Origin: a virus
Virus record (IMG/VR): IMGVR_UViG_3300037847_005307
Span: 1-21,422 of that record
Reading direction: 5' to 3' (one strand)
DNA length: 21,422 nt
Both the position numbers and the translations under genes were made by a program. A model generated the notes under the pieces. The model did no database searches. It saw only the letters and a list, made by a program, of their open reading frames with translations, and had not been told where the DNA came from. Positions 1 to 21,422 of the stretch are shown in pieces; positions within the stretch are counted from its first letter, which is position 1, and the number at the start of each line of letters is the position of its first letter.

Positions 1-2
1 AT

Positions 3-251
3 ATTGCGCCTCCAGTAGATCATAAAGTAAGAAAGTTAAAAGCAATTATTGAAGCAGGTAAATATGAAAGCAATATTCCTCCTTCAGTAGAAGCAGCTAT
101 AAACGCGCTTGCCATAGCCAACATACCAGCGGACAGACTACAAAGAAAAATAGAAAACCTAGCAGATGCATCACGAGAAGACTTAAGTGCTTGGACAAGA
201 ATAGCGCTTTTCTTAGGGTGGTCAAGCTGGGAGCTAGGAATCGAAGACTAA
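3..251 (+). CDS. C-terminal end of a large phage protein (5' truncated)
   Basis: An open frame enters from the left edge and stops at 249-251; 82 residues are visible. It is Ala/Glu/Lys-rich and probably helical, ending in a hydrophobic, Trp-containing tail (ALFLGWSSWELGIED). It lies directly upstream of the endolysin gene on the same strand, so it is probably the tail end of a late, virion-associated or large multidomain protein. I do not recognise the family; the true start is outside the window. Confidence 0.7.
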   Translation: MAPPVDHKVRKLKAIIEAGKYESNIPPSVEAAINALAIANIPADRLQRKIENLADASREDLSAWTRIALFLGWSSWELGIED

Positions 252-262
252 TAAATTTAATC

Positions 263-724
263 ATGAAAAATATAAGTAATCATATATCATATAAAGAGGG
301 AACTCATTCTAATACAGCAACAAGACGAAACATAGATAATATTCCAGATGATTATCAATTAGCAAATATGGAAGCTATCGCTGCTAATATATTTGAACCG
401 TTACGTGAATGGGTTAATGGACCAATAAAAATTAATTCATTTTTTAGATCACCTGATTTAAATACAGCTATTGGTGGAAGTTCAAAATCACAACACTGCG
501 AAGGTAGAGCTATAGATATTGACGATACATTTGGGCATAAAACAAATGCAGAAATGTATAATTATATAAAAGAAAACCTAAACTTTGATCAGTTAATTTG
601 GGAATTTGGTAATGATACAAACCCAGATTGGGTGCATGTAAGTTATGTATCAGATGATCAAAATAGAAATCGTTGTTTAAAAGCAGAAAGAGTAAATGGA
701 AAAGCAGTGTATAGCATTATCTAA
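263..724 (+). CDS. Peptidase M15 family endolysin (D-Ala-D-Ala carboxypeptidase type)
   Basis: A 153-residue protein with the zinc-binding pattern of peptidase family M15A: SxHxxGxAxD at residues 76-85 (His78, Asp85) and WVHVSY at 123-128 (His125). These ligate the catalytic zinc in enzymes that cut peptide bonds in peptidoglycan, and phages use such enzymes to lyse the host. The ATG at 263 begins 11 bases after the preceding stop, with an A/T-rich leader. A TTG at 191 would add 24 residues inside the upstream gene and is less likely. The following lipoprotein gene overlaps its end by 29 bases, so the two probably form a lysis pair. The family is clear; the lytic role is inferred from context. 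Confidence 0.88.
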   Translation: MKNISNHISYKEGTHSNTATRRNIDNIPDDYQLANMEAIAANIFEPLREWVNGPIKINSFFRSPDLNTAIGGSSKSQHCEGRAIDIDDTFGHKTNAEMYNYIKENLNFDQLIWEFGNDTNPDWVHVSYVSDDQNRNRCLKAERVNGKAVYSII

Positions 725-914
725 AAGACTTTTATTAGCTTTACTTGTTTTAACATTTGTTTCATGTTATACAGTTAAAAGCACTGTAATAGATTATTTA
801 GCAGAAAAATCTCCTTCAAAATATTGGATTGAGCAACAAAGAATAAAAGATAGTATACAAAAAAAGGGACACATTTCTGCGTCCCCTAAAATAATTAATA
901 TGAAAAAAAACTAA
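696..914 (+). CDS. Small lipoprotein, candidate outer-membrane spanin
   Basis: A 72-residue protein with a basic N-terminus, a hydrophobic stretch (about residues 11-22) and a lipobox ending V-S-C at about residue 24, so it should be a lipoprotein of about 49 residues after processing. The mature part is charged and has no recognised domain. The start lies 29 bases inside the endolysin gene in another frame, an arrangement common for lysis genes. A small lipoprotein next to an endolysin suggests an Rz1-like o-spanin, but no partner is adjacent; candidate inner-membrane partners lie at 19280 and 20737. Its last codons contain a hairpin that can terminate the opposing operon. Confidence 0.65.
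   Translation: MEKQCIALSKRLLLALLVLTFVSCYTVKSTVIDYLAEKSPSKYWIEQQRIKDSIQKKGHISASPKIINMKKN
859..885 (-). terminator. Rho-independent terminator of the minus-strand operon
   Basis: On the minus strand a GGGAC/GTCCC stem (885-881 with 870-866), extended by a C-G pair across one mismatch, is followed by seven consecutive T (865-859). On the plus strand no T-run follows, so it works for leftward transcription. It sits about 30-55 bases beyond the last minus-strand stop codon (915), inside the end of the convergent lipoprotein gene. Confidence 0.65.
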
Positions 915-1130
915 TTATGAACCCTCTTCTGAGTGTTTTTCTTTTTCTTTTTTCAAGTTATCTTCCTTCAATTTATCTACCGCTTCTTGATAGTCAGGCA
1001 TTCTTTTTATAGTTTCTAAAATACCTATTTGCATATTTTGTGTTCTTATAAGTTCTCTTATCAACGTATCTACTGTTTCTTCTAAACGCAAAACGTTTTT
1101 TGCCATTAATATTAATTTACTTTCCTTCAT
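915..1130 (-). CDS. Small helical hypothetical protein
   Basis: A 71-residue, highly charged protein that is probably all-helical, with heptad-like Leu/Ile spacing in the first 45 residues and a Lys/Glu-rich tail. I do not recognise a family. Its start overlaps the end of the oxygenase gene by 14 bases, so it is probably translated as the last gene of the leftward operon. A terminator hairpin follows its stop. Confidence 0.7.
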   Translation of the reverse strand: MKESKLILMAKNVLRLEETVDTLIRELIRTQNMQIGILETIKRMPDYQEAVDKLKEDNLKKEKEKHSEEGS

Positions 1131-1683
1131 TTACTTTATAAAACATTACAACTACTATTCTTTGATTTATATATTCATTAGGATATTTACTGTGAAAATA
1201 ATTACACGGGTAAGACAGTAACCTATTGTCTTTATATCCTATTACAGAATTTAATTTCCATTTTGATTTATCGTTTGCGTCTTCTAATAGCATGCGATTA
1301 AACTCTTCGTTATCTGATTTAATATATGCGTGCCCATATTCTTTATGCTCCCAAAAAGCTGTTCCGTTTAATTTATCTTCATTTGCTTTTACAAACAATA
1401 CAACAGCTCTATCAGGTTGTTGCCCTTCAATTATAGTGTCGTTATGTATGCGCCAATCATTATCTTGGTTTTCTTTTGCTTCTCTTGCAAACGCTAATAT
1501 ATTATTTATTTTTTTATTTTCTAATTTTTCTAATTCTCTAATCATATAATGTTCAAACTCCTGAGGCAATTCTTTAACCCAAAAAGATTTATCTGGATAT
1601 TTAATTTCTGTAAATTTATTACAAAAGTTAATTAGTTCATTATAAAGATTCAACGGTAAAAAATTATCTTTTATATATATCAT
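1117..1683 (-). CDS. 2-oxoglutarate/Fe(II)-dependent oxygenase superfamily protein
   Basis: A 188-residue protein with the metal-binding set of 2OG-Fe(II) oxygenases on a double-stranded beta-helix: HxD at His80-Asp82 (RIHND), a distal His164 (NYFHSKYP) and Arg175 eleven residues later, suited to bind 2-oxoglutarate. The beta strands AVVLFV (93-98) and RIVVVMFY (175-182) fit the fold. Length and spacing are close to prolyl-4-hydroxylase-like members, which hydroxylate proteins, small molecules or nucleobases; the substrate cannot be read from sequence. It starts directly at the end of the small lipoprotein gene. Phages of marine bacteria often carry such enzymes, usually of unknown role. Confidence 0.75.
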   Translation of the reverse strand: MIYIKDNFLPLNLYNELINFCNKFTEIKYPDKSFWVKELPQEFEHYMIRELEKLENKKINNILAFAREAKENQDNDWRIHNDTIIEGQQPDRAVVLFVKANEDKLNGTAFWEHKEYGHAYIKSDNEEFNRMLLEDANDKSKWKLNSVIGYKDNRLLSYPCNYFHSKYPNEYINQRIVVVMFYKVNEGK

Positions 1684-1871
1684 TACTCATACGTTATACA
1701 TGTAGTTGTGACTTGAACTATCTGCGTGCAAATACCATTTTCACATTTATTTAATAATTCTTCATCTTGTAAATCATAATCTACACATCTATCCTCTTCT
1801 TTACTGCACGACGCCGCTGTTATAAATAACAATATAATAAAAAAACACATAATGTAGTCTATAAACTTCAT
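1683..1871 (-). CDS. Small lipoprotein
   Basis: A 62-residue protein with an N-terminal hydrophobic segment (about residues 7-19) and a lipobox ITAASC, predicting lipid attachment at about Cys22. The roughly 40-residue mature part is acidic and has four more cysteines, which could form disulfides outside the cytoplasm. The start overlaps the preceding stop by four bases (ATGA) and its end shares a base with the oxygenase start, so it is tightly coupled. An exported lipoprotein in an early operon may modify the host envelope, for example in superinfection exclusion, but that is speculation. Confidence 0.65.
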   Translation of the reverse strand: MKFIDYIMCFFIILLFITAASCSKEEDRCVDYDLQDEELLNKCENGICTQIVQVTTTCITYE

Positions 1872-2098
1872 CTTTCGTTTCTTAATAATATTTTACCACT
1901 ATATTCGTCTAAAGTTTTTATAAGCCTATATATTTTTCTTGATTGTACTTTTACTGCTTCCACTTCAGTTTTACTTGACTCCATACCTAAATTACAATAT
2001 AAGTCAGCATCTATTTCAAGAAGTGTGTCAATCTTTTTTTTTGTAGACCACGATTTGAATGCTGCTATCTTTTCTATATCATCTATTGTATATGCCAT
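1868..2098 (-). CDS. Small helical hypothetical protein
   Basis: Starting at the ATG at 2098, the protein has 76 residues (MAYTIDDIEKIAAF...). An upstream ATG at 2125 would add nine residues lying wholly inside the DnaA-like gene and looks less natural. It is charged and helical, with no recognised domain. It overlaps the end of the DnaA domain-IV gene by 20 bases and the next lipoprotein start by four. Adjacency to the replication-initiator-like gene may mean a replication role, but nothing in the sequence proves this. Confidence 0.6.
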   Translation of the reverse strand: MAYTIDDIEKIAAFKSWSTKKKIDTLLEIDADLYCNLGMESSKTEVEAVKVQSRKIYRLIKTLDEYSGKILLRNER

Positions 2099-2531
2099 TA
2101 CTAACTGTTTGAATCTCAGATACATTAAAGTTACGAATTTTTTCTAACTCTTGTTTAGTTTTATAATATTTTTCTTTAAGCATAATATGGTTCATAAAAA
2201 GCTCTCTGTACCTTTCTTCTATTGTCATATTTGCATGAGGATTAGCAAAATCATATCTTTCTTTCAATTGTAATCTTGCTTTATTATAAATAGAAAGATA
2301 TATGTGTTCTCCCCAATCTTTAAAGTTTTTAAATATTTTAAGACCGTGTAGTACTGAAGCGTGGTCTTTATCAAGCACTGCTCCTATATCATTTAAAGAA
2401 TATGGTGTAAGATCTCTACATAATCTAAAAAACACTGCTCTTTGGTATACGTTATGACGTTGCCTATTTTTTTTACTAAAGTCATTATTAAATAAGTCTA
2501 TTAATAAGTTTTTAATTTGATTTAATTCCAT
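2079..2531 (-). CDS. DnaA domain IV-like DNA-binding protein
   Basis: A 150-residue protein. Residues about 31-70 match the C-terminal DNA-binding domain of the initiator DnaA: a basic helix, then a helix-turn-helix with the signature DKDHASVLHGLKIF, equivalent to the DHTTVLHA motif that reads DnaA boxes. The AAA+ ATPase domain of real DnaA is absent; instead there is a helical C-terminal extension (residues 100-150) that may be a coiled coil. It could bind a phage origin, or compete with host DnaA for its boxes. It lies in a run of tightly packed minus-strand genes downstream of replication genes. Confidence 0.75.
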   Translation of the reverse strand: MELNQIKNLLIDLFNNDFSKKNRQRHNVYQRAVFFRLCRDLTPYSLNDIGAVLDKDHASVLHGLKIFKNFKDWGEHIYLSIYNKARLQLKERYDFANPHANMTIEERYRELFMNHIMLKEKYYKTKQELEKIRNFNVSEIQTVSNGIYNR

Positions 2532-2532
2532 A

Positions 2533-2694
2533 TTATTTTTTATATACTGTTAAACAAAAATCTACTAAAGGTAAATACAATACATGATCATCATATCCTT
2601 TCATTTTATAACTTCTTATACCAAATAATATTCCTGGATAATACCCTATATGTATTTCCCAGTGTACGTTATTTTTGCTTTGCTTTACCACCAC
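2533..2694 (-). CDS. Small conserved phage hypothetical protein (GTG start)
   Basis: A 53-residue frame opening with three valine codons (GTG GTG GTA) and no ATG in a suitable place, so a GTG at 2694 or 2691 is the likely start. The core WEIHIGYYPGILFGIRSY and the tail VLYLPLVDFCLTVYK resemble a small protein I recall from marine phages; this is memory, not a search. It is aromatic-rich and may pack against a membrane. It overlaps the upstream 43-residue frame by ten bases and ends one base before the DnaA-like start. Confidence 0.6.
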   Translation of the reverse strand: MVVKQSKNNVHWEIHIGYYPGILFGIRSYKMKGYDDHVLYLPLVDFCLTVYKK

Positions 2695-2816
2695 TTTAAT
2701 TTTTTAAATATTTTTTTTAGTATAGTGCTAAACGACATAGACTTTTTTGTTTTACACCCTTTTGATTGCCTGTATCCATTTTCAAAAAATCTTTTTATGC
2801 CTTTTTCTATTTTCAT
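2685..2816 (-). CDS. Very small basic hypothetical protein
   Basis: A 43-residue Lys-rich frame (MKIEKGIKRFFENGYRQSKG...) ending in KLKWW. Its ATG overlaps the stop of the upstream 45-residue gene in an ATGA arrangement, and its end overlaps the next gene by ten bases. Support comes only from this coupling and from filling the gap between two better genes. No family is recognised. Confidence 0.45.
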   Translation of the reverse strand: MKIEKGIKRFFENGYRQSKGCKTKKSMSFSTILKKIFKKLKWW

Positions 2817-2950
2817 CTTCCTTGTCCTCTATATTTTTTTTTATAATATTTACTAGACTTTAACCCGCTTGTTTTTGTTTTAGCGTGTACTCCTGGTCTA
2901 CGCTTTTTAGGTTTTTCAATATATGTATATGTAATATTTCTTCTAGCCAT
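2813..2950 (-). CDS. Very small basic phage protein (RPGVHAKTKTS type)
   Basis: A 45-residue protein, about one third Lys/Arg, with the core KKRRPGVHAKTKTSGLKSS and the tail YYKKKYRGQGR. I recall closely similar short proteins in phages of Bacteroidota and marine metagenomes; their role is unknown. The charge suggests nucleic-acid binding. It is linked to both neighbours by short overlaps (8 bases upstream, ATGA downstream), consistent with a translationally coupled chain of mini-genes between the nuclease and the DnaA-like gene. Confidence 0.6.
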   Translation of the reverse strand: MARRNITYTYIEKPKKRRPGVHAKTKTSGLKSSKYYKKKYRGQGR

Positions 2951-3116
2951 ATATCTTTATATTATGTTTATTATGAATAGCTTCTAACTCTTTCCATTTT
3001 AAATAACCTCTGCTTTCCATTGCCCAGTTTATATATTTATTTATTTGTCTTTCTTTATACTTTTGTCTTGCAATTGCTTTTGAGACTCTAATATTAGCTT
3101 CACTGTTTTGTCGCAT
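2943..3116 (-). CDS. Small basic hypothetical protein, nested start
   Basis: A 57-residue frame (MRQNSEANIRVSKAIARQKY...) that begins 76 bases inside the end of the resolvase-like gene in another frame and runs into the next mini-gene with an eight-base overlap. It is helical, with Lys/Arg and aromatic residues. A shorter version from the internal ATG (MESRGYLKW...) would have 25 residues. The long overlap lowers confidence, but without it nearly 100 bases of this very compact operon would be empty. Confidence 0.45.
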   Translation of the reverse strand: MRQNSEANIRVSKAIARQKYKERQINKYINWAMESRGYLKWKELEAIHNKHNIKIYG

Positions 3117-3523
3117 TCTTTTTGGTTTTGGGGCTTGTAAAGTACAATACCCGGAATTTGTTCTGTTATAAGTTTTTTAAACAATTTCCACCGCATAGAA
3201 AACGTTTCATTAGCTCTACCCTTACATTCTATTATAAAACCTTCACCTTCAAAATCTGGTGTATATTTAATGGGTTGAATACTTTTAAAACCTCTATTTT
3301 TAAATTCACCTTTTGCGTTTGCTGTTCTTTCATAGCTTTCGCTATTGAAGTAAAATCCTGGAATTAAAACAAAAGTTCTTTTTTCATAATCAGCTTTGAT
3401 GCCGTTTTGCTTTAATGCAATATACATATATTTTTCTAAACCTGAAGCAAAAGTAATCCCATCATGTGTAACTTTTTTAGATACTACAGGGCCGCGTTTT
3501 TTACTACGTCTTATCTTTCTCAT
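3041..3523 (-). CDS. PD-(D/E)XK endonuclease, T7 endonuclease I/resolvase-like
   Basis: A 160-residue protein with the nuclease core: Glu30 in GLEKYMY, then TPD ending at Asp90, and Glu99-x-Lys101 in IIECKGR. This order is that of the PD-(D/E)XK superfamily and is like phage endonuclease I-type Holliday junction resolvases, which cut branched DNA during replication and packaging. The N-terminus is strongly basic (RKIRRSKKRG), apt for DNA binding. The start overlaps the preceding gene by 20 bases. The superfamily is well supported; the choice between resolvase and another nuclease is inference. Confidence 0.7.
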   Translation of the reverse strand: MRKIRRSKKRGPVVSKKVTHDGITFASGLEKYMYIALKQNGIKADYEKRTFVLIPGFYFNSESYERTANAKGEFKNRGFKSIQPIKYTPDFEGEGFIIECKGRANETFSMRWKLFKKLITEQIPGIVLYKPQNQKECDKTVKLILESQKQLQDKSIKKDK

Positions 3524-3761
3524 TGTAGTCTTTAAGTAAAACTTCTTGAAGCTCAGTTGCTAAAACAGCTTTAAGCTTTTCAATATAGTTTACAGCGTCC
3601 ATTAACTCTTCTTGTATATTATTAAGCCATTCATTAATAGATTTGCTGTCTTGATCTAATGTTACTTTATACTTACTATAGCCTACATCAGATCTTGATA
3701 TAAACTTTTCAACTACCTTTTGTATGATAGGGTCTCTAAAATCGTATCCTCTTTTACTCAT
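3504..3761 (-). CDS. Small all-alpha NTP-pyrophosphatase-like protein
   Basis: An 85-residue helical protein. The segment KYKVTLDQDSKSINEWLNN followed by IQEELMDAVNYIEKLK resembles phage proteins of the all-alpha NTP-pyrophosphatase (MazG/dUTPase-2) group, in which a paired-Glu and a later Asp helix bind Mg2+. Only about half a canonical domain is present, so it might act as a dimer or have lost activity. It overlaps the MazG-like gene upstream by eight bases, which supports a shared role in nucleotide-pool control. Confidence 0.5.
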   Translation of the reverse strand: MSKRGYDFRDPIIQKVVEKFISRSDVGYSKYKVTLDQDSKSINEWLNNIQEELMDAVNYIEKLKAVLATELQEVLLKDYNEKDKT

Positions 3762-4509
3762 CTTTTACAAATGTTCCGTTAATCATTTTACCTTTTCTTG
3801 CTTTAATCTGATCATAAGCGTGTTCAATACAATCTTCTATGTTAACACCTAAATGCTCAGATAAGTTAGTTAAAACAACAACACAATCGCCTATAGCGTC
3901 CATAGTTTCTTGTTTGTCCTCTTTTAAAACAGCTTGAGATAATTCTCCTGTTTCTTCATATAGTTTTAACAATTGTGTTTTAATGTCCCCGTGCGTATAG
4001 ATGTTTCTTTCTTTTGCCCATGCACGTATTCTATCAAAAATATTTCTTCCATTAGTTTGGAATAAAAATTCTTCATAGTATGCTTTATTATATATAAAAC
4101 ATTTTTCATTATTAAACATAGACTTTTTAGCATTAGCTAATATCCATGTTCTTGTTACTTCTGTGTTTTCAAACTGGCCTAACGTAGTTTCCCAAACCAT
4201 TCCATCGTTTTCTAATAAAGCATCTGCTAAATGAACACGCGGGCATGGGAACGTAGTTGTTTGTTCTGTAACGTTTATTTTCATTTCTTTTTTTCTCATA
4301 AGTAATTGATTGTATGGAGTTATATCCACTTTGTATCCAAACTTTTTTTGTAGTTCTCTTTCTTTATCTGATATATAATTTATATCGTCAGAGCTAAGTA
4401 ATATTTCATACTCACCTGATTTAAAACCTTGCACTTTAGTTACACGTTTTAATACATTGGTTGTAACACCAATTTTTTTACCAGGAATGTGATACAAATA
4501 ATATTTCAT
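3754..4509 (-). CDS. GIY-YIG-like plus MazG-type NTP pyrophosphohydrolase fusion
   Basis: A 251-residue, two-part protein. Residues 1-66 (YYLYHIPGKKIGVTTNVLKR) look like a degenerate GIY-YIG nuclease-type fold seen at the start of many phage proteins. Residues about 155-245 form an all-alpha NTP-pyrophosphatase domain with metal-binding EExxE (185-189) and ExxD with a further Asp (201-208), as in MazG. Such enzymes hydrolyse dNTPs to dNMPs and pyrophosphate; T4 dCTPase gp56 belongs to this superfamily. The middle region is unrecognised. It overlaps the thymidylate-synthase-like gene by four bases, so a joint role in pyrimidine nucleotide remodelling is likely. Confidence 0.72.
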   Translation of the reverse strand: MKYYLYHIPGKKIGVTTNVLKRVTKVQGFKSGEYEILLSSDDINYISDKERELQKKFGYKVDITPYNQLLMRKKEMKINVTEQTTTFPCPRVHLADALLENDGMVWETTLGQFENTEVTRTWILANAKKSMFNNEKCFIYNKAYYEEFLFQTNGRNIFDRIRAWAKERNIYTHGDIKTQLLKLYEETGELSQAVLKEDKQETMDAIGDCVVVLTNLSEHLGVNIEDCIEHAYDQIKARKGKMINGTFVKDE

Positions 4510-5309
4510 ACTGCAACTGGCGCTTTAATTTTTGGTCCTGGTTTATAATTTTTTAATGTAAGCTTTCCGCTTTGATATGTAAATTTTGCTCCATCTTTAT
4601 AATCAGTGTTGTTCATATATTCTTTTACAGCATCAAAATGATTTAAATATATATGTGCATCTATAATAGATATATCAATATTTTTTGGAACTGTATTTGT
4701 TTCAGAAGCTACATATAATAATATTTTAGTAAATAAACAAACATCATACGGAACTCCTAAAAACATATCGCCGGATCTTTGAACTACAAACATACTTATC
4801 CTTCCATGGTTTACATAAAATTGAAAATATAAATAACATGGCGGTAATGCCATGTCTTGTATCATTGCAGGGTTCCATAAACTAATTATGTGTCGCCTGC
4901 CGTGCCTATCTTTATTTATTCCATCTATTAATTGTTTTAATTGGTCAATACCTTGCCCATTAAAATTTCTTAATTGATAGCCATAAACAGGCCCTAAATC
5001 TCCTTCAGGGGTTGCCCAGTTATCCCATATAGTTACATTATTGTCTTTGAATCTTTGAATATTTGTTTCGCCGTTCATAAACCATTCAAACTCTGTATCA
5101 AATATATTTTGACTCATATGCTTGCCATTTAAAATTGGAAAGTTATCGCCTTCTATTTTTTCTTGACCTAATTTTTTTTCTGCATTTATATTGATGTTTA
5201 ATCTTTGATGAAATAAAGATTTAGTTCCTACACCTGTTCTATCTTCCCTATAGTTTCCATCTTTAACAATTTTTGTTATAAGTGCTCTATAATTTTTTTC
5301 GTAAATCAT
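4506..5309 (-). CDS. Thymidylate-synthase-family enzyme, candidate dCMP (hydroxy)methylase
   Basis: A 267-residue member of the ThyA fold (Escherichia coli enzyme 264). Seen: catalytic Cys158 in LPPCYLYF, RRH..SLWNP (138-147), phosphate and folate motif RSGDMFLG (178-185), DAHIY (217-221) and the C-terminal closure APVAV. Using the ATG at 5309 fits the family; an upstream ATG (5366) would run into the next gene. True thymidylate synthases have Asn in the GxPFN motif (E. coli Asn177), which selects dUMP; here it is Asp189 (GVPYD). Asp at this place is the mark of dCMP hydroxymethylases such as T4 gp42. So it may make 5-hydroxymethyl- or 5-methyl-dCMP rather than dTMP. The fold is certain; the substrate is inferred. 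Confidence 0.9.
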   Translation of the reverse strand: MIYEKNYRALITKIVKDGNYREDRTGVGTKSLFHQRLNININAEKKLGQEKIEGDNFPILNGKHMSQNIFDTEFEWFMNGETNIQRFKDNNVTIWDNWATPEGDLGPVYGYQLRNFNGQGIDQLKQLIDGINKDRHGRRHIISLWNPAMIQDMALPPCYLYFQFYVNHGRISMFVVQRSGDMFLGVPYDVCLFTKILLYVASETNTVPKNIDISIIDAHIYLNHFDAVKEYMNNTDYKDGAKFTYQSGKLTLKNYKPGPKIKAPVAV

Positions 5310-5316
5310 ATTATTA

Positions 5317-5574
5317 TTATCCTTTAGTTTTCGTATTAAGTTCGTATTTATTATAATAATAAACACTAGCTTTATAAATTTGTTTTTGTATTTCTCCTGG
5401 ACCGTATGTTTCAGGAGATAAATTTGGTTTTTCTCCTTTTTTATATGGGCCTAAGTTAATTCCAACTTTCCACGACTTTCCGTTTTCTACACATACAGGG
5501 AATATTCTTATGTTATGTTTTACACAATAATTCCATGCGTCATTTTCAAAGCGTGTTGAACTATATGTTCCCAT
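5317..5574 (-). CDS. Conserved phage hypothetical protein (GTYSSTRFENDAWNYC type)
   Basis: An 85-residue protein from the ATG at 5574, chosen because the conserved-looking part begins there (MGTYSSTRFENDAWNYC); an upstream ATG at 5619 would add 15 residues. The rest has a beta-like segment (IRIFPVCVENGKSWKVGI), a Pro/Gly linker and a Tyr-rich helix. I recall similar short proteins near replication genes of phages, function unknown. It lies between the primase-helicase and the thymidylate-synthase-like gene. Confidence 0.65.
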   Translation of the reverse strand: MGTYSSTRFENDAWNYCVKHNIRIFPVCVENGKSWKVGINLGPYKKGEKPNLSPETYGPGEIQKQIYKASVYYYNKYELNTKTKG

Positions 5575-5630
5575 ATTGAACTTTATATTGCGGTGAATTA
5601 TGTATACTGGCACATACAAATATAATAAAT

Positions 5631-7355
5631 CTACTCATTTTCCCAAGGTAATGGATTAATAATCTCTTCGTCTTCATTTATGTGTGGTATATATGAGCCG
5701 CTTTTAGGTTCCCAAGTAAAAAAACATTCAGCCCCATTTTCACCTAAGTTTTGAAATTTAACTTTTAATACTTTAACTTTTGTTGTTTTGTTTTCATAAT
5801 CTCTATGTACTAATAATCCGTGATAACTTGCATCATACCATTCACCTCCACCTTTAATATTATACATAGTTGGCTCTTCAATTTTACCAGAACTATCTTT
5901 ATACATTTTAGTAGGATGCGCTACTATAATTACTAATACATCATAGCGTTTTGCAAACTGCTCTATTTTTGTTAAATATTCTAAAGTATAAGTATTTACA
6001 TCCATGCTATTAGCATTCGTATCTCTTATTTTATTGAAAGGGTCTATTACTAAACATTTAATTCCTTTACGCTTTACAAGCTCTGCACCTTTACGTAATA
6101 CAGCTTCAAGTGATGGAACTTCTAAGTCTATGAAATAATAATTATTGTTTATATGGTTTGATATTTCTTGCCATCTTTCAGTACCAATATCATTATGCGA
6201 GGGCATACCGCCCCATATTTTACGCATTATTTTATGTGCATGTAAATAAGTTGGTGCATTTTCAGGTGAAGCAAAACCTATTTTCCAATCATACCCTATA
6301 TTATAACCAATTACCATTTGATCAACGAAATCACTTTTACCGCTACTAGGTATACCAGTAACAGTAATAAACTGACCAGTGTAAGTGCTGAAGATATTAT
6401 CAAAGTTATTAATGCCAATCTGAAATCCCGGCTTAAAACCGTTTTTAACAAAGTCTTGTAAATCATCTTCTAAATCTTTAAATGTTGTTACATTTTCTAA
6501 AGGTACAGGTAAAGCTTTTTCAATAATTGATTTAAGCTTTTCAGGGCTTTCTAATAATACATCATTAGCATCTTTATGTTCTTCATAATCAACAGTATAA
6601 CAAACCTCAGAGCCTAATCTTCTTATTAATTCTTGTTTCAAAGCTATACCAGCTGCATCATTATCAACAGCTATTATAATTTTTTCTTTATCAGCAAAGT
6701 AATCTATACAATTATCTAAGTAATCTAAATTGTTTGTGTTTAGTGTAGCACCGTTCGGAACTGATATTACATTAGAAATACCGGCTTCGTGTATAGCACA
6801 TACATCCATTTCGCCTTCAACTATAATACAAGAGTTGTAACCTATAATACTATTAATATTATAAAATATTTTTTCTGCGCCTTTATAAAGCTTAAAGTTT
6901 TTTCTTGCATCTCTATATTTAATATTGATAAGCTGATCACCTATCATATAATTAAACTTAATAGTATTTTCTTCTTTACCGGTTTGAGGCATGTATTCTG
7001 GCCCTTCTGATATATTTAAATCTTCAACTGTTTTTTTAGATATACCTCTTGATTCAAACCATTTAAGCACTTTGCTTTGTACCGGTTTGTGTGTTGTTGT
7101 GTCGTAAGTTGGTCTTTTGTATTCTATATCAGAACCACCTTTTCTTTGGTAAGTATGTAGTTGAAATGTTTTACTACAGTTGTGGCATGTGCCTAAACCT
7201 CTTTCCCAGTCTAAACTTGCACATTTCTTTTTTTTGTTTTCTGGCTTGCGCTGGTGAGAGCAGAGAGGACAAACACTCTCCGCTTTACCAACTTGTAGAT
7301 TATACTGGTTAAATTTATCTACATAAAAACCATTAACCTCTACCGTATTGAACAT
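5631..7355 (-). CDS. DNA primase-helicase (T7 gp4-like)
   Basis: A 574-residue fused primase and replicative helicase. Residues 29-60 carry a zinc ribbon (CPLC, CHNC) that reads primer start sites. A TOPRIM domain follows (VEGEMD 179-184, catalytic Glu180; DND 231-233). The C-terminal RecA-fold helicase of DnaB/T7 gp4 type has Walker A GIPSSGKS (334-341), Walker B CLVIDP (434-439) and a sensor His480 in IIVAHP. The length is near T7 gp4 (566). It would unwind the fork as a hexamer and lay primers. The start follows a copy of the recurrent phage promoter about 50 bases upstream. No DNA polymerase gene is visible in the window. Confidence 0.93.
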   Translation of the reverse strand: MFNTVEVNGFYVDKFNQYNLQVGKAESVCPLCSHQRKPENKKKKCASLDWERGLGTCHNCSKTFQLHTYQRKGGSDIEYKRPTYDTTTHKPVQSKVLKWFESRGISKKTVEDLNISEGPEYMPQTGKEENTIKFNYMIGDQLINIKYRDARKNFKLYKGAEKIFYNINSIIGYNSCIIVEGEMDVCAIHEAGISNVISVPNGATLNTNNLDYLDNCIDYFADKEKIIIAVDNDAAGIALKQELIRRLGSEVCYTVDYEEHKDANDVLLESPEKLKSIIEKALPVPLENVTTFKDLEDDLQDFVKNGFKPGFQIGINNFDNIFSTYTGQFITVTGIPSSGKSDFVDQMVIGYNIGYDWKIGFASPENAPTYLHAHKIMRKIWGGMPSHNDIGTERWQEISNHINNNYYFIDLEVPSLEAVLRKGAELVKRKGIKCLVIDPFNKIRDTNANSMDVNTYTLEYLTKIEQFAKRYDVLVIIVAHPTKMYKDSSGKIEEPTMYNIKGGGEWYDASYHGLLVHRDYENKTTKVKVLKVKFQNLGENGAECFFTWEPKSGSYIPHINEDEEIINPLPWENE

Positions 7356-7402
7356 AAAATGAATAAATAAATATTATGACTAACATTATTGTTTGTCAAT
7401 TG

Positions 7403-7432
7403 TTATATCATAGCTGCTTCGTGCTGATTTCG
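7403..7432 (-). promoter_or_regulatory. Recurrent phage promoter element, copy before primase-helicase
   Basis: Read on the minus strand: AGCACG, 9 bases, TGATATAA. It differs from the best copies in the GACACG box (AGCACG) but keeps the exact spacing. It lies in the 79-base gap between the SSB-like gene and the primase-helicase start at 7355. See the other copies at 8921, 11221, 12441, 13046, 13827, 14213, 14387 and 14837. Confidence 0.55.
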
Positions 7433-7434
7433 TA

Positions 7435-7755
7435 TTAGAACGGAAGATCATCATCTGTTGGTGCAGCAGCTGCCTGTGTTGCAGGCGCGGATTGAGGTTG
7501 TCCCTGCTGTTGTGCAGGAGGCATAGCCTCACCGTCCGTCCATACGACTTTTATATTTCCTAAATAAACTTTAGGTTCTTTAGCGTCGCGCTCTTCTTTT
7601 GATTGATCTACGGTAACTGAACCGTTATGACCAAACTGATCCATTTCGTTATTGATTGCAATAACAACTGGAATGTATTTACCCTTTTTACCATTATAGA
7701 TTTTATCCTTTGGTATCTTGGTAACATCTAGGTTTCCTTTTAAAATTCCTGCCAT
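7435..7755 (-). CDS. Single-stranded DNA-binding-like protein
   Basis: A 106-residue protein with a beta-rich first part (residues 1-75), a flexible Gln/Pro/Ala linker (79-100) and an acidic tail ending DDDLPF. This mirrors bacterial SSB, whose acidic tail ending in Pro-Phe recruits replication and repair partners. The OB fold itself is not obvious from sequence, so it may be a divergent phage SSB. Position between the exonuclease and the primase-helicase supports coating of single-stranded DNA in replication and recombination. It starts one base after the exonuclease stop. Confidence 0.7.
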   Translation of the reverse strand: MAGILKGNLDVTKIPKDKIYNGKKGKYIPVVIAINNEMDQFGHNGSVTVDQSKEERDAKEPKVYLGNIKVVWTDGEAMPPAQQQGQPQSAPATQAAAAPTDDDLPF

Positions 7756-7756
7756 A

Positions 7757-8488
7757 TTATAATGTTTTGGTTATAAAATATTGGTTAGGGTCAAAATTTT
7801 CTGTTTCATAAAACAATTTATATATTTCTGAAGCTTCCTTTACTTTGCGTTGACCCGACTCGTAAAATTCAGTTGAGCATTCAAAAATACCTGTCTTTAA
7901 TGTATTCTTATCAATTACTAAAAATATAAATTCGTAACCGAACATCGAGGAATATATATATGCTTGACTGTCATAATTATATTTTTTACATCTCGATTTG
8001 AATAAATTAATATCGCTCGTTGTTTTTAAATCAACAATAAGCTTATCATCGTGGTTTACAATATCAGCCTTGCATTTCCACCATAAATCCTCTAGCTGCA
8101 TAATATTAGGAACTTCATATTCAATATTCATTCCCGCTATTAATTCGCCAAAGTATTTATTCTTTTCTATTTTTTCTACCATTCCTTCAATCTTATCTAC
8201 TTCATGTTGAAGTAAACATATTTCACCCTCAGATAGTTCTTTATATTTTTTTGTATTTCGCGTACTAGACTCTATTATTTTAAAGTTTTTTAATTTATTA
8301 GGTTCAAGTATAGCTGTGTGAACATATCTACCAATCACAAAATTTATATGATTAGGTGTGGGATCTTTCAGTTTAGTAGGATCAGTTTGTAAAATAGAAA
8401 TATGTGAGTTACTTAAAAACTCACGACCTATACCGTTATAGTATTGGTCGTCGTCTTCAAGCATTTTAAGAATTTTTTTTCTTTGCAT
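7757..8488 (-). CDS. PD-(D/E)XK exonuclease (RecE/Cas4-like)
   Basis: A 243-residue protein with motifs of the phage exonuclease branch of the PD-(D/E)XK superfamily: GRYVHTAILEP (53-63, His57), Asp142 in KADIVNHDD, DLK at 153-155 (Asp, Lys catalytic) and YDSQAYIY (172-179), the RecB-motif Tyr/Gln. Such enzymes chew one DNA strand to expose tails for a single-strand annealing protein. The gene upstream, overlapping by one base, is the candidate annealing partner, and an SSB-like gene follows. Together they look like a phage recombination module. Confidence 0.82.
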   Translation of the reverse strand: MQRKKILKMLEDDDQYYNGIGREFLSNSHISILQTDPTKLKDPTPNHINFVIGRYVHTAILEPNKLKNFKIIESSTRNTKKYKELSEGEICLLQHEVDKIEGMVEKIEKNKYFGELIAGMNIEYEVPNIMQLEDLWWKCKADIVNHDDKLIVDLKTTSDINLFKSRCKKYNYDSQAYIYSSMFGYEFIFLVIDKNTLKTGIFECSTEFYESGQRKVKEASEIYKLFYETENFDPNQYFITKTL

Positions 8489-8901
8489 TATAGTGTCATT
8501 TTAACATGATCTTCTGTTATTTGCTTTGGTCTTTTAAAGTCTTCTGACTCGTCTTCACCAAATGCACCTAACGCATAAAATCCTGTTAATTTAAGAGTAA
8601 TTCTTGACATTGCTCTTTTTTCTGCCATTGCAAGAACATAACTTTGTCTACAATTCTTTTCATTGGCTTCACCATAAGTTTCTAATTTTCTATTATTCCA
8701 TTCAGCACTTGCTTTTACCGCAGCTGAAACACCCGGAGTATATTCAATACAATCATATGTAATATCTATATCCGCTTGAGCTTGTATTTTATCAATACCT
8801 GCTCTTGTTATTATAGTCCAACCTTGTGGACTTCTAAAAGTATCTTCTTTATCAAGACCATACTTTTTATAAAGGTTATTTAATAATTCTGATTTAGTCA
8901 T
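8488..8901 (-). CDS. Putative single-strand annealing/recombination protein
   Basis: A 137-residue protein. The pattern GWTIITRAGIDKIQAQADI, then a beta region with ETYGEA, then a helix AMAEKRAMSRITLKLTG, recalls the Rad52/Sak-like and RecT-like recombinases, where an Ala/Arg-rich helix follows the beta sheet. It is short for this group and I cannot assign a family firmly. The partner gene is a PD-(D/E)XK exonuclease, the usual companion of annealing proteins. A phage promoter copy lies directly upstream (8921-8950), so this gene heads the recombination and replication transcript. Confidence 0.55.
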   Translation of the reverse strand: MTKSELLNNLYKKYGLDKEDTFRSPQGWTIITRAGIDKIQAQADIDITYDCIEYTPGVSAAVKASAEWNNRKLETYGEANEKNCRQSYVLAMAEKRAMSRITLKLTGFYALGAFGEDESEDFKRPKQITEDHVKMTL

Positions 8902-8920
8902 CTGTAAAACTCTTTGGTTT

Positions 8921-8950
8921 TTATATCAATACTTACTCGTGTCCGGCTCG
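8921..8950 (-). promoter_or_regulatory. Recurrent phage promoter element, copy before recombination module
   Basis: Read on the minus strand: GCCGGACACG, 9 bases, TGATATAA. It fills the 51-base gap between the sigma factor stop (8953) and the annealing-protein start (8901), leaving a short leader of about 10-15 bases. One of the clearest copies. Confidence 0.75.
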
Positions 8951-8952
8951 GG

Positions 8953-9714
8953 CTACCCTAAGTAATCTACTACTTGTTCAGGCTCTACGTTTTTTATAAG
9001 CTTGTCTATTCCGTCTTTTTTTATTTGTGATACTCTTACGTATGACGCTGAACCTTTTATATCCAGCTTTTCTGATATTTCTTTTGCGCTCAGTTTGTCG
9101 CAGTCCAGCCCATAACTCATTCGCAATACGTTGTATTCTAAATCCGTTAAATGCATTCTCATCAGCCCCATTAAATATTGGTTTAAAATATTTATGTTGT
9201 ATGTGGTTGAGCTGTCTGGAATTTGTAATAATATGTTTGCGTCTGTTGAAGTGTTTACGTCTAAGCTTACAAATATACTGTCGAAGAAAACTTTTACCAT
9301 TTCTTTGTTGCTGCTGTTCTTTCTGATTTCGTTTAGCCTGTGTTCTGGTATGCGCATACTCCCCCTGTTGATGTCTATAGCCCTCCTTATCGAGCCCTTT
9401 ATTCTTTTTTTTAAGAACCCTTTTACCATAAGCGGTTCTTCTCCCGGTTTCGCAGTCCCATAAACTTTGTCCCAATCTATTCTGTCTACGGCGTTTATCA
9501 AACCTATTGTACCTTCCTGTATTAGATCTAATATCGACATCACTCCCGATGCTTGATACGTCAGTACAAACTTCCATGCTACCGCTTCTACTAGTGGTCT
9601 TGCGCATAGTATTAAATCTTCTCGCGATGTTTCTGAATTGCAACATTCCTCAAATAGCTTTTCTGTTAACTCTTCTTTGTAACGTATGTAATTTTGTATG
9701 CTGTAATGTTTCAT
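8953..9714 (-). CDS. Phage sigma-70-family RNA polymerase sigma factor
   Basis: A 253-residue sigma factor. Region 2 is visible as SILDLIQEGTIGLINAVDRID (about 60-80), matching the core-binding DLIQEG motif of group 1/2 sigmas, followed by KGSIRRAI and RGSMRIPEHRLNEIRK, like the RAI...IRIP stretch of regions 2.4-3. Region 4 is at the end: LTDLEYNVLRMSYGL, then a helix-turn-helix (LSAKEISEKL...YVRVSQIKK) to read a -35 box. It would redirect host RNA polymerase to phage promoters, and the repeated element before minus-strand genes is the natural candidate target. Its first 65 bases overlap the preceding gene. No promoter copy precedes it; it is probably read from upstream. Confidence 0.88.
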   Translation of the reverse strand: MKHYSIQNYIRYKEELTEKLFEECCNSETSREDLILCARPLVEAVAWKFVLTYQASGVMSILDLIQEGTIGLINAVDRIDWDKVYGTAKPGEEPLMVKGFLKKRIKGSIRRAIDINRGSMRIPEHRLNEIRKNSSNKEMVKVFFDSIFVSLDVNTSTDANILLQIPDSSTTYNINILNQYLMGLMRMHLTDLEYNVLRMSYGLDCDKLSAKEISEKLDIKGSASYVRVSQIKKDGIDKLIKNVEPEQVVDYLG

Positions 9715-10324
9715 CGTTCAGTTCGCGCTTCTCATTTTTTAAAGACTCGCTCATATTTCTGAAGATAGTACGTGTAGTTACTTGTAGTTGAGTAGCTAAA
9801 GACTTAACGGTAATTTTTTTACCGACGTCATGCATGTATAGCATTGCTTCGTATATATCACTCTCGCTTGCTTGTTTCTTTCGGCCTAATACTTTTCCAA
9901 CAAGCTTAAGCTTTTCAATTCTATTTAAACCACATCCTTCTTTAAATACAATTTTTCTTAATTTATTTTTAGGTGGTTTATCTAAATCTTGAGACCATAC
10001 GTCGTCAACTATTGTTACTAACCTGTTCTCTTCTATTACGAATGTAACAAAACCATTTGATTTGTCCGTTATGTGCTTTCCTAATTTTAAAAACATGCTT
10101 TTGGTTATGTGATCATTTAAATACAGTAATACAAGCAAATGCCATTTTAAAGATTTATACGTTGTAATCTTTGCTTTACTTCTAAACAGTTCATAACATT
10201 CGTGTGTACCTTTATTATATAGTTTATAATAATTTGTTTCCTCATCTGGTTTATCAGATATTGGATCACGCCTGTAAACTATTCTGTTTTTTAGTAAGAA
10301 CTCAAACTTTCGTTCGTGCGACAT
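9650..10324 (-). CDS. Helix-turn-helix DNA-binding protein
   Basis: A 224-residue protein. Residues about 155-195 contain a helix-turn-helix (KKITVKSLATQLQVTTRTIFRNMSES) like those of transcription or replication regulators; the first 120 residues are basic and mixed alpha/beta, without a recognised domain. It could regulate the adjacent sigma gene or act at a phage origin. The end overlaps the sigma factor start by 65 bases, unusually long, so its last 20 residues may be unconstrained. No promoter is recognisable just upstream. Confidence 0.65.
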   Translation of the reverse strand: MSHERKFEFLLKNRIVYRRDPISDKPDEETNYYKLYNKGTHECYELFRSKAKITTYKSLKWHLLVLLYLNDHITKSMFLKLGKHITDKSNGFVTFVIEENRLVTIVDDVWSQDLDKPPKNKLRKIVFKEGCGLNRIEKLKLVGKVLGRKKQASESDIYEAMLYMHDVGKKITVKSLATQLQVTTRTIFRNMSESLKNEKRELNDETLQHTKLHTLQRRVNRKAI

Positions 10325-10358
10325 TAGCCTGTTACTATATTAATTATTGTACCTATTG

Positions 10359-10592
10359 TCACGTTACAAGAACCCTGTAATAACGCTGATACTTTCTCAT
10401 AAACCACAATTTATGTTTGATTTCATCAATTATTTCATTCGCGTCAGCATTAGGATGCTTATCGATATTAAATGTTATACGGCTAATTTCATCATGCAGT
10501 TCCCATACGCGAGAGCCCACATAAGCCCTGTGCTTCGCCTTCCTTTTATTAAAAAGCAAAGCAACAGGTGAGGGTGTAAAGTTAATCTTCAT
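10359..10592 (-). CDS. Small basic hypothetical protein
   Basis: A 77-residue protein with a Lys/Arg-rich first third (LLFNKRKAKHRAYVGSR) and a helical remainder ending in RKYQRYYRVLVT. No family recognised. It overlaps the end of the upstream acidic gene by 11 bases; 34 bases separate it from the helix-turn-helix gene. Confidence 0.6.
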   Translation of the reverse strand: MKINFTPSPVALLFNKRKAKHRAYVGSRVWELHDEISRITFNIDKHPNADANEIIDEIKHKLWFMRKYQRYYRVLVT

Positions 10593-11025
10593 TTACTTCA
10601 ATATTACTTAAATTTAATTTAGCATTCTTTTCCTCGTCAGCACGAGAGTCTGCACAAGCATAATCCCATACCTCACGGCATATGTCTTCGGCTGTACCGC
10701 CATTGTGTAATTCCTCGGCAAACCAAGTGTATACAACTACGTCGTTACCGCCTCTTATATCCTCTTCTAACTCGTCCCATAAATCAGTAGCATCATTAGT
10801 CATGTTACCGATATAAGTACACTTAGAAGTGTCTCTCGTAGTATAATGTAAGAGAGTACCATCCATTGTTTCTTCAGATATATATATACACCAGTTTTTA
10901 TATTTACCATTGTATATATCATCTTCAACAATAACCTCTGCGCCAAAGTATTCCTTTACCGCCTTCACATGGTCTTCCGGTTGAGGAAGCTTGTGGATTG
11001 GATAATCGTGTTTAGTATAACTCAT
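10582..11025 (-). CDS. Acidic hypothetical phage protein
   Basis: A 147-residue, strongly acidic protein with several Trp/Tyr pairs (NWCIYISEE, VVVYTWFAEELHNGG). The fold is probably alpha/beta. No family recognised. It overlaps the 59-residue gene upstream by four bases (ATGA), so they should be translationally coupled from the promoter at 11221-11250. Acidic early proteins of phages sometimes mimic DNA or inhibit host enzymes; nothing here proves that. Confidence 0.65.
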   Translation of the reverse strand: MSYTKHDYPIHKLPQPEDHVKAVKEYFGAEVIVEDDIYNGKYKNWCIYISEETMDGTLLHYTTRDTSKCTYIGNMTNDATDLWDELEEDIRGGNDVVVYTWFAEELHNGGTAEDICREVWDYACADSRADEEKNAKLNLSNIEVNED

Positions 11026-11201
11026 AACTCTATTTCAGCTTTAAGTGCATCAGTCTCGTTAATGTAACTTAATACATACTTAGCGCAATGGTTCTTTTGG
11101 AACAAATCGAGCTCGTCAAACTTCTTATCGAAGTGTTTTTCAGCTACTATATTAAGTAGCGCATCTGTAAGCGTAGTGCTTAAATTTTTATCTTTTTTCA
11201 T
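11022..11201 (-). CDS. Small hypothetical protein
   Basis: A 59-residue protein (MKKDKNLSTTLTDALLNIV...) that is charged and probably all-helical. The start is clear: it lies about 20 bases downstream of a strong copy of the recurrent promoter, and the stop overlaps the next ATG as ATGA. No family recognised. Confidence 0.65.
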   Translation of the reverse strand: MKKDKNLSTTLTDALLNIVAEKHFDKKFDELDLFQKNHCAKYVLSYINETDALKAEIEL

Positions 11202-11220
11202 ATATAAACTTATTTGCCTA

Positions 11221-11250
11221 TTATATCATTTGGCATTCGTGTCAGGTCCG
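11221..11250 (-). promoter_or_regulatory. Recurrent phage promoter element, near-consensus copy
   Basis: Read on the minus strand: CGGACC, TGACACG, 9 bases, TGATATAAT. The -10-like part holds a perfect TATAAT. It sits in the 73-base gap between the zinc-ribbon gene stop (11275) and the start at 11201. Confidence 0.8.
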
Positions 11251-11274
11251 TTAGCAGTCTATTGTCATGCGACG

Positions 11275-11445
11275 TTAGGCGCGTGGTCTACCACCTTGTC
11301 CTAAATAGTGAAGTGATATACGAGCAGGAATTACAACAGTGACATTGCAAGCAGTACAACATCTCCCCGTCATTACGAGAGGGTCGGGGTTATGTCCTTC
11401 CCCATCATATTGTCCGCCACAAAGGCAACATGTTTTATTTTCCAT
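11275..11445 (-). CDS. Small zinc-ribbon protein
   Basis: A 56-residue protein with two cysteine knuckles, TCCLCGG (residues 5-11) and RCCTACN (28-34), spaced as in a treble-clef or zinc-ribbon fold, and a basic tail. I recall similar tiny proteins in phages. Likely binds one zinc; partner unknown. Starts 11 bases inside the preceding gene. Confidence 0.65.
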   Translation of the reverse strand: MENKTCCLCGGQYDGEGHNPDPLVMTGRCCTACNVTVVIPARISLHYLGQGGRPRA

Positions 11446-11740
11446 ACTTATCTCTTAAATAATGTTCGTATATAGTTTTGCTAATCTGTACTAGTGAAGT
11501 GTAGATTACTGCACGAATATACTTATTTTGGTGGAATTTATCAAGTAAATCTCGTTTTTCGTTAATAAGTGTAGTTTCGTCTTGATGTATTTGTGTATGA
11601 ATAAAATCTACTAATTCATATATAGTCATAGAATAACCAGCACGCTCTTCTCTAAAATATTCATCTTTAAAGAAACGAGCGGTTATGTTATCTATTTCAT
11701 CTAATTCGTCACGCGAAAACCCAAAGTCTTCTGCTTTCAT
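11435..11740 (-). CDS. Hypothetical helical protein
   Basis: A 101-residue charged protein (MKAEDFGFSRDELDEIDNI...) predicted mostly helical, rich in Glu/Asp and aromatic residues. No domain recognised. Overlaps the upstream gene by four bases and the zinc-ribbon gene by 11, consistent with an operon started at the 12441 promoter. Confidence 0.62.
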   Translation of the reverse strand: MKAEDFGFSRDELDEIDNITARFFKDEYFREERAGYSMTIYELVDFIHTQIHQDETTLINEKRDLLDKFHQNKYIRAVIYTSLVQISKTIYEHYLRDKYGK

Positions 11741-12021
11741 ATATTGTCATTCGTATTATCAAGTCTTGGCACCAACCTATTATAAGTTAATCCTTCATTA
11801 TCTGTACCAACATTATGTTCTACAGTATAGTTGTTTTTTAAAAATTTACTATAGCTGTCATAAGTTTCATTCCATAAATCTTCACCTAACTCCTCTTTAA
11901 ACTCTAATATATACTTATTGGTTTTAGTTAACCCTCCATAACAATAACACGACTCCATCATGCTTTTAAAAGAACTGATGGGGTCACTTGCATAAAAATC
12001 TACTAAATCTTTATTTTCCAT
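11737..12021 (-). CDS. Hypothetical acidic protein
   Basis: A 94-residue protein (MENKDLVDFYASDPISSF...) with a Cys-x-Cys pair (CYCYGG) and a helical centre (LEFKEELGEDLWNETYDSY). No family recognised. Its ATG shares a base with the KTSC gene's stop (TAATG), so translation is probably coupled. Confidence 0.62.
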   Translation of the reverse strand: MENKDLVDFYASDPISSFKSMMESCYCYGGLTKTNKYILEFKEELGEDLWNETYDSYSKFLKNNYTVEHNVGTDNEGLTYNRLVPRLDNTNDNI

Positions 12022-12260
12022 TATATTACTTTTAGTGTTTGCTTTGTGTAGCTGTATTTATTTTTTATATTCCTGTTATAAAACTTTCCTATCGAGTAGC
12101 TATTACGCAACCGTTGAAACGTACGCACATGCACTTTCCAATATGAATACATAGTACCATTTTGAAACAATACTAGTAGTATTCTTTTCTCTCGGTCATA
12201 CGAGATTTGTTTTATTGCTTTACTATCTATTAGTAAAACTTCTTTACTTACTTTTCTCAT
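12021..12260 (-). CDS. KTSC domain protein
   Basis: A 79-residue protein. The pattern ...DSKAIKQISYDREKRILLVLFQNGTMYSYWKV...SIGKFYNRNIK matches the KTSC domain, a short beta-rich module common in phages and bacteria and thought from family context to bind nucleic acid; function not established. The usual KTSC C-terminus is kept except that this copy reads IGKFYN. The start at 12260 is chosen because the longer frame to 12320 would translate the tRNA gene. Its ATG is only two bases beyond the tRNA 3' end, so the mRNA must be made by processing of a common transcript. Confidence 0.75.
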   Translation of the reverse strand: MRKVSKEVLLIDSKAIKQISYDREKRILLVLFQNGTMYSYWKVHVRTFQRLRNSYSIGKFYNRNIKNKYSYTKQTLKVI

Positions 12261-12262
12261 AG

Positions 12263-12334
12263 TTGCGACGGGCGGACTCGAACCGCCGACCTCTGGGTTA
12301 TGAGCCCAGCAAGATACCACTTCTCCACGTCGCT
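12263..12334 (-). tRNA. tRNA-Met (CAT) with initiator (fMet) features
   Basis: A cloverleaf folds by eye. The acceptor stem is 6 bp with an A1-A72 mismatch at the end. The D stem is GAGA/TCTT with the A11-U24 pair. The anticodon stem is CTGGG/CCCAG around loop CTCATAA (anticodon CAU), and the T stem is GGCGG/CCGCC around TTCGAGT. The unpaired 1-72 position, the three consecutive G-C pairs in the anticodon stem (GGG/CCC) and the purine-11/pyrimidine-24 pair are the known marks of bacterial initiator tRNA. CCA is not fully encoded (the bases after A73 are C, T, A). It lies downstream of the promoter at 12441 and just before the KTSC gene. Confidence 0.9.
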
Positions 12335-12343
12335 ATATTGTTA

Positions 12344-12413
12344 GAGTAACAGGGCGAATCAGGCATTACCTTTTTATATCGCCGTTCTGCTTCACGCCGC
12401 CTACCAGTTACTC
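12344..12413 (-). ncRNA. Candidate structured RNA, tRNA-sized, next to the tRNA
   Basis: A perfect 7-bp outer stem (GAGTAAC with GTTACTC) encloses 56 bases, giving a 70-base element, the size of a tRNA, ending nine bases before the tRNA 5' end. Inside, on the minus strand, GGCGA pairs with TCGCC around a small AGGT/GCCT hairpin. I could not fit D, anticodon and T arms, so it is not a normal tRNA. It may be a decayed tRNA, a processing signal or a small regulatory RNA. No open frame explains this gap. Confidence 0.4.
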
Positions 12414-12440
12414 ATCATAAACAACAACCTAATTAACAAT

Positions 12441-12472
12441 TATAATATCATTCGTCTTCCGTGTCGGGTTCG
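12441..12472 (-). promoter_or_regulatory. Recurrent phage promoter element, copy before the tRNA operon
   Basis: Read on the minus strand: CCCGACACG, 9 bases, TGATATTATA. It overlaps the last eight codons of the 77-residue gene (which ends PDTEDE) and drives toward the structured RNA, the tRNA and the KTSC gene. Confidence 0.72.
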
Positions 12473-12681
12473 TTTGCGTAATGACTGACCTTAAACTTAA
12501 AGGCTAAGTCGTCAGCAATTGAGTGTATAGCACTTTCAACCGCGCTCGTTACTATGTCGTTTATTCTACCGTCAATCCCTCCTTCGGGATGCCACCATTG
12601 TGCTTCATAATTTTCAAGTGAGTCAACAACCTTTGCCATTGCCTCTTTTATATCCATTTCTATTAAATCTCTATCCATCAC
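12448..12681 (-). CDS. Small acidic hypothetical protein
   Basis: A 77-residue acidic protein (MMDRDLIEMDIKEAMAKVV...) probably helical, with no recognised family. Starts 11 bases inside the upstream gene. Its 3' end doubles as a promoter: the codons for Pro-Asp-Thr contain the GACACG box. Confidence 0.6.
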   Translation of the reverse strand: MMDRDLIEMDIKEAMAKVVDSLENYEAQWWHPEGGIDGRINDIVTSAVESAIHSIADDLAFKFKVSHYANEPDTEDE

Positions 12682-13039
12682 TCGTTAGATTTAATTCATT
12701 CTTTATTTGTCCTTCTATATCACTTTCATACAATGCGCCTTCTAAAGCCCATATAGCCGCCTGCATTTCACTATTAGCTCTTATGCCATGCATTGGGTCA
12801 TCTGCCCATATATCATAGTTAAGTTTCTTTAAAATTTCTTTACAGTCATATGAATATATACATGCATTCTCTATATAAGCATTTATGTGGTCACCAATAT
12901 GCCATTCTTCAAACTGATAATCATCACTCATCAGTTCCCATTTTATATCGGTAACTACTGTATCAATACAGTCTTTTCTATAATCGTGAGCGGTTTGTTC
13001 TGCTTCAGTAAGCCACTCATACTTTTTTGTTTTTTCCAT
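12671..13039 (-). CDS. Conserved phage hypothetical protein
   Basis: A 122-residue acidic, Trp- and Tyr-rich protein. The segment GDHINAYIENACIYSYDCKEI and the helical stretch SEMQAAIWALEGALYES feel familiar from small early phage proteins, but I cannot name a domain. The start at 13039 lies a few bases downstream of a promoter copy (13046-13072), so this gene heads its own transcript. Confidence 0.62.
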   Translation of the reverse strand: MEKTKKYEWLTEAEQTAHDYRKDCIDTVVTDIKWELMSDDYQFEEWHIGDHINAYIENACIYSYDCKEILKKLNYDIWADDPMHGIRANSEMQAAIWALEGALYESDIEGQIKNELNLTSDG

Positions 13040-13045
13040 ATTATT

Positions 13046-13072
13046 AATATCATTACTGACTCGTGTCAGCTT
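13046..13072 (-). promoter_or_regulatory. Recurrent phage promoter element
   Basis: Read on the minus strand: CTGACACG, 9 bases, TGATATTAA. It overlaps the last five codons of the 59-residue gene (ending ADTSQ) and sits within ten bases of the next ATG (13039), so the transcript may be almost leaderless. Confidence 0.72.
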
Positions 13073-13232
13073 TGTTGTTTAAATATTCCTTTACTTTCAT
13101 TATCCCAAACTCAGTTAGGTAATGCTTTAATACCTCTTCTTTTTCCTCATCTGTAAGTGAGTGAAATCCAAACTCAGCAAACATCTCGTCACTGAGTCTG
13201 TTTAATTCTGCTAAATTTTTATACTTGCTCAT
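13053..13232 (-). CDS. Small hypothetical protein
   Basis: A 59-residue protein (MSKYKNLAELNRLSDEMFAE...) of charged helices, ending NNKADTSQ. No family recognised. Its start overlaps the end of the 71-residue gene by 14 bases and its 3' end contains a promoter copy, the same layout as two other small genes here. Confidence 0.6.
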   Translation of the reverse strand: MSKYKNLAELNRLSDEMFAEFGFHSLTDEEKEEVLKHYLTEFGIMKVKEYLNNKADTSQ

Positions 13233-13434
13233 ATTCTTTTATTACAGGTATGTCATAATAATTTGCTACATAATTTATATGTCTTTGAGTCGTTACCGAC
13301 CACCAACCGTGTTGATGTAATTCGTATTGCAACTTATCACTGTTATAAACTAAAGTTGCTACGTGTGTACTATAAGACCAAATTGCATCTCCAACCTGTC
13401 TTAAATTCTTTTTATGTCTATCAAATGTTTTCAC
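13219..13434 (-). CDS. Small phage protein (STHVA...TTQRHINYVA type)
   Basis: A 71-residue protein. The sequence WSYSTHVATLVY..., then HGWWSVTTQRHINYVANYY, resembles a small conserved phage family that I recall by this Thr-x-x-His-Ile-Asn pattern; function unknown. The fold is probably alpha/beta. It overlaps both neighbours (14 bases each). Confidence 0.62.
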   Translation of the reverse strand: MKTFDRHKKNLRQVGDAIWSYSTHVATLVYNSDKLQYELHQHGWWSVTTQRHINYVANYYDIPVIKEYEQV

Positions 13435-13615
13435 TGTTTAGTATTTTATTTATAGCTTTTATTGAATTATATATGTGATTATCTAGGTATTCCTTATCGT
13501 ACCCGCTATGAAGTGCTTCCTCATAGTGCTTAGTCTCGTCGTCGATTAGATAGTCCACCAGTTTTTCAGCGTGGAATGCTAAGTCCTCTATCTCTTTTCT
13601 GTCGTATGTTCTCAT
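13421..13615 (-). CDS. Small helical hypothetical protein
   Basis: A 64-residue acidic helical protein (MRTYDRKEIEDLAFHAEKLV...). No domain recognised. It is followed after 14 bases of overlap by the next gene and preceded at one base by the stop of the 63-residue gene. Confidence 0.58.
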   Translation of the reverse strand: MRTYDRKEIEDLAFHAEKLVDYLIDDETKHYEEALHSGYDKEYLDNHIYNSIKAINKILNSENI

Positions 13616-13616
13616 A

Positions 13617-13808
13617 TTAATGAATTATTGGTAGTTCATCATGGACCATAAACTCACAGTCTTTTATACGGTGACCCGCATTTTCTATTGCTTTTGTAAG
13701 TTCTTCGGTTTTCATTTCCCAAGTATTTATAGGATATGTCATAACTTCGCCACTACTAAAGTCTAATACTGTTACGTATTTTTCAAATTCGCCTCTTTGT
13801 GTTATCAT
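13617..13808 (-). CDS. Small hypothetical phage protein
   Basis: A 63-residue protein with a beta-like start (YVTVLDFSSGEVMTYPI) and a helix ending in a His-rich tail. I have seen similar mini-proteins in phages but cannot name them. A promoter copy lies 19 bases upstream of the start. Confidence 0.6.
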   Translation of the reverse strand: MITQRGEFEKYVTVLDFSSGEVMTYPINTWEMKTEELTKAIENAGHRIKDCEFMVHDELPIIH

Positions 13809-13826
13809 AATTATTCATTTTATATT

Positions 13827-13856
13827 TATATCAATATATTATCGTATCGGGTTCGG
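13827..13856 (-). promoter_or_regulatory. Recurrent phage promoter element
   Basis: Read on the minus strand: CCGATACG, 9 bases, TGATATAAA. One base of the GACACG box differs (GATACG). It overlaps the last codons of the zinc-ribbon gene (ending EPDTIIY). Confidence 0.68.
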
Positions 13857-13977
13857 TCTGTTCCTCGCCACAGTTTGGACATATTTCTCCACATATATCA
13901 TCACTCACAATTGATGTTAGTGTATGATGTCCACAATTCCAACACTCGCCGGATATTTTATTTTGATACCATTCCAT
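13831..13977 (-). CDS. Very small zinc-ribbon protein
   Basis: A 48-residue protein with two CxxC knuckles, CWNC (12-15) and CPNC (33-36), plus Cys29, His17 and His18 between them: a minimal zinc ribbon. It starts two bases before the stop of the next upstream gene and ends in EPDTIIY, where the codons also form a promoter. Acidic overall, so a protein rather than DNA partner is possible. Confidence 0.65.
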   Translation of the reverse strand: MEWYQNKISGECWNCGHHTLTSIVSDDICGEICPNCGEEQTEPDTIIY

Positions 13978-13979
13978 AT

Positions 13980-14186
13980 TTAGTAATTTAAAATTCTATC
14001 AATACATTCTACAGTTTGGTTTCTTAACCATTCTTGTCCAGTTTCATCTAGGTCATCAAACCCATCTACATCCCATAAATGACTTGCCATATCATTTAAG
14101 AGTATAGTAATAGACTTTTCTACACGTCTATTTACATTTATAGTCTCTTGGGCAGTTACATACCCTCTTGTTATTACCTTTTTCAT
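13980..14186 (-). CDS. Small hypothetical protein
   Basis: A 68-residue protein with a basic start (MKKVITRGYVTAQETI) and an acidic, helical second half (WDVDGFDDLDETGQEWL). No family recognised. Promoter copy 14213-14241 lies about 30 bases upstream. Confidence 0.6.
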   Translation of the reverse strand: MKKVITRGYVTAQETINVNRRVEKSITILLNDMASHLWDVDGFDDLDETGQEWLRNQTVECIDRILNY

Positions 14187-14212
14187 TTTATTATTATTTT
14201 AAGTTCACATAT

Positions 14213-14241
14213 TATATCATTGGTAATTCGTGTTTACCCCG
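14213..14241 (-). promoter_or_regulatory. Recurrent phage promoter element
   Basis: Read on the minus strand: CGGGGTAAACACG, 9 bases, TGATATAAT. The box reads AACACG; the -10-like part holds a perfect TATAAT. Directs the gene starting at 14186. Confidence 0.72.
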
Positions 14242-14261
14242 TTGTAAAGTGGGTGAAATGT

Positions 14262-14336
14262 TTATGTGTAGAAAATTAGTTTAGTGGTATTACTCGATTC
14301 TTCTCTTTGTGTGAAGAAACGTAAAAAATGTGACAT
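14262..14336 (-). CDS. Possible 24-residue peptide
   Basis: A short frame (MSHFLRFFTQREESSNTTKL...) is the only one in the transcript that would start from the promoter at 14387-14416. It covers a TTCTTC/GAAGAA hairpin, so the transcript might instead be a small RNA. Evidence is positional only. Confidence 0.25.
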   Translation of the reverse strand: MSHFLRFFTQREESSNTTKLIFYT

Positions 14337-14375
14337 TAGGTAGTATAATATAATTAATAACACCCTACTGTCGCG
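14330..14375 (+). repeat. Duplicated fragment of the 68-residue gene's 3' end
   Basis: Bases 14330-14345 (GTGACATTAGGTAGTA) are identical to 15262-15277, and 14365-14375 matches 15298-15308 at 10 of 11 positions, at nearly the same distance. The second copy is the 3' end of the gene at 15091; here only a few codons (VTLGS) remain before a stop. So this looks like the relic of a duplicated gene end. Confidence 0.55.
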
Positions 14376-14386
14376 CTTTTTCTTAT

Positions 14387-14416
14387 TATATCAGTACAGT
14401 TTAGTGTCAGGTCCGG
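14387..14416 (-). promoter_or_regulatory. Recurrent phage promoter element with no clear gene downstream
   Basis: Read on the minus strand: CGGACCTGACACT, 9 bases, TGATATAAT. The box and -10 are near-consensus, yet the next 170 bases hold only a possible 24-residue frame. Confidence 0.7.
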
Positions 14417-14541
14417 GCTTCCGCGTAGGTTTACGGAATAGAACAGTGCAGTACGGAGCGGGCACGTGCTATACATGCTATACACGCCTGCCCTTTCCCT
14501 GCGCTAGGTACTCGGGTTATCAGGCGCTAACTAACATGAAC
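14417..14541. other. GC-rich intergenic stretch with inverted repeats
   Basis: No gene is seen. It holds a TTCCG/CGGAA stem (about 14419-14438) and a longer hairpin, GGGCA-GTG pairing with CAC-TGCCC (14460-14496), with the direct repeat GCTATACA in the loop. On the plus strand GGGCACG, 9 bases, TGCTATACA is a weak resemblance to the recurrent promoter. The base composition is clearly richer in GC than the genes around it. Confidence 0.4.
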
Positions 14542-14811
14542 TTATATATATGCTTTCATTTCTCTTACAAACTTCGGTAGGTTGAAGCTCTGCGTATATA
14601 TTTTTCTTTTCTTAAAGCATGGCATGCTGTCAAATCTTTCTTGATGTGCATGGTACACTTTATCGTGGTCGTAGTCACATACTTTACCATCGTAATTTGT
14701 ATACTTGATGATTAAGCCTTGACCTACTAACTTTTTTCTTATTACAAACCTGTTAGATACTATGCTTCTCTTAGGTTCTTTTTTACTATTTACTTTTTTT
14801 ACTTTTGTCAT
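14542..14811 (-). CDS. Basic hypothetical protein
   Basis: An 89-residue Lys-rich protein (MTKVKKVNSKKEPKRSIVSN...) with central Tyr/Asp/His residues and a helical tail. It is the first gene of the leftward block, just downstream of promoter copy 14837-14868, so it may be among the earliest expressed. Its basicity suggests nucleic-acid binding. No family recognised. Confidence 0.62.
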   Translation of the reverse strand: MTKVKKVNSKKEPKRSIVSNRFVIRKKLVGQGLIIKYTNYDGKVCDYDHDKVYHAHQERFDSMPCFKKRKIYTQSFNLPKFVREMKAYI

Positions 14812-14836
14812 TATATTATTATTTAAAGTTCACATA

Positions 14837-14868
14837 TAATATCATAATAGTACCGTGTTACGTCCGTA
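14837..14868 (-). promoter_or_regulatory. Recurrent phage promoter element, first leftward copy
   Basis: Read on the minus strand: GTAACACG, 9 bases, TGATATTATA. Starts the leftward block (gene at 14811). It faces away from the plus-strand copy at 14880-14911, forming a divergent pair. Confidence 0.7.
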
Positions 14869-14879
14869 CTCGGCGGTAT

Positions 14880-14911
14880 GCGGGGCGGGCACGGGCGGTG
14901 GGCGATATAAT
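14880..14911 (+). promoter_or_regulatory. Rightward copy of the recurrent phage promoter element
   Basis: On the plus strand: GGGCACG, 9 bases, CGATATAAT, the same boxes and exactly the same spacing as the leftward copies, in inverted orientation. It would start transcription toward the late genes (first start 15091). Confidence 0.6.
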
Positions 14912-15090
14912 ATGCGTACAGGGCGGTGTGCACGGCGTACGGCAAAAGGCAAACGATTTGCGGGGAAAGCACGGAAAAGGGGCCCCGTGGGGGTAAAAAA
15001 AGGCGTTTTGTATTTCGTACCGCACTCGTATAACGTAGCGTAACACAAAGACTCAACGTATCTAATCAGATTTTTTTACTATATTGAAGT
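14912..15090 (+). other. GC-rich untranslated leader of the rightward operon
   Basis: About 170 bases with no convincing gene; open frames exist on both strands only because of the high GC. It contains a GCAAA/TTTGC hairpin with a CGA loop (14949-14961), a CACGG/CCGTG hairpin (14970-14989) enclosing the palindrome GGGGCCCC, and G-runs. This suggests a structured 5' leader or origin-like element rather than coding sequence. Confidence 0.45.
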
Positions 15091-15297
15091 ATGAAAAAGA
15101 TTAGGTATGTGAAATACAGAAATCAATACCTAACAGAAGAAGAGATCTTTACGTGGGTCGGAGAGAGACAGCAAGAGCTGCTGGACCTATCGCCGAAAGC
15201 GAAGATGTACTTTGAAGATTGTCTTGGGCAATTTGTTAGGATTGATGGAAAACACTATACCGTGACATTAGGTAGTAAGGAAATATTTAATAAGTAG
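15091..15297 (+). CDS. Hypothetical protein, first gene of rightward block
   Basis: A 68-residue protein (MKKIRYVKYRNQYLTEEEIF...) with a basic start, helical middle and a short beta end (VRIDGKHYTVTLGS). No family recognised. Part of its 3' end is repeated at 14330. Codon choice is somewhat richer in G/C than in the neighbouring AT-rich genes. Confidence 0.65.
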   Translation: MKKIRYVKYRNQYLTEEEIFTWVGERQQELLDLSPKAKMYFEDCLGQFVRIDGKHYTVTLGSKEIFNK

Positions 15298-15304
15298 CTA
15301 TTGT

Positions 15305-15323
15305 CGCGTAATATATAAAGCAT
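15305..15323 (+). promoter_or_regulatory. Short repeated element CGCGTAATATATAAAGCAT
   Basis: A 19-base intergenic motif that recurs at 15629-15647 with 15 of 19 bases identical. Both copies lie in gaps between plus-strand genes; the TATAAA-like core suggests a late promoter or RNA-processing site. The copy here ends in the ATG of a 39-residue frame. Confidence 0.35.
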
Positions 15324-15441
15324 GAGTTATAAACAGTATAAACATCTTATTCAAACTAATTTTATGGGGATAAGAGATAAAGTAAAAAATTATGGCAAAG
15401 CAAAAGTTAAGCCCTCTCGCGGCAAAAAGAAAAGCGATTAG
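15322..15441 (+). CDS. Possible 39-residue basic protein
   Basis: A frame (MSYKQYKHLIQTNFMGIRDK...) that overlaps the next gene by 50 bases in another frame. It fills the gap between the 68- and 77-residue genes and is basic like its neighbours, but the long overlap is a warning. No family. Confidence 0.3.
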   Translation: MSYKQYKHLIQTNFMGIRDKVKNYGKAKVKPSRGKKKSD

Positions 15442-15625
15442 AGATAAGAAGTACGCTATGACGACGGACCGCAAGATGAAGAAAGCGGAAAACCAAAGAA
15501 AAAGACGCGCTGCGCTGAAAAGAGGTGTAAACTTAAAAGGAAAAGATTATGACCACACAAGAGGTAGATTTGTATCTGTAAAAGTAAACAGAGGAAATGG
15601 TGGGCGTGGTACTAAAAAAGCATAA
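15392..15625 (+). CDS. Small basic phage protein (KDYDHTRGRF...NRGNGGRGTKKA type)
   Basis: A 77-residue protein, over 35% Lys/Arg. The middle (ENQRKRRAALKRG) and end (KGKDYDHTRGRFVSV, NRGNGGRGT) resemble a small family found next to packaging and head genes in many phages, with an Asp-His pair that recalls a worn HNH motif. It probably binds nucleic acid; role unknown. Confidence 0.6.
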   Translation: MAKQKLSPLAAKRKAIRDKKYAMTTDRKMKKAENQRKRRAALKRGVNLKGKDYDHTRGRFVSVKVNRGNGGRGTKKA

Positions 15626-15628
15626 AAG

Positions 15629-15647
15629 CGCGTAATTATAAAAGCAT
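15629..15647 (+). promoter_or_regulatory. Second copy of the CGCGTAAT...AAAGCAT element
   Basis: CGCGTAATTATAAAAGCAT, matching 15305-15323 at 15 of 19 bases, in the 47-base gap before the gene at 15673. Confidence 0.35.
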
Positions 15648-15672
15648 AGGAAAAACCTAAATACCAAAAACG

Positions 15673-15957
15673 ATGACGTTTTATTATAAAACCTATTCCT
15701 TCTCACAAGGTGGGCAGGGAATACCCGAAGAAACCAGGAAGCTTTGGGAGCTTATAGCTGACAAAAAGAACTGGAGAATAGTCCAATTACCAAACGGATA
15801 TTACCAAGCAGAATATAACAAAGATGATGCTTGGATCGATGTAACCAGACGAGAAACGCTGGATGCCTGTGAAACCGCAATAGACAAGAGCATTGAACAT
15901 TATAAGAAGAAGCTCGAGTTTGCCGACGGACCAAAAGTAATAAAGACATTCAAATAA
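15673..15957 (+). CDS. Conserved phage hypothetical protein (FYYKTYSFSQGGQGIP type)
   Basis: A 94-residue protein beginning MTFYYKTYSFSQGGQGIP, then a Trp-rich alpha/beta core (NWRIVQLPNGYYQAEYN) and a helix. I recall near-identical starts from marine phage proteins; no function is known. It directly precedes groEL with 28 bases between them. Confidence 0.65.
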   Translation: MTFYYKTYSFSQGGQGIPEETRKLWELIADKKNWRIVQLPNGYYQAEYNKDDAWIDVTRRETLDACETAIDKSIEHYKKKLEFADGPKVIKTFK

Positions 15958-15985
15958 TCACTTCTTATCAATTAAATTAAATTAA

Positions 15986-17572
15986 ATGGAATTCAATAAC
16001 CCAAGTGAGATAGTAAAGGATTTGACCTTTGGCGATCATGCCAGAGATAGAATCATGCAAGGTGTAGAAAAATTATCCAAAGCGGTAGCTTCTACACTTG
16101 GTGCTTCAGGAAAGTGTGTAATATACGAAGATTCTATGGGTAACCCAATAATAACAAAAGATGGTGTTACAGTTGCAGAATCAGTAATATTAATTAACCC
16201 GGTGGAAAATTTGGGGGCAACACTAATAAAAGAAGCAGCTAAAAAAACAGTCAGAGAAGCGGGAGACGGCACCACCACCGCAACCGTCCTCGCACACTCT
16301 CTGCTCCAGGAAATGAACCAAGCCAAAGGATATACCGTGAGAGAAATCAAAGATGCTACAAACATTGTCCTGGAAAAAATATTAAAACAGCTAGATAAAA
16401 ATAGCATACAAATAAAGGATGACATGCTAGAAGATGTCGCCTCCATATCTTGTAACAATGACGTTGAGCTCGGCTTGATTATAGCTGACGCTTATAAATC
16501 CGTCGGAGCCAACGGAGTTGTTTTAATGGAGGAATCAGACACGGAAGAAACATTCAGCGAAATAGTAGACGGGGTGCAATTCGATTGTGGCATAAAATCT
16601 CAGCATCTGGTAACGGACACTGAAAAGAATAAAGCTATACTCGAGAACCCCTACGTCCTTATTGTTGCTTCGCAAATACCTAGTATTAGAAAAATACAGA
16701 ATGTACTTGAACATGTTATTAGAGAAAAGCGCAGTCTTTTAATTGTAGCCGGTATGGATCAGCAACCAATGGCTGCACTGTTAATGAACAAAGTAAAAGG
16801 AAACATTAAAGTAAACATTATTGATACACCTGGTTTTGGGGCTACCAAAATGGATACAATGCAAGATTTAGCCACAATAACCGGAGCGAAAGTTATCAAT
16901 GAAGAATTGGGAGATGATTTAGATTTAATCAATCCTGATGTTTTAGGTCAAGCAGAAAAAGCAGTAACCGATGCAACCTCAACGGTAATTACTATAAATA
17001 AAATGCCGGATGAAGCAAAAGAAAGAATAGACCTAGTAAATAAAAAAATTAAAACGGAAAAAAATCCGTTTATAAAATCTAAACTCGAACAAAGACTAGC
17101 CATGTTATCTGGTGCTGTAGCGATACTAAAAGTTGGCGCAAATAGTAAAATTGAGTTAAAAGAAAAGAAAGATAGAGTTGAAGATGCTATCTATGCAGTT
17201 AAAGCTGCAATTAAAGAAGGTATAGTTCCAGGCGGTGGAGTTGCTTTATTAGATGCAAGTCAAAAAGTAAAAATTGATAATGATGCTGAACTAATACTAT
17301 TAAAAGCAGTTGAAGCACCTTATAGCACAATATTAAAAAATGCCGGAATAGATCATAATACAATAAATCCTATAGACTTTAATGACACACGTAAAAAAGG
17401 ACACGGTGTTAATGTTATAACAGGAAAAGAAGTAAATATGATAAAAGCTGGTATTATAGATCCGGTAATGGTGACTAAGAAAGCATTGGTAAATGCAGTT
17501 AGTGTGGCTACAACAATTATATCTGCTGATTGTATAATTTCAAATATTAGAGATTATGAAGGCAATCAATAA
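15986..17572 (+). CDS. groEL: Phage GroEL chaperonin
   Basis: A 528-residue group I chaperonin (E. coli 548). The catalytic aspartates of the ATPase are present: Asp59 in TKDGVTVA (E. coli Asp52), Asp94 in GDGTTT (Asp87) and Asp400 in VEDA (Asp398), with the hinge GGG at 416-418 and apical TPGFGATKMDTM. The Tyr-Tyr-Phe that line the E. coli substrate groove (199, 203, 204) are replaced by Ile203, His207 and Leu208, and the C-terminal GGM tail is missing. So it should form an ATP-driven folding ring, perhaps for phage capsid proteins, with altered substrate or cap preference. An A/T leader (ATTAAATTAAATTAAATG) without Shine-Dalgarno precedes it. The first third is richer in C/G codons than the rest. 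Confidence 0.96.
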   Translation: MEFNNPSEIVKDLTFGDHARDRIMQGVEKLSKAVASTLGASGKCVIYEDSMGNPIITKDGVTVAESVILINPVENLGATLIKEAAKKTVREAGDGTTTATVLAHSLLQEMNQAKGYTVREIKDATNIVLEKILKQLDKNSIQIKDDMLEDVASISCNNDVELGLIIADAYKSVGANGVVLMEESDTEETFSEIVDGVQFDCGIKSQHLVTDTEKNKAILENPYVLIVASQIPSIRKIQNVLEHVIREKRSLLIVAGMDQQPMAALLMNKVKGNIKVNIIDTPGFGATKMDTMQDLATITGAKVINEELGDDLDLINPDVLGQAEKAVTDATSTVITINKMPDEAKERIDLVNKKIKTEKNPFIKSKLEQRLAMLSGAVAILKVGANSKIELKEKKDRVEDAIYAVKAAIKEGIVPGGGVALLDASQKVKIDNDAELILLKAVEAPYSTILKNAGIDHNTINPIDFNDTRKKGHGVNVITGKEVNMIKAGIIDPVMVTKKALVNAVSVATTIISADCIISNIRDYEGNQ

Positions 17573-17813
17573 CTTTATTATAATAGAACCTATTAAAGAA
17601 GAACCTAAAAAAGAAGAAGGTTTACTTATAATGGATCAACACGTAGATGACGTTAGGTACTTAAAAGCTAAAATTATATCTGTAGGCAATATGACGGAAG
17701 GAGTTAAAATTAATGATATAATTTATTACGATAGAAGAGCCGGTCACGGAATAGAATACGACAATAACTTATACCAAGTTATAAGACAACAAGATGTTGT
17801 ATTAGTCGGTTAA
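17556..17813 (+). CDS. groES: Phage GroES co-chaperonin
   Basis: An 85-residue co-chaperonin (E. coli 97). It keeps the family layout: N-terminal beta strand (NFIIIEPI), a mobile loop (KKEEGLLIMD; hydrophobic LLI in place of the usual IVL that docks on GroEL), AKIISVGN, VKINDIIYYDRRAG and the final VLV. The roof hairpin region is shortened. It overlaps groEL by 17 bases, the reverse of the usual groES-groEL order in bacteria, so it was assembled or rearranged independently of the host operon. The pair is probably a matched phage folding machine. Confidence 0.88.
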   Translation: MKAINNFIIIEPIKEEPKKEEGLLIMDQHVDDVRYLKAKIISVGNMTEGVKINDIIYYDRRAGHGIEYDNNLYQVIRQQDVVLVG

Positions 17814-17871
17814 TACCAAAGCCATACACCAAATACTAAAAACTAAAAACGGTTACTGAAAATTAACCAAA

Positions 17872-17879
17872 TAATTTTG
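17872..17879 (+). promoter_or_regulatory. Bacteroidota-type -7 promoter box (TAATTTTG)
   Basis: TAATTTTG fits the TANNTTTG consensus of Bacteroidota sigma-ABfr promoters, 23 bases before the next ATG. A TTG -33 box at the usual distance is not clear. It would give the 116-residue gene its own transcript. Confidence 0.4.
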
Positions 17880-17902
17880 TTTAACTTTTAAATTAATACA
17901 TC

Positions 17903-18253
17903 ATGGCTTTAAATAACCAAGAACACTTTTTAGTATTCATTGATGCGGCTGATGACGCAGGGATGTTTCCAGTAAGCAAGCTTCAGTCTGTAACTTGTGC
18001 AGGTGATGCAACAGTGCTTGTAAAGTTTGCTCCAGGAAGTTTAGGTGATGGTCAAGCTGCTTCTGTAGATGTTGTAACATTAACTGTTACTGCTGATACT
18101 GAAAAAACAGTAATGATCGCGATTGCTGATGCAATCAACCAAGCTACTAAGTATCCTAAGAATACTTTAAATTATACAGTAATAGCTGACGACGTAAACA
18201 GCATTTATGCAAATTCAAACATAACTGCATGTGCAATTGCGCTTGACGCTTAA
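17903..18253 (+). CDS. Probable virion (structural) protein
   Basis: A 116-residue Ala/Val/Thr/Asp-rich protein, low in Lys/Arg unlike its neighbours, with alternating beta-like segments (VDVVTLTVTAD, TLNYTVIADD). It starts MALNNQEHFLVFIDAADD and lacks a signal peptide. Its own leader with a promoter-like box and a strong terminator immediately after mark it as a separately and highly expressed gene, as is usual for capsid decoration or other abundant virion proteins. The precise role is not known. Confidence 0.6.
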   Translation: MALNNQEHFLVFIDAADDAGMFPVSKLQSVTCAGDATVLVKFAPGSLGDGQAASVDVVTLTVTADTEKTVMIAIADAINQATKYPKNTLNYTVIADDVNSIYANSNITACAIALDA

Positions 18254-18261
18254 TAATAAAT

Positions 18262-18307
18262 AAGACCACAGACGGGCTCACGAGCTGGGCCTGTAGGTCT
18301 TTTTTTT
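18262..18307 (+). terminator. Strong Rho-independent terminator
   Basis: AAGACC-ACAG pairs with CTGT-(A)-GGTCTT around a GC-rich loop, then eight T. It lies nine bases after the 116-residue gene's stop and ends three bases before the next start codon. Confidence 0.85.
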
Positions 18308-18309
18308 AT

Positions 18310-18750
18310 ATGAAGCTAACACCTAATGATTTACGAGAATTAAATATATTAAAATACTATAGGTTAGTTAGAAAATGGGCGTGTAAAACATATGATTTAA
18401 ATGACGCCGATTTAGAATTATTAATATATTTAGATTGCAAAATTCGATTTACGCGTAATGATTTTATTAATGGCGTTTACACAATGTCTTGGGATAAAGA
18501 CAGATGGGAACGGTTAAGAAGAAACGGGTGGATTGATGTATGGAGACAACGCGCTGGTTCTCAGCAAAAGTACGCCATATACACTACTTCATTTAAATGT
18601 AAACAATTAATTACCAGAATATATAAAGTATTATTAGGTGAAGATGATCTTCCCACAGGTAGTAAAAGTATATTCTACAAAAATAAATCATATCGAGACA
18701 AAGTATATAATAAGTCTATAGACGATATGATAAAAGATAATAACAGATAA
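18310..18750 (+). CDS. Winged-helix phage protein
   Basis: A 146-residue basic protein. Residues 35-95 (DLELLIYLDCKIRFTRNDF, then WDKDRWERLRRNGWIDVWR) fit a MarR-like winged helix, with the wing at VWRQRAGSQQKYAIY. I recall close relatives among marine phages of unknown function. It might regulate late genes or bind DNA ends during packaging; nothing here decides. The start codon follows the terminator T-run, with no Shine-Dalgarno. Confidence 0.6.
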   Translation: MKLTPNDLRELNILKYYRLVRKWACKTYDLNDADLELLIYLDCKIRFTRNDFINGVYTMSWDKDRWERLRRNGWIDVWRQRAGSQQKYAIYTTSFKCKQLITRIYKVLLGEDDLPTGSKSIFYKNKSYRDKVYNKSIDDMIKDNNR

Positions 18751-18761
18751 TTTTTAATATT

Positions 18762-18845
18762 ATGCCAAAGAATTATAAAACAGGTAAAAAGAAAGCTTAT
18801 AAACCTTTAAAGAAAAAGAAAAAGAAAATGAGCTATGGCAAGTAA
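18762..18845 (+). CDS. Tiny lysine-rich protein
   Basis: A 27-residue frame (MPKNYKTGKKKAYKPLKKKK...) of which half is Lys. It starts after TTTTTAATATT, the same leader seen before the 47-residue gene, and overlaps the next gene by 11 bases. Probably binds nucleic acid or a packaged polyanion; no family. Confidence 0.45.
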   Translation: MPKNYKTGKKKAYKPLKKKKKKMSYGK

Positions 18846-19122
18846 AAATGCTCCTTCAAGAAAAAAATCACTCGGATATTACGCTAAAGTCAAAAAAGGT
18901 AAAGGCAAAGGTAAAAAGGCCGGAGGTGGTATGACCGCTAAGGGTGTAGCTAAATATAGACGCGATAACCCAGGAAGTAAATTAAAAACCGCTGTAACAA
19001 CTCCTCCTTCTAAGTTAAAGAAGGGAAGTAAAGCTTGGAAGCGTAGAAAAGCATTTTGTGCTAGATCACGTAGCTGGACTTCAGAAAGAGGTAAAGCAGC
19101 AAGAAGAAAGTGGAATTGTTAA
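18835..19122 (+). CDS. Basic Lys/Arg-rich protein with GGMTAKG motif
   Basis: A 95-residue protein, about 40% Lys/Arg. The core AGGGMTAKGVAKYRRDNPGSK, then KKGSKAWKRRKAFCARSRSW, resembles short basic domains of unknown function shared by marine phages and giant viruses (the G-G-(LM)-x-A-K-G and RRK(A/S)FCAR motifs). They may be DNA-packaging or virion proteins, by charge. This is recall, not a search. Four basic mini-genes of this style follow nearby. Confidence 0.6.
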   Translation: MASKNAPSRKKSLGYYAKVKKGKGKGKKAGGGMTAKGVAKYRRDNPGSKLKTAVTTPPSKLKKGSKAWKRRKAFCARSRSWTSERGKAARRKWNC

Positions 19123-19132
19123 TTTTAATATT

Positions 19133-19276
19133 ATGGATAAAAAGAAAGAAAATATGGATTTAGACGGTTCTCAAGTTTTGTCACCAAAACAAAAAAGAAT
19201 TGCCGCTATGGCTCCTCCATTTAATCAAATTACCGGAGCAGATTTTAAAATGTTAAGAAACAAAAAAAATAATTAA
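19133..19276 (+). CDS. Small phage protein (PKQKRIAAMAPPFNQITGADF type)
   Basis: A 47-residue protein from the ATG at 19133, after the leader AATTTTAATATT; an earlier ATG (19058) would read inside the gene before it. The conserved-looking core APPFNQITGADFKML is familiar from marine phage mini-proteins. Function unknown. Confidence 0.6.
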   Translation: MDKKKENMDLDGSQVLSPKQKRIAAMAPPFNQITGADFKMLRNKKNN

Positions 19277-19279
19277 GAG

Positions 19280-19570
19280 ATGGCAGACCTAGACCTAGAT
19301 GAAATTAAAAAGAAAAAATTCAATATTAGTATTGAAAACTTAATTACTATTGGAATGGTAGTAGTTACAGTTGTAGGTATGTGGTATTCGTTGCAAGCAG
19401 ATATACAGTTAGCAAAAGAATTACCAGAACCCCCAGTAAGCAGAACCGAGTATGATTTAAAAGATCAATTAATTCGAGAAAATATAATAAATACAAATAA
19501 AAAAGTAGAAGAGATAGATGAGACGGTAAAGAAGATTGACGAAAAACTTTTTGAAATAATTAAAAATTAA
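19280..19570 (+). CDS. Membrane-anchored coiled-coil protein
   Basis: A 96-residue protein: a short cytoplasmic acidic/basic head, one transmembrane segment (about 21-39), then an outside coiled coil (KDQLIRENIINTNKKVEEID...). This topology suits an inner-membrane spanin or a membrane anchor for lysis or assembly. It starts three bases after the preceding stop. No family name assigned. Confidence 0.65.
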   Translation: MADLDLDEIKKKKFNISIENLITIGMVVVTVVGMWYSLQADIQLAKELPEPPVSRTEYDLKDQLIRENIINTNKKVEEIDETVKKIDEKLFEIIKN

Positions 19571-19574
19571 GAAC

Positions 19575-19895
19575 ATGAAAAAATTTATTTTAATTTTATC
19601 TTTATTGTTTTCATTTAGCGCATTTGCGCAAGATTTAACCCTTGTACATTTTAATTATAAATGGAATGAAAGAAACGCGTATAAGGGGCTTGAAAGATTA
19701 AGAAACGTAAAAGTTCAATATGCATTTGTAGAAGATCAATCAGAATCAATACAAAGCTCTATTACCTCCGTTCCAACCATTGTGATATATATGAACGGAA
19801 GGCCAAAAGCTCGTTTTGAAGCGGGTCTTCAAATGAAAATAACAACAGACATAGTAGACTTGCAAGATTTAATTAATGAACTAAAAGATCAATAA
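19575..19895 (+). CDS. Exported thioredoxin-fold protein lacking the CxxC motif
   Basis: A 106-residue protein with a clear signal peptide (cleavage near AFA-Q, residues 18/19). The mature part follows the thioredoxin order: strand LVHFNYKW, helix, strand VQYAFV, then the cis-Pro loop SVPTIVIYMNGRP. Where the active-site CxxC should be it reads KWNERN, and no Cys remains, so it cannot do disulfide chemistry. It could be a periplasmic chaperone or binding protein in lysis. The match is by fold pattern, not close identity. Confidence 0.62.
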   Translation: MKKFILILSLLFSFSAFAQDLTLVHFNYKWNERNAYKGLERLRNVKVQYAFVEDQSESIQSSITSVPTIVIYMNGRPKARFEAGLQMKITTDIVDLQDLINELKDQ

Positions 19896-19896
19896 A

Positions 19897-20034
19897 ATGG
19901 CAAAAAAAGATGCATGTTACCATAAAGTAAAGGCTAGATATAGGGTATTTCCATCCGCGTATGCAAGCGGCGCATTAGCTAAATGTAGAAAAGTCGGTGC
20001 GTCTAATTGGGGCAATAAATCAAAAAAGAAATGA
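19897..20034 (+). CDS. Small basic Cys-containing protein (KKDACYHKVKARYRVF type)
   Basis: A 45-residue protein. The core KKDACYHKVKARYRVFPSAY, then ASGALAKCRKVGASNWG, belongs to a short family I recall both in marine phages and in nucleocytoplasmic giant viruses. Two Cys and many Lys/Arg suggest a nucleic-acid-binding virion component. Its stop overlaps the next start (ATGA). Confidence 0.7.
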   Translation: MAKKDACYHKVKARYRVFPSAYASGALAKCRKVGASNWGNKSKKK

Positions 20035-20216
20035 AAGGAGTACCACACTTTAAAAAAGACGGCACAATAGTTCGTGGCCAAACTCATAAAGATTCAAAAG
20101 GAAGACTAATGAGTGGAAAAACGCATACTAAAAAAAGCGTATATGTATATCATATAAATGAACTACCTAAAAGATCATTAAAAAAAGCTTATAAACAAGC
20201 TGGATTATTAAAATAA
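20031..20216 (+). CDS. Small basic phage protein (GKTHT...YHINEL type)
   Basis: A 61-residue protein (MKGVPHFKKDGTIVRGQTHK...GKTHTKKSVYVYHINEL), a repeated Gly-x-Thr-His pattern common in tiny phage proteins I recall. Basic; coupled upstream by ATGA and to the next gene by a shared base. Confidence 0.62.
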   Translation: MKGVPHFKKDGTIVRGQTHKDSKGRLMSGKTHTKKSVYVYHINELPKRSLKKAYKQAGLLK

Positions 20217-20488
20217 TGGCTGTACGTAAAACAAAAAAAGGATTAGCTCTTAAACGTTGGTTTAAAGAAAAATGGATTGATGTTCGTACTGGTAAACCTT
20301 GCGGAAGAACTAAAGGCGAAAAAAGAGGTGTTCCATATTGTAGACCTAGTAAGCGTATTTCAAGTAAAACCGTTAAAACAGCATCTGAAATGTCAGCGTC
20401 TGAAAAAAGAAAAAAGATAGCTGAAAAGAAAAGATTAGGGCAGCCAGCGGGTAAACCAAGAAGAGTAAAGCCTACTAAAAGAAAATGA
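20216..20488 (+). CDS. Basic protein with KPCGRTKGEKRGVPYCRPSKR motif
   Basis: A 90-residue protein, about 37% Lys/Arg. The sequence LKRWFKEKWIDVRTGKPCGR, followed by KGEKRGVPYCRPSKR, matches a short domain of unknown function found in marine phages and giant viruses, with two conserved Cys about 16 residues apart. Its tail is a low-complexity Lys/Arg region. Probable role in DNA condensation or virion assembly is inference. Confidence 0.68.
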   Translation: MAVRKTKKGLALKRWFKEKWIDVRTGKPCGRTKGEKRGVPYCRPSKRISSKTVKTASEMSASEKRKKIAEKKRLGQPAGKPRRVKPTKRK

Positions 20489-20577
20489 AAAAGCTTTTGA
20501 AAATTTTTGAAAAAATAGAAAATTTTTTGTACGAAAACTTTTATCCAAATTTAATTAAACATACAAAGAAAAAATGA
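20485..20577 (+). CDS. Tiny helical protein
   Basis: A 30-residue frame (MKKLLKIFEKIENFLYENFY...) linked by ATGA overlaps on both sides, which supports translation. It is amphipathic. No family. Confidence 0.5.
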   Translation: MKKLLKIFEKIENFLYENFYPNLIKHTKKK

Positions 20578-20732
20578 AAAAATCAAGAGGCTTAGGTGAC
20601 ACAATAGAAAAGGTTACTACAAAAACAGGCATAAAAACAATGACAGATATAATCTCTAAAGGATTAAATGTGCCATGCGGATGTGAGGGAAGACGCGATG
20701 CCTTAAATAAAATATTCCCATATAAAAAGTAA
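20574..20732 (+). CDS. Small Cys-motif phage protein (GLGDTIEKVT...CGCEGRRDALNKIFPY)
   Basis: A 52-residue protein: helix GLGDTIEKVTTKTGIKTM, then PCGCEGRRDALNKIFPYKK with a Cys-Gly-Cys pair. I recall this exact layout from many phage genomes; a role is not established, although the CxC near the end may bind metal. Starts with an ATGA overlap. Confidence 0.65.
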   Translation: MKKSRGLGDTIEKVTTKTGIKTMTDIISKGLNVPCGCEGRRDALNKIFPYKK

Positions 20733-20736
20733 ATTT

Positions 20737-20928
20737 ATGAATTTAATATTAATAGTTATAGCAGCAATAGTTGTTGGAGGTGCTTTAATAGCATTTTCAA
20801 TTTGGTTAACTAAAAAAGGAGTTACTAAAGATGAAAACGACAACTACATACCAGATGTTCTTGAAGACAAAGTAAAGAATGTAAAAACTAAAGTCAAAGA
20901 AGTCAAGAACATAGTTAAAAAGAAGTAA
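20737..20928 (+). CDS. Small single-span membrane protein
   Basis: A 63-residue protein with a transmembrane segment at about residues 2-24 and a Lys-rich, coiled-coil-like tail. It precedes the holin by two bases, so it may assist lysis (antiholin or inner-membrane spanin), though this is positional. Confidence 0.58.
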   Translation: MNLILIVIAAIVVGGALIAFSIWLTKKGVTKDENDNYIPDVLEDKVKNVKTKVKEVKNIVKKK

Positions 20929-20930
20929 CC

Positions 20931-21389
20931 ATGTCTAAAGGCAAGAAAAAACTTAAAGATACCGCCGTAGGTAAATTTTTACTTGGGGCGGGTTCTGGTA
21001 TATTAGGCGGGTTAGGCGATATATTACCTGATAATGGAGTAATGGGTGTGGTTAAAAACCTTATTAAAAAGGATCCAGCATTACCTCCAGAAGACAAAGA
21101 AAAAGCATTAGCACTTTTACACCAAGATACAGTAGAAATGCAAGAGGTATCAAAAAGATGGGCAGCGGATATGCAATCAGATTCGTGGCTTTCAAAAAAT
21201 ACACGTCCTCTTACATTAGTATTTCTAACTATTTCTATGGTGTTATTAATATTTATAGACAGTACCGGAATAGATTTTGATGTAGATAGTGGTTGGGTAG
21301 ATTTATTAAAATCATTACTTATTACCGTTTATGTAGCATATTTCGGTTCTCGTGGTGCAGAGAAGTTTAAAAACATACAAAAAAATTAA
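20931..21389 (+). CDS. Holin (3TM / GTA-type)
   Basis: A 152-residue protein with a Lys-rich start, a Gly-rich segment (14-33), an acidic helix, then two hydrophobic spans (about 93-109 and 123-139). WLSKNTRPLTLV and AYFGSRGAEK are the marks of the holin family of three transmembrane segments known from gene-transfer-agent release. It would make membrane lesions that let the endolysin out. The endolysin is at the other end of the window, so the lysis genes are split unless the genome is circularly permuted or a further endolysin exists. Confidence 0.8.
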   Translation: MSKGKKKLKDTAVGKFLLGAGSGILGGLGDILPDNGVMGVVKNLIKKDPALPPEDKEKALALLHQDTVEMQEVSKRWAADMQSDSWLSKNTRPLTLVFLTISMVLLIFIDSTGIDFDVDSGWVDLLKSLLITVYVAYFGSRGAEKFKNIQKN

Positions 21390-21392
21390 CAA

Positions 21393-21422
21393 ATGGCAAA
21401 AATAGATTCGTATTCATTAGAC
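21393..21422 (+). CDS. Start of a further phage gene (3' truncated)
   Basis: Ten codons (MAKIDSYSLD) run off the right edge, three bases after the holin stop. The start resembles phage tail/structural proteins (MAKIxxY) I recall, but too little is seen to identify it. Confidence 0.5.
   Translation, partial: MAKIDSYSLD

Follow-up and report, generated by a model that had tools for sequence, protein, structure and literature searches.

A ThyA-family gene lies at positions 4506–5309 of the window, that is, the whole 21,422-nucleotide stretch of viral DNA analysed here (IMG/VR record IMGVR_UViG_3300037847_005307). Is its product a thymidylate synthase (TS) acting on dUMP, or an enzyme re-aimed at dCMP, and if the latter, would it make 5-methyl- or 5-hydroxymethyl-dCMP? 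A first-pass annotation had proposed a dCMP-type enzyme serving a genome with modified cytosine. The relevant features of the gene are as follows.

4506–5309, minus strand: ThyA-family protein of 267 aa, predicted dCMP methylase (PF00303, residue table, AF2 model)
4743–4745, minus strand: codon of Asp189, the counterpart of E. coli Asn177, a position involved in pyrimidine selection (alignment with E. coli ThyA, T4 gp42 and SPO1 gp29)
4833–4838, minus strand: codons of the catalytic Cys158 and of Tyr159, the counterpart of E. coli His147 (sequence and alignment)

A ThyA homologue with two changes in the substrate site

The Pfam family PF00303 covers the protein over its full length (E 3e-71, model positions 1–266), which bears out the original assignment of this reading frame to ThyA; the protein also matches phrog_160. 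Its AF2 model (pLDDT 92.5) superimposes on E. coli TS with a Z score of 33.9 and an rmsd of 1.4 Å, the superposition spanning the whole protein, C-terminal tail included. The motif RSGDMFLGVPYD is present, and alignment equates Asp189 with Asn177 of E. coli ThyA, as first read; the residue-position table drawn up against E. coli ThyA likewise confirms that the folate motifs and the catalytic cysteine, Cys158 (codon 4836–4838), the counterpart of E. coli Cys146, are kept. A second change in the substrate site had been missed: directly after the catalytic cysteine, E. coli His147 is replaced by Tyr159 (codon 4833–4835; PPCYLYF). All other catalytic, folate and hydride-transfer positions examined are those of an ordinary thymidylate synthase, only positions 177 and 147 being changed. 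The dUMP-selecting Asn177, which together with His147 marks thymidylate synthase function, is missing from the window protein, where Asp and Tyr occupy these two positions.

Both changes are conserved throughout a viral clade

Scanning IMG/VR twice yielded 104 viral loci (some being one contig fetched twice) encoding 76 distinct proteins, which are about 50–97% identical to the window protein. Asp177 is found in 104 of these 104 loci, and so is Tyr147. Asn177, in contrast, is found in all of the 80 best-matching bacterial ThyA proteins, including those of Flavobacteriaceae, Bacteroidales and Rhizobiales (these being the best 80 contig matches, rarer bacterial D177 proteins could exist), and in the eight other viral ThyA loci of the set. 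Hence, Asp189 is neither a chance substitution nor a sequencing slip. The possibility, raised at the outset, that Asp is common in functional ThyA of the host clade was looked into and is not borne out by these best-matching proteins. In a tree built with columns 177 and 147 masked, the sampled clade forms a single group (SH-aLRT 89); the marine phage protein S28-C10, described below, groups with it on a long branch, a placement to which we give little weight.

The overlapping gene encodes a predicted dNTP pyrophosphatase

Two genes follow the ThyA gene on the same strand.

3754–4509, minus strand: two-part protein with a C-terminal MazG/PRA-PH domain (residues about 154–251), predicted dNTP pyrophosphatase (Pfam, synteny, model)
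4506–4509, minus strand: ATGA, in which the stop codon of the ThyA gene overlaps the start codon of the MazG gene (sequence)
3504–3761, minus strand: conserved 85-aa helical protein (no Pfam or NCBIfam match)

The 3754–4509 protein matches PF03819 (26.7 bits) and PF01503 (24.2 bits), both above the Pfam cut-offs, and MazG matches were obtained for 35 of the 35 members of its family that were tested. Its conserved acidic motifs, EExGE and DaIGD, are those of an all-alpha NTP pyrophosphatase, and structural comparison of its model brought up MazG enzymes, the cyanophage S-2L MazG-like enzyme (7ody, Z 10.0) and the dCTPase of mouse (6sqw, Z 8.8); for helical folds, Z values of this size carry only moderate weight. 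The enzyme is thus a predicted dNTP pyrophosphatase, probably for dCTP; the substrate specificity of MazG enzymes is beyond prediction from sequence.

A homologue of this gene lies immediately downstream of the ThyA gene, on the same strand, in every one of the 104 loci (median gap 19 nt), and in the window the ATGA overlap suggests probable translational coupling of the two genes. In one 4.1-kb contig (L027), the ThyA frame, starting at about position 749, continues into the MazG gene as one 502-aa ORF from which the tail of ThyA and the N-terminal part of the MazG protein are missing; this may be a genuine fusion, or the result of an in-frame deletion or of a collapse in assembly. Outside the clade, AXL1 and PaMx74 encode a PF01503 pyrophosphatase directly beside D177 ThyA, and in S28-C10 one gene separates the two. 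No MazG gene was found beside an N177 ThyA in the phage sample, which is small and was searched with a specific profile that misses the AXL1 and PaMx74 pyrophosphatases.

The first-pass annotation had described two adjoining NTP pyrophosphatases. This holds for the 3754–4509 protein; the candidacy of the 3504–3761 protein is unsupported, as Pfam, NCBIfam and PDB profile searches gave no match and hhalign against the MazG alignment returned a probability of 0.7%.

The clade enzyme lacks the hydroxymethylase signature

In its ternary structure, T4 dCMP hydroxymethylase differs from TS by Asp145 three residues before the catalytic cysteine (Cys−3; Leu in TS), by Ser94, by Val85 at the position of TS Trp83 and by the absence of the C-terminal tail; its D145N variant was reported not to form 5hm-dCMP (PMC6400193). 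In an alignment with E. coli ThyA, T4 gp42 and SPO1 gp29, these signature positions are all as in TS in the window protein and in the first 26 relatives, apart from L027, which has no tail; the other catalytic positions examined are likewise TS-like in these proteins, 177 and 147 alone being changed. Of the gp42-type features, the window protein has Asp at position 177; it has neither Asp/Glu at Cys−3, where it has Leu, nor Ser/Thr at E. coli position 92, where it has Pro, and it keeps both Trp83 and the C-terminal tail (AxVAV). Asp177 is thus accompanied by Trp80, Trp83, Leu143 and the tail, the residue set sought for a dCMP methylase. Given the absence of the hydroxymethylase signature and the intact hydride-transfer machinery, the product is more likely to be 5-methyl- than 5-hydroxymethyl-dCMP, which would make the enzyme a dCMP methylase and not a hydroxymethylase. 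The TS-like positions are a guide and no strict predictor of methylase activity, since several of them are no longer kept in the AXL1 and PaMx74 proteins, the presumed methylases from the Xp12 group.

A T4 gp42-like enzyme making 5-hydroxymethyl-dCMP for a 5hmC genome, possibly further decorated, would account for the shared Asp177, and the modified contigs of the MetaGPA study include hydroxymethyl-based systems (PMC8670742); yet the residues at Cys−3, 92 and 83 and the retained tail, along with the reported effect of D145N in T4, render it improbable. Of the 5-hydroxymethyl- or 5-methylcytosine genome initially proposed, the modified cytosine is well supported, and 5-methyl is the likelier form.

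Comparison with known systems

According to the work cited in PMC8670742 (Liu and Santi 1992; Hardy and Nalivaika 1992), engineered N229D L. casei and N177D E. coli TS act on dCMP and form 5mdCMP. The window enzyme resembles them in having an ordinary TS framework with Asn177 changed to Asp, but it is natural and clade-conserved, carries the His147-to-Tyr change in addition and has a coupled MazG gene.

Phage Xp12 has 5mC in place of all C, and 5-methyl-dCMP is formed in Xp12-infected cells. As stand-ins for the Xp12 group we used AXL1, a close relative of Xp12 that is restriction-resistant at C-containing sites (PMC9206674), and PaMx74. Their proteins (AXL1 gp63 and PaMx74 gp52) share with the window protein Asp177, a non-His residue at 147 and the adjacent PF01503 pyrophosphatase, but are distant in sequence, with Phe83, Ser/Ala92, Pro147 and no AxVAV tail, and a dCMP deaminase and a DHFR are encoded beside the presumed methylase gene.

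In T4, the pyrophosphatase gp56, which converts dCTP into dCMP, is paired with the dCMP-modifying enzyme gp42. The window locus shares Asp177 and, going by the predicted activities, this logic of a dCMP-modifying enzyme working with a dCTP-removing one; it differs in that the ThyA homologue lacks every hydroxymethylase signature residue except Asp177 and in that no T4-type dNMP kinase was found.

The ThyA of marine phage MedDCM-OCT-S28-C10 (AP013540) has Asp177, Tyr147 and Leu143, with a PF01503 pyrophosphatase close by. It is only about 36% identical, is altered at positions 83 and 92 and in the tail, and differs in its gene neighbours: positions 664–2685 of the locus encode, in a row, the pyrophosphatase, a putative nucleotide kinase, the Asp177/Tyr147 ThyA and a dCMP deaminase. 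This D177 protein is annotated as an ordinary thymidylate synthase. In Microbacterium phage Triscuit (MH047631; 593–2298 of the locus), two tandem ThyA-family genes precede a dCMP deaminase gene; gp66 is Asp177/Thr147 (dCMP-type) and gp67 Asn177/His147 (ordinary TS), both being annotated as thymidylate synthase.

Finally, MetaGPA (2021) found, by association, that Asp177 marks phage contigs with modified cytosine, position 147 also being top-ranked, and that PF01503 co-occurs with thymidylate synthase in these contigs (PMC8670742). Compared by published description, the window locus agrees with these contigs on D177, on changes at position 147 and on the PF01503 co-occurrence; the enzyme pursued in that study is, however, a 5hmC carbamoyltransferase and not a methylase (PMC8670742). 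Altogether, the clade-wide conservation, the D177/pyrophosphatase pair in other lineages and this published association support the dCMP-type assignment made from the window sequence.

Host and remaining pathway genes

The terminase of a relative 97% identical to the window protein matches only phages of Flavobacterium, Cellulophaga, Tenacibaculum and Maribacter and one uncultured podovirus (MW202828), so that the host is very probably, judging from these matches, a member of the Flavobacteriia. The clade appears as a large uncultured group resembling podovirus-type phages of Flavobacteriia.

Pathway genes were searched for in 9–15 clade records, possibly incomplete ones. No DHFR, ThyX, second ThyA, T4-type dNMP kinase or PolA was detected in the long relatives (many of 58–68 kb), and no dCMP deaminase in nine clade records. 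A hydroxymethyl-dCMP kinase had been suggested as something to look for elsewhere in the genome; the search for a T4-type dNMP kinase in these relatives gave none. That no phage-encoded 5-methyl-dCMP kinase was found in the relatives searched counts against the methylase model; should the model hold, the steps for which genes went undetected would fall to the host.

These searches also bear on thymidylate supply. The protein might still act mainly on dUMP, with Asp and Tyr tolerated or compensated. With 204 bits, it exceeds the cut-off (108) of the whole-protein NCBIfam model TIGR03284, by which it would be named thymidylate synthase; its other catalytic residues are all normal, and it is the sole TS-family protein encoded by the phages searched, in which ThyX was not found. 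We keep this reading mainly because MW202828, related by its terminase and GroEL, encodes a FAD-dependent ThyX (29958–30632) and has no ThyA cassette. It is nonetheless unlikely, since Asp177, which reportedly redirects TS to dCMP and is the residue seen in the modified contigs (PMC8670742), occurs in none of the 80 best-matching bacterial proteins. Equally unlikely is that dCMP is methylated but 5-methyl-dCMP is mainly deaminated for dTMP synthesis instead of DNA modification: a dCMP deaminase gene does lie beside that of the D177 enzyme in S28-C10 and AXL1, but none was detected in the nine clade records searched, and the constant MazG partner better fits dCTP removal.

Two further analyses were uninformative. 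Palindrome avoidance, considered as an indirect sign of protected DNA, says nothing on protection: the observed/expected ratio of 4-mer palindromes is 0.85–0.90 in the clade, and SPO1 and a segment of T4 give the same values. A search for Tet/JBP oxygenases gave no match, and none in control genomes either.

Several other genes were seen along the way. The window encodes a phage GroEL (528 aa) and a GroES at 15986–17813, conserved in long relatives, and a tRNA-Met at 12262–12334 (minus strand), overlapping an ORF called at 12021–12320; a tRNA-Met also lies near the replication genes of an elemovirus (L230). The product of 1117–1683 matches DUF6445 weakly (just below cut-off) and phrog_1644, and, on visual inspection, resembles a 2OG-Fe(II) oxygenase; homologues occur in 12 of the 104 clade loci and in the same elemovirus (54% identical). 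In one relative (G007, 59696–61564), a 622-aa protein encoded beside the cassette, ribonucleotide reductase-like by eye, has no counterpart in the window.

A proposed route to 5-methylcytosine DNA

The residues, the predicted fold, the clade-wide conservation, the gene pairing and the lack of further pathway genes among those found are established by this analysis; we infer which substrate the ThyA homologue uses and what it makes of it, the dCTP specificity of the MazG enzyme, the incorporation of the product into DNA and its protective role. The explanation that we find probable as a whole is that 4506–5309 encodes a phage dCMP 5-methylase feeding a 5-methylcytosine genome, with MazG-type removal of dCTP. 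The Asn177-to-Asp and His147-to-Tyr changes would have re-aimed a thymidylate synthase from dUMP to dCMP. Cys158 would attack C6 of dCMP, Asp189 would recognize the cytosine and help in N3 protonation, and methylene-THF would provide the one-carbon unit; because the water-excluding lid formed by the tryptophans, the leucine and the C-terminus is intact, the intermediate would then be reduced by hydride transfer to give 5-methyl-dCMP and DHF. The overlapping MazG-domain enzyme would probably hydrolyse dCTP to dCMP, both feeding the methylase and clearing unmodified dCTP. With CMP kinase, NDP kinase, DHFR and polymerase taken from the host, 5-methyl-dCTP would be made and incorporated, and the resulting phage DNA, its cytosine being largely 5-methylcytosine, would resist many host restriction enzymes.

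The link between D177 and cytosine modification in phages is already published (MetaGPA 2021, PMC8670742). What is new is the recognition of a coherent phage clade with many members, in which a two-gene cassette is conserved and the TS-type methylation apparatus is complete; its enzyme differs from gp42 as well as from the Xp12-group protein. For Xp12, complete replacement of C by 5mC is documented, and the same is suspected of its relatives, an analysis of the Xp12 pathway having been announced for later publication. On balance, we lean towards a broader view, held less firmly than the enzyme assignment: a widespread flavobacterial podovirus-type lineage may have fully 5mC DNA through an N177D/H147Y methylase and a coupled dCTP pyrophosphatase, a cassette that would have arisen independently of the Xp12 system and escaped notice because the enzyme is automatically annotated as thymidylate synthase. 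If true, a 5mC-genome pathway would become directly testable in vitro with a compact, natural counterpart of the textbook N-to-D TS, the clade would provide a source of 5-methyl-dCMP synthase, and 'thymidylate synthase' annotations taken for auxiliary metabolic genes would be corrected.

Follow-up and report, generated by a model that had tools for sequence, protein, structure and literature searches.

Ten near-identical copies of one rigidly spaced 30-base element, all on the minus strand, very likely form a single class of promoters that drives the leftward arm of this phage and is probably read by core RNA polymerase together with a phage-encoded sigma factor. The window analysed here is the whole stretch of 21,422 nucleotides; it covers positions 1-21422 of a linear piece of viral DNA 23.5 kb long. 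The repeated element itself is real, and it very probably represents one promoter class.

An initial annotation had listed ten copies of GACACG, exactly nine bases and TGATATWAW, nine on the minus strand and one on the plus strand. With up to three mismatches, GACACG-N9-TGATATWAW has 14 matches in the window, compared with a mean of 3.55 (maximum 9) in 100 shuffled sequences; four minus-strand matches are exact and four have one mismatch. A position matrix (PWM) was built from three close relatives only (G001-G003), leaving the window out. On the minus strand of the window it gave ten sites with scores of 25-41, the next best position scoring 2.1, while the top scores of 200 dinucleotide-shuffled sequences averaged 3.0 and stayed at or below 17.9. 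The nine minus-strand copies were recovered within 1-2 nt of their annotated places, and the exact 9-base gap holds in all of them. The tenth site had been overlooked: it lies at 5316-5345 (ACGAACTTAATACG-N9-GGATAATAA) and is conserved in G001, G002 and G003. The plus-strand copy at 14880 scored 15.6, inside the shuffle range, has no upstream ACRRAC block and is not conserved, the matching region of G002 showing no GATATA, GATATT or GATAAT on its plus strand; it was dropped from the class for its weak score and its absence from G002. All ten accepted sites run with transcription in the arm of the sigma gene and none lies in the late arm (Table 1). The copies had been described as intergenic, which holds only in part: several sites, among them 5316, 12444, 13046 and 13827, reach into the final codons of the gene before them, and the stop codon of that gene can fall inside the element.

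Table 1. Probable promoter elements and associated features of the window
Feature	Position	Strand	Predicted +1, context
Promoter element (missed by the initial annotation)	5316..5345	-	5309, A of the thymidylate synthase ATG; predicted leaderless
Promoter element	7404..7433	-	7397 (G); before primase/helicase gene 5631-7355
Promoter element	8922..8951	-	8915 (A); between sigma gene and 8488-8901; exonuclease and SSB-like genes follow downstream
Promoter element	11222..11251	-	11215 (A); first site upstream of the gene run into the HTH-sigma operon
Promoter element	12444..12473	-	12437 (G); tRNA-Met (12262-12334) and a KTSC-domain gene lie downstream
Promoter element	13046..13075	-	13039, A of the ATG of 12671-13039; predicted leaderless
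Promoter element	13827..13856	-	13820 (A); before 13617-13808
Promoter element	14213..14242	-	14206 (G); before 13980-14186
Promoter element	14387..14416	-	14380 (A); then a short hairpin region (z = -1.1, not significant), then the next promoter
Promoter element	14838..14867	-	14831 (G); before 14542-14811, with which the leftward arm opens
Sigma-70-family factor, 253 aa	8953..9714	-	proposed to recognise the -10 and -35 boxes
HTH protein, 224 aa	9650..10324	-	overlaps sigma gene start; may read the spacer element
Inverted repeat TGACAATAGG-N-CAGGCTAATGTC	10319..10361	-	overlaps HTH start codon; probable separate operon control point

Searches with the sigma protein returned close relatives (G001-G003, 95-98% identity) and more distant ones (G004-G007, 55-56% identity), and a sigma profile search of viral contigs found 285 relatives, of which 80 were listed. 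The window's version of the motif occurs at matching places in G001-G003, where the sequence of the 9-nt gap differs; the distant relatives carry the variant ACAAAYTAAATACG-N9-AGATAATAT. Motif discovery on the upstream regions of relatives, with no motif supplied, yielded TTACAAACTAAATACGA-N8-NGATAATA in many loci and the window's version in L032. A search of all viral contigs for TGACACG-N9-TGATATWAT gave 23 single matches, by our estimate about the number expected by chance, and was set aside.

The annotation had also proposed a position-matrix scan of the genome and its relatives. The window gave the ten sites described above. In 85 relatives (1.28 Mb) chosen solely because they encode the phage sigma, 417 sites lay on the strand of the sigma gene and 4 on the opposite strand, against 0 in a Markov null. 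On the long contigs of the distant relatives G006 and G007, apart from a single low-scoring match, the sites keep to the arm that holds the sigma gene and to its strand, outside the late arm. Start-site statistics were computed on 369 distinct family sites. A start codon follows position -7 by 7-40 nt at 71% of them, compared with 9% of random positions. At 367 of these 369 sites a purine (G at 191, A at 176) stands 7 nt after the -10 box, a position that the PWM did not cover; after GATAAT elsewhere, this position carries a purine in 62% of cases. In the window's clade the predicted +1 is a purine at 34 sites out of 34. ATG stands exactly at +1 at 38 sites (10%; 47 counting any ATG) versus 0.2% of random positions, and very few start codons are found nearer than +1. 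We predict that such sites, including those starting at 5309 and 13039 in the window, produce leaderless messages. Motif discovery in the late arm of six relatives revealed no convincing late promoter.

The family alignment displays three conserved blocks in the order TTACAAA, A-A-T/C-ACGA and GATAATA. Taken with the register of the start sites, this alignment assigns the -35 box to ACRRAC at -36..-31, which reads ACAAAC in the family and ACGRRC in the window's clade. The -10 box is assigned to GATAWT at -12..-7, at a spacing of 18 bp. Within this spacer, AA[T/C]ACGA forms the spacer element, at -28..-22. Which base stands at -13 depends on the phage. When the upstream and -10 blocks were scored independently at offsets from -8 to +8, the offset was zero in 330 of 330 joint matches, and the -35 half kept the same offset to the -10 block in 266 of 273. 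The CGGACC-like bases often noticed upstream of the copies reflect a conserved element that does reach further upstream (ACGRRCC). The distance of 12 bp between GACACG and TATAAT is likewise real, but GACACG is not the best -35 candidate and belongs mostly to the spacer element; on the alignment, it overlaps this separate element and is not the -35 of an abnormally short promoter. Extended -10 promoters of sigma-70 have the form TGnTATAAT, and TGATATAAT of the window's clade can be read as TGn + TATAAT, as had first been done; in the family, however, the hexamer is GATAAT and the preceding base varies among phages. Together with the +1 purine, the alignment designates GATAWT as the hexamer and indicates that the extended -10 is not general, which led us to reject the extended -10 reading with 12-bp spacing. 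The dedicated sigma-promoter system that had been suspected is supported as regards directionality, start signature and co-occurrence with the sigma, but not its short -35/-10 anatomy. An 11-bp direct repeat, ACRAA-N6-ACGAA (-36 to -21), can also be read in the upstream block; we give it little weight because locus L135, with CGAAA, breaks its phase. In L119 and L037, ACGA is largely lost while ACAAA and GATAATA are kept, so the two boxes can be separated from the spacer element.

As annotated, the gene at 8953-9714 encodes a sigma factor; it belongs to the sigma-70 family and has regions 2, 3.0 and 4. In profile alignments, its regions 2 to 3.0 match those of primary sigmas and of FliA, and its region 4 that of primary sigmas. 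Its region 2.4 (FLKKRIKGSIRRAI) has no WW dyad of primary sigmas and is FliA-like (KRIKGAI-type), while region 3.0 (RIPEH) resembles that of primary sigmas. Structure comparison of the sigma model (pLDDT 78) placed FliA (1sc5/1rp3) among the top matches, primary sigmas scoring equally. No single sigma residue was found to change with the -13 or -34 base in the relatives, and residue-by-base association between sigma and motif positions detected nothing beyond shared ancestry. All sigma-bearing relatives with more than 3.7 kb of sequence upstream of the sigma carry sites. In the reverse direction, 32 of 50 contigs selected by motif match alone encode the sigma, including 19 of the 19 that measure 58 kb or more; the motif-selected contigs that lack it are smaller and could be fragments. 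Element and sigma are found together in both search directions, an association confounded by common descent.

In the mechanism that we infer, the host core RNA polymerase would carry the phage sigma, with regions 2.4/3.0 recognizing the -10 box and region 4 the -35 box across the rigid 18-bp spacer. The purine at which transcription starts would lie exactly 7 nt past the -10 box and would sometimes be the A of ATG, and AA[T/C]ACGA would serve as an extra recognition element, for the sigma or for the HTH protein. The genes driven in the leftward arm would be those for replication, recombination and nucleotide metabolism, tRNA-Met and small genes. The sigma operon would initially be expressed otherwise and then be reinforced by read-through from 11215.

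The reader of the spacer element may be either the sigma or the HTH protein. The latter has a C-terminal helix-turn-helix (model pLDDT 90), and its gene adjoins or overlaps the sigma gene and is present in 81 of 86 scanned loci, on all 32 sigma-bearing motif-selected contigs and on one contig that ends beside it. Among the five loci without it, the sigma stands at the end of the contig in three, and L141 encodes a very distant sigma; L135, a 28.9-kb incomplete contig, seems to be the only near relative lacking the gene. In L135, GATAATATA is kept, the -35 block is CGAAA and part of the spacer elements are altered. Sigma region 4 alone usually does not account for an upstream block of 15 bp, and part of this block may belong to another protein since its length exceeds the usual reach of region 4. 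A less probable alternative is that two proteins are both needed, as with T4 MotA, lambda CII or PhoB: the HTH protein would bind the spacer element (or ACRAA-N6-ACGAA) and the sigma mainly the -10 box. The overlapping or close, co-inherited genes, the length of the upstream block and the altered -35 block and spacer elements of L135 are consistent with this arrangement, but L135 stands alone and its contig is incomplete, and L119 and L037 keep the HTH gene although ACGA is largely lost. A PDB fold search with the HTH protein gave generic weak matches confined to the helix-turn-helix part (best Z 5.6) and no confident match to a solved structure, MotA-like ones included; among predicted viral structures there was one strong match, to the unnamed protein A0A516MIB4, and tblastn detected no homologue in named phages. 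Because a single phage lineage has inherited the motif, the sigma and the HTH gene jointly, co-occurrence is silent on which protein reads which block. We consider it rather unlikely that a FliA-like sigma and the HTH protein on the spacer block form an obligate unit, the HTH protein also controlling its own operon via the inverted repeat; such a unit would imply three-box promoters with no spacing tolerance.

Housekeeping promoters of Bacteroidota have the form TTG-N17-21-TAnnTTTG. The consensus of the element contains neither of these boxes, in agreement with the earlier remark that it is unlike a host-type TTG promoter, and matches to the host form were few and scattered, with no concentration within the early arm. 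Several features of the fragment make a Bacteroidota host likely: the nearest primases are those of Cellulophaga and Flavobacterium phages, the gene content parallels that of elemoA (GroEL/GroES, tRNA-Met, early and late genes split by strand), and only 1 of 32 genes in the window record has a Shine-Dalgarno sequence, a near-absence typical of Bacteroidota (PMC6847099). In a genome collection the sigma matched contigs of Aliivibrio and Halieaceae MAGs and, remotely, one Bacilli MAG; we did not accept these matches as host evidence. With such Bacteroidota traits the host sigma must act somewhere, and the -10 box looks like a sigma-70 box, but it is very unlikely that the elements are host-type promoters read by the housekeeping sigma while the phage sigma acts elsewhere. 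They do not fit the Bacteroidota promoter, they are found with the sigma in scores of contigs, and they are absent from the stretches read of two Flavobacteriia phages with a related primase, Cellulophaga phage phi10:1 and Flavobacterium phage elemoA; these stretches, of 33 and 40 kb respectively, encode no such sigma, and none of their sites scores above 4.8. That the elements are operators for a repressor or for a partition or replication protein is most improbable: they are long, strongly conserved and present in many copies in the replication arm, but they are not palindromic, and their orientation with transcription (417 to 4), their +1 purine (367/369) and the start codons at or after +1 are properties of promoters.

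Phage sigma-family factors with their own promoter class are known from phiEco32 (gp36) and 7-11 (gp47), with a start fixed 6-9 bp from the element; the promoters of 7-11 are bipartite (GTAAtg-16-aCTA) (PMC8948821, PMC4331800). The present system shares the phage-encoded sigma and, as predicted here, the dedicated promoters and the fixed start distance. The sigmas of phiEco32 and 7-11, however, serve middle and/or late genes of enterobacterial phages, whereas here the replication arm of Bacteroidota-type phages is concerned; the boxes differ, and the conserved third block in the spacer is a feature of the present phages. No phage of the phiEco32/7-11 type was among the sigma search matches, and the sigma is not recognisably related to theirs. 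T4 middle promoters, which depend on sigma appropriation by MotA/AsiA (PMC6755090), similarly combine a -10 box with a conserved block centred near -30 to -25, serve replication and nucleotide-metabolism genes and have a second phage protein as candidate reader. T4 nevertheless uses no new sigma and its MotA box replaces the -35, while here there is a sigma gene and a normally placed -35 box, which is conserved at -36..-31 with 18-bp spacing and outlasts the loss of the spacer block in L119, contrary to a MotA-type promoter. FliA (sigma-28) promoters read TAAAGTTT-N11-GCCGATAA with a GATAA core in the -10 (PMC2859248). The present element has this core, and the sequence of region 2.4 is similar; FliA ranks among the closest solved structures, level with primary sigmas. 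In the present system, by contrast, region 3.0 is primary-like, there is no GCC extension, the -35 is ACRRAC and a spacer block is added, so that only GATAA is shared with the FliA consensus.

While phage sigmas with their own promoters are already established for phiEco32 and 7-11 (PMC8948821), the sigma family, the boxes, the rigidly spaced spacer block, the co-inherited HTH protein and the scale of the system in uncultured phages are new. We found no description of this promoter in the literature searched, and no close relative of the lineage among the named phages searched. A three-block element with a base-exact predicted start recurs in scores of related uncultured phages, and a transcription programme is thereby defined from sequence alone for a large lineage (285 sigma-bearing stretches in one scan). 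As start sites are predicted to the base, existing metatranscriptomes can test them at once. The rigid three-block promoter and its linked sigma-HTH pair raise the question of what is readable between -35 and -10, and the sigma/promoter pair could serve as an orthogonal expression tool for Bacteroidota.

The HTH-sigma operon itself appears to be controlled differently. The nearest element upstream of it is 314 nt away in any relative, with a median of 1857 nt. In most relatives an inverted repeat, TGACAAYAGC ... GGCTAATGTC, whose arms are separated by 37-40 nt, extends across the HTH start codon and takes the place of a sigma site at the operon start. The lack of a near element and the presence of this different repeat suggest that the operon is probably first expressed in another way; this separate control of first expression would later be reinforced from 11215. 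The inverted repeat is also found at 14331-14373 and 15263-15306 in the window, around the early/late junction.

The start codon of the gene for the 224-aa helix-turn-helix protein (9650-10324, minus strand), which overlaps the start of the phage sigma factor gene, is covered in most relatives by an inverted repeat, and the further copies of this repeat in the window flank the junction between the early and late arms. Candidate roles for the copy at the start codon are either an operator or an RNA hairpin concealing that codon.

Further features in the window
Feature	Position	Strand	Remarks
Inverted repeat TGACAWTAG...CTAATGTC	10319-10361	-	further copies at 14331-14373 and 15263-15306
tRNA-Met gene	12262-12334	-	downstream of promoter 12444-12473
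Unlisted ORF, 48 aa	13831-13977	-	CxxC pairs, MEWYQNKISGECWNCG...
GroEL and GroES genes, phage-encoded	15986-17813	+	close to late-arm start

A 50-nt direct repeat (14171-14220 and 14796-14845, 88% identity) takes in the beginning of a gene together with its leader and the promoter's -10 portion, and is a duplicated promoter-plus-start unit. The TGA stop codon of the unlisted ORF falls inside another promoter element (13827-13856); the CxxC pairs of this ORF are zinc-ribbon-like. GroEL is present in 15 relatives. It was also found in the Flavobacterium phage elemoA, which likewise carries a phage tRNA-Met.

Among the close relatives by sigma protein, the 62.6 kb contig G002 is probably complete with terminal redundancy despite its linear classification, because its ends are nearly identical in sequence (locus L044, 1-150, and the end of locus L047) and bear the same promoter site, at positions 45 and 62482. 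On another motif-bearing contig (G039:C1:55767-56520), a frame change splits the sigma gene, which contains internal stops, reflecting either an assembly error or a decayed gene.
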